Shown here: one piece after another, positions 1 to 64,000 of the stretch
Layout: each line of letters begins with the position of its first letter
How positions within the stretch are numbered: position 1 is the first letter of the stretch
Assembly (NCBI GenBank): GCA_030145055.1
Contig: JAQYWK010000004.1
Coordinates: 572,701 to 636,700 of the forward strand
Length of the DNA: 64,000 nucleotides
Source: Desulfovibrio sp.
GTDB lineage: Bacteria; Desulfobacterota; Desulfovibrionia; Desulfovibrionales; Desulfovibrionaceae
Reading direction: 5' to 3'
The notes under the pieces: model-generated
The model's database searches: none
Told to the model about the DNA's origin: nothing
The model's input: only the letters and a program-made list of their open reading frames with translations
Position numbers and translations under genes: made by a program

Positions 1-22
1 AAGGAGTTTCATTTATTTTCCG

Positions 23-1312
23 TTATCCCTGAAGGATTCTCATGCTTACAGTTTCGCGAGAGATAAAAGGCATCTTGTCGATTACTTTAAGAGCAGCATT
101 AACATCTTTTGTGCATGCTTTATGAGTCGTAAAGACAATCGGAATGTTTGTGCCGGAAGGTGCGCCTTTTTGCACTGCCTGAGCTATTGAAATATTGTGT
201 TCAGCCATGGCTTTTGAAAGTTCAGCCATAACGCCTGCTTTATCCGCAACAGTGAACCTGAAATAGTATTCAGATGATGCTAGTTCGGGCGGTAGGATTT
301 CAGCTTTCTCGATAGGGCTGTTGTTAAAGCCCGTGTTATCGGGAGTCTTAGAGCTGGAAAGGGCCATTATGTCTGCTAGGACCGCACTTCCGGTAGGCAA
401 AGAGCCTGCGCCCTGACCGTGGAAAAATGCTGGGCCGACAGCGTTGCCTTCAACTCGGACCGCGTTGTAGTTTCCGCCGACTCTGGCAAGTAGCAAGGTG
501 TACTTAACAAGCGCCGGAAATACTCCCGCTTCAAGTTTTCCGCCCACATCGCGAACTTGTCCGATGAGTTTTATTCTATATCCAAGTTCACGAGCAAAAC
601 GGATATCCTGTCCTTCTACGCGGGTGATTCCTTCAACAGGAAGATCCGCGAGAGGATAATCTTTACCATAAGCATTTCGGATCAGCACAACTATCTTATG
701 AGCTGTATCAATGCCTTCAATATCGAAAGTCGGATCTGCTTCTGCATATCCTAAATCTGTCGCCTGAGCTAAAGCTGTATCGAACTCAAGTCCGTTAGTG
801 CTCATTTCTGAAAGAATGTAGTTTGCGGTACCATTCAGGATACCTACTATGGATTTGATGCGGTTGGCAGCTAGGCTTTCTTTTATCGACTGGATAATAG
901 GAATGCCGCCGGCAACACTTGATTCGTAGTAGAGTCCGACACCGTTCTTTTTGGCTATTTCAAATAATTCTATTCCGTGTTCCGCTAAGAGGTGTTTGTT
1001 AGCAGTAACAACATGCTTGCCAGCTTCGAGAGCCTTCTTGACTATATCAAGCGCAAGCGTGATGCCGCCCATTAGTTCGACAACAATGTCAGCGTCTGAA
1101 CCTGATGTGAATTCGTCTACATTGTTCGTGAATTTTACATTAGGGCCGGGAAGGTAGTCCCTTTGCTTCTTGAGATCACGGACGAGAACTGACGTTATAT
1201 TAAATTTCTTACCCGAGCGGGCAAGAATAATATCTTCGTTTTCTTCAATAATCCGGGCAAGACCGGTTCCGACTGTGCCGAACCCTGCAATGGCTAACTT
1301 GACTGTCTGCAT
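23..1312 (-). CDS. hom: homoserine dehydrogenase
   Basis: N-terminal Rossmann motif (IAGFGTVGTGLARI), NGTANYILSEM motif, C-terminal ACT-like domain. Confidence 0.96.
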   Translation of the reverse strand: MQTVKLAIAGFGTVGTGLARIIEENEDIILARSGKKFNITSVLVRDLKKQRDYLPGPNVKFTNNVDEFTSGSDADIVVELMGGITLALDIVKKALEAGKHVVTANKHLLAEHGIELFEIAKKNGVGLYYESSVAGGIPIIQSIKESLAANRIKSIVGILNGTANYILSEMSTNGLEFDTALAQATDLGYAEADPTFDIEGIDTAHKIVVLIRNAYGKDYPLADLPVEGITRVEGQDIRFARELGYRIKLIGQVRDVGGKLEAGVFPALVKYTLLLARVGGNYNAVRVEGNAVGPAFFHGQGAGSLPTGSAVLADIMALSSSKTPDNTGFNNSPIEKAEILPPELASSEYYFRFTVADKAGVMAELSKAMAEHNISIAQAVQKGAPSGTNIPIVFTTHKACTKDVNAALKVIDKMPFISRETVSMRILQG

Positions 1313-1397
1313 TTATACCTCTTTATGAAATTCACTGGAATCTTAAGCGGTATTTCCGGCTGCTATAAAACAGCCGGAAATACGGCAATTAGTTATT

Positions 1398-2576
1398 TTA
1401 AGAAGAACATCCGAATAAATCTTTCATGCCACGAACAGCCTGATTAATTCTCTGTCTGTTTTCCACTAAAGCCATACGCACATGGTCGTCTCCGTAACTA
1501 CCGAAACCGAGGCCCGGAGCAACAGCTACTTTGCATTCGCGTAAGAGCAATTTTGAGAATTCAACTGAACCTAAGTGTTTAAACTGTTCAGGAATCTCTG
1601 CCCAGAGGAACTGTGTTGCTTTCGGAGGAGTTACATCCCAACCTATGCGCTGCAATCCTTCGCATAATGCGTCGCGGCGATCCTGATAAATGTCCATCAT
1701 TTCGCGAACGCATTCCTGTGGTCCGCTTAGTGCGGCGCATGCAGCAATTTGAATGGGCTGAAACAGTCCGTAATCCAGATAACTTTTAATACGTGTCAAA
1801 GCCTGTACCATTTCTTGGTTACCACAGCAGAAGCCTACACGCCAACCCGGCATTGAGTAACTTTTAGACAAGGAGAAGAACTCAACTCCAACATCTTTTG
1901 CTCCGCGAGCCTGCAAGAAGCTTGGAGCTTTGTACCCGTCAAAAGTAAAATCAGCATAAGCCAGATCATGAATAACCAGCAGGTCATTCTCTTTAGCGAA
2001 ATCTACTATCTTTTCAAAGAAAGGAATTTCTGCCGTGATACCTGTAGGGTTATGCGGGAAATTAATAATCAATACTTTCGGTTTGGGCCATGTCTGGCGC
2101 ATTGCCATTTCGAGATCTTCAAAGAAGTCTCTGTCATGAGCCATTGGTATAGTTCTAACATCCGCGCCTGCAATAATACTGGCGTAAGGATGAATAGGAT
2201 ATGATGGATCCGGGGCGAAAACGACATCACCAGGGGAAAGCATGACCAGTGCTAAATGCGCCAGCCCTTCTTTGGCGCCCATGGTAACTACGATTTCCTG
2301 ATCTATATCTAAATCAACATCGTATCTTCTTTTATACCACGCGCCCATTTCTCTGCGAAGGCCTTTGATTCCCTTTGAGGCACTATATCTATGGTTGGCA
2401 GGCTTTTGAGCCGCTTCAACCAGTTTATCAACAATGTGCTGAGGTGTCGGGAGGTCCGGGTTACCCATACCCAGATCAATAATGTCTTCGCCTTGGTGGC
2501 GTAACTCCATTTTTAATGCGTTCACTTGGGCAAAAACATAGGGGGGCAGCCTGTGAACTCTTGGAAACTTATCCAT
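1398..2576 (-). CDS. alaC: AlaC-like class I/II PLP aminotransferase
   Basis: [15 protein letters not shown]...[17 protein letters not shown] and [18 protein letters not shown]-Lys motif. Confidence 0.85.
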
Positions 2577-2828
2577 GGTCGGTACTCCTGAAATAAATAT
2601 AATAAAACTTGAAAAGTATTTGTAACCGTGCCTCTGATTGCTGTCAAAGCTAATATGTATGGCTGTTTATATTTAATTTTGATTGTGATTGTTAATCATT
2701 TAGTAATATTAGTAGGGTTATTTATTGCAAATGGGTGTGATTGGTGAACAATAGTGGGTGAAACTGTTATTTTTGTGAATATTGCGATGAGAATAAATTG
2801 TCTTACGCTGTGTTTTTTATGGATCCTG

Positions 2829-2857
2829 TTGACATATAAAAAAAGTCTGTATTAATA
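2829..2857 (+). promoter_or_regulatory. putative sigma70-type promoter for the CBM48 gene
   Basis: TTGACA (2829-2834), 17-nt spacer, TTAATA (2852-2857). Confidence 0.35.
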
Positions 2858-2922
2858 GTATAAGTATATTTATATTGTACTTTGTGGCTGAGTAACAAAA
2901 TTATAAGTTAAAGGAGGCTCTT

Positions 2923-3231
2923 GTGGCTATTTCAAAAAAGTATTTAAAAAGTAAGCCAGTTTGTAAGGTGCGCTTTGAAGTCCCAAAATCTCAGATAGAA
3001 AACGGCGAAACGATCTATCTGGTTGGGGATTTTAATGACTGGGACATCGCTTCTACTCCCATGAAGAAACTTAAGAGCGGGAATTATACTGTTACAGTTG
3101 ATCTGGAAACTGGTCGAAATTACGAGTTTCGCTACCTTGCCGGAGAAAGCATCTGGTTTAATGATTCCGCTGCTGACGGTGAAGAAAGCACTCCATATGG
3201 CGATGCTCAGAACTCTATAATCAGCGTTTAG
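2923..3231 (+). CDS. stand-alone CBM48/isoamylase-early-set-like glycogen-binding domain protein
   Basis: VYLVGDFNDWD-like motif (IYLVGDFNDWDIASTPMKKLKSGNY...YEFRYLAGESIWFNDSAAD); GTG start. Confidence 0.8.
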   Translation: MAISKKYLKSKPVCKVRFEVPKSQIENGETIYLVGDFNDWDIASTPMKKLKSGNYTVTVDLETGRNYEFRYLAGESIWFNDSAADGEESTPYGDAQNSIISV

Positions 3232-3401
3232 CATTTATGTATTTTGAAGAAGGATAGATACTTTTAGTTGATCCTTCTTGACCTTGGACCCTCTTTTTTT
3301 TAGCTTCATTCTTCCCGTTATTCCCAAAAGTGATTATTATTGCTTTGAGGAACTTTTATTGTGTTGCCGGGGATTAATATGAAGCAAGATAAGGGGGACA
3401 T

Positions 3402-4325
3402 ATGGTACAGAAAGCTGAAAAAATTTGGTTTGATGGTGAACTAGTTAACTGGGATGACGCTCAGGTTCATGTCCTTACTCATACTTTGCACTACGGTGCA
3501 GGTGTTTTTGAAGGCATACGCTCATATGTTTGCGTGGATGGACAGTCTGCAGTTTTCAGACTCAAAGAACATGTAGTCAGGCTATTTGATTCCGCAAAAA
3601 TTATTGGTATTAAAATACCCTTTACCATCGAAGAAATTACAGATGCAATCATTCTGACCCTTAAGGTTAACGGGCTCAAAGAAGGATATATACGTCCTCT
3701 CGTTTTCATTGGAGACGGAGTTATGGGAGTTCATCCCGGCTCAAATCCTATTAGGGTAGCTATTGCCACTTGGCCTTGGGGTGCGTACCTTGGAGAAGAA
3801 GCGCTTGAAAAAGGGATTAGAGTAAAAACTTCTTCCTTTAATCGCCACCATGTTAATGCAATGATGACCAAGGCAAAGACCTGCGGTAATTACGTTAACT
3901 CTATTCTTGCCAAAGTCGAAGCTGTTACAGATGGGTATGACGAAGCTCTTATGCTTGATACTCAAGGGTATGTTTCTGAAGCTACCGGCGAAAATATTTT
4001 CATCGTAAAAGATAATATCATTAAAACGACTCCTCTCACATCAGTGTTGCCCGGGATAACCCGCGCATCTCTTATGGAAGTTGCATGCGATCTCGGATAT
4101 GAGGTTGTGGAGCAGCTCTTCACTCGTGATGAGCTTTATATTGCTGATGAAGCATTCTTCTGCGGCACAGCTGCTGAGGTAACTCCTATTCGCGAAGTGG
4201 ATAACAGGACCATTGGCGAAGGAAGCTGCGGAGTGATTGCGAAGAAGCTTCAAAAAGAATACTTTAATGCCGTTAAAGGCGGAAATGAAAAATACGCCAA
4301 ATGGCTTAATTACTACGAGATATAG
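3402..4325 (+). CDS. ilvE: branched-chain amino acid aminotransferase
   Basis: class IV aminotransferase: [35 protein letters not shown]. Confidence 0.93.
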
Positions 4326-4336
4326 TTTTTATCACG

Positions 4337-4374
4337 CGTCCGGGACTGTCGGTTCCGAGTTCCGGACGTTTTTA
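4337..4374 (+). terminator. intrinsic terminator after ilvE
   Basis: CGTCCGG...CCGGACG stem followed by TTTTTAAT. Confidence 0.65.
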
Positions 4375-4408
4375 ATATATGGGAACCACATACGGATTTA
4401 CCTGCATA

Positions 4409-6238
4409 ATGAGTACATCGAATCTGACAGCAAAATATCGCCCGCAAACCTTTACTGATGTGGCGGGGCAGCAAGCAGTCAAAACTATTTTATCCCGCGC
4501 AGCACAGCAGGATAAAATTGCACCTGCCTACCTTTTCAGCGGAACACGCGGAGTCGGTAAGACTACTATTGCCCGAATTTTTGCTAAAGCACTCAACTGC
4601 GTTAATGCGCCAACCGCAGAACCATGCAACGTGTGTGAAAACTGTCGTCAGATTACAGCCGGAATCGGCGTTGACGTTGTTGAAATAGATGCCGCTTCCC
4701 ACGGTAAGGTTGATGATGCTCGCCGCCTTAAAGAGGATATCGGCTACGCTCCCATTGAATTTCGCTACAAGGTCTTCATCATAGATGAGGCCCACATGCT
4801 CACCACACAGGCTTTCAATGCTCTATTGAAAACCCTAGAAGAGCCGCCATCCCACGCCACTTTCATAATGGCGACAACGGAAACACATAAATTTCCGGCT
4901 ACGATCATCAGCCGTTGTCAGCACTATGCATTTAAAATGCTTTCAACTTCGGAACTTACTGCGCATCTTAATAATATTTTGCAGATGGAAAAAGTTGAAT
5001 TCGAAAGCGGAGCTGTTGACCTTATCGCAAAAAGAGGGGCGGGTAGTGTTCGTGACTCCATGTCTCTGCTCGGACAGGTCTTGGCGCTAGGCAGTGAAAA
5101 ACTGCTTGAAGCCGATGTCAGATCTATTCTGGGACTCGCAGGAAAAGATGTGTTTTTCACTTTGATGCAGGCTATTCATTCGCGGGATCTTGTCTCTGTC
5201 GGTGAAGTAGTGAAGCAGGTACTTGATCGCGGTTTAGATTTAGGATTTTTTATCCGCGAATTAAGCTCATGCTGGCGCAATATGTTTCTACTCGGACAGT
5301 CAGGGGAGCGTGCAATTCCGCTACTTGACCTTTCTACGGAAGAGGCAAAAGAGTTTATGCACTGGGCGCAAACTTTTGATCGTTCATTCGTCCATGCCTG
5401 CTGGCAGATGACTGTAGATGGTCAACGCAAAGTTATGTCTAGCCTTGAGCCGGCCATGGCGCTTGAACTTTTGCTACTGAATATGGCTAGCCTGTCAGAT
5501 CTTATTTCAATGGAAAGAGCTGGGGCTTTAACAAATGCTGGGGGAGCCGCAATACCTGCTCCAACTCCGGCAGCACCCGCACCGCCTACTCAGCGGCCCG
5601 CACCCGCTTCCATGCCGCCAAATTCTGCGCCTCCGTCAGGAGAAGCGCCACCTTGGCAAAACGCACCTGCCCAACAAAATGGTATGCAGGGCGGCTCTAC
5701 GCAAGCAAGCATGATGCCGGCCTCCAATCGTCCTATGGGGCGTAGTGAATCCGGCAGTCCGGCTGGTGGCAAAGCTACAAATGAAATGGGATCTGAAGAT
5801 TCCTCACTACCTGACGCCGCGAAATCAGAACCTACACAAGAACTTAATGCTCCTGCGGCGACTTCAACCCCTGCCATGAACGGTCCGCGTGACTTTGAAG
5901 GGTTTATGAAGTACGTGGTCGACAGCGGTGCGAATGGGACAGTTGCCGGACTTAATAAGTGTAAAGGTCTACTTGCTGACGGTAAATTGGTGCTGACTTG
6001 CGCTAACCCATTTCATAAGAATCAAATTAGCACCCGTGACACTCTCGCAGCGATTAATCGGCTTTCAGCAGAATATTTTGGTTCTGATATCGAGGTCGAG
6101 TTAGTCGTAAATAGCAAAGGAATCCGAAAGAGCAGACAACAGCTCCGAGCTGAAGTCGAAGCCAATCCAGATGTCATGCGCGTGATTGAAGCGTTTGGTG
6201 CGTCCATTATTGCAGTTGATCCTCGTAGAGATTTGTAA
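4409..6238 (+). CDS. dnaX: DNA polymerase III subunit gamma/tau (start likely 4409 rather than 4379)
   Basis: LTAKYRPQTFTDVAGQQ, GTRGVGKTTIARIFAKALNC, zinc-binding Cys cluster, DEAHMLT; Pro/Ala-rich linker. Confidence 0.95.
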   Translation: MSTSNLTAKYRPQTFTDVAGQQAVKTILSRAAQQDKIAPAYLFSGTRGVGKTTIARIFAKALNCVNAPTAEPCNVCENCRQITAGIGVDVVEIDAASHGKVDDARRLKEDIGYAPIEFRYKVFIIDEAHMLTTQAFNALLKTLEEPPSHATFIMATTETHKFPATIISRCQHYAFKMLSTSELTAHLNNILQMEKVEFESGAVDLIAKRGAGSVRDSMSLLGQVLALGSEKLLEADVRSILGLAGKDVFFTLMQAIHSRDLVSVGEVVKQVLDRGLDLGFFIRELSSCWRNMFLLGQSGERAIPLLDLSTEEAKEFMHWAQTFDRSFVHACWQMTVDGQRKVMSSLEPAMALELLLLNMASLSDLISMERAGALTNAGGAAIPAPTPAAPAPPTQRPAPASMPPNSAPPSGEAPPWQNAPAQQNGMQGGSTQASMMPASNRPMGRSESGSPAGGKATNEMGSEDSSLPDAAKSEPTQELNAPAATSTPAMNGPRDFEGFMKYVVDSGANGTVAGLNKCKGLLADGKLVLTCANPFHKNQISTRDTLAAINRLSAEYFGSDIEVELVVNSKGIRKSRQQLRAEVEANPDVMRVIEAFGASIIAVDPRRDL

Positions 6239-6291
6239 TTCTTTACGATTTTAGTATATGAAACGATATTCATTTCAAAAGGAGAAATATA

Positions 6292-6603
6292 ATGAAAGGT
6301 ATGAATGATCTAATGCGTCAGGCTCAGGTTATGCAGCGTAAAATGTCCGAGCTTCAGGAAGATCTCAAAAAACGCGAAGTTGAAAGCTCAGCTGGTGGCG
6401 GAATGGTTAATGTAAAAGTTAACGGTTCATCCGAAGTTCTTTCCATCGTAATCGATCCAGCAGTTATCGAATCCGGTGATGCAGAAATGATTCAGGATCT
6501 CGTAATGTCCGCAGTAAATGACGCGAACAAAAAAGCAAAAGCCATGATGGAATCAGAAATGTCCCAGATCACTGGCGGCATGAACATTCCAGGCATGATG
6601 TAA
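6292..6603 (+). CDS. ybaB: YbaB/EbfC family nucleoid-associated protein
   Basis: small protein between dnaX and recR with MNDLMRQAQVMQRKMSELQEDL. Confidence 0.92.
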   Translation: MKGMNDLMRQAQVMQRKMSELQEDLKKREVESSAGGGMVNVKVNGSSEVLSIVIDPAVIESGDAEMIQDLVMSAVNDANKKAKAMMESEMSQITGGMNIPGMM

Positions 6604-6697
6604 TAAAGTTTTATTGCCTTCGGCGAGCAGGGGGCTTTTTGCTTCTTAAGCCGCCGGAGGCATTAACAAGCACAGTCCGTAAATATAGAGGTCGCAA

Positions 6698-7303
6698 GTG
6701 GAAAATTTACCGGGTCCTTTGAGAGCGGTGGCTTTGGAGTTGTCTAAGCTTCCGGGGCTTGGTCCTAAATCTGCCCTAAGAATTGCTTTGACTATGCTTA
6801 AGATGCCTAAGGAAAAGGTTTCTGGCATTGGGCAGAGTATTATTAGTTTGCGTGAAAATCTTTGTATTTGCGAAGAATGTGCAAGTATTACAGAGACTTG
6901 TCCTTGTCGTATTTGTTCTGATCTTGGTAGGGAGAGAGATAAACTTTGTCTTGTTTCTGAATGGGATTCTCTTCTTGCAATTGAAGAAATGGGTCTTTAT
7001 CGCGGCTACTATTTAGTACTTGGCGGCCTTCTTTCTCCGCTTGATGGTGTATCTCCGCAGCATTTGGAATTTAATAAGCTTGAAGATCGCCTTGCTAAGG
7101 GGCAGGTTACTGAGCTGATTCTTGCTCTTGGCGCTACTGTTGAAGCTGAAGCCACGGCTTCGTATGTAAAAAATATGGTTGTAAACAGGTTTCCGCAGAT
7201 TTCCTTAAGTCGTTTTGCTCAGGGCATTCCTATTGGAACTGAGGTTAAACATACTGACAAGGAAACCTTGCGTCAGGCCCTTGAATATCGCCAAAAGTTG
7301 TAG
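6698..7303 (+). CDS. recR: recombination protein RecR
   Basis: LSKLPGLGPKSALRIA, CxxC zinc motif, Toprim segment; GTG start. Confidence 0.95.
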   Translation: MENLPGPLRAVALELSKLPGLGPKSALRIALTMLKMPKEKVSGIGQSIISLRENLCICEECASITETCPCRICSDLGRERDKLCLVSEWDSLLAIEEMGLYRGYYLVLGGLLSPLDGVSPQHLEFNKLEDRLAKGQVTELILALGATVEAEATASYVKNMVVNRFPQISLSRFAQGIPIGTEVKHTDKETLRQALEYRQKL

Positions 7304-7403
7304 TTTTTAATCACAAATTTCTATTCATATTGCTGATTCTTCTTCGATATGGACAAACTTGCTACTGATAAGCTTGATATAGCAATATCGAAAAGGATAC
7401 CGG

Positions 7404-9596
7404 ATGTCGGACACTTTAACTGGTGAAGTTCGCACAGTTGTCTATCATAATGAAGAGAACGGCTACACTGTAGCTCGTGTATCTTCAAAAGATGAAGCCG
7501 CGCAGATTACTGTTGTGGGGTGCATGGGACAACTCACGCCCGGTGAATCAGCTGAATTTCAGGGCCGCTGGAAACAGCATCCTAAATTTGGACGCCAGTT
7601 TGAAGCTGATTATCATGAACGCATCCGTCCTGCTACTGAAGCAGGCGTTATCAGGTTTCTACAATCTTCAGCTATCAAAGGTGTCGGGGAAGCAATTGCT
7701 ACCGACATGGTCAAAGAGTTTGGAGTGGAAGTTCTGGATGTCTTAGACGATGAGCCTGATAAGCTTCTTAAGATTAAAGGTATTTCCAAGAAGAAATTAG
7801 CTGATATTGTGGACTCTTGGCAGTCTCAGCGCGAAATCAAGAATCTGATTATATTTCTGCATACTCATGATGTTCCTCCTACTTACGCTACTAAAATTTT
7901 CAACTTGTATGGCGCTCAGTCTGTTAAAAGAATAAGCGATAATCCGTATGAACTTGCTTATGATATCCGTGGTATCGGCTTTAAGACAGCGGATGCTATG
8001 GCGCTTAAGCTCGGATTTGCAGCGGATTCTTCTCAGCGAATTGAGGCCGCGATTGTTTATTCTTTGTTCTCGGTAAGTGAGCGGGGCGGGCATATGTTCA
8101 GCCCTCGTGACAAGCTTGTTGAAGACGTTTCAAAGATGCTTGGCGGCGTGGATATTACCTTGGTCGATGATGGTATTCACGCGCTTGAAGAACGGAAACG
8201 GATTAGAGTTGAAGCTCTTCCTGAGCAGGATATTGATTCGGCAGTATTTTTGATGCATTTTTACAGATTTGAGAGTGAAATTTGTAAAAGATTGCATGGT
8301 CTTGTGAGTCATCCATCCCCTGTCAGTAAGGAGAAGGTTGAGAAGACTTTACCAGAGGTTGAAAAAGAGCTTGGTTTTAACCTTTCAGGTGAACAGCGCG
8401 AAGCTGTTTTTGCGGCCTGCGTAAATAAATTTTTTATTATTACTGGCGGACCGGGAACTGGTAAAACTACCATCACCCGTGCTGTGGTGCTTACACTTAG
8501 CGAGCTTGGGCTTAAGGTTAAGCTTGCCGCGCCTACGGGCAGGGCTGCTAAGCGGTTGTCGGAAGCTACTGGCAGATCAGCTTCTACAATTCACCGCATG
8601 TTGCAATATACGCCTGATAGCGGTGGTTTTTATTACAACGAAGATCAGAAGCTTAAGGCGGACGTTCTGGTTGTGGATGAGGCTTCAATGCTCGATTCAC
8701 AGCTATGTTTGTCGGTTTTACGTGCTGTTCCACTCACCTGCCGTGTTATTTTTGTAGGTGACGTGAACCAGCTTCCATCAGTTGGACCGGGTAATGTTCT
8801 TTCTGATTTACTGCAAAGCGGGGAAGTGCCAAGTGCAGTTCTTAATCATATTTTCAGACAAGCTCAGGAAAGTTATATAGTAGTAAATGCCCATAGAATT
8901 AATGATGGACTCTTTCCATTAGGGCATCCTGCTGACGCGCCGGAAGCAGATTTTTTCTGGATACCTCAAGAGTCTCCACTAAAGGTTCAAGAGATGATTG
9001 CGCAAACCGTTTGCGAGCGCATTCCTGAACGTTACGACCTCGACCCCATGACCGACATTCAAGTGCTGACACCGATGCATAAGGGTGATGTGGGAACTCA
9101 GAAACTCAATTCCATATTACAGGACAGACTCAATCCCGCGCGCGGAAAACCGCTAGTGCGTGGTTTTGTTGAGTTCCGTGTGGGGGATCGAATTTCACAG
9201 ATGCGTAACAACTACGATAAAGAAGTTTTTAACGGAGATCTCGGGCGCGTTGTGTACATCGACACCGAAAAGAATGAGCTCACCGCAGAATTTGACGGTA
9301 ATATTGTTCATTACGAGTTTTCCGAATTAGATGAGCTGTCCCTTGCTTATGCGGTCAGCGTGCATAAGTCGCAGGGTAGTGAATATCCCGCTATCGTTAT
9401 GCCGATTGTTTCCCAGCACTATTTATTGCTGCAAAGAAATCTGCTTTACACCGCCCTGACCAGAGCGCGCACTTTGGCGGTTTTGGTAGGTAGCAAACGG
9501 GCATTTCACATTGGGCTGAACAACATCACAGCCGGAAAAAGATTCACTAATTTGCGTTATCGCATAAAGCAGATATTTGACGAAAATCTGCTGTAG
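7404..9596 (+). CDS. recD2: ATP-dependent RecD-like DNA helicase (RecD2)
   Basis: ITGGPGTGKTTITRA Walker A, VVDEASMLD, C-terminal VHKSQGSEYPAIV. Confidence 0.94.
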   Translation: MSDTLTGEVRTVVYHNEENGYTVARVSSKDEAAQITVVGCMGQLTPGESAEFQGRWKQHPKFGRQFEADYHERIRPATEAGVIRFLQSSAIKGVGEAIATDMVKEFGVEVLDVLDDEPDKLLKIKGISKKKLADIVDSWQSQREIKNLIIFLHTHDVPPTYATKIFNLYGAQSVKRISDNPYELAYDIRGIGFKTADAMALKLGFAADSSQRIEAAIVYSLFSVSERGGHMFSPRDKLVEDVSKMLGGVDITLVDDGIHALEERKRIRVEALPEQDIDSAVFLMHFYRFESEICKRLHGLVSHPSPVSKEKVEKTLPEVEKELGFNLSGEQREAVFAACVNKFFIITGGPGTGKTTITRAVVLTLSELGLKVKLAAPTGRAAKRLSEATGRSASTIHRMLQYTPDSGGFYYNEDQKLKADVLVVDEASMLDSQLCLSVLRAVPLTCRVIFVGDVNQLPSVGPGNVLSDLLQSGEVPSAVLNHIFRQAQESYIVVNAHRINDGLFPLGHPADAPEADFFWIPQESPLKVQEMIAQTVCERIPERYDLDPMTDIQVLTPMHKGDVGTQKLNSILQDRLNPARGKPLVRGFVEFRVGDRISQMRNNYDKEVFNGDLGRVVYIDTEKNELTAEFDGNIVHYEFSELDELSLAYAVSVHKSQGSEYPAIVMPIVSQHYLLLQRNLLYTALTRARTLAVLVGSKRAFHIGLNNITAGKRFTNLRYRIKQIFDENLL

Positions 9597-9647
9597 ACTG
9601 AGATTTACTGTAGCTCGAATCTACCGTAGCTTGATATTTGTTGAACA

Positions 9648-11924
9648 TTAGAGCTGACGCCTTTCGCGCACCCAGCAGTTTCCTTCGATAGATTTGGCCC
9701 ACTTTTTAAGTGACGCGGCCTGTTCGCCTATTTCCAGCAGAGATTGATCGGGAGTGCAGTCCAGTATTGCAAGCGATACGGAGACTAATGGGAATTTAGC
9801 CGTTGTGCCGTCACGCCCTTTTCCTTCCATCCAGCCATTCGCTCTATCTTTTGGATTATAGCTGTTTTTCACAATTCGCTTGAAACATCGCGTGATTGCC
9901 AGACATATTCTCTCGGCTTTATCTGGTGAAATTACCTGTACGAAATCATCTCCGCCGATGTGCCCTATGAAATCAGTGGTTACATCAGAACCATATTTAA
10001 CCGTTGCCCATGATATTATGCGGCTGATGAGCAAGATTATTTTGTCTCCGCCCTTGAAACCGTAAGTGTCGTTGTACACTTTGAAATTGTCGAGATCGGC
10101 GTAGATAATGGAATAGTTTTCTTTGGCTTTCATGCGCCGTTCAATTTCTTTTTCTATTCCTAGATTACCGGGTAGTCCTGTTAGTGGGTTTGTTCCTTTT
10201 GCCATTTCAACTTGAACATGCGCTAAAGTGTCGAGTAATTTTTGCACTGAAACTACGCCGAATAATTTATCTTCCTTGGTAATGATTATGTCGTCGTAGG
10301 CTTTTTTCCTTTCTCTTGCCATAGCTTGCTTTGAGACGTTTTCTACCGATGTTTCGAGGTCTATGGTTAGCGGTGATTCGTCCATGACTGAGGCTATCGC
10401 TTTGTTAGAATAGAGCGCCACTCCGAACTTACCGGAAAGGTGTTTGTTTAAGCGATATTCCATAATCAGCCCGCACGGAACTTTGTTTTTGACTACAGCC
10501 ACACTACTGACGCCGTCTCCTTGCTCAAATATGTTTTGGACTACTGGCACGGGGGTATCCATTTCAACCGGACTTATTTTGTTGACCAGATTTTTTACAG
10601 GTATACCGCAGATATTCGTGTCAGTGCGGAGCTCTGGAGTTTTCTGAATATTCATTGCTTCTGGTGTTAGTTCAGGCTTGATTCGAGCAGGTCTGGCGAA
10701 GAAATATCCTTGTCCGAGATGAACGCCCATGTCGATCATTGCGACTGCCTGTGACTGTGTTTCTATCCCCTCAACTAATAGCTTGCCGCCGATTTTTTCT
10801 GAAAAATCGGTGAATGTTTCAACTATTGCTCTGTTAACTTGACTCGTTTCGATATTGTCCACAAAAGATTTATCAAGCTTGATATAATCTGGTTTAATCT
10901 CCGCTATGGATGATAGCCCTGAATATCCGGTTCCGGCATCATCAATTGCGACCAGATATCCTTGGTTACGGTAATGATCGAGCGTTTTACGGAAAGTTTT
11001 AAAGTCCTTTACGCTATGTCTTTCTGTTATTTCAAAAACGATGTTTTCCGGTTTAAGACCCCACCTGTCTAATAGTATTTTAGTTTCGCCCGGTGAGAAA
11101 TTTGGATCAACAATAGTGCGGGGGTGAATGTTTAAAAACAGTTTTTGTTGTTGATCAAATTCACCGAAAGAGCTGATTGCAGATTCGCGACATATTCTTT
11201 CTAGCTGAAAAAGCTTTCCAATATTTTCTGCCATATCAAAGAGGGTGAGCGGTGAGCGGAAAGGTGAGTTGCGTGGTCCTCTTGCTAGGGCTTCCCAACC
11301 GTGGATTTTCTTGTCCGCAAGGTTCACTATAGGTTGATAGTGGCAGTTAACCCTGCTGTGTTTTATTATTTCGCAAAACTCTTTGCTGAGCTCAAGATTC
11401 GAAAGGTCCGCATTGTTTTGCGCCTCAAGGCGTGCTTCGCCGATGGCGGACAAAAAACCGGACCATAACTTATTATTTGTGTGCGAAGCGCGAAATGATG
11501 AGTGTCCGCTATTTAAGGTTATGGTGTTGCCAGTCAGACTGATTTGATCACTTTTTACTAAATTTTCAATGTTTACTTTAAACTGGTAAGCAAGTTCATC
11601 CAGTGCGAGTTTTTGGTGGCAATCATTGGGGTCGAGTAGAAAAAACTCACCAGCGTTAAACGAGAAAATATGGAATTCGTCATGTTGTAATCGGAGGTAA
11701 CCTTCGTTTTCAATCCCGACGCGAATTTGATTTTCAAGGGACGTAGCCCATTCACTTCCGTACATTTCAAATAGAGTAGGGAAATCTTGGATTGCAAAAT
11801 ATAGAATATTAAGACTGCCCACATTTTGAATCAAGCTCCCTATTCCTGGACCTTCGAAAAAATCTCGGTTTCTGTCAGAAGGGAAATTGAAGTAATCAGA
11901 TTTTTTCTTGATAAGTTGTAGCAT
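9648..11924 (-). CDS. EAL-CBS-GGDEF c-di-GMP signalling protein with degenerate N-terminal GGDEF-like segment
   Basis: EALARG, EITER, DDAGTGYSGL, KLDKSFV, VEGIETQ (EAL); HIGGDDFVQV (GGDEF); paired CBS-like region between. Confidence 0.9.
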   Translation of the reverse strand: MLQLIKKKSDYFNFPSDRNRDFFEGPGIGSLIQNVGSLNILYFAIQDFPTLFEMYGSEWATSLENQIRVGIENEGYLRLQHDEFHIFSFNAGEFFLLDPNDCHQKLALDELAYQFKVNIENLVKSDQISLTGNTITLNSGHSSFRASHTNNKLWSGFLSAIGEARLEAQNNADLSNLELSKEFCEIIKHSRVNCHYQPIVNLADKKIHGWEALARGPRNSPFRSPLTLFDMAENIGKLFQLERICRESAISSFGEFDQQQKLFLNIHPRTIVDPNFSPGETKILLDRWGLKPENIVFEITERHSVKDFKTFRKTLDHYRNQGYLVAIDDAGTGYSGLSSIAEIKPDYIKLDKSFVDNIETSQVNRAIVETFTDFSEKIGGKLLVEGIETQSQAVAMIDMGVHLGQGYFFARPARIKPELTPEAMNIQKTPELRTDTNICGIPVKNLVNKISPVEMDTPVPVVQNIFEQGDGVSSVAVVKNKVPCGLIMEYRLNKHLSGKFGVALYSNKAIASVMDESPLTIDLETSVENVSKQAMARERKKAYDDIIITKEDKLFGVVSVQKLLDTLAHVQVEMAKGTNPLTGLPGNLGIEKEIERRMKAKENYSIIYADLDNFKVYNDTYGFKGGDKIILLISRIISWATVKYGSDVTTDFIGHIGGDDFVQVISPDKAERICLAITRCFKRIVKNSYNPKDRANGWMEGKGRDGTTAKFPLVSVSLAILDCTPDQSLLEIGEQAASLKKWAKSIEGNCWVRERRQL

Positions 11925-12146
11925 GAGATAGAATCTCCATTATATGGTATAGAAACCGTGTATGAACGTTCAAAGCCGGACTTTCGCGTCTGATTTTCGG
12001 GAGACTACATTTAATAATTATTCGGATGTTACTTCTTCGTTACATTTTGTTTAAGATTCTGAGCTGGTTTGAATATTATAAGTATCTGGAATGTTGAACT
12101 CGATTCATGTAATCAGCGTGTATATATATGTTAGGAGGTAAGACGT

Positions 12147-13250
12147 TTGAATGATGAATCTTTAAGAGTTCTAATTGTTTCTCAAGATTTTAAGCATATA
12201 GGCGGCGTGGTTGAGACTGCGCAATTGCTGCTTTCAAAATTCACGGGAAAGATAGACGTATCACATGGCGCGCTGGGGCGCAGAGTCGGGCAGGTGGGCG
12301 CTAGGGCATACGTTCAGCCTTTACTTGATATGTTTAATCTTTTTAAATTGACTCGGAAAGAGAGCTTTGATGTCATTCATGTAAATCCATCCTTCAAAGT
12401 TCGCTCGTTTGTGAAAGAATTCTTTGTTTTTATGCTTTTTTGCACGCTCGGATATTCTGGTAAGATCTTGCTATTCTTTCACGGCTGGGATCCAGTCTTT
12501 TTGCAAAAACTAACTTCAAATATTATTGGCAGAAAGTTCCTATTATTCATGTTTAAGCGCGCAGGTATAATAGTTGTACTATCTAGTAAGTACCGTAGAT
12601 CGCTTATTGATTTAGGGGTTGAGGAAGATAAAGTCGTCGTGCTTACCACAATGTATAACAAGGCGGATGTTCCGAATAACCATGAAGATATAACCGCTCG
12701 TAATTCAATTTTATTTCTTTCAAGGATTGTTCGTAAAAAGGGCGTTTTCGAACTTGTTGAAGCTTTTGAAGATCTGCGCAAACGGCATGGAAACTTGCAC
12801 TTGATTATGGCTGGAGATGGCCCAGATATGAGTTTGCTTGAAGAATTAGTAAAGGTGAAAAAAATAGAAAACATATCTTTTCCGGGTTATATAAAAGGGG
12901 CTGAGAAGCGTAGGGCTTTTGAAGAATCATCAATTTTTATTCTCCCCACTTTTTTTTCTGAGGGTTGTCCTGTTTCGCTTCTTGAAGCTATGGCGGCGGG
13001 TCTTGTGCCAGTTGTTCCTCTTTCTGGCGGCATTGCGGATATTGTAAAGCCTGACGAAACTGCAATTATACTTGAAACTGTTACGGAAAGCAGTATCGTT
13101 TCCGCAATAGATGGATTAATTGGTGATCCTGAACGCATGAAATTAATTTCAAAAAATGTTGAAATTTACGCCAAAGATAATTTTGAATCAGATAAGGTAT
13201 GTGACCGTATTTTAGATTTATACAAACAGATCAAGAGCAAGGTTCAATGA
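12147..13250 (+). CDS. GT4-type glycosyltransferase
   Basis: SILFLSRIVRKKGVFELVEAF, FSEGCPVSLLEAMAAGLVPVVP. Confidence 0.9.
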   Translation: MNDESLRVLIVSQDFKHIGGVVETAQLLLSKFTGKIDVSHGALGRRVGQVGARAYVQPLLDMFNLFKLTRKESFDVIHVNPSFKVRSFVKEFFVFMLFCTLGYSGKILLFFHGWDPVFLQKLTSNIIGRKFLLFMFKRAGIIVVLSSKYRRSLIDLGVEEDKVVVLTTMYNKADVPNNHEDITARNSILFLSRIVRKKGVFELVEAFEDLRKRHGNLHLIMAGDGPDMSLLEELVKVKKIENISFPGYIKGAEKRRAFEESSIFILPTFFSEGCPVSLLEAMAAGLVPVVPLSGGIADIVKPDETAIILETVTESSIVSAIDGLIGDPERMKLISKNVEIYAKDNFESDKVCDRILDLYKQIKSKVQ

Positions 13251-14503
13251 CCTTTTTACTCTCACTATTCTTCTTTTTGCGCCCGATCATGTTTATCGAC
13301 ATTGGTTGGCTTATTTTCGGTTTGAATATAACCGAATTTTTTGCTGTTTTTGCTACCTTTATTTTGATCGGTGCTTTTGTTCTGCGCGTAGTAATATCTA
13401 AAAAGCTCAATATTTCTGTAGTAGATTTTTTTATAATGTTCTTCATCATTTGGTGTTTCTTTATATTTGTACTCTACATAGATAAATCAAACATAAAAGA
13501 TGTAGCAAAATTCACAATACCATTTTTTACTTACATAGTGATGAAGAATGTTATTACTCAGCGAAAGCAATACACCAGACTTGTGTTGCTTATGATTTAT
13601 GGTTTTTTCATACCTGTCTGTGCCAGTGCCGTACTTATCTCACAAGGTTTGGGGCTGGATAAGGTTTTATATTGGACAGGTCTTCATCGCTACCAAGGTG
13701 TTTATGTAAATCCGCATAACCTGGGTCATTGTATGGCTTTTTTGCTCATGCTGATGGTTATATATACTATCGTGTGCTCAATGGATCCCACCATTAAGCC
13801 ACTACGTCAGCGCAAGGCACTTTTTTTATTTTTTATAATATTAGGAACGCTCGCATTATATTGTTTGTATAAGAGTTATGTGCGTACTTCTTTGCTCGGA
13901 ATGTTCATTTTTGTTTACTATTACCTCTTTAAAAAAAACAAACGGTTGCTCATAGTTCTTACCGGAATTCTCGGGATTCTGGGGATGGTGTTTGCGGCTA
14001 TTTTATATACAATTTTCTTTGATATGGTAGACTCTGCAAAGGGGCGTGATAAAGCGGAAAACTTTGGTTCTGGGCGACCTTATATCTGGAAACACAATCT
14101 TAATGAGTTCTCGAAACTTCCTCTGGATGGAATGCTTGCAGGGGTTGGTGTTGGTAATAGAAAGACTCATGACAGTAAGTCTGTAGGTGGTGGTGATGTT
14201 TGGAATAGCCACAACGATTTCCTTGAAGTTATGATGCAGACTGGGATTATTGGACTTCTTATTTATCTTGGTATGCAGATATGTATTTTTCGAAAGATAC
14301 GACAACTTGAGGGTAAGGAAAAATACGTTTTCCTTGCCCTGTTCCTCACTGTTAATTTTATGAATTTTGTTAGTAATAGTTATATTACCCGGTTTGGGCT
14401 GGGGCAGATTTATTATGCAGTGCTCGCGTATATTGAGTTGCCCATCTATAACTATAAAAAGGATTCAGATAAAAGTGAGGCTCGGGAATTTAACGAATAT
14501 TAA
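13247..14503 (+). CDS. O-antigen ligase/polymerase-like membrane protein
   Basis: multi-TM; GVGVGNRKTH...NSHNDFLEVMMQTGIIGLLIYL Wzy/WaaL motif; ATGA overlap with previous CDS. Confidence 0.85.
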   Translation: MTFLLSLFFFLRPIMFIDIGWLIFGLNITEFFAVFATFILIGAFVLRVVISKKLNISVVDFFIMFFIIWCFFIFVLYIDKSNIKDVAKFTIPFFTYIVMKNVITQRKQYTRLVLLMIYGFFIPVCASAVLISQGLGLDKVLYWTGLHRYQGVYVNPHNLGHCMAFLLMLMVIYTIVCSMDPTIKPLRQRKALFLFFIILGTLALYCLYKSYVRTSLLGMFIFVYYYLFKKNKRLLIVLTGILGILGMVFAAILYTIFFDMVDSAKGRDKAENFGSGRPYIWKHNLNEFSKLPLDGMLAGVGVGNRKTHDSKSVGGGDVWNSHNDFLEVMMQTGIIGLLIYLGMQICIFRKIRQLEGKEKYVFLALFLTVNFMNFVSNSYITRFGLGQIYYAVLAYIELPIYNYKKDSDKSEAREFNEY

Positions 14504-14506
14504 TAT

Positions 14507-16504
14507 GTGCCATCCACAAGTAGGCGAGCGATGACTGTTGATAAAATTATATGGATTTTGAATAGGCTAAAGGCAATGGGGCCTAAGGAAATTCTGTACC
14601 GTTTCGGTGACGAAGTTCGCTGTTTTGCTGAAAGCATCGGTTTCATGACCGCAAAAGTTGTTGCGCGCGCTGATTTGAGACGGACAGGTTCTTGCTGGCT
14701 ACCAATGGATGGGCTTGAATCGGACTCTGATCTCATTTTATCCTCGGCAGATCAGATTTTGAACGAAGGAATGAATCTCTTTGCTCTTGGTAATAAGGTT
14801 TCATGCGTGACACCTGAATGGAACCGAGATCCATCTACAGGTAAGCTCTGTCCGCTTAGTTTTGGTAAAAAATTAAAATTCAAAGATCAGTCCATTTGCG
14901 GTGATGTAAAATACCTGTGGGAGCTTTCAAGATTTTTACAGATTGTACCTCTTGCCCGTGCGTATCAAATTTCTGAGGATGATAAATATCTGCGGTCCGT
15001 CAGGGTAATGGTTGAATCTTGGCTTGATGAATGTCCTTATATGATGGGCGTTAATTGGAGTAGTTCTTTAGAGATTGGAATAAGGCTTATTAACTGGAAC
15101 ATTGCTTGGCAGTATATCGGCGGGGTGAATTCTCCAATATTTGACGGGAAGGATGGCAAGCTTTTCCAAACCCGCTGGCTCGATTCTATTTATCAGCATA
15201 TCCACTTCATTGACGGTTGGTATTCTAAAGGTTCGTCAGCTAATAATCATTTGATAGGTGAGGCCGCCGGTGTTTTTACTTCCTGCAAAACATGGCCGTT
15301 TTGGGAGGAATGCGAAAAGTGGGAAACTACTGCGTTAAATATTCTTGAGACTGAATCCAGTGCGCAGGTTTTTGACGATGGAGTTGATCGGGAACAGACA
15401 ACTTCGTATCAGCAATTTGTAATTGATTTTTTATTGCTATCGTATTTAGCAGATAAGAATAATTTTTCTCACAAATATTTCAAAACGATTGAAAAGATGA
15501 TCGGCTTTCTAAGCTCGCTCATGGATGTTTCAGGCAACGTTCCTATGATAGGTGACGCGGATGATGGCCTGGTAACGGGACTGGGAATGTACGATGGATT
15601 CCATCCCTTTAAATCTCTGATTGCAACAGGTGGGATTCTGTTTTCTCGGGACGATTTTCTGCAAAAAACAGACGGATGCGATCTGAAATCTGTGAGTCTT
15701 TTGGGGCGCGTTTCAGAGTATTCGCCGCAATGTGGAACTAAAACTCCACTTACCAGCCGTGAGTATAGTCGTGGTGGATATTTTATTCTCGGCGATAATT
15801 TTGGTACTGAATCAGAACTATTTATCGTAGCTGATGCCGGGCCTCTCGGGTATGGCGCATTAGCTGCTCACGGACATGCGGACGCTTTGTCTATTTATAT
15901 GTCGCTTGCCGGGCGTGAATTTCTCGTTGATCCGGGTACTTATGTTTACAATGGGAATCGTAAGTGGCGTGATTATTTCCGCGGGACATCTGCGCATAAT
16001 ACAGTGCGTGTGGATGGTTTGAATCAGAGTGAGATAGGTGGCCGTTTTCTATGGAAAAATCATGCCGAGGCCGAAGGGGCTGTTCATTTTGACCGCGATG
16101 TTGAAACTTTCCGTGGCAAGCATAATGGCTATGAGCGGTTAAGTGATCCCGTAACTCATGAGAGAGCTGTTTCCCTTGATAAACTTGGTAAACGGATAGT
16201 TGTACAGGATCATTTGCGATGTAAAGGATCACATTCAGTTGAGCAGTTCTGGCATTTCAGTGAAGATTGCACCGTTGTTTTTGATGGTCCACATAAAATT
16301 GTCATCACCAATTCAGGTGTTTCGATAGAAATGCATTTTGGTGAAGCAGTTTCCTTGCAGATGCTTAAAGGAGAGGTTACTCCTCCATTTGGTTGTGTGT
16401 CCCGCAGGTTCGGCGTAAAGGTACCAAGTGTAACAATTATTGCTGAAGTTTATATTGAAGGTGATTCTTGTTTGATTGCGGAAATCGTTTATGGACGGGT
16501 TTAA
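14507..16504 (+). CDS. heparinase II/III family protein (no obvious signal peptide)
   Basis: GSSANNHLIGEAAG; HGHADALSIYMSLAGREFLVDPGTYVYNG; GTG start, alternative ATG at 14531. Confidence 0.88.
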   Translation: MPSTSRRAMTVDKIIWILNRLKAMGPKEILYRFGDEVRCFAESIGFMTAKVVARADLRRTGSCWLPMDGLESDSDLILSSADQILNEGMNLFALGNKVSCVTPEWNRDPSTGKLCPLSFGKKLKFKDQSICGDVKYLWELSRFLQIVPLARAYQISEDDKYLRSVRVMVESWLDECPYMMGVNWSSSLEIGIRLINWNIAWQYIGGVNSPIFDGKDGKLFQTRWLDSIYQHIHFIDGWYSKGSSANNHLIGEAAGVFTSCKTWPFWEECEKWETTALNILETESSAQVFDDGVDREQTTSYQQFVIDFLLLSYLADKNNFSHKYFKTIEKMIGFLSSLMDVSGNVPMIGDADDGLVTGLGMYDGFHPFKSLIATGGILFSRDDFLQKTDGCDLKSVSLLGRVSEYSPQCGTKTPLTSREYSRGGYFILGDNFGTESELFIVADAGPLGYGALAAHGHADALSIYMSLAGREFLVDPGTYVYNGNRKWRDYFRGTSAHNTVRVDGLNQSEIGGRFLWKNHAEAEGAVHFDRDVETFRGKHNGYERLSDPVTHERAVSLDKLGKRIVVQDHLRCKGSHSVEQFWHFSEDCTVVFDGPHKIVITNSGVSIEMHFGEAVSLQMLKGEVTPPFGCVSRRFGVKVPSVTIIAEVYIEGDSCLIAEIVYGRV

Positions 16505-16628
16505 AACATAAGTATTTGTTGTTTCTGATTAAAGTTTTTTTTGATATGTATTAGTTCAACAATTGAAGTATATTATGTTGAAAGATATTTACACTAGTAA
16601 AGGCCGGAACCTAGGGAGTAATATATAA

Positions 16629-18140
16629 GTGACCGCTCTTGTTTCTTTTATATCTGCTGTGGCAGCTTGGATCGTTTTATATTTTGATTCATTTCCAGCT
16701 TTGATAAGACGCTGGAGTAATGACGATTATTCCTATTGCTGGCTTGTTGTGCCGCTTGCAATATATGTTGCGTGGCAGAGAAAAGATATGCTCCCGAAGG
16801 CTCCCAAATCTTCACTCAAGACTGGTTATTTGGCACTACTTGGAGTTGTTACATTTTTCTTTTTAGGAAAAATAGCGTCAATTGATGCTCTTGTATTCGT
16901 TTCCATGTGGTTATCCATAGTCGCCTTAGTTCTGTTTGCGTTCGGCCTACGGTCAATGAAGGCTCTCTTTTTTCCTTTGCTTGTTTTAGCTTTCGCAATT
17001 CCTCCGCCACCTTTTATTAATCGTATGCTGACTTTTAAATTGCGTCTTCTCTCTTCAGATTTTTCTGTGCGTATGATGCAGTTCATTGATATTCCGGTTT
17101 ACAGAGAAGGTAACGTCATTGATCTGGGTATGATAAAGCTTCATGTTGTTGACGCATGTAGCGGACTACGCTTTTTATTTCCAACGATCTTGCTAGGTAT
17201 TCTCATCGGTTACTGGTTTAGCAACCGTGGTTGGCAGCGGTTTGTTGTTTTTTTAGCGACTGTTCCTACAGCTATTCTAACCAACGCTTTGCGTATTGCT
17301 ATTGTCGGATATATTGCACGTAATGTTTCAGTTGAAACTGCAGAGAATTTTTTCCATGATGCTTCTGGAATGGTAATTTACCTTCTTTCAATTGCGCTGC
17401 TTGTAATTCTCAGCTTAGTATTGAATCTTTTCGGTTCAAAGGAACCTGTTCGGTATTCAGAAGCACCTTCTCAATTATATAGTAAAACTAAATCCAGACC
17501 AGCTCTACATATCTTTATTATGGCAATTTTGCTTGCTGGTGTTTTTATTCTAAACGGTAAATTTTTGTCTACAAGGATCATTCCTGAACGGACTAATTTT
17601 GATAATTTTCCAATGCAGTTTGGAGAATTTGAGGGAGAGAGACAGTATTTTGATGATAATATACTCAAGTCTCTAGGAGCTGATGATTACCTTTCGGGGT
17701 TTTTTGTGGATAGAAAATCCGGCAGGAAAATTTTTGTCCTAGCATCTTACTATAATTATCAAGAACCTCAGCGGGCGGCTCATAATCCTGTAAGCTGCCT
17801 TCTTGGTGGTGGCGGGTGGGATTTATCTTCGTCTAAAGATCTTCCTGCTGATCCTGCTGCGGGAAGAAAGTTTAAGATGCGAAGGTTGATTCTTGAGAAG
17901 CCCGGAGCCAAGTTGCTTGCCCTGTACTGGTTTCAGCAGAGAGGGCGTATAGTGACAGACGAATATCTGAATAAAGTATATCTTGCACTGGACGCCGTGC
18001 AAAAGCATCGTACGGATGGTGCGCTTGTTCGTCTTGAGATTCTTTTAAATAAAGATGAAACTGTTGAGCATGCACAAAAGGTTATGAATTCATTCATTAG
18101 TAATTTTTCTATGATTTTAGATCCATATATTCCAAATTAA
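16629..18140 (+). CDS. exosortase fused to EpsI-like C-terminal domain
   Basis: multi-TM; catalytic-type residues in VVDACSGLRFLFP (Cys), TNALRIAIVG (Arg), FFHDASGMVIY (His); C-terminal NPVSCLLGGGGW EpsI-like. Confidence 0.9.
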   Translation: MTALVSFISAVAAWIVLYFDSFPALIRRWSNDDYSYCWLVVPLAIYVAWQRKDMLPKAPKSSLKTGYLALLGVVTFFFLGKIASIDALVFVSMWLSIVALVLFAFGLRSMKALFFPLLVLAFAIPPPPFINRMLTFKLRLLSSDFSVRMMQFIDIPVYREGNVIDLGMIKLHVVDACSGLRFLFPTILLGILIGYWFSNRGWQRFVVFLATVPTAILTNALRIAIVGYIARNVSVETAENFFHDASGMVIYLLSIALLVILSLVLNLFGSKEPVRYSEAPSQLYSKTKSRPALHIFIMAILLAGVFILNGKFLSTRIIPERTNFDNFPMQFGEFEGERQYFDDNILKSLGADDYLSGFFVDRKSGRKIFVLASYYNYQEPQRAAHNPVSCLLGGGGWDLSSSKDLPADPAAGRKFKMRRLILEKPGAKLLALYWFQQRGRIVTDEYLNKVYLALDAVQKHRTDGALVRLEILLNKDETVEHAQKVMNSFISNFSMILDPYIPN

Positions 18141-18194
18141 AAAGTGTTTGTAATTTTGAAGTGTCTTAGAAGAAAATAAATTCAGAGGATAAAA

Positions 18195-20570
18195 ATGCGG
18201 AAATATATAATTCCACTAATGATAATAGTCTTCATATTGGGTGCTTTTACCGGATGTGAGAAAAGGCGTGACGATTTTTATAATAAAGCTGTGGAATACT
18301 ATAATCAGAAGAAATTCACCGAATCCAGACTTGAGCTGAAAAATGCCCTCTCCATTGATCCTGAATGTGGTGAGTGTAGACTTCTTTTCGGAAAGCTTGC
18401 TTTGGAAGAAGGTAATTTTCAGAGCGCGTTTATAAATTTCAAGTATGCTACTGATTTTGCACCTGATCTACTTGAAGCAAAGGTTGAAATGAGTAAGCTT
18501 TATCTGCTTGCTCGTGAATATGATAGTGCCGGAGATATGGCTAGAAAGGTTCTTAATGTTGATTCTTCTAACATTGAGGCTCGTCTGGTTCTAGCAGCAG
18601 TTCTTATGGATGGGGGAAAATATTTGGAAGCTGAACGCAATCTAGGTGTTGCTCTCGCTGAGAATCCCGATAATCCGAATGTATATCTTTCCCTGAGCAA
18701 CCTATATTATGATCAGGGGGAGAAGGAAAAAGCTGAGTCAGTTTTAGTTGATGGAATTGCAAAGATACCATCTAACACTTCATTATTAATGAAAATATCT
18801 GTTCTATACAGAGAGATGGATAAGCCTGATAAGGTTGAATTCTATGTTCAGAAACTCCTTAAAGCTGGAAATGAAGAACCGCGGTTTGTCCTTTTTGCTG
18901 CGGAGTCTTATTCTGCAATAGGTAACTCTGCTAAAGCAGATGAACTCATGTCAGGCCTTGTAAGTAGGTTCCCTGATAAAGATGATTATCGTGTTTTATA
19001 CGCCAGACTCTTAGCTTCACTTAAAAAGCATGATCAGGCGATTAGTTCTCTTAAAGATGGGTTGCTGGTTAATAATGATTCGCTCCAACTTCGTTCGGCA
19101 TTATCCGGTATTTATATTTCTCAGGGGCAACAAGCTGAGGCTATTAAAATACTTCTTGTTGGAGCAGAAATAGACGCTGAAGGCGCAGATAATGTTGCTT
19201 ATAGGAAAAAGCTTGCGACCCTGTATCTCGATATGAATGAATCAAATCATGCTTTAGAACAGCTTGATCTTGTTATAGAACGTAATCCCAAAGATGCAGA
19301 AGCTCATTATCTCAGAGGGCAGATATATCTCCTCGGAGGTAAGGGGCAGCAGGCTGTTTCTGAATTCAGACAGGTTCTTCGTGATAACCCGGAGAGTGCG
19401 CCGGGATACGTGCTGCTTGCTAAAGCTCATATTGCTAATGATGAGATTAGTATTGCTATAGAAAATTTGAAGAAAGCAATATTACTCGATCCCGGGTATA
19501 GGATTGCTCGTGAGACGCTCATAAACGCATATCTTGATCGGAAGGACTGGCAACAGGCCATTTTGGAATTGCAGCGTTTAAAAGAAAAGCGTCCGGATGA
19601 TATTAATATCAGGTCCGCCATTGGAGATGTTTATGCGATTAAGGGAGATTTAAATCTTGCCAAATTGACCTTTACTAACCTGGCAAACAAATTCAAAGAA
19701 TCACCCATTGGATATTTGAAATTGGCAGAGTTAGCGGAGAATGAAGGCAATAAAAGCCTAGTTCAAAAATATTATGCTGCAGCTCTGAAAAGATCTCCTG
19801 ATTCTTTAGTCGCAATTCAAGGCATGGTTGGAGCTTTGCTTGCACAGAATAAATATACTTCAGCGATAAATTTTTGCAATAAATTGTTGGCAAAATATCC
19901 TGGTAATGCCCGTGTATTTGAATTGAAGGGGGGAGTTTACAGTCGCAGAGATGATTTTAAAAATGCCGAGGAAAATTATTTCCGTGCTACGGAACTTGCT
20001 CCAGATTGGATGCTTCCATATATGCGTATCGGAGATTTATATGTATCAACGGGTAAGACCGCCAAGGGTATTGTTAAGTTTTCCAAAGTTGTAAAAAAAG
20101 ATGAAGCAAACCCTGCTCCACGTTTTATTCTTGGATTGCTTTATGAGCAGAAGGGTGATTTTAAGAAAGCTAGAGAGGCCTATTCTGTCATTTTAGAAAA
20201 GGATCCCGGATTTCAGCTTGCTGCCAATAACCTAGCATACCTTCTTGCAACGCAGTTTGCAGACAACAGTGCGGATATGGATGAGGCCTTGAAATTTGCT
20301 AAGATAGCCGCAAGCAGTCAGAGTCCTGAATCGCTTGATACATTGGGATACATTTTTTATTTGAAAGGGGAGTATGAGCAGGCTTTGCATGCACTTAATA
20401 CCGCACTTCAGATTGTTCCTGAATTTACCGCTGCGCAATTTCATAAGGCTCTCGTGTATGTGAGGCGTGGGGATGCTGTCGCAGGTAGAAAGATCTTAAA
20501 GAAGATGCTGAAAACTCAGGATGACTTCCCTGAAAGGAAAGATGCTGAGAAGCTCCTTTCAAAGTTATAA
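18195..20570 (+). CDS. PEP-CTERM/exosortase-system TPR lipoprotein (PrsT-like)
   Basis: lipobox LGAFTGC; many TPR repeats; next to exosortase. Confidence 0.87.
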   Translation: MRKYIIPLMIIVFILGAFTGCEKRRDDFYNKAVEYYNQKKFTESRLELKNALSIDPECGECRLLFGKLALEEGNFQSAFINFKYATDFAPDLLEAKVEMSKLYLLAREYDSAGDMARKVLNVDSSNIEARLVLAAVLMDGGKYLEAERNLGVALAENPDNPNVYLSLSNLYYDQGEKEKAESVLVDGIAKIPSNTSLLMKISVLYREMDKPDKVEFYVQKLLKAGNEEPRFVLFAAESYSAIGNSAKADELMSGLVSRFPDKDDYRVLYARLLASLKKHDQAISSLKDGLLVNNDSLQLRSALSGIYISQGQQAEAIKILLVGAEIDAEGADNVAYRKKLATLYLDMNESNHALEQLDLVIERNPKDAEAHYLRGQIYLLGGKGQQAVSEFRQVLRDNPESAPGYVLLAKAHIANDEISIAIENLKKAILLDPGYRIARETLINAYLDRKDWQQAILELQRLKEKRPDDINIRSAIGDVYAIKGDLNLAKLTFTNLANKFKESPIGYLKLAELAENEGNKSLVQKYYAAALKRSPDSLVAIQGMVGALLAQNKYTSAINFCNKLLAKYPGNARVFELKGGVYSRRDDFKNAEENYFRATELAPDWMLPYMRIGDLYVSTGKTAKGIVKFSKVVKKDEANPAPRFILGLLYEQKGDFKKAREAYSVILEKDPGFQLAANNLAYLLATQFADNSADMDEALKFAKIAASSQSPESLDTLGYIFYLKGEYEQALHALNTALQIVPEFTAAQFHKALVYVRRGDAVAGRKILKKMLKTQDDFPERKDAEKLLSKL

Positions 20571-20594
20571 TTTTGTTTTATTTCTGTGTTTGTG

Positions 20595-20629
20595 AGGGGA
20601 GGTTGCATATTGCATCCTCCCCTTTTTTT
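20595..20629 (+). terminator. intrinsic terminator
   Basis: GGGGAGG-TTGCA-TAT-TGCAT-CCTCCCC followed by T7. Confidence 0.85.
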
Positions 20630-20731
20630 GATTTATAATAATTGAAATTATATCGCATAATTGTGATGTCTTTTCTTTGTTTATTATTTAGGTTAAAATA
20701 TAATAGGAATTGTTTTCTCTCAGGAGGGTGA

Positions 20732-22123
20732 ATGAATATTAAATTCAGAATTCCTGCTGGTCTGCTGATCCCTGTTCACAGGATCATGGATGCTACTATT
20801 GGAGTAGGCATCTTGCTTTTGCTATACTCGATTTTCTGGCCGGAAGCTTTTGTGGGAAAATCTACCGAAATTGCTTTGCTTATAGTTGCAGCCAGTTCTT
20901 GTATTTTTATTAATTTTCACATGGTCGGAGTATATAAAGACTGGGCAAGTTCTGACATTGTATACGAATGCAATCGCATTGTTATCGGCGTTTTATTGGT
21001 TTTTGCAACAATGCTTATGCTTGGTTATCTCTTTAAAGTTTCCAGTATATATTCAAGACGTGTAATATTGCTTTGGATATTGGTGTGGCCCGTTGTTTTG
21101 TGTGTTGAGCGGGTGTTTGTTAAGAAAATAATGTTTAGGATACTTCTAGAATCTAGAAGGTATAAGAGTGCTGTTATCGCTGGTAGTGGCGATATCTCTT
21201 CTTCGCTAGCCGAGTGGATCGAAGATAATCCTTGGGCCGGGGTTCGGGTAGAAGGATTTTTTGATAGTTCTAGTACTGTTTGTAACGGTTCATTCCCTTG
21301 TCTTGGAGCGTTGAACGATCTTCCTCAGTTCGTTAAAGAGAATAATATTAAAATAGTATATCTTGCTTTGCCTATGCGCGAAGAAGTCCTCTTGAACAGA
21401 GTTCTACGAGATCTTGAAGATTCTACAGCTCAAGTGTATTTTTTTCCTGATATGTCAATTTTTAAGCATCTAATGGGCGCTGATGTTGCCCATGTTGCGG
21501 GTCAGACTGCAATAGTTTTGCGCTCTTCGCCGTTTCAGGGGTTAAGTGGTTTTGTAAAGCGTTGCGAGGATCTAATTGTAGGATTGTTGATCCTCATAGT
21601 GATCAGTCCTGTACTGCTTGCAATTGCCATCGGTATAAAGATTACATCAAAGGGCCCTGTCATTTTTAAGCAGTGGCGGTACGGCTTAGAAGGGGAACCC
21701 TTTCAAATTTATAAGTTTAGAACAATGAAAGTTCTTGAAGACGGATATGATTTCATCCCAGCCACAGAGGGGGATCTTCGGATTACCTCTTTTGGACTTT
21801 TTCTTCGCAAAAATAGCCTTGATGAGCTGCCCCAGTTTTTTAACGTGCTTGGCGGGAGTATGTCTGTTGTCGGACCCCGCCCTCATGCTGTTAAAATGAA
21901 TGAGGAATACAGAAGTCACGTTCCGGGGTATATGCTTCGTCATATTTCAAAACCGGGCATTACCGGACTTGCGCAGATAAACGGATATAAGGGTGAGATC
22001 CATAATGACGAGGATATGAAGAAAAGAATTTCATGTGATATCCAGTATTTGCAAAATTGGTCTTTTTTTCTTGATATAGAAATTATTTTAAAAACAATAT
22101 TCAAGTTCGCGTGGCGTCAATAA
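20732..22123 (+). CDS. undecaprenyl-phosphate sugar phosphotransferase (WbaP/EpsB-like)
   Basis: [41 protein letters not shown]...[14 protein letters not shown]. Confidence 0.92.
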
Positions 22124-22145
22124 CTTTTTAGTATCGGGGGAGCCG

Positions 22146-22667
22146 ATGAGTTTTACGTTATGGTTTACAGGGCTTTCTGGAGCTGGGAAAACGTCCTTAT
22201 CTTCAAGACTTTACGAAGAACTTCTTAAAAGAAATATTCCTATTGAACTGCTGGACGGTGATGTTATACGCAATAACTTTGCGCAGGATCTTACCTTTTC
22301 CAAAGAGCATCGCAATATTAATGTAAAACGCATAGGTTTTCTTTCTAAATTACTCAATAAACACGGGGTTGTTGCAATCGTAGCAATGATTTCTCCGTAT
22401 GAGGAAGTAAGGGAGCAAAATCGGCAGACCATTGGTAATTATATCGAAGTTTTTGTTGATTGCCCTTTAGAGGTTCTTGAAAAGAGAGACCCGAAGGGGC
22501 TTTATGCTAAAGCTAAAAAGGGAATCATAAAAAATTTTACAGGTGTATCTGATCCATATGAAAGGCCGCAGCATCCAGATGTTGTGGTGAATACGGATGT
22601 CCAGACTATTGAAGAATCTCTTTCGGTTATTTTGGAATATCTTAAAGAAAAAAGTTTTATTGAATAA
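22146..22667 (+). CDS. cysC: adenylylsulfate (APS) kinase
   Basis: LWFTGLSGAGKTSLS, LLDGDVIRNNFAQDLTFSKEHRNINVKRIG, DPKGLYAKAKKG, GVSDPYERP. Confidence 0.94.
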   Translation: MSFTLWFTGLSGAGKTSLSSRLYEELLKRNIPIELLDGDVIRNNFAQDLTFSKEHRNINVKRIGFLSKLLNKHGVVAIVAMISPYEEVREQNRQTIGNYIEVFVDCPLEVLEKRDPKGLYAKAKKGIIKNFTGVSDPYERPQHPDVVVNTDVQTIEESLSVILEYLKEKSFIE

Positions 22668-22705
22668 CGTAATTTTTAATTCAGAAGTTCCTGTAAGGAG
22701 GGCTT

Positions 22706-23281
22706 GTGAGTATATTTAAAAAATTTTGGCTTATATTACTGGTGACATCTTTTGCGATCGGGCAGCAATGTGCTTTTGCTCAGGATGGAGTGAAAGACGG
22801 GTATAGGCTCGGTCCTGAGGATATAGTCGAAATTTCTGTGTGGGGCGATAAAGAGCTTGTCCGTGAAGTTGTTGTGCGGCCTGATGGGGGTGTATCCTTT
22901 CCGTTGGCAGGAGATTTACAGGCTGGCGGTTTGACTGTTGAAGAACTTCGCAAAGAAGTTAAGAAGCGTATCGTCGAGTTTGTTCCTGATGCTCCGGTCA
23001 CTGTCATTCTTCGCAAGGTTGAGAGCCCAAAGGTTTACGTTATGGGCAAGGTTAATAATCCGAAAGTGCTGATTCTCGGGCAGGACATGACTGTTGTTCA
23101 AGCTCTTGCTATGTCCGGTGGGCTTAGTCCTTTTGCTTCTTCGGGAAATATCAAAGTTATAAGTAAGCTTCCAGACGGAACACAATCGGTTGTGACTTTT
23201 GATTATGACGCTCTTGCTGATGGTGAAAATCTAGAACAAAACGTGTCTCTTAAGCCCGGCGATACCATCGTTGTTCCTTAG
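22706..23281 (+). CDS. polysaccharide export protein (Wza-like, SLBB)
   Basis: signal peptide, YRLGPEDIVEISVWGDKELVREVVVRPDGGVSFPLAGDLQAGGLT. Confidence 0.92.
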   Translation: MSIFKKFWLILLVTSFAIGQQCAFAQDGVKDGYRLGPEDIVEISVWGDKELVREVVVRPDGGVSFPLAGDLQAGGLTVEELRKEVKKRIVEFVPDAPVTVILRKVESPKVYVMGKVNNPKVLILGQDMTVVQALAMSGGLSPFASSGNIKVISKLPDGTQSVVTFDYDALADGENLEQNVSLKPGDTIVVP

Positions 23282-23345
23282 TTATTGCTTAGAAATGCAT
23301 TTCTAAAGAGCTAATTTTCTCTAGTTTATATCTGACGGGGGAGAG

Positions 23346-24992
23346 ATGTTAAATTTTGCTCTTAGAGTTGTGCGCATACTGGTTTTCAGCATTTTGCTGA
23401 TTCCTGTATGTGGCGTGCTCGCAGAGCAGGAAGAACCCTCTTGGCGTGTCAGAATGCCTGTGATCCAACCAGTTGAAATTGTTGAAAAACGGGCTAAACT
23501 TGTACAAATTGCCGAGCTAAGCCGTCCCGTTGCGGATCTTAACCGACCTGCGACCGAGCCTAAGCGTCCTGTTGCTAAGGTCGTGCTTCGTGCGGAATCA
23601 GTTGAGAATATTGTTGATGAAGGTCCTGCTTACAAGGCTGTTTTTGATAAAGAAGCACCGCGTGAGACTGCACTTACTAATGTTGAATCTTATTATCTTG
23701 TGGCCGAAGCGGATGTTGTCGATACCGATGATGTTGCTGATAATGATAAAGTAAAAGCCGTAAATGATCCCCTTGCTGCATCTTCTGTGTCCATAATGCC
23801 GCATGGGAATGCTGCAGCTAAGCAACGGCGCTCTGCTCAGGATGTAAGTTTTTATACTACTCCTAAACGGGTGGTAGGTCTTTCTGGAACAGTTGTTAAG
23901 GCTAAACCTTCTATCTCTGTGATAGAAACTTATGATAGCAATGTTGATTACAAAGATATTGAGGATTTAGTTACTGAAATTAAGCCTGCGCTTACTTTTG
24001 ATGTTATCGGGCAGGATGGTCGTCTGAAATTCAGAGGCGATTTTATTTATCGTACATATCTTGAGCATAAAGATTTGGATAGATATGACTATAACCTCAG
24101 TCTTTCAGGGAAATACAAATTCAGCCCGATAGTTGATGGCGAGATTAGCCTTACACATAACAGACGCCACAACCTTGACCAGAATACATTTGAAGCTGGT
24201 GGAGTCACGCTTGACCCAACTATTATTCTCACCACCATTTTTAATCCGCAAATTAATTGGCGTGTAGGCGAGAGGGATAATATAAATTTTGCTCTTAATA
24301 CAGATAAGACTGATTATGAGAGAAAGATTGATTCTGATTATTTGAGTAATGTTTTAAGTGGGATATGGGGCCATGCGCTACGCGATCAGCGTACGACGCT
24401 TTTCCTCGGTGCTATGAATACATATACTCATTTCACCAGAGAGATAGATAATTTGAAAGGTGATCAGGTTTCTTTTCAAAGCGTTTTAGGGATTGATTAT
24501 CAATTTACACCTGGCCTGTCGTTGTCATTTAAAGGTGGTCCCGGGGTAACAGTTTCTAACTATTCCAGTGATGCAAATACAGGTGATGATATTGATTTGT
24601 TATATCAATTCCGTTTTGAGCTGGGGTACAGAGAACTTGAATTCTCATTAGTCCCTGCAATTGAGAGGATTGTCAGGCCTGGGCGCTATGGTGAAAATGA
24701 GGTGCTGGATCAGGCAGAACTTTATTATAGGTATGAATTTTCAGAGTATTTAACATATGATATGATCAATACATACTGGATGATTGAGTCTGAAGGTGTG
24801 CATGCAGGGCGCAAGCACAAGTCTTCAGGAATATTTACACAGTCTGTAATGAACTGGGTTTTTAAAGAAGATTGGAAAGCATCTTTTGGTTTTAGTTACA
24901 ATCATGGTCAAAATGAGATTTCGAAAAAAATAAATGAAAGAGCTAGAACTTGGGTTGGACTTACATATTCTTTCCCGACAGAGATAAATTAA
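23346..24992 (+). CDS. outer-membrane beta-barrel protein of exosortase-type EPS loci
   Basis: signal peptide; alternating beta-strand pattern after residue ~190; position between wza and wzc genes. Confidence 0.75.
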   Translation: MLNFALRVVRILVFSILLIPVCGVLAEQEEPSWRVRMPVIQPVEIVEKRAKLVQIAELSRPVADLNRPATEPKRPVAKVVLRAESVENIVDEGPAYKAVFDKEAPRETALTNVESYYLVAEADVVDTDDVADNDKVKAVNDPLAASSVSIMPHGNAAAKQRRSAQDVSFYTTPKRVVGLSGTVVKAKPSISVIETYDSNVDYKDIEDLVTEIKPALTFDVIGQDGRLKFRGDFIYRTYLEHKDLDRYDYNLSLSGKYKFSPIVDGEISLTHNRRHNLDQNTFEAGGVTLDPTIILTTIFNPQINWRVGERDNINFALNTDKTDYERKIDSDYLSNVLSGIWGHALRDQRTTLFLGAMNTYTHFTREIDNLKGDQVSFQSVLGIDYQFTPGLSLSFKGGPGVTVSNYSSDANTGDDIDLLYQFRFELGYRELEFSLVPAIERIVRPGRYGENEVLDQAELYYRYEFSEYLTYDMINTYWMIESEGVHAGRKHKSSGIFTQSVMNWVFKEDWKASFGFSYNHGQNEISKKINERARTWVGLTYSFPTEIN

Positions 24993-25006
24993 GGGGTTTT
25001 TTTTAG

Positions 25007-26758
25007 ATGCAACAAAGTTCAGATATTGCTTATTATATTGATGTGTTGCAGCGCAGGAAATTACAGTTTCTTGTGCCGGCTGCGGTTGTATTTTCTATGG
25101 TGGTATTTTTAGCCTTCATTTTAGCTCCAGTGTATAAATCTACTGCAACAATCCTGATTGAAGATCAGGATATTCCTCAAGAATTGGTTCAGACGACAGT
25201 TACTGGGTTTGTTGAAGAACGGTTGCAGACCATTTCGCAGATTGTTTTGAGTCATGGTAATTTGCTCAATATAATTAAAGAATTTGATCTTTATCCTGAT
25301 TTGGTGGGTAAATATACTACAGAAGAAATAATTTTTAAGATGCGCGAAGACATAAATCTTGAGCCTATTACTGCTGAAGTTACGAATCAATATTCTGGTC
25401 GTCCGTCCAGTGCTACGGTTGCATTTACTCTGTCATATGAAGGCCGGCGTCCACAAAAAGTTGCGCAGGTTGCTAACATCCTGACTTCTTTATATTTGAA
25501 AGAAAACTTGAAAGAGCGTGAAGAGAAAGCTTCATCCACTTTCGATTTTCTTGAGCTTCAACAGGCCGAGTTACGTTCTGAAATTCTTGAGCTTGAATCG
25601 CAGATTGCGCAGTTTAAAGAAAGTCACGTCAATGAGTTACCAGAGCTTCTTGTTCATAATATGAACAGCATGGAAAGGTTGCAGCGTGAGATGGATAAGG
25701 TTCAGGAGCAAATAGCCTCTCTTAAAAACCGTAAGGTTTACCTTGAAGGTCAGAGAGCAAGCATCGATCCGAATCTTCGAATAGTATCCAATGAAGGTAC
25801 TCGTTACGCTACTTCTAAGGAAGAGCTGGAAAAACTTCGCAGAGAATTTCTTACTCTTACTTCAAAATACTCTGACCGCCATCCTGATGTTGTTTCTTTC
25901 AGAAGGCAGATAGATGCTCTCGAAAAAGAGGTTGATGCTGTCGCCAATTTAGATGTTGTACAGTACGAGATTGATTCGAAGGAGCGTGAACTTTCTGTTT
26001 TAAAGAAGAAGTATTCTGCTAAGCATCCAGAAATTGTGATGCTCAGGAAACAAATTGACGCACTGAATGAAAGGCTTGAAGAAGAATCTATGCAAGAGAG
26101 GCTGTTTGAATCAGCAGGAGATATCCCCGATAATCCGGGATATATACAGATTGAAACTCAGATAGCGTCGACTGAACTTGAAATATCAGAAGCTGAGCGT
26201 GTACATGCTGAGCTTGGCAATAAATATGTGGGATATCAGAGCAGAGTTGTTAATACTCCGCAGGTTGAGCAGGGATATAAAGTTCTTTTGCGAGATTATG
26301 ATAATGCTCAGCGGAAGTATCAGGAGACGAATACTAGGCTGCTTTCTGCGCGAGAAGCCAAAGGTCTTGAGCAGAGTCAGCTTGCGGAAAGGTTCACCTT
26401 GATTGATCCGCCGATTGTGCCGGAAAAACCTATCAGGCCTAACCGCCTTGCTTTGGTTTTGGTTGGCTTTATTTTATCGATTGGTGTTGGTATTGGAATT
26501 GGGACTTTTCTTGAATTTATGGATCGTTCCATCCGCCGTTCTGAGGATTTGTCAGAGATTGTAAAATGTCCGATACTGGCGATAGTGCCCTACTGGGAGA
26601 GTGCCGCTGAAGCGAAGGCCATTGTACGTAAGAAATTGGTTATTGCGGTGGTAATTCTTTGCTCTTGTGCTGTGGTTGTTGCGGGCATACACCTGTTTTA
26701 TATGCCTCTCGATGTCATTGCTATAAAAGTTATTCGAAAAATAGTTCTGAATTTTTAA
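25007..26758 (+). CDS. Wzz/GumC-type chain-length determinant protein
   Basis: N-terminal TM, coiled coil, LIDPPIVPEKPIRPNRLALVLVGFILSIGVGIG. Confidence 0.92.
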   Translation: MQQSSDIAYYIDVLQRRKLQFLVPAAVVFSMVVFLAFILAPVYKSTATILIEDQDIPQELVQTTVTGFVEERLQTISQIVLSHGNLLNIIKEFDLYPDLVGKYTTEEIIFKMREDINLEPITAEVTNQYSGRPSSATVAFTLSYEGRRPQKVAQVANILTSLYLKENLKEREEKASSTFDFLELQQAELRSEILELESQIAQFKESHVNELPELLVHNMNSMERLQREMDKVQEQIASLKNRKVYLEGQRASIDPNLRIVSNEGTRYATSKEELEKLRREFLTLTSKYSDRHPDVVSFRRQIDALEKEVDAVANLDVVQYEIDSKERELSVLKKKYSAKHPEIVMLRKQIDALNERLEEESMQERLFESAGDIPDNPGYIQIETQIASTELEISEAERVHAELGNKYVGYQSRVVNTPQVEQGYKVLLRDYDNAQRKYQETNTRLLSAREAKGLEQSQLAERFTLIDPPIVPEKPIRPNRLALVLVGFILSIGVGIGIGTFLEFMDRSIRRSEDLSEIVKCPILAIVPYWESAAEAKAIVRKKLVIAVVILCSCAVVVAGIHLFYMPLDVIAIKVIRKIVLNF

Positions 26759-26776
26759 TAGATATACGGAGTCATC

Positions 26777-27691
26777 ATGAGCAAGCTGCTCAAAGCTGTT
26801 GAAAAAGCTAAACGAAACAGACGGGTAGAAGAAGAGAAAAGCTGGATTGCAAAAGGCGATTCTTATGATGAACCAGTTGAAGTGGAAGAATGCAACGGTG
26901 AGAGCGTTGAGGAACCTTTATGCGAAACTGATATTCCTTCTGAGAGTGAAGGGGATTATTGCCGTGTAGGTGATGAGAGTAACGCTTGTATGGTTCCCAA
27001 ATCTTTCTTTAGAGATGATTTGGTCCTTGATGAGATGAGTCTTGCTAAAAATAGAATTTTGACAAAAAATAGTAGTCCCGTTTTTACCGATATCTATAAC
27101 CTTCTCCGGACTCAGATTTTGCATCGTACAAGGAAAAAAGGGCATAATGTCCTTATGGTTACAAGTGCAATGCCTGGTGAAGGAAAAACCATTACCTCCA
27201 TTAATCTTGCGATTAGTCTTGCCCGTGAAGTTGATCAGTTTGCGCTCCTTGTTGATACCGATATGCGTAAACCTTCAATCCATAAATATTTAGGGATTGA
27301 GGTAGAACGCGGTCTTACAGATTATCTTTTGCACAATATACCTGTTCCTGATCTTATGATTAAGCCGGGTATCAATAAATTGTCATTTCTTCCAGCCGGT
27401 GAGCCTATTAGAGGTTCAACTGAAATACTTGGTTCTCCTAAACTTCAAGAACTGATTATTGAAATGAAGGAACGTTACCCTGATCGCTACGTTATTTTTG
27501 ATTGCCCTGATTTATTGCACGCTCCTGATGCGTTGGTTTTTTCCAGTTATGTTGACGGCATAATATTAGTTGTCGAAGCAGGAAAAACATCGCGGGAACA
27601 TGTTAAAAAAGCTATGAATCTTCTTGAAGGTCGCAATGTAGTCGGTGTTGTTTTGAACAAGACTGAAAAAGAAAGTCTTGATGCAGAGTAG
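26777..27691 (+). CDS. exosortase-locus tyrosine autokinase (CpsD/CapB-like)
   Basis: NVLMVTSAMPGEGKTITSINLAISLA; LLVDTDMRKPSIHKYLG; YVIFDCPDLL. Confidence 0.9.
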   Translation: MSKLLKAVEKAKRNRRVEEEKSWIAKGDSYDEPVEVEECNGESVEEPLCETDIPSESEGDYCRVGDESNACMVPKSFFRDDLVLDEMSLAKNRILTKNSSPVFTDIYNLLRTQILHRTRKKGHNVLMVTSAMPGEGKTITSINLAISLAREVDQFALLVDTDMRKPSIHKYLGIEVERGLTDYLLHNIPVPDLMIKPGINKLSFLPAGEPIRGSTEILGSPKLQELIIEMKERYPDRYVIFDCPDLLHAPDALVFSSYVDGIILVVEAGKTSREHVKKAMNLLEGRNVVGVVLNKTEKESLDAE

Positions 27692-27701
27692 GTGGCATTA
27701 A

Positions 27702-28685
27702 ATGTATCGTGAATTTTATGGTTTAAATGAAAAGCCTTTTAATATGTTGCCTGATCCCGACTTTTTTTATTTAAGTCAGTGGCATCAGCAGGCCATTACG
27801 CATATTGAGTATGGCTTGATGAATGGCGACAGCCTTATTTTGCTGACCGGTGATGCTGGAACAGGTAAAACTTCTATTATTTACAAGCTGATTGTAGATA
27901 TGTGCGAAGATACAATTGTCGGCGTAATTTTTAATACTGCTGTGGCGGGCGATTCTATCGTGGAAATGGTGCTTGCCGAACTTGAAGGTGACGTGCCGGA
28001 CAATCCCACTCCTGCGTCATGCATGGCTGCGTTGCAAGATTACCTGCTTGAAGTCTTTACCAAGGATGAGAAAAAAGTCTTGCTGGTGCTTGATGAAGCC
28101 CAGAACTTAAGTGACGACGCTCTCGAGCAGGTTCGCATGATTTCAAATTTGCAAGTTGGTAAAGAAAATCTTATCTCGATATTGATGGTTGGTCAGTCTG
28201 GTTTCCGTTCCCGTCTCAGAAGAGCGCGTTACAGTCAGATCGTACAGCGCATTGTTGTTAGCGCACATCTTGGAAGACTTCGTGAGCAGGAAGTTAATGA
28301 CTATGTCTGCTACCGTCTTCGTCAGGGGGGAGTTGATGATTCTTCAACTGTTTTTACTGATGGGGCTTTTAAGAAAATATTTGAATATTCATATGGTGTG
28401 CCACGCAATATAAATGTTATTTGTGAAGGATCACTTATTTTTGGTTTTGCAGATGACATAAAGCCTATTACGGCAGAAGTTGTGGAGAACTTTTCAAAAG
28501 AGCGCATCGAGGATGGGCTACTTATTATGCCTGGAACAGTAGATACTTATGATAGCGACGTAACAGCCGAATATATTGAAGATATACAGAGAAGGGTCGC
28601 CAGTCTCGAAAAATCGATGGATATAGTAAAGCGCACACTTGTTAGAATTATCAAGGCTGTAAAGCGGCTCACTTCAGTTCAATAA
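27702..28685 (+). CDS. ExeA-like AAA ATPase of exosortase locus
   Basis: FYGLNEKPFNMLPDPDFFYLS; LTGDAGTGKTSIIYKL; VLLVLDEAQNL. Confidence 0.9.
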   Translation: MYREFYGLNEKPFNMLPDPDFFYLSQWHQQAITHIEYGLMNGDSLILLTGDAGTGKTSIIYKLIVDMCEDTIVGVIFNTAVAGDSIVEMVLAELEGDVPDNPTPASCMAALQDYLLEVFTKDEKKVLLVLDEAQNLSDDALEQVRMISNLQVGKENLISILMVGQSGFRSRLRRARYSQIVQRIVVSAHLGRLREQEVNDYVCYRLRQGGVDDSSTVFTDGAFKKIFEYSYGVPRNINVICEGSLIFGFADDIKPITAEVVENFSKERIEDGLLIMPGTVDTYDSDVTAEYIEDIQRRVASLEKSMDIVKRTLVRIIKAVKRLTSVQ

Positions 28686-28699
28686 AACAAGGAGGGAGT

Positions 28700-30631
28700 A
28701 TGCGGCTTTGGTCAGTGATTGTAGCCTTGTTCTGTTTTCTTGTTTTTAGCGCGATCCCCGTCACATGCGGAGCGGCAAACTATTCTGTTTTTAAAGAACG
28801 TCCCAGACTCTATTTCAATAAAGCTAAGCTGGAATCTCTTCGTGGTCTAAAAGGCGAGCTTCCATATTCCTCTTTTATTCGTAATGCTGCTGTTAGAGCT
28901 AAAGGGCTGGTGGGCAACCGAGTACCTAACAATCTAGTTCGTTTTAACAGCAATTCTCTAAGGCGTCCTGCCGATGGTCTTGTTAATCTTGCATTTCATT
29001 ATGTGATCACTGGTGATCGCGGTAGCCTCTTAACTGCTCAGGCTCTGCTCAGAACGTTTTGTTCAGATCAGAAATGGGGCGATAATAATGATATCGGAGC
29101 TGCTCATTCGCTGTTCGCGGTTTCACTTGCGTACGATTGGCTATATTCAGACCTTTCCTCTGCTCTTCGCCTTATGGCGCGTGACGCCATTGGTTATCAT
29201 GCTGAAATATTTTATAATCATCTCATAAAAAAGGATATCTGGTGGGCACAGTCTCGCGGGCTATTGCAAAACCATAATTACGTTAACACTGCCGCTTTGG
29301 CCGTTGCCGGAATTGCGCTGTATGGTCAGGATTCAAGGTCCGTCAAATGGCTTAACGGAGCTGAAAAGAATTTTGATGTAGTCCTTTCCCTGTTGTCGCC
29401 TGATGGCGGATCACATGAGGGTGTCGGGTATTGGAGCTATGGCACATTATGGTTGCTGAATTACTATATGGCGGTAGCTCCGGCGCAAGGAATGGGAAAG
29501 GTCGAGTCCAGTCCGTTCTTTAAAAATACAGCTAAATTTAGATTATACGCGTCCTTGCCCGGATTCAAATATAATGTAGATTTCGCCGATTCTCCTATGG
29601 TTGATTATAAAGGGCCCGCAGTTATCTTGCGCTGCCTTGCTTCGATTTTTAAAGATGGTCATGCGCAGTGGCTTGCGACCAAAGTGGAAGGATTGAAGCG
29701 CGGCAGATCCTCGCTCTGGCAGGATTTTGTCTGGATTAATCCAGATATAAAACCGATTTCACCTGATGATCTTCCTACTTTCGCGTGGTTTGATAATCTG
29801 GGGCTTTTGCTCTCCCGTTCTTCGTGGAAAGATGATGGGTCGCTCGCACTATTTAAAGCTAGTGCTCCGCAAGGATTTTTAGCGCAGTCTAAAAATATTT
29901 ATGCTGGTTCGCATATTCACCCTGACGAAGGTCATTACGGCTTCTGGCTTGGTAGGAAAGCACTTGTCCTAGATGATGGGTATGTCTTAAAGAAGTTTTC
30001 AATCAGTCATAATATTTTGACGTTTAATAATATCGGGCAGTTGGGGGAAGGTGGAATTTGGTTTCAGAATTTAGATTATAAAAAGGGTAGGGGCAAAACA
30101 ATTCGCCCGAGATTTAAGTCGGGAGATAAATTCCAAGCTGTAGAAGCTGAACTTTCAGGTTACTACCCCATAAGTGTCAGGCCTAAATCGTGGAAAAGGA
30201 CTGTAATTGTTATTGGCGGTTCGGAGATGATTATCCGCGATAAGGTTGTGCCGTCCGGTAACGTTGAAGTTCGCTATCCTATTCACGTCACTCGAAAGGC
30301 TCGTAAATTCGGCGATGGTCTATGTCTTGATTACGGCAATGGTTACGCTCTGAATTTGGATAATGGCGGCGCAGATTTGTCCTTGAAACGATACTCCATT
30401 CTGACCAAATCTATGGGTAAGGACATCCCACGTGGCGGCATGAATTACTTGAGTACAATGAGCGGGGCAGTTCCTTTTTCTATGCTCACAATCATAGGAC
30501 AGCCTGTGAATGGTTGCGCAGAAAACAAGATGGTGGAAAAATATAACCGCGCTCAAGATACCGCTGTAATTGTTTGTAAATCTGGAAGGTTCAAGATAAA
30601 CTTTTCTACTTTGACCGTTAATGAAATTTGA
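28700..30631 (+). CDS. secreted heparinase II/III-like / alginate-lyase-like protein
   Basis: signal peptide; LLQNHNYVNTAALAVAG; DGGSHEGVGYWSYG; HPDEGHYGFWLGRKALVLDDGY. Confidence 0.85.
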   Translation: MRLWSVIVALFCFLVFSAIPVTCGAANYSVFKERPRLYFNKAKLESLRGLKGELPYSSFIRNAAVRAKGLVGNRVPNNLVRFNSNSLRRPADGLVNLAFHYVITGDRGSLLTAQALLRTFCSDQKWGDNNDIGAAHSLFAVSLAYDWLYSDLSSALRLMARDAIGYHAEIFYNHLIKKDIWWAQSRGLLQNHNYVNTAALAVAGIALYGQDSRSVKWLNGAEKNFDVVLSLLSPDGGSHEGVGYWSYGTLWLLNYYMAVAPAQGMGKVESSPFFKNTAKFRLYASLPGFKYNVDFADSPMVDYKGPAVILRCLASIFKDGHAQWLATKVEGLKRGRSSLWQDFVWINPDIKPISPDDLPTFAWFDNLGLLLSRSSWKDDGSLALFKASAPQGFLAQSKNIYAGSHIHPDEGHYGFWLGRKALVLDDGYVLKKFSISHNILTFNNIGQLGEGGIWFQNLDYKKGRGKTIRPRFKSGDKFQAVEAELSGYYPISVRPKSWKRTVIVIGGSEMIIRDKVVPSGNVEVRYPIHVTRKARKFGDGLCLDYGNGYALNLDNGGADLSLKRYSILTKSMGKDIPRGGMNYLSTMSGAVPFSMLTIIGQPVNGCAENKMVEKYNRAQDTAVIVCKSGRFKINFSTLTVNEI

Positions 30632-30662
30632 CCGTACATATTTTAGCCTTAGTGAGTAAGCT

Positions 30663-31634
30663 TTGAAGTTCGCATTTTTAATATATGACAGCAGGTCTGG
30701 ATCGACCTTACTTTCGTCATTGCTGAATTCCTCTTCCGGTGTTCTTGTAACTCAGGAAAGTGGATTCATGCCGCTTATTCTTGAAAATTTTGAAAGTGAA
30801 AAAGACCTAACTGTGGACGAAGTTATACAGACCATTTATTCTGAGCCTCAGTTTTGCGAGTGGGGTGTTTCTCGGGAAAAGCTTCGCGCGTGCTTGGGAG
30901 AATTGGAATCCATAAATTATAGGTCTGTCTTCGATACCATAATCTCTGAGTATTTGAAGGTGAGGGGAGAGGTTTCACCTGAGCTTGTAGTTATTAAAGG
31001 ACCTAGATTAGATATTCATTTGCAGAGCTTAATTTCCATATATGAGACTCCATATTTTATTAATTTGATACGAGATGGGCGCGCTGTTTATAATTCTAAG
31101 CTTGAAATGATTTCTGTGACTGGAATGAAAATGTCCAATAACATTTTTCAGGCGAGTCTTGATTGGAAAAAGAAATTCAGAAGACTTGCGGGCCAGCCTT
31201 TAATTACAATTAGGTTTGAAGACTTGGTCGTGAATACTGCTGAAATTGTTGATCAGTTATTTGATGCTATCAGGATCAGCGATAGGGGGCGGGAAATTAC
31301 GGGTGACCAGCAGGACTATCATAAATTGATAGGTAAAAAGCAGATCCACCTTCATACCAATGTAAAAAGTGCACCGGATAAATCCATTGCTGTTAAGTGG
31401 AAGAACTCCCTAAGTGATGAAGAAATATGGGTTTACGAGCAGATTTGCCGTAAAGATCTGGTTGAAAATGGTTACGAACTGGTGGATAAAAAAAATGTCA
31501 GTCGGAGTGGTGTGATTTGTTTGCTTGTCAGGCACGGAGCACATTGGATTTGGCTGAAAGTTAGAAATATTTATTATTATACTTTTGTTGATCGCAGCTT
31601 GATGCAAAAAATTAAAGGTAAAAGATTTGAATAA
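30663..31634 (+). CDS. sulfotransferase family protein
   Basis: 5'-PSB-like SRSGSTLLSSLL; 3'-PB-like LIRDGRAVYNSK; TTG start. Confidence 0.82.
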   Translation: MKFAFLIYDSRSGSTLLSSLLNSSSGVLVTQESGFMPLILENFESEKDLTVDEVIQTIYSEPQFCEWGVSREKLRACLGELESINYRSVFDTIISEYLKVRGEVSPELVVIKGPRLDIHLQSLISIYETPYFINLIRDGRAVYNSKLEMISVTGMKMSNNIFQASLDWKKKFRRLAGQPLITIRFEDLVVNTAEIVDQLFDAIRISDRGREITGDQQDYHKLIGKKQIHLHTNVKSAPDKSIAVKWKNSLSDEEIWVYEQICRKDLVENGYELVDKKNVSRSGVICLLVRHGAHWIWLKVRNIYYYTFVDRSLMQKIKGKRFE

Positions 31635-33081
31635 CAATCACTCAAATCTGACCAAGATCATAGTGGTTTTCATCGCCAAAGCAATGAAAGGTGTCGGGGC
31701 GTTGCTTTTGACTTACGTTCTGGCAAAAAAATACGGTGCGTATGGCTCTGGTCTATTCTTTATTTCATATACTTTTGCATTCTTGTGTGCGCAATTTGCA
31801 CAACTTGGAATCGGTAATTCATGTTTGAAATACGCGCCCGTTCTTAAAAATGATGACCCGCAAAATCTGTCTTTTTTGTGGACAGCTTCACAGGCCATAG
31901 TAGGGAGTTTCGCGGCCCTGTTTCTGATTGTTATTTTCTTTAGTTCAAGCTTTATATCCACACTTGTTTTTAAAGATCCCGATAATTACAAGTATATCCT
32001 GTGCGCTTCTCCAATCATTCTATTTTGGGCTTTGGCGAAGATTAACATCTATTTTCGGCAAAGCCTTGGGGACATGTCCGGCATAACTTTCGTCGAAAAT
32101 TTAATGATACCACTCGGAATGCTGCTGATTGCAGGAGCATCGTATGTGGTTGATATTAGCGTTCTTAACTTTGTTTCCGCCGTCTCGTTTCTTTTCTTTC
32201 TAGCTTTTATATATTCATTTTATTCGACGAAGCGTGTCTATTCATTGAAGTTTAATATGTCTTTCACTGGTCCGGTTACAGTGAAAGATATGCTTGTATA
32301 TTCGGTTCCGCTGCTCATAATCGCATTTTCACAGAATTCGCTGATGTGGATAAATACACTCATCCTCGGTGGCATTGGTTCTGTTGTAGATTCAGCGGTA
32401 TATGTGGCGGCCATGAAAGTTGCCATGTCTATTTCTATTCTGCTCTATACTTTTAATAGCGTTTACGCTCCGCAAATTTCATCCGCCTACGCAAAAAAGG
32501 ATTTTGAATCGATCAAAAATTTATATGGCGATGTTACCCGTTCGCTCTCGTTTTTTTCATTCCTATTTTTGGCTGGCGTAGCACTTTATTCTGATTACAT
32601 AATGGCGACATTCGGTGCTGAATATTTGGTTGGTACGAATTGTCTGCTATTTTTGTTACTAGGTCAGATTTTTAATTGTTATACTGGACCAGTGGGCTAT
32701 ATTTTGATTCTGTCGGGACAGTCTAAGCTTGAAGTTGTGAATACTGTGGCGGGCTTATGTTTGAATGCGGCATTATGTTTTGTGTTTTACCGTAGCTTTG
32801 GTGTGAGCGGGGCAGGGCTTGCTTTTTGCGTATCAAATGCGCTGATAAACCTACTTCGCTACCTCCAGTGCAGGCATCTATTTGGGCTTAGGTGGCTTAG
32901 TAAGGTTCAGGCTGGCTTTTTCGGGTTACAAGTGTTGCTTGTGATAACCTTTGTGGTTCTGACGGCTTTTGATGTTAACCGTGAGCTTATAGCGGTTACA
33001 CTAGGTTCTACTTATCTGCTGGTTAACTTTCGCAGTATCAAGAAGCTTTGGATCAATCTCAAAGTGACTCATGCTGTTTAG
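31627..33081 (+). CDS. polysaccharide flippase (MATE/Wzx-like)
   Basis: multi-TM, YGAYGSGLFFISYTFAFLCAQFAQLGIGNSCLKY. Confidence 0.88.
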   Translation: MNNNHSNLTKIIVVFIAKAMKGVGALLLTYVLAKKYGAYGSGLFFISYTFAFLCAQFAQLGIGNSCLKYAPVLKNDDPQNLSFLWTASQAIVGSFAALFLIVIFFSSSFISTLVFKDPDNYKYILCASPIILFWALAKINIYFRQSLGDMSGITFVENLMIPLGMLLIAGASYVVDISVLNFVSAVSFLFFLAFIYSFYSTKRVYSLKFNMSFTGPVTVKDMLVYSVPLLIIAFSQNSLMWINTLILGGIGSVVDSAVYVAAMKVAMSISILLYTFNSVYAPQISSAYAKKDFESIKNLYGDVTRSLSFFSFLFLAGVALYSDYIMATFGAEYLVGTNCLLFLLLGQIFNCYTGPVGYILILSGQSKLEVVNTVAGLCLNAALCFVFYRSFGVSGAGLAFCVSNALINLLRYLQCRHLFGLRWLSKVQAGFFGLQVLLVITFVVLTAFDVNRELIAVTLGSTYLLVNFRSIKKLWINLKVTHAV

Positions 33082-33110
33082 CAAACCACTTCCCCTGCTC
33101 TGATAAACAT

Positions 33111-33150
33111 GAAATCCGGATGGTACATTACCATCCGGATTTCTTTTTAT
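33111..33150. terminator. strong intrinsic terminator ending the EPS locus
   Basis: perfect 13-bp stem GAAATCCGGATGG-TACATTA-CCATCCGGATTTC followed by TTTTTAT. Confidence 0.92.
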
Positions 33151-33531
33151 TGTACGTTTTAGCCTACTTTTTTACTTCGACCAACTTCTGCAACGATTTA
33201 GGCATAGATTTTAGCATTACATTTTTACGAAGAGAGATACGTTTTTCATAGAGTTCAGGCTAATTGTCGAATTTAGATGTAAGCTGAATGGAACTTTACT
33301 CTTCTGGAGGATTATCCATGCTGTTATCAGCTTAGTAGAACGCCTGCTGTCCTTTTAATATTACGCTCGGAGTTGCTTTGAAATTTTATTTTATTACTGC
33401 CATGGGAACGGTTAAGCTTCCCGCATGAAAGATGAGGGTGGGCATTGGCGTCAAATAGCTAGAAAGTGATTTAGTAATGAAACAAAGATGATTTCGTAAG
33501 CTGACATGGTGGTAGCAATGCAAAAAAGTCC

Positions 33532-33557
33532 AAAAAAAAGCAACAGTAGACTGTTGC
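33532..33557 (-). terminator. intrinsic terminator of small minus-strand gene
   Basis: minus strand GCAACAGT-CT-ACTGTTGC followed by T8. Confidence 0.8.
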
Positions 33558-33602
33558 ACTAAAGAAGAAACTAATTTTGATTTGATTCAATCTAATTATT
33601 AA

Positions 33603-33830
33603 CTAGTGCGAAATTTCACCCGATTTAATTATTGTATCGCTGGCTTTAGTTACCAAGTTGGTTACTGTTACCCGGTTGTAAAAGAGATCTTCAGGGTTAG
33701 CCTTTGAAAAGAGTTCTTTTAGTAGAACGTTGAGGAATAAGCTTTTATTAACATCTAGTTTTTTACAAGCATGCTCGATTTGCTCAATTATTTCTGGGTG
33801 TAAGTAAGCGTCTGAAAGTGATTTATGCAT
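33603..33830 (-). CDS. small protein, possibly ribbon-helix-helix-like
   Basis: 75 aa, DAYLHPEIIEQIEHACKKLDVNKSLFLNVLLKELF; own terminator and upstream inverted repeats; RHH assignment weak. Confidence 0.6.
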   Translation of the reverse strand: MHKSLSDAYLHPEIIEQIEHACKKLDVNKSLFLNVLLKELFSKANPEDLFYNRVTVTNLVTKASDTIIKSGEISH

Positions 33831-33838
33831 TTGTCTCC

Positions 33839-33870
33839 TAGTATTTTAAATACTAATTTTTGTAATTAGT
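33839..33870. repeat. two overlapping inverted repeats, candidate operator
   Basis: TAGTATTT-T-AAATACTA (33839-33855) and ACTAATT-N5-AATTAGT (33852-33870) immediately upstream of the minus-strand gene. Confidence 0.6.
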
Positions 33871-34040
33871 TTTCAGATCATTATTAATCTTCCGCCCTAA
33901 TTACCTGTCTTAATATTTATAATATAATACGCTTATCGTAAAAAGTACAGGGGGTATCGCAATATTAACGGTTCTGTCGCATAATAAACGCTTACTAGAA
34001 TGTCATATCTGGTGGATGTGCAAGGCTGGATTGATCTGTT

Positions 34041-34092
34041 TGCACAAAAGTGCAATGTATTTGTGCATTTATATGTGCACTCAGAGGTGTGC
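34041..34092. promoter_or_regulatory. cluster of GTGCA-type sites, candidate enhancer/activator sites
   Basis: TGCAC-AAAA-GTGCA (34041-34054), GTGCA at 34063 and 34075 (GTGCAC palindrome), GTGTGC at ~34087. Confidence 0.5.
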
Positions 34093-34141
34093 TTCTTGAG
34101 TGGATTTAAGTAAGGTGTTGTATTAATTCTGTTTAATACTT

Positions 34142-34157
34142 TGGCACGCTTGATGCT
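34142..34157 (+). promoter_or_regulatory. putative sigma-54 (-24/-12) promoter
   Basis: TGGCACGCTTGATGCT: GG-N10-GC spacing, TGGCAC match. Confidence 0.6.
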
Positions 34158-34167
34158 ATATGCTTAT

Positions 34168-34305
34168 TAACCTGAGCGAGACAGCCTCAACCCCCAAAGT
34201 CGATTGTCTCAAGCTCGAAAAATATATACAGTCTTCATTCCTTCTTATCACTCCTTAAGCACGTAAGGCCGGGATCCCTCCATCCCGGCCTTTCGTGCGT
34301 CTAGT
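34168..34305 (+). ncRNA. candidate small structured RNA (alternatively a very short ORF transcript)
   Basis: downstream of sigma-54-like promoter; stem GAGCGAGACA (34174-34183)/TGTCTC-AA-GCTC (34205-34216); ends in terminator hairpin. Confidence 0.5.
34259..34300. terminator. strong hairpin terminator
   Basis: GCACG-T-AAGGCCGGGAT / CCCTCC loop / ATCCCGGCCTT-T-CGTGC, 17-bp stem with one mismatch. Confidence 0.85.
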
Positions 34306-34321
34306 GCTTTTTCGTAGGAGT

Positions 34322-35206
34322 TTACTTTCTTCCAGTTTGCTGAACAATATTACCACCAACTATAAATAGTAGGCCAAACATTGTTGACGGTAGAATCTCT
34401 TCGCCCAATATAAAATGAATGAGTATCAGTGATAGAAATGGGGACAGGAATATTAAATTGCTGATTTTGGCGGTTTTTTCAGTTAATTTTAGGGCTTTCA
34501 GCCATAGTACAAAGGTTATACCCATTTCAAATAATCCGACATACGCGGCGGACAGAACTGCGGGGAGTTCTGTTGGCGGTGGTCCTGAAAACATTAGCAT
34601 TGCGGCTGTTACAAGAGGCAGTCCGAGGCAAAAATTTAGAAAAAGCTCAATTAGCGGATCTGCTTTGCTTTTGGTGTTGTAAATCCAGTATAATGCCCAG
34701 ATTATTGTGCTGAAAAGAGCTAAGAATACACCAAGGCCGCTACTGAATTGGATATCAAGCAGATTGCCGTGAGTTGAGATTACAACAACGCCTAGGTAGC
34801 TGATGAATATTGCAATAAGTTCGCGTGCATTAAGCTTTTGCCCTAGAAGCGGGATAGAAAGCAGGGACAGGGTAATTGCCCATGTGTAATTAAGTGGCTG
34901 TGCTTCCTGAGCCGGAAGCAAGTCGTATGCTTTGAAGAGTACTATATAGTATAGGAAGGGATTTAAAATTCCGGGCAGACCGCATTTGAGTATTTGATCA
35001 ATACTCATTTTTGCGATCTGCCCGGTTTTATTTTGAGTTATCAATATAACTAAGAGAGTCAGTGTCGAGAATACCACCGCGTAAAAGAGCAATTGCAATG
35101 GGTCCATGTAAGACAGTGCAATTTTAAACGCGGATGCAACTGTAGACCAGATTAATACTGCGGAAAAACCGTATATATATGCTTTTTTTTGGTCAGTTGG
35201 TTGCAA
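34322..35206 (-). CDS. EamA/DMT family transporter
   Basis: ~10 TM, SAVLIWSTVASAFKIALSYMDPLQLLFY. Confidence 0.88.
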   Translation of the reverse strand: MQPTDQKKAYIYGFSAVLIWSTVASAFKIALSYMDPLQLLFYAVVFSTLTLLVILITQNKTGQIAKMSIDQILKCGLPGILNPFLYYIVLFKAYDLLPAQEAQPLNYTWAITLSLLSIPLLGQKLNARELIAIFISYLGVVVISTHGNLLDIQFSSGLGVFLALFSTIIWALYWIYNTKSKADPLIELFLNFCLGLPLVTAAMLMFSGPPPTELPAVLSAAYVGLFEMGITFVLWLKALKLTEKTAKISNLIFLSPFLSLILIHFILGEEILPSTMFGLLFIVGGNIVQQTGRK

Positions 35207-35242
35207 TTGGTACTCGTTTCTCGTTGTCAGGAATATGATCTG

Positions 35243-35899
35243 CTAGACGATTACGTGCTTTTTAATGTGAGCAACGGCTTCTTCTGGTGAATCGGTAACA
35301 AAGAATAGGTCAAGATCTTCTTCATGACAGAATCCGTCGGCTACTAAACGAGTTTTAAACCATTCAATCAACCCGCCCCAGAACTCTGTGCCCATGAGGA
35401 TGATAGGGAAAGGCTTGATACGCTTGGTCTGAATAAGTACTAGTGCTTCGCTCAGTTCATCAAGTGTGCCGTAGCCTCCTGGCATTGCGATGTACGCCAT
35501 AGCATATTTAATGAACATAACTTTGCGGATGAAAAAGTAGTTGTAGTCACTTTTAATAGACAGGTATGGATTAGAATGCTGCTCGAAAGGTAGGTGAATG
35601 TGAAGTCCGATGGATTCTCCGCCAGCTTCAAAACACCCCTTATTTCCTGCTTCCATTAAACCGGGTCCACCACCTGTGATTACTGAATAACCCGCTTGGC
35701 TTAGTAGCTTGGACAAGTGGTCAGTTTGCTCATACAACGGGTGATCCCGAGCAACACGTGCCGAGCCGAACAGTGAAACTGCCGGGCCAATTTCGCTCAT
35801 AGTTTCGAATCCATCCACGATTTCGGCCATTATTTTAAAGAGTCTCCATGATTCCTGCATGGAGAGATCGTCAATTACGTATTGTCTTGATTTGTGCAT
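35243..35899 (-). CDS. LOG family (TIGR00730-like) protein
   Basis: VSLFGSARV...GYSVITGGGPGLMEAGNKG; MPGGYGTLDELSEALVL. Confidence 0.92.
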   Translation of the reverse strand: MHKSRQYVIDDLSMQESWRLFKIMAEIVDGFETMSEIGPAVSLFGSARVARDHPLYEQTDHLSKLLSQAGYSVITGGGPGLMEAGNKGCFEAGGESIGLHIHLPFEQHSNPYLSIKSDYNYFFIRKVMFIKYAMAYIAMPGGYGTLDELSEALVLIQTKRIKPFPIILMGTEFWGGLIEWFKTRLVADGFCHEEDLDLFFVTDSPEEAVAHIKKHVIV

Positions 35900-36061
35900 G
35901 TCGCCCTCATAAAGTAGTTATAAATATAGGCAGGCTGTTGTGAACAGTTGCCTGAAATCCATTATTGGTGCATGTAACAGTGCATACGAATTACCAAAAA
36001 AAGAATGATAATGATAGTGCGAAAAGCTTAGAATTAACAGTGAATTTCATACGGAGGTCTG

Positions 36062-37669
36062 ATGAAGATTACTTTTATGGGTGCTGCAAAAACAGTTACC
36101 GGCTCTTGTTATATTGTTGAGACAGAGAATGCCAGATTTGCAGTAGATTGCGGATTGCACCAAGGTAACGCTGAGATTGAAAAGCGTAACCGCTCAATAG
36201 CTGATTATAATCCTAAAGAACTAGATTTTATATTAATTACTCATGCCCACATTGATCATACAGGGCTTTTGCCTGCGGCTGTTAGAGCCGGTTTTGACGG
36301 GCCTATATATATGACTCAGCCGACTCGTGATTTGCTTGAAATTATGCTGCTGGACAGTGCACATATTCAGGAGATGGAAGCAGAGTGGGCTAATAGAAAA
36401 AGACTTCGCAAAGGGATAGCTCTCGTAAATCCTCTTTATCAACAGAAGGATGCTATTGCTACAACTCCGTTGATGCGGACTGTGCAGTATGGAGAACATT
36501 TTGAGCCCGCTGAAGGGGTCACAGTTAGCTATAAAGATGCCGGACATATTTTAGGCTCTGCATTTATCGAGCTTTGGTCAAAAGAGGGTGAAGATACTAC
36601 TAAAGTTGTCTTTTCTGGTGACCTTGGTCATAAAGATCAGCTTATTGTACGTAATCCGTCTATTGTGGAAAAAGCCGATTATCTTTTGATGGAATCGACA
36701 TATGGCGACCGTAATCACAAAGATGCATCAAATAGCCTAGAGGAACTTGCAGAGGCTATTAAGTGGAGTTACTCGCACGGTGAAAAGGTTGTAATCCCGG
36801 CTTTTGCGGTCGAACGCTCACAGCAATTGATTTACACGCTATTCATCTTATATAAGGAAGGAAAACTTCCTAAAGACATGCCTGTTTATCTTGATAGCCC
36901 GCTTGCGATACGGGCTACTGAAATTTTTAGAAATCATCCAGAGTTTTTTGATCTTGATACGAAAGAACTTATGGAGAACGGTGAAAACCCTCTGTCCTTG
37001 CCGAATTTGAAATTCACGCTTGATACGGAATCTTCACGGGCTATCAACAATACATCCGGGCCTGCTGTGATTATTTCTGCAAGTGGTATGGCTAATGCCG
37101 GACGCATTAAACATCACCTCAGGCACAATATTTGGAAAAAGGGCGCTAGTATTGTTTTTGTTGGTTATCAGGGTGTAGGTACTCCGGGACGTAGAGTTGT
37201 TAATGGCGCCGAAGATATTACTATATTTGGTGAAAAGCTTAAAATTGAGGCTAAAATATTTACTATCAATGGCTTCTCTGGTCATGCTGGTCAGGATGAA
37301 ATGATCGACTGGCTTCAGCATTTTGATAGCCCATCCATGAAAGTTATTTTGACTCATGGTGAGCCGAGAGGGCAGAAAGTTCTTTCCGCAAGAATTAAGC
37401 AAGAACTTGGGTTTAATGTTCATATTGCTGATTACCGTGAAGAGCTACTGCTTACTCCTCGTGGAGAAATGGAACCAATTCTCAAGGGCAAAGCGATTCA
37501 GCCGGAAGTTGATTGGGAATTTTTACTTAAAGATTCAGAAGGTTTGTTTACTGAATTTAGAAAACGTCTTGATAGGGTTAAGTCGCATTCATTCCTCACC
37601 CAGACTGAAGTTAGAGATAAACTACTTGATATTAACCGTCAGGTCATTGAACTGATATCGGAACTATAG
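36062..37669 (+). CDS. MBL-fold/beta-CASP RNA-processing-type nuclease
   Basis: FILITHAHIDHTGLLP; VFSGDLG; PVYLDSPLAIRATEIF; ISASGMANAGRIKHHL. Confidence 0.92.
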   Translation: MKITFMGAAKTVTGSCYIVETENARFAVDCGLHQGNAEIEKRNRSIADYNPKELDFILITHAHIDHTGLLPAAVRAGFDGPIYMTQPTRDLLEIMLLDSAHIQEMEAEWANRKRLRKGIALVNPLYQQKDAIATTPLMRTVQYGEHFEPAEGVTVSYKDAGHILGSAFIELWSKEGEDTTKVVFSGDLGHKDQLIVRNPSIVEKADYLLMESTYGDRNHKDASNSLEELAEAIKWSYSHGEKVVIPAFAVERSQQLIYTLFILYKEGKLPKDMPVYLDSPLAIRATEIFRNHPEFFDLDTKELMENGENPLSLPNLKFTLDTESSRAINNTSGPAVIISASGMANAGRIKHHLRHNIWKKGASIVFVGYQGVGTPGRRVVNGAEDITIFGEKLKIEAKIFTINGFSGHAGQDEMIDWLQHFDSPSMKVILTHGEPRGQKVLSARIKQELGFNVHIADYREELLLTPRGEMEPILKGKAIQPEVDWEFLLKDSEGLFTEFRKRLDRVKSHSFLTQTEVRDKLLDINRQVIELISEL

Positions 37670-37673
37670 ATTT

Positions 37674-38234
37674 ATGAGACTTATAAGTGGTAAATATGGC
37701 GGGCGGGTACTAAAAACCACCAGTGGTCCCGGATATCGTCCGGCCACGTCCAAGGTGCGGCAGGCTGTTTTTTCAATGCTCGAATCTCGCGGCATTGATT
37801 GGGATGGCCTTCGTGCGGCGGATATGTTTGCCGGAAGCGGTAGTCTCGCACTTGAGGCTCTAAGCCGAGGGGCCGCGTATGCATGTTTTGTTGAGAAGAA
37901 TGCAAAGGCAGCTTCTCTTATCAAGACTAATTTAAAAGATATTGGTGTCGATGGATCAGAATACAAAGTTTATTCAGCGGACTTGTTTAAAGTTTTATTA
38001 AGACCGCCTCCAAAACCCTTTGATCTTATTTTTATAGATCCACCTTATAGATTTGATCTTTTACCGAAAGCTCTCGATTGCGCTCTGAAGAATGGCTGGT
38101 TGGCCGAAGGTGGATTTCTTCTTGCAGAAGTTGAGGAGCAGGTAGAGCCTCCGCAGTCAGAATTTACAAAGGATCTGACACTTTTAGTGAACAAGCTTTA
38201 CGGGCAGACGAGGATATTATTATGGCAGAAGTAA
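37674..38234 (+). CDS. rsmD: 16S rRNA (guanine966-N2)-methyltransferase
   Basis: RLISGKYGGRVLKT; DMFAGSGSLALEALSRGA; LIFIDPPYRF. Confidence 0.92.
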   Translation: MRLISGKYGGRVLKTTSGPGYRPATSKVRQAVFSMLESRGIDWDGLRAADMFAGSGSLALEALSRGAAYACFVEKNAKAASLIKTNLKDIGVDGSEYKVYSADLFKVLLRPPPKPFDLIFIDPPYRFDLLPKALDCALKNGWLAEGGFLLAEVEEQVEPPQSEFTKDLTLLVNKLYGQTRILLWQK

Positions 38235-38725
38235 AACAGCTTACAGCAGTATTCCCGGGGACGTTTGATCCCTTCACCCGCGGACATTTTAGTCTTGTGA
38301 TGCGCGGTCTTAAGACCTTTCATAAGGTAATTGTCGCTGTGGCAGGGAGCACTTCAAAGAATTGCTGTTTCACGCTTGATGAGCGTGTGGATATGGTTAA
38401 ACGCATTTTCGAGAATGAATCTCGGGTTCATGTGGAGCCATTTAGCGGGCTACTAGTCCATTACGTGGAGCAAAGCCCTGCTAATGTTATTATGCGTGGT
38501 CTTCGTGCGGTTTCTGATTTCGAATATGAATTTCAGATGGCTCTTATGAATCGTCGCCTTGATAATGACATCCAGACTGTCTTCCTCATGACCGATTATA
38601 AATGGATGTATTTAAGTTCATCAATTATAAAAGATGTTGCCGTAAATGGTGGAGATATAAAAGGTTTAATTCCAAAACAGATCTATGATGAAGTTATGGT
38701 CAGATTGGCTCCGGTTGGCAAATAA
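38222..38725 (+). CDS. coaD: pantetheine-phosphate adenylyltransferase
   Basis: FPGTFDPFTRGHFSLVMRGL; overlaps rsmD end. Confidence 0.95.
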   Translation: MAEVKQLTAVFPGTFDPFTRGHFSLVMRGLKTFHKVIVAVAGSTSKNCCFTLDERVDMVKRIFENESRVHVEPFSGLLVHYVEQSPANVIMRGLRAVSDFEYEFQMALMNRRLDNDIQTVFLMTDYKWMYLSSSIIKDVAVNGGDIKGLIPKQIYDEVMVRLAPVGK

Positions 38726-38728
38726 GAT

Positions 38729-39661
38729 ATGTCAGAGCGTAAACCCGTAATTTGTATTCTTGGCCCTACGGGAGCTGGAAAGACTGCCACTTCGCTAGGA
38801 TTGGCCGCGCGATTTCCTGCACGTGTTCTCAATTTTGATTCGCGGCAGGTTTATAAGGACTTTCCGATCATCACAGCTCAGCCAAGTCCTGCGGAACAGG
38901 CCGCTTGTCCGCATGAATTGTACGGTTTTTTGGCGACGACCGAAACGACAACTGTTGCTGACTTTGTAGATATGGCAAATGAGAAGATTGACCAAACTCC
39001 TATAAATGAACTTCCAATTCTGGTCGGCGGCACTGGTCTGTATTTGAAAGCCCTGACTTCCGGGCTTGCGCCCATTCCGGATATCCCTGACGAAATTCGA
39101 GCCCGTATGCGGCAGAGGGTTGAGCAAGAAGGTTCAGCTGCTTTATTTGCAGAGCTTGAGAAAGTAGATCCTGAATACGCCAAAAAAACTCATCCGAATA
39201 ATAAGCAGCGGAATGTACGTGCTCTTGAAGTTTATGAAGGGACAGGCAAGAATTTTACGTGGTGGCACAATAGAGAAGTTCCACCTTCTCCATATAATTT
39301 TTTGAAAATTGGGATTAAGCTGGATTTGGATGTACTGACGCCGCTACTTAATAAGCGCATTGATATGATGCTAAAAAACGGTGCAATTGATGAGGCACGT
39401 CGTGCATGGGAAATATGCCCTGACGAAAATGCGCCGGGCTGGACAGGCATTGGGTGCAGTGAATTGTTATCATTTATTAGGGGTGATATCGATATTGATG
39501 AAGCTAAATTGCTCTGGGCCAAAAATACCAGAGCATATGCAAAGCGGCAACTTACATGGTTTAATCGTGAGAAAGATATACATTGGTTTTCACCCGATGA
39601 ACCCAGTAAAACCGTAGAGTTTGCGGCTTCGTGGCTTGCGCAAAATATGAAGGAAGTATAA
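38729..39661 (+). CDS. miaA: tRNA dimethylallyltransferase
   Basis: ILGPTGAGKTATSLGLA; NFDSRQVYKDFPIITAQPS; VGGTGLYLKAL. Confidence 0.95.
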   Translation: MSERKPVICILGPTGAGKTATSLGLAARFPARVLNFDSRQVYKDFPIITAQPSPAEQAACPHELYGFLATTETTTVADFVDMANEKIDQTPINELPILVGGTGLYLKALTSGLAPIPDIPDEIRARMRQRVEQEGSAALFAELEKVDPEYAKKTHPNNKQRNVRALEVYEGTGKNFTWWHNREVPPSPYNFLKIGIKLDLDVLTPLLNKRIDMMLKNGAIDEARRAWEICPDENAPGWTGIGCSELLSFIRGDIDIDEAKLLWAKNTRAYAKRQLTWFNREKDIHWFSPDEPSKTVEFAASWLAQNMKEV

Positions 39662-39737
39662 GCCTCCTTTTGCAAGCGGGATTTAGTTGTATTCAATGGA
39701 TGTAGCGGCTTGCCGCAATATAAAAACGGAAAGAACA

Positions 39738-40769
39738 ATGAGATTATATTCATTTTTGGTGTTTTTGTTGCTTCTGGCAATGCCTACTTTTGCTTGTGCG
39801 GATAGCGCAAGTAGCGGGTATCTCTTTGAGCTGGATGGTCTTTCGATTAACTGGGGATCTGGATTGATTTCCTCTTCTTCGGAAATTTTGCCCATGCAGG
39901 ACACCATTGATCCTCAGAGGACTAAAGCTTTGGCCGTTCGTCAGAGCGGTGTAAAAGCTCGTAAAAATCTTCTTGATTCCATTTTAAACTTACGCCTTAC
40001 TAGTAAAGAATTAGTTTCTGGCGCGTTTGAAGATGAAATGAAAGGGGCTGCTCTTCTGCGAGGATTTGTTCAGAATTCACTGCTGAGCACGCAGGATACA
40101 TCTGACGGTATGGTAAAAGTTACAGCTTCTACTCATATTCGCGGAGAACTTTCGTCCATAATAATTCCAGCGACTCTACCGTTTCTTTCAGGAATTCCAC
40201 CAACCTTATCGGATAATCGGGATGATGAGAACTCACAAAATCCCAGCGATGAGGAAGGAGCTGTTGTCAATTCATCTTCTTATAGCGGAATTGTTATAGA
40301 TGCGCGTGGAATGGATATAGTTCCGGTCTTGCTTCCTGTTATTTATGATGGGAAAGGCATTGGAGTGTATGGTCCATTTATTGTGAGCAGAGAAGCGGTT
40401 CTTAAAAACGGGTTAGTGGCTTTTGTTACTGATACACCCTTTAGCCGCTTGCGTGAGCGTGTCGGTAATACTCCGTTGATTTTGACTCCTGTAAGTACAC
40501 ATGGAACAGTCCGCGGAAATGTTATTTTGTCACTTGCTGATGCTGCAAAGGCTAGAGCCGTTTTGACGCGAAAATCCGTCACAGATAATTGTGCAGTTGT
40601 TATAATGATGGATGCTCCTAAGGTCGAAGTAGTTACTCCTGAACTCGGTGTTGATGGAGCTGTTAGCGCAGGTTCGGTTCAGGGTGGACAAGCTTCTTCA
40701 GTGGATGAGTCAGAATTGCAAGAAGATTCAATAGTAGATGAAGGCACTTCACCTGCCTTGAAACCGTAA
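39738..40769 (+). CDS. secreted protein of unknown function
   Basis: signal peptide MRLYSFLVFLLLLAMPTFACA from ATG 39738; upstream in-frame ATG at 39687. Confidence 0.75.
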   Translation: MRLYSFLVFLLLLAMPTFACADSASSGYLFELDGLSINWGSGLISSSSEILPMQDTIDPQRTKALAVRQSGVKARKNLLDSILNLRLTSKELVSGAFEDEMKGAALLRGFVQNSLLSTQDTSDGMVKVTASTHIRGELSSIIIPATLPFLSGIPPTLSDNRDDENSQNPSDEEGAVVNSSSYSGIVIDARGMDIVPVLLPVIYDGKGIGVYGPFIVSREAVLKNGLVAFVTDTPFSRLRERVGNTPLILTPVSTHGTVRGNVILSLADAAKARAVLTRKSVTDNCAVVIMMDAPKVEVVTPELGVDGAVSAGSVQGGQASSVDESELQEDSIVDEGTSPALKP

Positions 40770-40790
40770 TTTTCAGATCGGAGTAATCAC

Positions 40791-41750
40791 TTGATCTTTT
40801 CAAAATATATCAAAAAATCAATTTTTGTCTTTTGTGCGCTGATAATAACAACTGCTTTAGCTGTTCCGGCCGGAGCTGTTAAAGTTCAGGTTTTCAAAGC
40901 CGGCGAAGAAGGTGTTTCTACTAAGGACTTGCGCACAGAAGCCGTTGCTCAGGCTTTTGCTCAGGCTCTTCTAGCTGAATCGGTACGCATGATACCTGTT
41001 ACGGTTTCTGCTGATAGAAGCGATGCTTTAAAAAGCATGTTCAGCAATAATTATGAGTCATTTATTTCAGGCTACAAAGATATGGATGTTAAATATCATG
41101 ACGATGGAGTTACCATTCGGATTGATGTTAATGTCAATAGAGCCGCTTTGCGTGACTCTCTTAGGAATATGGGTTTTTTTGCCTCCGCAGATAAAGTTGT
41201 TAAATCCGCCGTTGTAATATCTAACGGAACATATAAGCTTAATGCCAAGGATCAAGCCGCTCGTGATGCTAAAGTTAAAGAATTAAAGTCATTATATGCG
41301 GTGCAAGACGTTGCTCCGGGGACTGTAGATCCGTTAGCTTCAACACTCAAGATTACTCAGGTTGGTAAGAAAAGTTTTAGTGGAAGTCTCGATTCTTCGA
41401 ATGGAAACTGGCAATCAGCTGGTAATTCTGTTGAATCCGTGTGGGGAAGATTGTGGACAAAATATTATGAATCAGTTCGGACAGATGATACTATGAATCC
41501 GAAGGCTGTCTTAGTTGTTAATGGCTGGTTCAATTCTGATGGCGTTCGTGAATTTGGAAGATTGCTCAAGTCATGGGATTCAGCAGTGCAGGAAGTTCAG
41601 CTACTTGATGTTGAGATGAAACCGACTGCGGTCTCTGCAAGCTGGTCTCTGGACGTTTCGGACCAGTGGGTTTTGAAAAGTTATTTAAACGATTTTCTTC
41701 CTCCGCGTGGATTGTCATACAGAATCGATGGGCTTAGCGAAGAGAAGTAA
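40791..41750 (+). CDS. secreted protein of unknown function
   Basis: signal peptide-like N-terminus, TTG start with GGAG upstream. Confidence 0.75.
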   Translation: MIFSKYIKKSIFVFCALIITTALAVPAGAVKVQVFKAGEEGVSTKDLRTEAVAQAFAQALLAESVRMIPVTVSADRSDALKSMFSNNYESFISGYKDMDVKYHDDGVTIRIDVNVNRAALRDSLRNMGFFASADKVVKSAVVISNGTYKLNAKDQAARDAKVKELKSLYAVQDVAPGTVDPLASTLKITQVGKKSFSGSLDSSNGNWQSAGNSVESVWGRLWTKYYESVRTDDTMNPKAVLVVNGWFNSDGVREFGRLLKSWDSAVQEVQLLDVEMKPTAVSASWSLDVSDQWVLKSYLNDFLPPRGLSYRIDGLSEEK

Positions 41751-41762
41751 AATAGGAGAGTC

Positions 41763-42332
41763 GTGGCAAGACAGAAAGTCTGGACCATTCCTAATTTGAT
41801 AACCATTTTCCGAATATTGTTGACCCCTGTTTTCGTCTTTGCATATCTGGGGTACAACTTCTATTTGGCATTGTTTCTTTTCATGGTCGCTGGCTTTACT
41901 GATGCTCTTGATGGTTTTCTGGCTCGTATTCTTAACCAGCGCTCTGAACTTGGAGCGATGCTAGACCCTCTCGCTGATAAAATCCTGATTGCTACTTCAT
42001 TTCTGTGCCTGTCAACGCAGGGGATCATTTCAGGTTGGCTGGCGATTCTAGTCATTTCTCGCGATATAGTAATTGTCGTCGGACTGTTTTTGCTCAAATT
42101 TTTAGGAATTAATGTTAATAAGAAAATTAAGCCATTGTTAGTAAGTAAATTAACAACGACTTTACAGTTATTATTCATTTTTTTGATTCTATTCAGTTTC
42201 GTATTCGATTTTAAATTTTCCGATATACAGCCAGAGATGGAGTGGGTGATAGTCGTATTTACTCTGTTTTCAGGTATTTTCTACTTGAGGCAAGGCTTTC
42301 AAATGTTTTTTGACCGGAACCGTAGAAACTAG
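41763..42332 (+). CDS. pgsA: CDP-diacylglycerol-glycerol-3-phosphate 3-phosphatidyltransferase
   Basis: TIPNLITIFRILLTP; DALDGFLARILNQRSELGAMLDPLADK CDP-alcohol phosphotransferase motif. Confidence 0.93.
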   Translation: MARQKVWTIPNLITIFRILLTPVFVFAYLGYNFYLALFLFMVAGFTDALDGFLARILNQRSELGAMLDPLADKILIATSFLCLSTQGIISGWLAILVISRDIVIVVGLFLLKFLGINVNKKIKPLLVSKLTTTLQLLFIFLILFSFVFDFKFSDIQPEMEWVIVVFTLFSGIFYLRQGFQMFFDRNRRN

Positions 42333-42336
42333 AAAA

Positions 42337-42369
42337 ACCCCGCCTTGCATATGCAAGGCGGGGTCTTTT
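42337..42369. terminator. bidirectional terminator between pgsA and tatA
   Basis: perfect 28-nt palindrome ACCCCGCCTTGCATATGCAAGGCGGGGT flanked by A-run and T-run. Confidence 0.9.
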
Positions 42370-42390
42370 AGGCAGAGCTAAGAAAGCTGC

Positions 42391-42588
42391 TTAAGCGTCC
42401 TTGTCTTTGTCTTTAGACGGAGTTACGTCAATTTCTTCAGACTCACTACTGGCCTTCTTGAAATTTTGAATTGCACGGCCTAGTCCGCTTCCCACTTCAG
42501 GAAGCTTTTTGGCTCCGAATATCAGGATAATAATACCCAAAATCAAGAGAATTTCTGTTATTCCTAATCCAAACATTTTTACCTCCAA
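42391..42588 (-). CDS. tatA: twin-arginine translocase TatA/TatE family subunit
   Basis: [42 protein letters not shown]. Confidence 0.95.
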
Positions 42589-42754
42589 TGCTAGACAGTA
42601 GGGAACTTTTACACGCGCTAGGCAGTAAGGTCAAGAATGTCTTTAATCATTGAACAGAAAGGGAAAATTTGATTTTTTACTCTTTACAAAGTTAAATTGG
42701 GTAAATAGGTCTTTTGAAAAGTTGGATAATAAATATTTTTATTAAACAGAAGTA

Positions 42755-43156
42755 ATGGATAAGAGGGATACATTGGCAAAAATATCTAAATTGCCCGGAC
42801 ATATGTGCCGCTTTTATCAGAAGGGCAGGTGTCTTTACGAAGAAGTTCTGAACCCTGGTTATAATACTGACTGGCGTTGCAAAGTTTTAGAAGGGCTTGA
42901 GGATGAATACGATAAACTTATACGGCAAGCTGAAGCTTTCAAACTCAGTGCTGAAGTTGTAACTGATTTATGGAACCGAAGAATTGCCGAGCACAGAGTT
43001 TCATCCGGAGGATGTCAGAAGGATGCATTAAAGGGAGAAGACACATATCCTTTGTGTTCTAACGGGCATGACGATATATGTCTGCTTGAGCTACCTGAAT
43101 GTGAGGGAGTTTGTAAAAAATTCAAGCCGCTTAATAATAGTTCAGATACAGAATAG
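42755..43156 (+). CDS. cysteine-rich hypothetical protein
   Basis: 133 aa with multiple Cys (HMCRFYQKGRCLYEE...DICLLELPECEGVCKKF). Confidence 0.72.
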   Translation: MDKRDTLAKISKLPGHMCRFYQKGRCLYEEVLNPGYNTDWRCKVLEGLEDEYDKLIRQAEAFKLSAEVVTDLWNRRIAEHRVSSGGCQKDALKGEDTYPLCSNGHDDICLLELPECEGVCKKFKPLNNSSDTE

Positions 43157-43191
43157 TTTCTAAGTAACATCTATACCGATGGAGAATTACT

Positions 43192-43986
43192 ATGTTGATA
43201 TATTTCCCTGAATTGCACGAAGAGCTTATTTCTGAAAAAGTTGAAGGCGCACTACTTTTTGATCCCGGTGTTGATAGGGATCAGTCGAAAGACACTCTCG
43301 TTTTCAGACCTGAAAACCTACCTGTCGAGCCTGAACTTTGTAAGCGCATGATCGCTGATTTTGTAAGTTACGGCGAAAGTATGGGCAAAATGTTTAAAAT
43401 GCTCGCCATGCCTGCATCGAATGAAAAAGATCAGTTCGGTGAAAGATCTTCAGCTATTGAAAATGAACTTAATGCGCTAATTTCCAGTACTCCAGAAGTG
43501 AAGGAGACGGGAACCGAGCTTGTGCAGAACCAAGTAGTATTGGCTCTTGTCTATGCTTACGAAGAAAAACAGCTTGAACTTGCTGAAATTGAGAATGGAC
43601 TGAATGAAAAATGGTCCGGTTTCGGCGAAAGTATCGGGCTTGATGAAGATGATCAAGCAGATCAGCACGCAATGGCTATCGGCGGATTAATTTCGCATTC
43701 GCCTGTTCAGGTTGGAGAGCGCGTAGTGCTTCCTTGGCAGAAAGTCCTTGAAGGATTTGCAGTTCTTTTGCCCGAAAATTCAGTTTTGGTAACAAGCGAT
43801 GCAGATGCAGTGGCAATGTGGCGTGACTTGGAACTCGAATTTCATGAAAAAGAAAATATTTTACCTGAGAAGGCTACTTTCGTAAAAGATTATGCTTGGA
43901 AGCTCATGGGGCTTTCCCGCTTACCTGAAGACAAGCCTTGGCTTGATCGTAAATTTCTTGTGGCTCTTGCTACATCCAAATTATAG
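43192..43986 (+). CDS. conserved-looking hypothetical protein
   Basis: 264 aa ORF, acidic, upstream RBS GGAG. Confidence 0.72.
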   Translation: MLIYFPELHEELISEKVEGALLFDPGVDRDQSKDTLVFRPENLPVEPELCKRMIADFVSYGESMGKMFKMLAMPASNEKDQFGERSSAIENELNALISSTPEVKETGTELVQNQVVLALVYAYEEKQLELAEIENGLNEKWSGFGESIGLDEDDQADQHAMAIGGLISHSPVQVGERVVLPWQKVLEGFAVLLPENSVLVTSDADAVAMWRDLELEFHEKENILPEKATFVKDYAWKLMGLSRLPEDKPWLDRKFLVALATSKL

Positions 43987-44005
43987 CAGGTTAAGGAGTT
44001 TTTTG

Positions 44006-44695
44006 ATGGAAGGAATACATTTAAGCGATGTTACCCCGCCTAAGTTTCTAAAGAAGATCAAAGGAATCATATTTGATTGTGATGGTGTGCTGATTAGTTC
44101 ATTTGAAGCAAATAAATGGTACTATAATTGGTTCAAAACTAATTTCGGTCTTCCTGTTATGGATGCCGACGAAGAACGTTTTGTTCATGCGCATACTGTT
44201 TTTCAGTCATTGAAGCATGTTATGCCGGAAGAGTATTACGAAGAAGCTCTCGAGCTTCGCAAACTTCCTGAACTTGCCAAGGCCCTTGATTATATTTCTC
44301 TGGAAGACGGATTGTTAAAACTTCTTGAGTGGCTGAGAAATAATAAAATACGCATGGCAATCAATACAAATAGGACAGATTCACTTTCAGCTGTTTTGCA
44401 TAAATTCGGTGTTGAAAGTTTTTTTGCCCCGACAGTTACCTCTACATTGCTGCCTAACCCGAAGCCTCATCCAGACGGAGTCCATTATATCCTAGATAAA
44501 TGGGGTATGAAGCGCGAAGATGTGGTTTACATTGGTGACACATGGGTTGATGAAAAATGTGCATGTAGTGCAGGTGTAGATTTTTGGGCTTACGGAAATC
44601 CAAAATTGAACGGATCTATTTATATTAATGACTATTGGGTTTTAAAAAATTTATTGGAAAAAGCAAAAAATAATGTTTGGACTGAGTGTTTGTGA
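44006..44695 (+). CDS. HAD family hydrolase
   Basis: GIIFDCDGVLISS; INTNRTDSLS; YIGDTWVDEKCACSAG; start ATG 44006 with AAGGAG. Confidence 0.88.
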   Translation: MEGIHLSDVTPPKFLKKIKGIIFDCDGVLISSFEANKWYYNWFKTNFGLPVMDADEERFVHAHTVFQSLKHVMPEEYYEEALELRKLPELAKALDYISLEDGLLKLLEWLRNNKIRMAINTNRTDSLSAVLHKFGVESFFAPTVTSTLLPNPKPHPDGVHYILDKWGMKREDVVYIGDTWVDEKCACSAGVDFWAYGNPKLNGSIYINDYWVLKNLLEKAKNNVWTECL

Positions 44696-44846
44696 TTTTT
44701 AGTGTACTTAATATGAGGTTTGACCTGCGAAGATCTTTTTATTTTAAAAGCTTAAAAAGTGTTGATTCTTAGGTCTTGCTGTGCCAATTTGTAATTAAGA
44801 ATGTGAGTACAATACTACATTCTATGTTCCTTTAGGAGTATGATAA

Positions 44847-45137
44847 ATGGATTACGTAATTCTTGCTGTAGCTAAAGTTCTCGGGATTGTATTCAATCTT
44901 TATATGTGGGTTGTTATCATTTCGGCCCTTATTTCATGGGTAAATCCTGATCCTTATAATCCGATTGTCCGCTTTTTACACCGTGCGACAGAGCCTGTAT
45001 TTGCAAAAGTCCGGCACTACATACCGTTTTCTATCATTGGCGGAATAGACCTGTCTCCAATCATTGTTATCCTGGCTCTTCAGATGCTTGATATTGCCCT
45101 CGTAGGCAATTTGACTAGACTTGCATATGGAATGTAG
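44847..45137 (+). CDS. YggT family membrane protein
   Basis: ISWVNPDPYNPIVRFLHRATEPVFAKVRHYIP. Confidence 0.92.
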   Translation: MDYVILAVAKVLGIVFNLYMWVVIISALISWVNPDPYNPIVRFLHRATEPVFAKVRHYIPFSIIGGIDLSPIIVILALQMLDIALVGNLTRLAYGM

Positions 45138-45153
45138 TCGCTGGAGGTAGTAG

Positions 45154-45657
45154 ATGAATCTTTCTAAGATAGATTTACTTAACAAGAAGTTTTCAAAATC
45201 ACTTTTTGGTTATTCTAAAAGTGAAGTGGATCAACTTTTGGCTGAACTTGCAGAGGTTCTCGGTGTAACTGCCGATGAAAAGAAGCAACTCTTAAAGAAA
45301 GTTGCCCGGCGTGAGTCTACCATTGGTGAATTTCGCCAGCGTGAAGAAACTCTACGTGATACTTTGATGACTACCCAGAAAATGATTGATGACTTGAAAA
45401 CAACTGCCAGAAAAGAAGCTGAGCTCATAATTAATGAAGCTCATTCAAGGGCAGAAGTTATTTTACAGCAGGCTCATAATCGTCTGGCTCAAATTCATGA
45501 AGATATTAATGAGCTCAAACGTCAGAGAACGAGGTTTGAAGTTGAGTTGAAGGCTGTTCTTGAGTCTCATCTTAAGACTCTTGAGATTAGCAGTCCTGAA
45601 CTTGAAAAAGTTGAAGCCATCGAAGCTAAACTTAAATTTTTCAAAAAGGCCAAGTGA
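45154..45657 (+). CDS. DivIVA domain protein
   Basis: N-terminal IDLLNKKFSKSLFGYSKSEVDQLLAELAE then coiled coil. Confidence 0.88.
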   Translation: MNLSKIDLLNKKFSKSLFGYSKSEVDQLLAELAEVLGVTADEKKQLLKKVARRESTIGEFRQREETLRDTLMTTQKMIDDLKTTARKEAELIINEAHSRAEVILQQAHNRLAQIHEDINELKRQRTRFEVELKAVLESHLKTLEISSPELEKVEAIEAKLKFFKKAK

Positions 45658-45800
45658 GGTCCATCATTAGAAAGAATCTGAAATTGAATATATGTCTATC
45701 CTCAGGGCTTTCTAATTCGGTGGAGTACTAAGTTGAACCGCGTTAGATTGGAAAGTTCCGCTGACGCTTGAATATGCAAACCTCTGTAAAGGAGTTTCAA

Positions 45801-46019
45801 ATGGAAGCTAAAGACGTAGATTTGATTAAGACATTGGTTGATCAGGATGCAGAAATTAAAGGTCTATGGGAGCAGCACACTGATCTGAATAAGATTATTG
45901 ATAAGATGGAGAAGAAAGGCTTTCTTAATGAGACTGAAACTCTAGAGCTGAAAGAGCTTAAAAAGAAAAAGCTGGCTGGAAAAACAAAATTACAATTGTT
46001 ACTCGATAAGTATAAATAA
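45801..46019 (+). CDS. DUF465 (YdcH-like) protein
   Basis: [53 protein letters not shown]. Confidence 0.85.
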
Positions 46020-46033
46020 TAGGGAGAAGAGCC

Positions 46034-47725
46034 ATGGAGCTCACTGGTGCTCAGATATTTTTAGAATGTCTGAGAAAAGAGGGCGTTGAGGTTGTGTTCG
46101 GTTATCCCGGCGGCGCGATAATTGATATATACGACCAAATCCCTAATTATCCTTTTAAGCACATACTGGTCAGACATGAACAGGGTGCTGTCCATGCGGC
46201 AGACGGTTATGCCAGGGCAACTGGAGACGTAGGCGTATGCCTCGTCACTTCCGGTCCTGGTGCTACAAATGCTGTTACAGGCATTGCCACTGCATATATG
46301 GACTCAATTCCGGTAGTTTGTTTTACCGGACAGGTTCCGACTCCGTTAATCGGTAATGATGCCTTTCAAGAGGTAGATATTGTCGGAATTACGCGTCCTT
46401 GTACTAAACATAATTATCTGGTCAAAGATATTAAAGATCTCGCCTTCACCGTAAGACAGGCTTTTTATCTTGCCCGTTCCGGAAGACCTGGCCCTATCGT
46501 GGTCGACCTTCCTAAAGATATAATGCAGACCAAGGCTGAATTCATTTGGCCTGAAGATGTGTCTCTTAGAAGCTATAACCCGAATCTTTTGCCGCATACT
46601 GGGCAGATTAAAAAGGTTGCCAAGCTGATTGAGCAGGCCGAAAGACCTATCATTTATGCTGGTGGCGGGGTTATAAGCGGCGGAGCAGAGGATGAACTTA
46701 CATGGCTCGCTAAGAGTCTGAATATACCAGTGACGGCTACTCTCATGGGGCTTGGTTCCTTTCCCGGCAACGATCCTCTTTGGCTCGGAATGCTCGGAAT
46801 GCACGGAACCTATGCCGCAAACATGGCAATCAACAACGCGGACCTCGTTCTGGCAATCGGAGCGAGGTTCGACGACCGTGTTACGGGTAAAGTTGATACT
46901 TTTGCTCCGAAAGCTACTCTTGTTCACATTGATATTGATCCTACATCAATTCAGAAGAATGTAGCTGTTCATGTACCTCTTGTTGCTGATTGTAAAAGTG
47001 CCCTTTCTGCTCTTAAAGCTGAAATGGAACCGAATTTGGATGCTGTAAAAGCTGAAGAAGATCATGCCGTTTGGGTTCGTCAGGTTCAGCAGTGGGCTGA
47101 GACGCATCCGCTACGCTACAAGAAAGGTGGCAAACACATTAAGCCTCAGTATGTTGTTGAAAAGGTATATGAAATCAGCAACGGCGACGCTATTGTCGCT
47201 ACTGAAGTCGGTCAGAACCAGATGTGGGCCGCTCAATTTTACAAATTTAAAAAGTCAAAATCTTTTCTGTCTTCGGGCGGTTTGGGAACGATGGGGTATG
47301 GACTTCCTGCCGCTATCGGCGCACAAATGGCGTTTCCTGATAAGCTTGTAGTGAATATTGCCGGAGACGGTTCTATTCAGATGAATATTCAGGAAATGAT
47401 GACTGCTGTCTGTAACAATCTGCCAATTAAAATCGTTATACTAAATAATGGTTATCTCGGTATGGTTCGTCAGTGGCAGGAACTTTTTTATAATCGGAAC
47501 TACTGCGAAACCTGTATGGATGCTCAGCCTGATTTCGTTAAATTGGCTGAAGCTTACGGTGCTGTAGGGTTCAGGGTTACTGAAGAGAAAGATGTTGTAC
47601 CTGTTCTGACGGAAGCTTTTGCTCTGCCGAAGACTTGTATTATAGATGTCCGCGTCGATCCTGAGGAGAATGTTTATCCGATGGTTCCCGCCGGCGCTTC
47701 TTTAACCGACATGCTGCTCGTTTAG
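46034..47725 (+). CDS. ilvB: acetolactate synthase large subunit
   Basis: [35 protein letters not shown] motif [12 protein letters not shown]. Confidence 0.96.
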
Positions 47726-47737
47726 GAGGATAGAATA

Positions 47738-48220
47738 ATGAGACATACTCTGTCCGTCAGTGTTGAAAATGAGCCGGGAGTTTTATCCAGGGTCGTTGGG
47801 CTTTTTAGTGGACGTGGATTCAACATTGAATCCCTTAACGTTGCGCCTACTTTGGAAGAGGGCGTGTCCCTCATGACTATAACTACTGTCGGTGATGAAC
47901 AAATCATCGAGCAGATTGTAAAACAGCTGAGAAAGCTGGTTACAGTCATTAAGGTAGTTGATCTCACAGAATTAAAAGCTGTTGAGAGAGAAATGGTCAT
48001 GCTTAAAGTTAATGCCGAAGATGCTAAGCGTGCAGAAATTCTGCGCATAGTTGATATATTCAGATGTAAAGTTGTTGATGTAAGTGTGGACGAGCTGACC
48101 CTTGAGGTAACAGGCGACCACGGTAAAACCGAAGCTTTGATTAATCTGCTGGCTAGATTTGGTATTAAGGAAATTGCCCGTACAGGTACAGTCGCTATGA
48201 AGCGTGCCTTGCAAGCTTAA
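47738..48220 (+). CDS. ilvN: acetolactate synthase small subunit
   Basis: HTLSVSVENEPGVLSRVVGLFSGRGFNIESLNVAPT ACT domain. Confidence 0.95.
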   Translation: MRHTLSVSVENEPGVLSRVVGLFSGRGFNIESLNVAPTLEEGVSLMTITTVGDEQIIEQIVKQLRKLVTVIKVVDLTELKAVEREMVMLKVNAEDAKRAEILRIVDIFRCKVVDVSVDELTLEVTGDHGKTEALINLLARFGIKEIARTGTVAMKRALQA

Positions 48221-48343
48221 TTATATTTCAATCATTATTTCGGCATAGAAGTGATCTCCGGCAGGTTTTAATCGGGTGTTAAAACTAGCTGGGAAACTAT
48301 TATGGTTTCGTGTCCGAAGGAAAGCGAAAATTAGGAGATTAAG

Positions 48344-49333
48344 ATGAAAGTTTATTACGAAGATGACGCGGATTTAAGCCTTTTGAAAGACAAAACTGTA
48401 GCCATCATCGGTTACGGTAGCCAGGGGCACGCACACGCACAGAATCTACGTGATTCAGGCGTTAAAGTTGTTGTTGGACAGCGCCCCGGCGGAGCTAACT
48501 ACGAGCTAGCTAAAGAACATGGTTTTAAACCAGTAAGCGCAGCAGAAGCAACAGCAGCAGCTGACCTGATTATGATTCTTCTACCTGATCAAGTTCAGGG
48601 TGCAATTTATAAAGAAGACATTCTTCCTAACCTAAAGCCTGGTGATATCCTTGCTTTCGGTCATGGTTTCAATATTCATTTTGACCAGATCGTTCCTAAC
48701 GATGACAACGACGTAATCATGATTGCTCCTAAGGGGCCGGGTCATCTTGTTCGTCGCACATACACTGAAGGCGGAGCTGTTCCAGCAATCGCTGCAGTTT
48801 ACCAGAACGTTTCCGGTAAAGCTTTTGATATTGCTCTTGCTTACGCAAAAGGTATCGGCGCAACTCGTTCAGGTGTTATCGAAACTAACTTCCGTGAAGA
48901 AACTGAAACTGACCTTTTCGGTGAGCAAGCAGTTCTTTGTGGTGGCGTAAGTGAGCTTATCAAAGCTGGTTTCGAAACTTTGGTTGAAGCTGGATACCAG
49001 CCTGAAATCGCATATTTTGAGTGTCTGCACGAACTCAAATTGACCATCGACCTCATTTATGAAGGTGGTCTATCTAACATGCGTAGCTCCATCAGTGATA
49101 CAGCTGAATACGGTGATCTTACTCGCGGACCAAGAGTAATCAACGCAGAAAGCCGTAAAGAAATGAAAAAGATCCTCAAAGAAATCCAGCAGGGTGAATT
49201 TGCTAAAGAATTCATTGTTGAAAATATGTCTGGTAAAGCTCACTTCAACGCAATGCGCCGCATTAATGCAGAGCATCAGGTTGAAACCGTTGGAGCAGAT
49301 CTTCGCAAAATGATGAGCTGGCTTAAAAAATAG
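48344..49333 (+). CDS. ilvC: ketol-acid reductoisomerase
   Basis: [34 protein letters not shown]. Confidence 0.97.
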
Positions 49334-49361
49334 TTCAGCTGACTTAATTTGATTTAGATAT

Positions 49362-49425
49362 AGCCCGTGTTAGAAAGGTGAACTATTCGCCTTTTTAATG
49401 CGGGTTATTTATTTTTTTATTTATA
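49362..49425 (+). terminator. probable terminator after ilvC
   Basis: AGCCCGTGTTAG-AAAGGTGAACTATTCGCCTTT-TTAATGCGGGTT nested stem followed by T-rich tract. Confidence 0.6.
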
Positions 49426-49450
49426 TACGGTATAGTCATCATTCAGATTC

Positions 49451-49598
49451 CATCGTGGGATTGTTTTCTTAAAAATGGACGATTGAAGGCGCAATCAGGG
49501 CAATTGATGCTTTTGATGGAAATGAATTAGGTAGACATAGTCTTAAATTTAATGAAGTCCGCTCGCGCGAGGTGTCTTTATTGGCTGGTAATTCGTAG
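49451..49598 (+). pseudogene. frameshifted remnant of RRM-type RNA-binding protein
   Basis: HRGIVFLKMDD / (1-nt shift at ~49484) / EGAIRAIDAFDGNELGRHSLKFNEVRSRE, resembling the C-terminal half of bacterial RRM proteins; no start codon. Confidence 0.65.
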
Positions 49599-49777
49599 CG
49601 ATTTGGTATAAAGCCCTTTTGGTTGGTGAGAATTTCTTTTTTTTACCATTTCCTAATTATACCTAAAGACAGTCTTGATAGTAGTTTCCGTTATACGGAA
49701 ATATCAAAAATAGAGCCTGCTGTTGTTTAAGAGTTAGCAGGCTTCTCATATTCATTTTTAAAAACACGGAAAATATT

Positions 49778-49996
49778 TTGGCAAAAGAAGAAGGCATTGC
49801 AGTTAATGGCACCGTAGAAGAAGCACTCCCGAATGCTATGTTCAGAGTAGAGCTAGAAAACGGTCACGTAGTATTGGCACATATTTCTGGGAAAATGCGT
49901 AAATTCCGCATCAGAGTAATGCCCGGCGATAAAGTTACGGTTGAACTTTCTCCGTACGATTTGACTCGCGGCAGAATTACTTACCGTCCTCGTTAA
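49778..49996 (+). CDS. infA: translation initiation factor IF-1
   Basis: [73 protein letters not shown] start. Confidence 0.97.
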
Positions 49997-50132
49997 GTAT
50001 TCGTCGGTAGATTTTAGCGGTTTGAACATCGCTAAAATATTCCCCACGCGGGGTCGCTCTTATACGGACGGCCCCGTGGGAAGAGTAGTGCGAATTTCTC
50101 TTCCTTTTTTTGCGTCCTTTTTTTGAGGGATT

Positions 50133-50519
50133 TTACGCGTTCTTTATATCCAATAATAGAGTTCCATCTATTGCTTCTAAGGGTGTAACCTTGATACTCT
50201 CCCTGTCTATGTACGTAATTGTCACCGGATGCATGCCAATGGGGTTAGGGCGATCAGGGGAGCGTGTAGAAAATACTCCGCGCATAGGAATTGACTCATT
50301 GCCACGTGGATGTACTTTTAAATAGTTTCTGTCCGCTTCATGGAGCCATGTCAGTAAAACAATTTCCATTCCGACCTTAAGACCATCCATTGCATCCCTA
50401 AATTCATCTTCAATATGTAAGGTTGCAACAATTCCGCCTTCATCTCCCTGACGCGGTGTATCAGATCTTTTTTTAAAGTCCGACTGCACATATCCAATTA
50501 TTTTCAGAGAAGTGTTCAT
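50133..50519 (-). CDS. TsaA/TrmO-like tRNA methyltransferase domain protein
   Basis: VFSTRSPDRPNPIGMHPVTI. Confidence 0.88.
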   Translation of the reverse strand: MNTSLKIIGYVQSDFKKRSDTPRQGDEGGIVATLHIEDEFRDAMDGLKVGMEIVLLTWLHEADRNYLKVHPRGNESIPMRGVFSTRSPDRPNPIGMHPVTITYIDRESIKVTPLEAIDGTLLLDIKNA

Positions 50520-50683
50520 TTTATCCTTTTTTATTAAGGGTGGGTGTATGTCTTTTCTATGTTATGATGTTTCGATTAGCAGTACCAATAAACGATTTTT
50601 TTTAAAATAGGAATTGTCAACCTGCATCGTTCTAATGTTGATCACACCATTGACAGCAGGTGCGATCAAGAATATCAATTTTT

Positions 50684-50862
50684 TCAGTGGTGCTCTTATG
50701 AGCTTAAAAGGGAATCCTGTTTAAATCAGGAACGGACCCGCCGCCGTGAGTCCTATATAATTGAACCCCGTAGCCGATTTTAATCAGGCTTAGCGTGTCA
50801 CTGAAATTTCATTTCGGGAAGGCCGGGTAAGATGGGACAAGTCGGAAGACCTGCCAACACTG
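50684..50862 (+). promoter_or_regulatory. cobalamin riboswitch
   Basis: AAAAGGGAATCCTG...CCGCCGCCGTGAG...GTCACTG...CGGGAAGG...AAGTCGGAAGACCTGCC (B12-box-like at 50840-50855). Confidence 0.88.
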
Positions 50863-50988
50863 AATATATGCTATGCTTTGATAGATAACGGGGCTTTTAT
50901 CTGTCGAAAAATCCGTATAACTACGCGTGCTTTGCGTGTGTAGGAACGGGCTGTTTTATTTTAAGCCCCCAAATAAATGGAGACTGTT

Positions 50989-51888
50989 ATGCAGTATCGT
51001 TTTGGGGTTACACAAAAAGCAATTTCTGCTTTTGTCCTCCTTTTTATTCTTATTCTTCCTTCTATTGTACTCGCCGGACATGGCGAACCTGCGGCTGCTA
51101 AGAAAGGTATTCTTCTTGTAGCTTTTGGCTCAAGTATGGACGAGGCACAGGTCTCTTTCGATAACTTAGACGCTGCCGTTAAAAAAACTTTCCCAGACGT
51201 TCCCGTTCGGTGGTCATTTTCGTCTGCCATTATCCGAAATGTTCTAGCTGAAAAAGGGCGTAATGTTGATTCGCCAGCTACAGCACTTTCTAAAATGATG
51301 GATGATGGCTTCACTCATGTTGCCGTTCAGTCATTGCACACCATCCCCGGCGAAGAGTATTTTGGCATCCTTGATACTGCGAAGAGATTTGAGGGCATGC
51401 CCAAGGGAATGTCTAAGATTACCGTCGGTAATCCTCTTCTTTATTCGGACGCAGACATGGTGCGAACTGCTAAAGCTATTGCCGCCAATATTCCTAAAGA
51501 CCGCAAAGCTAAAGATGCTGTCGTCCTAATGGGGCATGGGACACATCACGGCGCGAATATTTACTATCCTGCATCTCAATACTACTTCTCAAACATTGAC
51601 CCTAAAATCTTTGTAGGAACTGTTGAAGGTTCTCCTACTCTTGATGATGTCAAAAAGAAACTCGCTAAAAGTAAGGCTAAAAAAGTCTACTTGATGCCGT
51701 ATATGTCTGTTGCAGGTGACCATGCCCGTAATGATATGGCGGGTGATGAAGCTGATTCTTGGGTGTCAGAGTTGACCAAAGCTGGTTATAAATGCGTACC
51801 TGTTCTTAAAGGTAGTGCAGAATTTCCGCAGGTCGTAGATATTTGGGTCGATCATCTTAAAGTAGCTTTTAAGCATCTCGATTCCTAA
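50989..51888 (+). CDS. cbiK: periplasmic-type sirohydrochlorin cobaltochelatase CbiK
   Basis: signal peptide then KKGILLVAFGSSMDEAQ; VVLMGHGTHHGANIYY; VYLMPYMSVAGDHARNDMAGDE; start 50989 has GGAG upstream, alternative 50977. Confidence 0.92.
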   Translation: MQYRFGVTQKAISAFVLLFILILPSIVLAGHGEPAAAKKGILLVAFGSSMDEAQVSFDNLDAAVKKTFPDVPVRWSFSSAIIRNVLAEKGRNVDSPATALSKMMDDGFTHVAVQSLHTIPGEEYFGILDTAKRFEGMPKGMSKITVGNPLLYSDADMVRTAKAIAANIPKDRKAKDAVVLMGHGTHHGANIYYPASQYYFSNIDPKIFVGTVEGSPTLDDVKKKLAKSKAKKVYLMPYMSVAGDHARNDMAGDEADSWVSELTKAGYKCVPVLKGSAEFPQVVDIWVDHLKVAFKHLDS

Positions 51889-51916
51889 ATCGAATTAATT
51901 CAGGGGGCGGTAAAAT

Positions 51917-52972
51917 ATGGAAACATTGGATAAAAGAAGAGTTAAGGCTGTTGCTGTGCTCTTGTTTCTTGTTCCTGTTTCTATTTTTGCCGCCTGCTTG
52001 TTTGGTGCGTATGATACATCTATTGCGCAAGTTTTCCATGTGTTCAAATCTGCTCTCTTCGGAGATGCGGAAAGTACAAAGTCTTCACTATCTTTTATAG
52101 TAACAGATCTGAGGCTCAGCAGAATATGTCTGTCCTTTTTGGTGGGCATGTCGCTTGCTGTTGCCGGAACCGTGTATCAAGGCATTTTACGAAATCCTTT
52201 AGCTGATCCTTTCACTTTAGGTGTCAGTAGCGGGGCGGCATTTGGCGCAAGTCTGGCTATCTTTTCAGGATCAACTGTCCTCGGGGCGGGGCTATGGCTT
52301 AAGTTTGGATCACTATTTCTGCCGCTGGCGGCTCTTGCTGGAGCAATGGCGGCCCTTGGTGCGGTACTTATGCTTGGGCGAATTGGGGGCAGTTTGCGCC
52401 GTGAGACTATGGTGCTTGCCGGGATTGTCGTGGCGACATTTCTCTCGGCCTTGATATCATTGCTTAAGTCGCTGGATGAAGATTCCGTGACTAGTATTGT
52501 CTTCTGGATAATGGGCAGTTTTCAGGGGCGCGGTTGGGATCACGTTGCACTCTTTCTACCGTATTTTATCCTCGGTATGATTCCGATTATTTATTATTCT
52601 CGCGAACTGGACATATTGTCGCTCGGGGAAACTCAGGCACGCCATCTTGGTATGGATGTATCCCGAGTCAGATTATATTTGCTTGTGGGTTCGGGGCTGT
52701 TGACGGGAGCGGCTGTAGCTGTTTCTGGAATTATCGGATTTGTGGGGCTGATTGTGCCTCATTTGGTTCGTATGTTTCAGGGCGCGGAACACAGGCCGTT
52801 GCTACTTTCATCCTCATTGCTCGGTGGATTGCTACTCGTGTGGTCAGACGTTATTGCCCGTTCATTACTTCCCGGCGGCGAGGAACTGCCTGTAGGGGTT
52901 GTGACAGCACTGCTCGGCGGGCCGTTTTTCTGCATAGTTCTAAGGGGCGGATTTAGGGGAACAAAGTCATGA
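51917..52972 (+). CDS. FecCD/BtuC-family ABC transporter permease
   Basis: GILRNPLADPFTLGVSSGAAFGASLAI; IGFVGLIVPHLVRM. Confidence 0.93.
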   Translation: METLDKRRVKAVAVLLFLVPVSIFAACLFGAYDTSIAQVFHVFKSALFGDAESTKSSLSFIVTDLRLSRICLSFLVGMSLAVAGTVYQGILRNPLADPFTLGVSSGAAFGASLAIFSGSTVLGAGLWLKFGSLFLPLAALAGAMAALGAVLMLGRIGGSLRRETMVLAGIVVATFLSALISLLKSLDEDSVTSIVFWIMGSFQGRGWDHVALFLPYFILGMIPIIYYSRELDILSLGETQARHLGMDVSRVRLYLLVGSGLLTGAAVAVSGIIGFVGLIVPHLVRMFQGAEHRPLLLSSSLLGGLLLVWSDVIARSLLPGGEELPVGVVTALLGGPFFCIVLRGGFRGTKS

Positions 52973-53754
52973 TCGCTGTAGAAAATATTTCTGCCGGATA
53001 CGGCAGGCGCAAAGTTCTCAGCGATATGAATCTGCTTTTCTGCGAAGGGGCCATGACAGCGGTTCTCGGACCTAACGGTAGCGGGAAAACTACGCTTGTG
53101 TCCTCAATTTCGGGTGTTCTAAATCCTTTATCGGGACAGATAAAGGTTGCTGGAAAAAATGTTCGGGATTATCGCCCTCGTGAACTTGCTGAAATTATGT
53201 CGGTCCTTCCGCAAAAGGTTGAACCAGCTTTCGGGCTGACCGTTAAGTCTATGGTTATGATGGGCCGGTATGCACATGGTTCAGGTTTTTTTGGATATGA
53301 TGCTGAAGATGAGAATATTTGCGCTGAAGCTATTCAGCGGGTTGGAATTACCCACTTAAAGGATCGCCCTGTATCAGAACTTTCGGGCGGCGAGTTTCAA
53401 CGGGTGCTTATGGCTCGCACGGTTTCGCAGCAGTCAAAAATAATGGTTCTTGATGAGGCCGCGTCAGGAGTTGATGTTGCCGGAAAAATAGAGCTTTTTG
53501 ATATGCTTAAAACTTTGAATAAACAGGGTGCGACCATAATCTGTGTGATTCACGATTTGAATCTTGCATCACTTTATTTCGACCGTCTTGTGTTCCTATC
53601 AGAGGGAAGAGCTGTTTTGGACGGTCCTCCTGCGGATGTTATTACGAAGGATAATATTTCGAATGTTTATAAAACATCTGTTTCAATTGTTGAACATCCA
53701 GAGCTTGGTGTTCCTCAAGTCCTTTTTTCTCCTTCTGGCGATTTTACCCTGTAA
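52969..53754 (+). CDS. ABC transporter ATP-binding protein (FecE/BtuD-like)
   Basis: LGPNGSGKTTLVSSISG; ELSGGEFQRVLMARTVSQQ; VLDEAASGVD. Confidence 0.94.
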   Translation: MIAVENISAGYGRRKVLSDMNLLFCEGAMTAVLGPNGSGKTTLVSSISGVLNPLSGQIKVAGKNVRDYRPRELAEIMSVLPQKVEPAFGLTVKSMVMMGRYAHGSGFFGYDAEDENICAEAIQRVGITHLKDRPVSELSGGEFQRVLMARTVSQQSKIMVLDEAASGVDVAGKIELFDMLKTLNKQGATIICVIHDLNLASLYFDRLVFLSEGRAVLDGPPADVITKDNISNVYKTSVSIVEHPELGVPQVLFSPSGDFTL

Positions 53755-54583
53755 TTTAGCTTTTGCAGAAATTTCTGTGATTGATGACTTCGGGGATGAG
53801 GTTGTGCTTAAGGAGCCTGCTAAAAGGATTGTAGCGCTCTACGGCTCATTTAATGAGATACTTTTTGCGATGGATTTGGAAGATAGAATCGTTGCCCGCA
53901 CTGCTGGTGATGATTATCCTGAACAGATAGTGAAGTTGCCGTCCATTGGCACTCACATGCGCCCTAATCCAGAATTGATTGTCGCCTTAAATCCTGATCT
54001 GGTTTTACAGATGGCAGGGCGCTCGCAGGCCAAAGCTCCGCTTGAGCCGTTAAAGGTGCGGGGCATCCCGACGGCGATGTTTCAGGTTACCTCGTTTGAC
54101 GAGTTGTATTCCTTGATTCACAGAATCGGTATTTTAACCGCAGAACCTGAACGCGCAGAAAAACTTGTGCAGTCCATGGTTATGCGTCTTGATAAAGTGA
54201 AAGAAAAGTACACCGATATAAATGATAAGCCTGACGTATTCTTTGAGATTCGGTACCCGAATCTTTTAGCTGCGGGGAAAGGCTCAATTGTATCAGATAT
54301 TATACGAAAAGCTGGCGGGACAAATTGTGTAAAGAATAATAAAAAGATCGTTCGCATGGGTGAAGAAGAACTACTTCGGCTCGATCCTGCAAATTATGTT
54401 TACCAGTCCGGCCGCATGAATCAATCTCCTGTATCTCCAACTGAGCGTGGTCATTTTAAAATGATTATGGCTGTTCGATCAGGTAGAATTTTAAAGGTAG
54501 ACGAATCTGTATTTTCTCGTCCCGGTCCACGCAATGTTGATGCTGTGGAAACCTTGGCCGATTTTTTATATAGTACTAATTAG
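53708..54583 (+). CDS. ABC transporter substrate-binding protein (BtuF/FecB-like); start probably GTG 53708 inside the ATPase gene
   Basis: MFLKSFFLLLAILPCNLAFA signal peptide; RIVALYGSFNEILFAMDLEDRIVART; ORF track start 53564 is unlikely. Confidence 0.85.
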   Translation: MFLKSFFLLLAILPCNLAFAEISVIDDFGDEVVLKEPAKRIVALYGSFNEILFAMDLEDRIVARTAGDDYPEQIVKLPSIGTHMRPNPELIVALNPDLVLQMAGRSQAKAPLEPLKVRGIPTAMFQVTSFDELYSLIHRIGILTAEPERAEKLVQSMVMRLDKVKEKYTDINDKPDVFFEIRYPNLLAAGKGSIVSDIIRKAGGTNCVKNNKKIVRMGEEELLRLDPANYVYQSGRMNQSPVSPTERGHFKMIMAVRSGRILKVDESVFSRPGPRNVDAVETLADFLYSTN

Positions 54584-54645
54584 AGTTAATCTCTTAAAAA
54601 CATTTACTGTCACTGTTTGATCAGTGAACTAAAACGAGTATATTA

Positions 54646-55359
54646 ATGAGTAATTACGGTAAAATATATGGTATTGGTGTTGGTCCCGGTGATCCTGATT
54701 TGCTGACAGTGAGAGCTGTACGCACTCTTGAAAAAGTCGATGTTGTTTTTGCCGCTTGTTCCACCAAGAATGATTATTCGCATTCACTTGAGATAGCTAA
54801 AGAATATTTGAATGGTAGGTGTGAAGTTGTAAAACTCGGCTATCCCATGACCCGTGACAAAACGGATTTGCAGGCTGCGTGGGATGAAAATTGTAAATTA
54901 GCGGCTACTTACCTTGCTGATGGAAAAAGCGCGGCCTTTCTTACACTGGGCGATCCGCTCATCTATTCAACCTTTGGCTACATGCTCCAGACTCTACGCA
55001 GATTGTATCCAGAAATAGAAGTGGAAGTTGTGCCGGGCATCACCTCATATCAGGCCGCCGCGGCAAGGTCATGTCAGGTGCTTGTTGAATCTGGGCAGGA
55101 TTTACTGCTTACATCAGGCGTTGCGGATACGGACAAGTTTGCGGAAACTCTCGCTACGGTAGATAATGCGGTCATTTTGAAAGCTTACCGCAACTTCCCT
55201 GAGCTTCGTAAAACGGTGAAAGAAATTCCAGATATCGACGTTAAATTTTATACGCGTTTGGGATTGGAAGGAGAATCCATTTACGAGGATATCGACGAAG
55301 TTCCTGAGAAGACGCAATATCTTTCGCTGATGCTGCTTACTGTTGCTGCGAATGGTTAA
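54646..55359 (+). CDS. cobI: precorrin-2/cobalt-factor II C20-methyltransferase
   Basis: IYGIGVGPGDPDLLTVRAVRTLEKVDVVF; LGDPLIYSTFGYM; VVPGITSYQAAAA. Confidence 0.92.
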   Translation: MSNYGKIYGIGVGPGDPDLLTVRAVRTLEKVDVVFAACSTKNDYSHSLEIAKEYLNGRCEVVKLGYPMTRDKTDLQAAWDENCKLAATYLADGKSAAFLTLGDPLIYSTFGYMLQTLRRLYPEIEVEVVPGITSYQAAAARSCQVLVESGQDLLLTSGVADTDKFAETLATVDNAVILKAYRNFPELRKTVKEIPDIDVKFYTRLGLEGESIYEDIDEVPEKTQYLSLMLLTVAANG

Positions 55360-55633
55360 ATTCGTTACGCATTCTAAGTGCTGTCTGTTGTAAAAAGGCT
55401 GCTTTTTGCAACGCGGGCTTCTTTTTTACGGCGTATTCGAGTTGATATGCGGACTTTTTGTCTGGCAGGTCTTCAACCACTTCAATTGTGACGGGTAGCC
55501 TCGCGCGGGTATATTTAGCCCCTTTTTTGGCCCCTTTGTTGTGCTCGGCAAGTCTGCGCTCGGGGTCGGTGGTTACTCCGCAATACAGAGAATTGTCGCT
55601 GCAGCGCAGTAGGTATACATGCCATGTTTTCAT
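55337..55633 (-). CDS. GIY-YIG nuclease superfamily protein (start likely at 55633)
   Basis: WHVYLLRCSDNSLYCGVTTDPERRLAEHNKGAKKGAKYTRARLPV. Confidence 0.9.
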   Translation of the reverse strand: MKTWHVYLLRCSDNSLYCGVTTDPERRLAEHNKGAKKGAKYTRARLPVTIEVVEDLPDKKSAYQLEYAVKKKPALQKAAFLQQTALRMRNEFNHSQQQ

Positions 55634-55923
55634 GCTTGGTCCATACTCTGGACCCGCCGTAAGGTCAAAATATAGAAAGTTTGACAATTTTGGAGCCCAA
55701 AACGGAAAGAATCCCTTGAAATCGTTGACTCGCTGGCCAATATGGCACCATTTACCTTGCTTTCCTTCGCGCATCCATATATTTTGCCCTGCTTAACCAT
55801 GACCTAGTTTGAGATCTGTTTTTATATATATTTGAAGGGCGACTGCTGATTTAAGCTGATATGCCATGAGTACTATACAAATTTCTCAGCTTTTTTCAGC
55901 CAAATCCCCTAATCGGAGAATCA

Positions 55924-57921
55924 ATGCCTAAAGTTACTATATCATCCCTTGGAAAATCATATAACGGTCAAGATCTGTTTCACGATCTTTCGTTTGAAGT
56001 TGTTGCCGGAACACGGCTTGCCGTAACTGGTCCTAACGGATGTGGTAAATCTACGCTCCTCAAGCTTATTGCCGGAAAGATCAAACCGGATCAAGGCGTT
56101 CTTGCCATCTCAAAGAATGCCCGTGTCGGGTATGTCGCTCAGGAATTTACTGATGAAGATCTCGAGCATGGCCTCCTTAGTTGGGTGCTTGCCGCTTTGC
56201 CATCATGGAATACTCTTTGGGAAGACTGGGAGCATGCAGCGGCGACAAAAGATCACGCATTAATGGAAAAGCTTTCGCAGCGTCAGGCTGACCTCGAAAA
56301 TCAGTTCGGATACAATCCTGAACATAAAGCTCGCACAATTTTGACTGGACTTGGTTTTTCCGAACACAGCATGCTCAGCAAGATTGAAGAGCTTAGTGGT
56401 GGGTGGCGCGAAAGAGCTAAACTAGGCAGAGTTTTGTTGCAAGGGGCTGATGTTCTTCTGCTTGATGAGCCTACTAACCATCTTGATCTTGAAGCGGTTG
56501 AATGGTTGGAGAGCTACTTGCTTTCTTTCAGGGGAGTGGTTGTTTACGTCGCGCATGATCTTGTTTTCCTTAACCGCGTAGGTACGCATGTTTTGTACTT
56601 GGGTGCAGGGAAAGCTGTAGTCAGACGCGGTTCTTTCACACAATTTTTGGAATGGCGCGCAGAGAATGCTTCTCAGAGATCGCGTGAAGCTGTGAAGTTG
56701 TCAGCTAAAATTGAAAGCGAATATTCATACATTAACCGCTTTAAAGCTCAGGCTCGTAAGGCCGCACAGGCTCAGTCTAAGCTTAAAAAAGTAGTTAAGC
56801 TTGAGGAAGAGCTTGCACAGATTAAGCTTGAAACTGATAGTCATCGCGCTGGTAGAACTCTTTCGTTTAATATGCCTCGCACATCTCGGGGTGATAAAGC
56901 TGCCATATCCGTTGTTGATCTTGAATTTTCATATGATGGGAAACGCCCGTCACTTTGGCCGATTCTTAATTTTCAGCTGTTTCGCGGTAAAAAAGTCGCA
57001 CTAGCTGCGCCAAATGGTGCGGGTAAATCAACTTTGCTAAAGGTTATACTCGGGCAGTTGGAGCCAAATGCAGGGTATGCGACCATTGGTCAGAATACCA
57101 GCCTTGCATATTTCAGTCAGCATCAGAGTGAAATTCTGCGTAGTGAAGCCACCGCTCTTTCTGAGATAAGAAGGCTTTGCGATCCTGACACTACTGAAGA
57201 GCAGCTTAAAGGTGTGCTCGGCCTATTTTTGCTCGGTCAAAAATATTTCGAACGTAAAGTTTCCGCGCTTTCCGGTGGTGAAAAGAACAGGCTTATACTT
57301 GCAAGTTTATTCCTTTCAAGGGCGAATTTGCTAATTCTTGATGAGCCCACTAACCATCTTGATCTTGAAAGCCGCGAAGGTTTGATTTCTGCGCTTAAGG
57401 ATTATGACGGGACAATCTTTTTTGTAGCGCATGACCGTCATCTTCTTACGGAAATTGCAGAAGAAATCTGGGCCTTAACCGATACTGGTGTTGAAGTTTT
57501 CCAGACTTTCAAAGGTTATGACAAGCATCGCAAAAATGCGCTTGCCGGAATCGGTACCAGTAGCCCTGCATCGAAAGAAGTTGTGGAAGAATATAAGCCT
57601 GCTAAGCGTAAGCTTTCAAAAGAAGAAAAACGGAAACAGGCTGATATCCGTAATGCTATTTACAAAGATCTGAAACCGCGCCTTGCCGAATATGCGAAGC
57701 TTGAGAAGGATCTTGAAAAAGTTATGGAAGAGCAGGCCGTGCTTGAAGGTAAATTGAATGATCCTTCATTATATAATAATCCGGGGGCGGCCATTGAGCT
57801 TAATTCAAATTATTCTGAAGCATGTTCTTGGTCTGAGAGCTTGATGGAGCAGATGGCTGAGCTGGAAGAAGAAATAGGTGTGCTTGAAGAGCGCAAGAAA
57901 GAGATTTTGGATGAGGGCTAG
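55924..57921 (+). CDS. ABC-F family ATP-binding protein
   Basis: two ABC domains (GPNGCGKSTLLK, APNGAGKSTLLK), LLLDEPTNHLDLEAVEWLE. Confidence 0.95.
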   Translation: MPKVTISSLGKSYNGQDLFHDLSFEVVAGTRLAVTGPNGCGKSTLLKLIAGKIKPDQGVLAISKNARVGYVAQEFTDEDLEHGLLSWVLAALPSWNTLWEDWEHAAATKDHALMEKLSQRQADLENQFGYNPEHKARTILTGLGFSEHSMLSKIEELSGGWRERAKLGRVLLQGADVLLLDEPTNHLDLEAVEWLESYLLSFRGVVVYVAHDLVFLNRVGTHVLYLGAGKAVVRRGSFTQFLEWRAENASQRSREAVKLSAKIESEYSYINRFKAQARKAAQAQSKLKKVVKLEEELAQIKLETDSHRAGRTLSFNMPRTSRGDKAAISVVDLEFSYDGKRPSLWPILNFQLFRGKKVALAAPNGAGKSTLLKVILGQLEPNAGYATIGQNTSLAYFSQHQSEILRSEATALSEIRRLCDPDTTEEQLKGVLGLFLLGQKYFERKVSALSGGEKNRLILASLFLSRANLLILDEPTNHLDLESREGLISALKDYDGTIFFVAHDRHLLTEIAEEIWALTDTGVEVFQTFKGYDKHRKNALAGIGTSSPASKEVVEEYKPAKRKLSKEEKRKQADIRNAIYKDLKPRLAEYAKLEKDLEKVMEEQAVLEGKLNDPSLYNNPGAAIELNSNYSEACSWSESLMEQMAELEEEIGVLEERKKEILDEG

Positions 57922-57926
57922 CCTTC

Positions 57927-58373
57927 GTGATTGAGCGTGAGCCTATATCCGTTGTCGCAGGGATTATCTGGAAAGATGGTTTTTTTCTGTCTGCTGAGCG
58001 TCCAAGTGGCAAAGATTATGCGGGTTGGTGGGAATTTCCAGGCGGCAAAGTGGAGCAGGGAGAGTCTTTAACAGACGCCCTTGTTCGTGAATTGCAGGAA
58101 GAGCTGGGGATTACGCCGCTTAAGTATGGTTTTTGGATGGATAAGATTGTCGAATATCCAGAATATACGGTTAAATTGAATTTCTTTGATATATGGAATT
58201 TTTCAGGAAAAGTTACATCGATGGAAAAACAAAAGTTTGACTGGTTTGAGCTTGACAATGTAATTGATGTAAAATTTTTACCTGTTAATTATGAGATACT
58301 TGAACTATTGAAAGAAAGGGAAAGGGGCATTGATGCCGCTGTCTCGTTAAGGAGATTGTATGAAAATAGTTGA
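57927..58373 (+). CDS. mutT: (d)NTP pyrophosphohydrolase, NUDIX/MutT family
   Basis: GWWEFPGGKVEQGESLTDALVRELQEELGI Nudix box. Confidence 0.92.
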   Translation: MIEREPISVVAGIIWKDGFFLSAERPSGKDYAGWWEFPGGKVEQGESLTDALVRELQEELGITPLKYGFWMDKIVEYPEYTVKLNFFDIWNFSGKVTSMEKQKFDWFELDNVIDVKFLPVNYEILELLKERERGIDAAVSLRRLYENS

Positions 58374-59235
58374 TTTAATTGAAAAAAATAAACCATTTCT
58401 TTCCTTAGAATTTTTTCCGCCTAAAGATAAAGAATCTTGGCCTAAATTTTTTGAAGTAGTAGAGAAATTGAAAGTGCTGAATCCCCTTTTTGCTTCCGTT
58501 ACATACGGAGCTGGAGGCGGAACGCAGGATAATTCTCTCGAAATAGTTAAGCAGATGAAGCAGAATGCAGGTATTGAGCCTTTGGCTCATTTGACGTGCG
58601 TTGGTGCAAGTCCTGAAAATATAAGTGTATTTATTAATTCACTGCGTGAAGCTGGTGTTGAAAATATCCTTGCTCTGCGCGGGGATGCTCCTGCTGATGT
58701 TGAAGGCTTTGATTTCAGCACTCAGGAATTTCAACATGGTTCTGATCTAGTTACTTACGTAAAAGATAATCATGCAGGTATGGGAATCGGCGTTGCCGGT
58801 TATCCTGAAGCGCATCTTGAATCTCCTTCAATTAAAGACGATTTCAAGTGGATGAAATATAAGGTTGATGAGGGTGGAGAGTTCATCCTTACACAGTTGT
58901 TTTTTGATAATAGAATGTATTTTGATTTCTGTGATAGACTTACTGAAATGGGAATTAATGTTCCTGTAGTGCCAGGTGTACTGCCTATTATGAGTCTTAA
59001 ATCAGCTAAATTTATTCTTTCACTTTGCGGAGCAGCTATTCCTGGTAAGTTCCTCAGTGCTCTTGAAAAAGCGCATGTCGATGGCGGCGATGATGCTGTT
59101 TACCGTCTTGGAATAGACTATGCTACAAAGCAGGCTCAAGGGCTTCTTGATGGCGGCGCTCCAGGCGTTCATTTATATACTTTAAATAGAGCCAAAGCTT
59201 GTCTTGAAATTGGACAGGCCTTGAAGTTTAACTAG
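58360..59235 (+). CDS. metF: methylenetetrahydrofolate reductase
   Basis: FLSLEFFPPKDKESW; HLTCVGAS; NILALRGDAP; FILTQLFFDN. Confidence 0.94.
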   Translation: MKIVDLIEKNKPFLSLEFFPPKDKESWPKFFEVVEKLKVLNPLFASVTYGAGGGTQDNSLEIVKQMKQNAGIEPLAHLTCVGASPENISVFINSLREAGVENILALRGDAPADVEGFDFSTQEFQHGSDLVTYVKDNHAGMGIGVAGYPEAHLESPSIKDDFKWMKYKVDEGGEFILTQLFFDNRMYFDFCDRLTEMGINVPVVPGVLPIMSLKSAKFILSLCGAAIPGKFLSALEKAHVDGGDDAVYRLGIDYATKQAQGLLDGGAPGVHLYTLNRAKACLEIGQALKFN

Positions 59236-59341
59236 AGAGTATTATTTTTTTGCGAGGACCAGATCAATTTTTGATCGTTCATATTAAAAATTAAATCTGA
59301 TAACCTTTGAGGTTCAGATCAAAAATACGGAGGAAACACAG

Positions 59342-60370
59342 ATGAGTACTAAAAATCCTAGAGTTGCAGTAGTTGGCGCGACAGGGGCGGTTGGTCGTGA
59401 AATGCTTAAAGTTCTTGAGCAGAGACAATTTCCTGCATCTGAAGTTGTTCCTTTTTCTTCTGCCCGTTCAGCAGGGACGAAAGTTCCGTTCATGGGCGGC
59501 GAATTAACCGTTGTTGAGCTCAAAGAAGATTCTTTTGAAGGTTTTGATATAGCGTTATTTTCAGCTGGTGGCGAAACATCAGAAAAATTTGCACCTCTGG
59601 CTGCTAAGGCCGGATGTGTTGTAGTTGATAACTCTAGCGCGTGGAGAATGGACCCAAAGATTCCACTCGTTGTGCCTGAAGTTAACCCTGAAGACCTCGA
59701 CTGGCATCCTGGTATTATCGCTAACCCAAACTGTTCCACAATTCAGTTAGTTGTAGCGCTAAAGCCTATTCACGATAAGGCTACAATTAAACGTTTGGTT
59801 ATTTCTACATATCAGGCTGTTTCCGGATCAGGTCAGAAAGCGATTACTGAACTTGAAACTCAGGTCAGCAGACTCTTTAATGGTAAAGAAATTGTGTCTG
59901 ATGTTTATCCTCACCAGATTGCTTTCAATTGCTTGCCGCAAATCGATGTTTTCCTTGATAATGATTACACCAAGGAAGAGATGAAGATGGTGAATGAAAC
60001 TAAAAAGATCATGGGTGATGATTCCATCAGGCTTACTTGTACAACTGTACGTGTACCCGTTTTCTTCGGTCATTCCGAGGCTGTAAACATTGAGACAGAA
60101 GAGAAGCTTTCCGCTAAAGATTGTAGAAATCTTCTTGCAAATTCTCCTGGTATCACCATTATTGATTACCCTGAGAAAGGGCATTATCCGATGGCTATCG
60201 ACTGTGCAGGCGAAGACGCCGTGTTCGTTGGTAGAATTCGCGAAGATGAAAGCATTGATAACGGCCTAAATATTTGGGTTGTTGCAGATAACATCCGCAA
60301 GGGTGCAGCTCTTAACACCGTCCAGATTGCTGAAACTTTAATCGCACGCAACCTTGTTCGCGTAGTTTAA
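59342..60370 (+). CDS. asd: aspartate-semialdehyde dehydrogenase
   Basis: VAVVGATGAVGREMLKVLEQRQFP; NPNCSTIQLVVALKPIHD. Confidence 0.96.
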   Translation: MSTKNPRVAVVGATGAVGREMLKVLEQRQFPASEVVPFSSARSAGTKVPFMGGELTVVELKEDSFEGFDIALFSAGGETSEKFAPLAAKAGCVVVDNSSAWRMDPKIPLVVPEVNPEDLDWHPGIIANPNCSTIQLVVALKPIHDKATIKRLVISTYQAVSGSGQKAITELETQVSRLFNGKEIVSDVYPHQIAFNCLPQIDVFLDNDYTKEEMKMVNETKKIMGDDSIRLTCTTVRVPVFFGHSEAVNIETEEKLSAKDCRNLLANSPGITIIDYPEKGHYPMAIDCAGEDAVFVGRIREDESIDNGLNIWVVADNIRKGAALNTVQIAETLIARNLVRVV

Positions 60371-60396
60371 GTTTAGCTCTCATTCGTTTAAGTTAG

Positions 60397-60432
60397 GCCG
60401 TTCTTCGAATAATCGAAGGACGGCTTTTTTTT
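60397..60432 (+). terminator. intrinsic terminator after asd
   Basis: GCCGTTCTTCGA-ATAA-TCGAAGGACGGC followed by T8. Confidence 0.9.
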
Positions 60433-60520
60433 GTCCTAAACCCTTGCCGAAATGCGCTATTGTTTTGTAGGTTGAGAAATTGGTTTTGAGGGGATACAAA
60501 TAATATTTACGGAGCTTACG

Positions 60521-61471
60521 TTGATTAAAAAAGTTAATAGCGAAGAGTATCTGGATGCAATGCTTTCATCCATGCGGGCCGGAACAGGTTCCATTCGTGC
60601 TTTCTACGAACACAGGATCGGACTCATTTGTACTGATCCCAAATTAATGCTGATGCCGTGGGATGATCATCTTGTTCATCGCGGAGATGGTGTTTTTGAA
60701 GCTATGAAGTTTGTGGATGGAAAGTTGTATCAGCTTGATCCACATTTACGCAGAATGAAAAGATCCGCAGCTACAATATTTCTTGAGCCGCCTTGCGCGT
60801 GGGATGAACTTTCAAATATTATTTTAGAGATTTGCGGCGCATCTGGAAGTGATTCTGGTGTCGTTCGAGTCTTTTTAGGGCGCGGTGGCGGTAGCTTTGG
60901 TATCAGCCCTTACGAATGCCCTGTTCCATCATTATACATAGTGGTTACTGATCTTGGTGTTAAATCGGAAGAATGGTATCTAAAAGGGGTTACAGCTTTC
61001 AAAACTTCAGTTCCGGCAAAACAGCCTTACTTGGCAACGATTAAATCTATAGATTATTTGCCTAATGTTTTGATGAAACGCGAAGCAATAACGAAAGGTT
61101 TTGATCTACCTTTTTGCTTTGACAGTCTAAATTTTTTGGCTGAAGGAGCCACTGAAAATGTGTGCATTGTGGACAGTCACGGAACCCTTTTAGTTCCTGA
61201 GTTTACTAATGCTCTTGCCGGGACTACGCTTCTTCGAGCAATATCGCTTATAGCTGATGAAGTTCCAGTCGATTACTGCGCAATTTCTGAGGATCAAATT
61301 CTTATGGCACAAGAGGTCATCGTTTGTGGAACCACGATTGATGCTGTCGGTGTTGTTCGGTTTAACAAGAAGCCGATTCACGACGTAAGGCCAGGCCCTG
61401 TAGCGATACGTATGCGCGAACTATTAATTAAAGATATGAAAGAAAACGGGATTCCTGTAATTCCGCGATAG
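60521..61471 (+). CDS. class IV PLP aminotransferase (PabC/IlvE-like)
   Basis: VHRGDGVFEAMKFVDGKLYQLDPHLRRM; FLAEGATENVCIVD; TTG start. Confidence 0.88.
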   Translation: MIKKVNSEEYLDAMLSSMRAGTGSIRAFYEHRIGLICTDPKLMLMPWDDHLVHRGDGVFEAMKFVDGKLYQLDPHLRRMKRSAATIFLEPPCAWDELSNIILEICGASGSDSGVVRVFLGRGGGSFGISPYECPVPSLYIVVTDLGVKSEEWYLKGVTAFKTSVPAKQPYLATIKSIDYLPNVLMKREAITKGFDLPFCFDSLNFLAEGATENVCIVDSHGTLLVPEFTNALAGTTLLRAISLIADEVPVDYCAISEDQILMAQEVIVCGTTIDAVGVVRFNKKPIHDVRPGPVAIRMRELLIKDMKENGIPVIPR

Positions 61472-61497
61472 TATTTGGATATATGAATGCCTTTGGT

Positions 61498-61530
61498 GTC
61501 TCGAACCCTTTTGGGAAAAGGGGGCGAGAC
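61498..61530. terminator. hairpin between convergent genes, likely bidirectional terminator / intergenic repeat unit
   Basis: GTCTCG-AA-CCCTTTT-GGG-AAAAGGG-GG-CGAGAC. Confidence 0.6.
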
Positions 61531-61548
61531 TTCCAAAACTTTTTAGTG

Positions 61549-62256
61549 TTAAATATCTAGATATTTTTCGGGGGTTGATACCATTTCGTTGAATAATTTT
61601 AAAAATTCTGCGACGTGTTTTCCGTCTGCTAGGCTGTGAAGTAGTTCTATTGCCATAGGGATGGTTTCTTTGCCTTCGACTGTTTTTGTCATTTGTCCAA
61701 ACAATATTCTTGGTACTGAGTCTGCGTTGCAGTCGCCCCATGGGTTGCTGGCCGCAGTGAAGGGTATCCCTGTATTAATGCTGAAATAGAGTAAGTTTTG
61801 TTTATCTCCACCTTTCGGGGTTAGCGATGGGTTTATGTCGGCATTTGTTCTGGAAATTTCGATATTTTCTGATTGCTTGGTGTAATTATTGGAATATTCA
61901 GCAAGGCAGTTTGCATGAATATTTCTGCCTTTGGGAATGTAGGTGAAGGCGGGGTGGACCTTGTCAAAGATTACAGGTTTTCCGTCTACAATTCTCGTTC
62001 TGAATTCTGGTATGGCGTTGGCTGCTTTTGTTGCAAAAAAGTACAAAGCATCTGAAAAGCGAATGTTCATATCTTCTGAATTTATCTTTCGTCTATAATC
62101 ACAAAATTTGCTGATGTCTTGTTGTACCGTAAATCCGTACTGGCAGGATTTCATTGATTGAAAAAAGTTGAAATGCTCGCTCCTTTCCCAACTATCCATA
62201 TCTATAATCTGCATATTGCTTTCTGTAGAAATCGAGCTGTTTTTTGTATTAGTCAT
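61549..62256 (-). CDS. chloramphenicol acetyltransferase-like (CAT) family protein
   Basis: FTYIPKGRNI...FSINTGIPFTAASNP; catalytic-like HSLADGKHVAEF. Confidence 0.82.
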   Translation of the reverse strand: MTNTKNSSISTESNMQIIDMDSWERSEHFNFFQSMKSCQYGFTVQQDISKFCDYRRKINSEDMNIRFSDALYFFATKAANAIPEFRTRIVDGKPVIFDKVHPAFTYIPKGRNIHANCLAEYSNNYTKQSENIEISRTNADINPSLTPKGGDKQNLLYFSINTGIPFTAASNPWGDCNADSVPRILFGQMTKTVEGKETIPMAIELLHSLADGKHVAEFLKLFNEMVSTPEKYLDI

Positions 62257-62415
62257 GTGTTCATCCGTGATGCTTGTATTTAATTAAACGAGATAAAGTA
62301 AAATAGTGATATTCGTGGCAATGGCAAGTTATATTACTCATCTGAAATGAAAGCAATTTTAAAAAATGAAATTCAACCATTGTCATATATCTCTGAAATG
62401 ACATAAAGAATCATT

Positions 62416-64000
62416 ATGACAAAACGATCATATACAGTGGAATCTGTTGTCGACTCAAACGAGCTCACGGACGTACGAATTTTGACCGAGGGCAAAGTCT
62501 GGCATCTCTGGGGACGCAAGGGGGCAGAGCGTGAACTCTCGCTAATACCCGAGCGTCTGTTAGAGATAGAAGTGTCAGTGCTTCCCGTGCTATTCGGTGC
62601 TGGCCTTGGAGTTTGTCTTGAAAAACTCCTAGAGCGTGGACCTGTTGCCATTGTTGACCAAGATCCCGATATTTCAGCTTTAACGGGAGCAGATCGCTTT
62701 AAAGATCATCCGCAGGTTTTATGGTTAGACGGTGAACCTGTTGATGTTATTGCTGAGTTGAAAGGTTGGCAGAATTGTAACGGTGGTGGCCAGTTTGAGA
62801 TAATTAAAATACCGCTGTACATGCGTCTTGATCCTGATTGGTATAAATTGATTGTGGCGAATGTTGAGGCAATGCAAAGCGCCGATACTGATGCAGATCG
62901 CGACCCTGTTCCTGATTTTTGGGAGCGGGTTAATTATCCTAAATTTCAAAATGAAAAACCTCGAGTTCTTTTTTTCAATCGCCCTTATTTCCTGACGGGT
63001 GAAATAACTTCTGCACTTGAGCGGCTTGGTGTGTCGTACCGTAGCGTTGAAATTGGGATGGGTGATACTGTTCGTGATGGTTTTGTTGAAGATTTATTAA
63101 AAGCAGTAGTTGATTTTAAGCCAGATTTTGCACTTACGGTTAATCATTTTGGAGTAGATAGAGAAGGTAAGCTTACTGATCTTTTGTTAAAGCTAAAGTT
63201 GCCTCTCGCTTCATGGTTTGTAGATAATCCGCAACTTATTCTTTACCGGTATGAAAATGTTTCGGCTGAGCTTACGTCTATTTTTACATACGATGCCGGA
63301 AACTTATCTATCATGCGCGAGATGGGTTTTGATAATGTCTTTTATTTGCCGCTAGCAACGGACCCGCATAGATTTAAGATGGGATTGGGTGCGAATGAGA
63401 AGTGGCGGTCTAAAGTGTCATTTGTCGGGAACTCTATGGTTGATGCTGTTTCGAAGGCTTTTAATGAAGCCTGTCTTCCGTTAGATATGCAGGCTGGTTA
63501 TGTGGATCTTGCTTCAGAATTTGGTGCGGCGGATGATATTTCTGTGGAGAAATTTCTGAGAAGCAGCCACCCGGATATCCTGGGGAAGATGGAAGCATTT
63601 GCGACTGACGAGCAAAAATTATCTTACGAAGCTTTGATCACATGGGAAGCAACTCGTCAGTATCGGTTGTCATGCATTCGTGCTATACTTGGATTCGATC
63701 CGCTTATTGTCGGGGATAGCGGGTGGCATAGTCTTTTGGAGAAGGGGGGCTGGAGCTATCTTGCCTCGCTGGATTATTATGCAGATCTTCCCGTTTTTTA
63801 TGCGATGTCGGATGTTAGCTTTAATTGCACCAGTCGTCAGATGAAAGGGGCGGTTAATCAACGGATTTTTGATGTTCCGTCGTGTGGCGGGTTTGTTCTT
63901 ACGGATCATCGCGAACAGATGGATGATCTTTTTGAACCTGACAAGGAAATTATATCATATCAATGTGTTGAAGATATTCCCGATATTATGGAAAAATGCC
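62416..64000 (+). CDS. CgeB-like/DUF3880 glycosyltransferase, truncated by window edge
   Basis: uninterrupted frame from ATG 62416 to window end: [26 protein letters not shown]...[23 protein letters not shown]...[11 protein letters not shown]...[20 protein letters not shown]; not in ORF track. Confidence 0.88.

Follow-up and report, generated by a model that had tools for sequence, protein, structure and literature searches.

The analysed window, a stretch of 64,000 nucleotides from a Desulfovibrio sp. genome of 3.9 Mb, contains an intergenic stretch (33831-34321) flanked by two minus-strand genes, a divergent one of 75 codons (33603-33830) and a convergent one for an EamA-type transporter (34322-35206). 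In silico analysis of this stretch revealed a predicted transcription unit at 34018-34312, common to 17/17 genomes of the genus. The 75-residue product of the divergent gene stays beside the RNA across the genus. Its sequence pattern suggests a ribbon-helix-helix DNA-binding protein; no significant Pfam match was found for it, and its structure model is of low confidence, with Foldseek matches to CopG/Arc-type repressors that are not significant. The RNA as a leader of the downstream gene was ruled out where checked, the downstream neighbour being convergent. Further upstream (12147-33081) the window carries an exopolysaccharide cluster with a VPLPA-CTERM exosortase (XrtD, TIGR04152, score above the cut-off) and PEP-CTERM-type partners, namely an ATPase, a tyrosine autokinase, a chain-length protein and a PrsT-like TPR protein. 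Part of this cluster adjoins the RNA in several relatives; a tie between the two was rejected, as G001 keeps the RNA and has no such cluster in the approximately 10 kb examined on each side. Rfam covariance models run over the window matched only a cobalamin riboswitch (50671-50872, plus strand), located 5' of a cobalt chelatase-like gene and an iron/cobalamin-type ABC transporter (names as read from the sequence), and gave nothing for the predicted RNA.

The promoter of the unit (34142-34157, plus strand) reads TGGCACGCTTGATGCT (TGGCAC-GCTTG-ATGCT), and the sigma-54 GG-N10-GC geometry that the first-pass annotation had recognised at 34142 is borne out. This -24/-12 element is the sole match to TGGCAC-N6-TGCW in the 64-kb window, where 0.25 would be expected by chance; it is kept in all relatives, with the GG and GC invariant in 17/17 genomes, and the rpoN gene is present in the genome. 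The upstream activator array (34018-34080, plus strand), situated about 90-150 bp 5' of the predicted RNA start, is composed of GTGCA/TGCAC half-sites at 34018, 34041, 34050, 34063 and 34075. It is kept in 17/17 genomes and moves as one block relative to the promoter. A cluster of such elements had earlier been placed at 34041-34092; the array is present, but it begins slightly before that, at 34018. The second and third half-sites (34041, 34050) together form the palindromic operator TTGCACAAAAGTGCAA (34040-34055, no strand), of the form TTGCAC-N4-GTGCAA with the core TGCA-N6-TGCA, which the palindrome counts in 17 genomes (below) mark as a putative ZraR site. The palindrome has a single occurrence in this whole genome.

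The predicted small RNA of about 145 nt (34168-34312, plus strand), with its start placed 24 bp downstream of the GG and its end at the T-run, folds into two hairpins, connected by a linker that is predicted to be unpaired, with an energy of -46 kcal/mol (z = -5.9 relative to shuffled sequences). The 5' hairpin (34173-34217, plus strand) shows compensatory changes in the outer and the inner stem; the stem already seen in the first-pass annotation, GAGCGAGACA...TGTCTC-AA-GCTC, is predicted at 34174-34216. The apical loop (34186-34195, plus strand) contains the first CU-rich patch, CTCAACCCCC here and UUCCCCUGC in the other clade (CCCCC or UUCCCCU in RNA letters), predicted 65-100% unpaired. The second patch (UUCAUUCC...AUCACUCCUU) belongs to the nearly invariant linker (34227-34258, plus strand), which reads UUCAUUCCUCAUCAUCACUCCUU in most genomes (UUCC...ACUCCUU in RNA letters) and is predicted 49-94% unpaired, mostly above 70%. 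The terminator hairpin (34259-34298, plus strand), in which 7 pairs have changes on both sides, had been described as 17 bp long; the hairpin is there, but it is made of 16 bp plus one T-T mismatch and not of a perfect 17 bp. Its loop CCCTCC (34276-34281, plus strand) is the third patch, with CCTCCA (CCUCCA) invariant. In this species the terminator T-run (34308-34312, plus strand) lies about 10 nt past the hairpin, which counts against the explanation favoured here.

Searched with a 281-bp query, 14 of the other 16 genomes of the genus yielded the locus; those of the remaining two, G009 and G015, were recovered via the operator palindrome, and the promoter and RNA are present there as well. 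Hardly any change is seen in the array, in the -24/-12 element, in the linker or in the terminator loop. The array-promoter spacer and the letters of the stems, by contrast, vary, and such a patchy pattern, read from the alignment, is as expected for a regulatory RNA. With its promoter, array, stems and linker all retained in 17/17 genomes, the unit is conserved far beyond chance. A covariance model for the RNA, built from 14 genomes of the genus, scores 100-158 bits in 17/17 genomes. Among 288 genomes of the family it finds the full RNA in 17 only, all of this genus, and elsewhere weak, mostly terminator-like matches; an exact-pattern scan of 84,980 genomes, in which records near the window were possibly left out, gave only 4 unrelated matches. 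In a plain MAFFT alignment 10 of 20 pairs have both partners changed and the paired fraction of cells is 90.5%, whereas sliding the partners gives at most 55%. The model-fitted alignment of the 17 genomes, a type that leans towards its own structure, has 16 of 28 pairs changed on both sides and 91.2% paired. The covariation score was reached by none of 500 shuffles in either alignment. Compensatory changes, which the first-pass annotation had proposed to look for with a covariance model, are thus found in both hairpins; it had also named a lack of conservation of the -24/-12 element and stems in relatives as evidence against its reading, and both are conserved. As far as comparison can tell, the element is a conserved non-coding structured RNA with a terminator and represents a new family of predicted sRNAs, very probably expressed from the sigma-54 promoter.

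The operator connects the RNA to a second locus. The perfect TTGCAC-N4-GTGCAA occurs at 20 sites in the 17 genomes (reversed-pattern control: 0), of which 16 are at the RNA, 1 before zraP (G002) and 3 before an FtrD-like/MacB-FtsX operon; in G012, the sole genome without a perfect copy, the RNA has the one-letter variant TTGCACATAAGTGCAG. In this genome zraP, a DUF4405 gene, a histidine kinase gene and a gene for a GAFTGA sigma-54 response regulator form one cluster, and the order zraP-DUF4405-kinase is conserved in 16 genomes. The regulator beside zraP and the kinase possesses receiver, GAFTGA AAA+ and Fis-type DNA-binding domains (G002 ortholog; the G000 protein is 75% identical). The zraP promoter of this genome consists of the array TGCACTTGTGCAAATCTTGTGCAGACTTCTGCAC followed by TGGCACGCATACTGC, and the core common to the RNA array and the zraP array is TGCA-N6-TGCA. 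The search for the GTGCA array before other sigma-54 promoters, also proposed at the outset, leads to zraP-DUF4405-zraS-zraR and points to ZraR as the activator.

Other genera, which do not have the full RNA, provided an independent test: 12 of their zra loci were fetched. Eight of them (L218, L219, L220, L222, L223, L224, L226 and L228; 8 genomes, 7 other genera) have a sigma-54 promoter near the kinase gene, with TGCA-N6-TGCA and additional half-sites just upstream. Since the operator accompanies zra loci in genera without the RNA, it goes together with zraSR, and the ZraR regulon is most likely older than the RNA, which would have joined it later. From the recurrence of the operator core at zra loci, membership of the RNA in the ZraR envelope-stress regulon is the most likely reading; the shared sites make its control by ZraR highly probable. 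The wider pattern GTGCA-N6-TGCAC alone is not specific, having many matches without a sigma-54 promoter and matches in reversed-pattern controls as well. Two such sites, 159 bp apart (L122; G000 C2:55554 and 55713), have no recognisable sigma-54 promoter nearby.

Other genes carry the same signals. In G016, G003 and G010 the perfect palindrome precedes an operon for an FtrD-like protein, a MacB/FtsX permease and an ATPase (L044 2253-4517), which sits between a radical-SAM gene and zraP and is a probable extra ZraR target. A small membrane protein, SHOCT-like by a reading of its sequence only, is preceded by the core and a sigma-54 promoter in G011 and G007 and is likewise a probable regulon member. 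The 5' leader of zraP, GAGAGGGCAACAAC(A/T)TTTAAC (L053-L068), located 5' of the ribosome-binding site, shows strong conservation throughout the genus. The 3'UTR of a zraP paralog (L069-L075; G003, G007, G010, G011, G013, G015, G016) contains recurrent CU-rich motifs, e.g. CATCATCCCCTGC and ACACTCCTTCCCC, before a terminator. CpxQ is derived from cpxP, and in parallel the paralog 3'UTR possibly yields a 3'UTR-derived sRNA.

The mode of action may be approached through the three CU-rich patches (5' loop, linker, terminator loop), which are predicted to be mostly unpaired. The 3' end of 16S rRNA is AUCACCUCCUU, and AUCACUCCUU in the linker resembles it. In Gram-negative bacteria, most of the sRNAs that are understood depend on Hfq or ProQ. 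Hfq (PF17209) was not found in 17/17 genomes of the genus, with positive controls, and ProQ was not found in this genome. The absence of both proteins, together with the exposed CU-rich patches, suggests helper-independent pairing with Shine-Dalgarno regions, and we infer, with somewhat better than even confidence, that the RNA pairs with Shine-Dalgarno sequences. No gene start was hit recurrently by 19-mers complementary to the linker, whose long complements were found repeatedly only within a single coding sequence, in four genomes. Duplex energies against the gene starts at hand singled out no gene. The zraP leader (GAGAGGGCAACAAC) was rejected as a target of the 5' loop, as its match was not distinctive in comparison with other gene starts.

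Comparison shows a conserved unit with its promoter, an operator in common with the zra locus, a structured and non-coding RNA and the lack of Hfq; transcription, binding by ZraR, the pairing mechanism and the targets are what we infer, in the following sequential order. Envelope stress would activate ZraS, and phosphorylated ZraR, a sigma-54 activator, would bind the TGCA-N6-TGCA array at 34018-34080 and cause sigma-54 polymerase to open the promoter (34142-34157). The resulting RNA, about 145 nt long and running from near 34168 to near 34312, would fold into two hairpins with three exposed CU-rich patches. These patches would pair, without Hfq or ProQ, with Shine-Dalgarno regions, thereby lowering the translation of target mRNAs, probably for envelope proteins.

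The coding alternative raised by the first-pass annotation, a 32-residue microprotein encoded at 34160-34258, is highly improbable. The frame is open in this genome, as stated there, and in G005 and G006 to the same TAA, but it is not open in most relatives: a one-base insertion shifts the frame and an early stop is present in the closest relative G012, early stops occur in G014 and G008, and clade B has no ATG. The best-conserved block, the linker, falls in different frames in different species, and ATG 34160 sits upstream of the predicted RNA start. Since frameshifts or stops interrupt it in the closest relative and in the majority of the others, the frame is not conserved and the micro-ORF was rejected; the annotation's main reading as an sRNA holds, its promoter, upstream sites and both stems being conserved. 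There is as little to expect from the minus strand, on which the conserved block would act as a leader or gene start. The reverse complement of the linker (AAGGAGTGATGATG...) resembles AAGGAG-N-ATG, i.e. a ribosome-binding site and a start; however, inspection of the aligned sequences revealed no shared reading frame after the block, and the sigma-54 promoter and the activator array are oriented to the plus strand.

Two further alternatives accept the RNA and concern its action or its activator. GlmY is under sigma-54 control. It is a precedent for a decoy sRNA (PMC7073468), and the RNA described here might similarly be a decoy or sponge, for an sRNA or an RNA-binding protein, instead of pairing with ribosome-binding sites of mRNAs. 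The conserved stretch of the linker, about 31 nt, exceeds the length of a usual seed, and the searches turned up no conserved mRNA target; yet CU-richness and complementarity to Shine-Dalgarno sequences are shared by the three exposed patches, in line with pairing to mRNA, and no partner RNA is known, so that a decoy is considered unlikely. Slightly less probable still is an RNA that is real and sigma-54-dependent but activated by another enhancer-binding protein with a similar TGCA site, ZraR being uninvolved or only cross-binding. Desulfovibrio species have dozens of enhancer-binding proteins, some with similar motifs (PMC4641369), outside the core the RNA array is spaced differently from that of zraP, and the same core is also found before SHOCT-like and cache-type genes. 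Against this, the core accompanies zra operons in other genera, and in the 17 genomes the perfect palindrome is found only at the RNA and the zra locus. The preferred reading, with a probability of roughly three in four, is a stand-alone regulatory sRNA of the ZraS-ZraR (envelope/metal stress) regulon whose CU-rich patches would block Shine-Dalgarno regions.

To our knowledge, ZraSR regulons have been described as small and made of proteins. What is new here is the regulator assignment, which most likely places an sRNA in the ZraR envelope-stress regulon. An sRNA wired to ZraR in a genus devoid of Hfq would offer a simple system for the study of base-pairing RNAs without helpers, and it would give a likely envelope-stress role to sRNA control in relatives of Desulfovibrio, where sigma-54 sRNAs are known and their functions are not. 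At somewhat less than even odds, the ZraSR system of the genus may have an RNA arm: an sRNA independent of Hfq and ProQ, with three redundant anti-Shine-Dalgarno patches, which would lower envelope-protein synthesis and would have arisen independently of Listeria LhrC and of the sigma-E/Cpx sRNAs, with the zraP-paralog 3'UTR perhaps giving a second RNA.

The ZraP-ZraS-ZraR system of E. coli shares with the present one an autoregulated sigma-54 response regulator, the periplasmic chaperone ZraP and a role in envelope stress. The direct targets reported for E. coli ZraR are zraP, zraSR and mgtA in one study (PMC7657598) and, in vitro, zraP/zraSR alone in another (PMC8249747), where a ChIP-seq study with 25 more targets is cited; the parts of these two articles that were available mention no sRNA among the targets. 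In the open-licence subset of the literature no sRNA under ZraR was found. Among related bacteria, D. vulgaris Hildenborough has sigma-54-dependent ncRNAs under four regulators, DVU0653, DVU0679, DVU1419 and DVU2359 (PMC4641369, PMC3333781), which are similar, in a comparison by description only, in their sigma-54 promoters and dedicated activators. The likely counterpart of ZraR there is DVU3381, whose targets are DVU3382-3381 and DVU3384, with a role in envelope stress, and under which no ncRNA is listed (PMC4641369, PMC3333781).

The predicted control of the RNA resembles that of the Qrr RNAs of Vibrio (LuxO), which are also stand-alone sRNAs with a sigma-54 promoter and palindromic activator sites of the TGCA type. 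Qrr RNAs use Hfq, whereas Hfq is absent in this genus. The LuxO site is TTGCA-N3-TGCAA (PMC10162802), while the spacer here is 6 (TGCA-N6-TGCA) and not 3; the array does not match the LuxO site, and there is no sequence relation to Qrr. LhrC of Listeria monocytogenes pairs with Shine-Dalgarno regions independently of helpers (PMC4132741) and, like the RNA described here, is CU-rich in a hairpin loop, a single-stranded stretch and the terminator loop, a likeness of design and not of descent. There is no sequence relation (no Rfam covariance match in the window), and in contrast to LhrC, the RNA is single copy and belongs to a Gram-negative host. LhrC is controlled by LisR, whereas the control here would be by sigma-54 and a ZraR-type regulator. 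By the tests made, the RNA is a member of neither group, although its design recalls LhrC and its predicted control recalls Qrr; its redundant CU-rich design, if confirmed, would represent a case of convergence with LhrC of Listeria.
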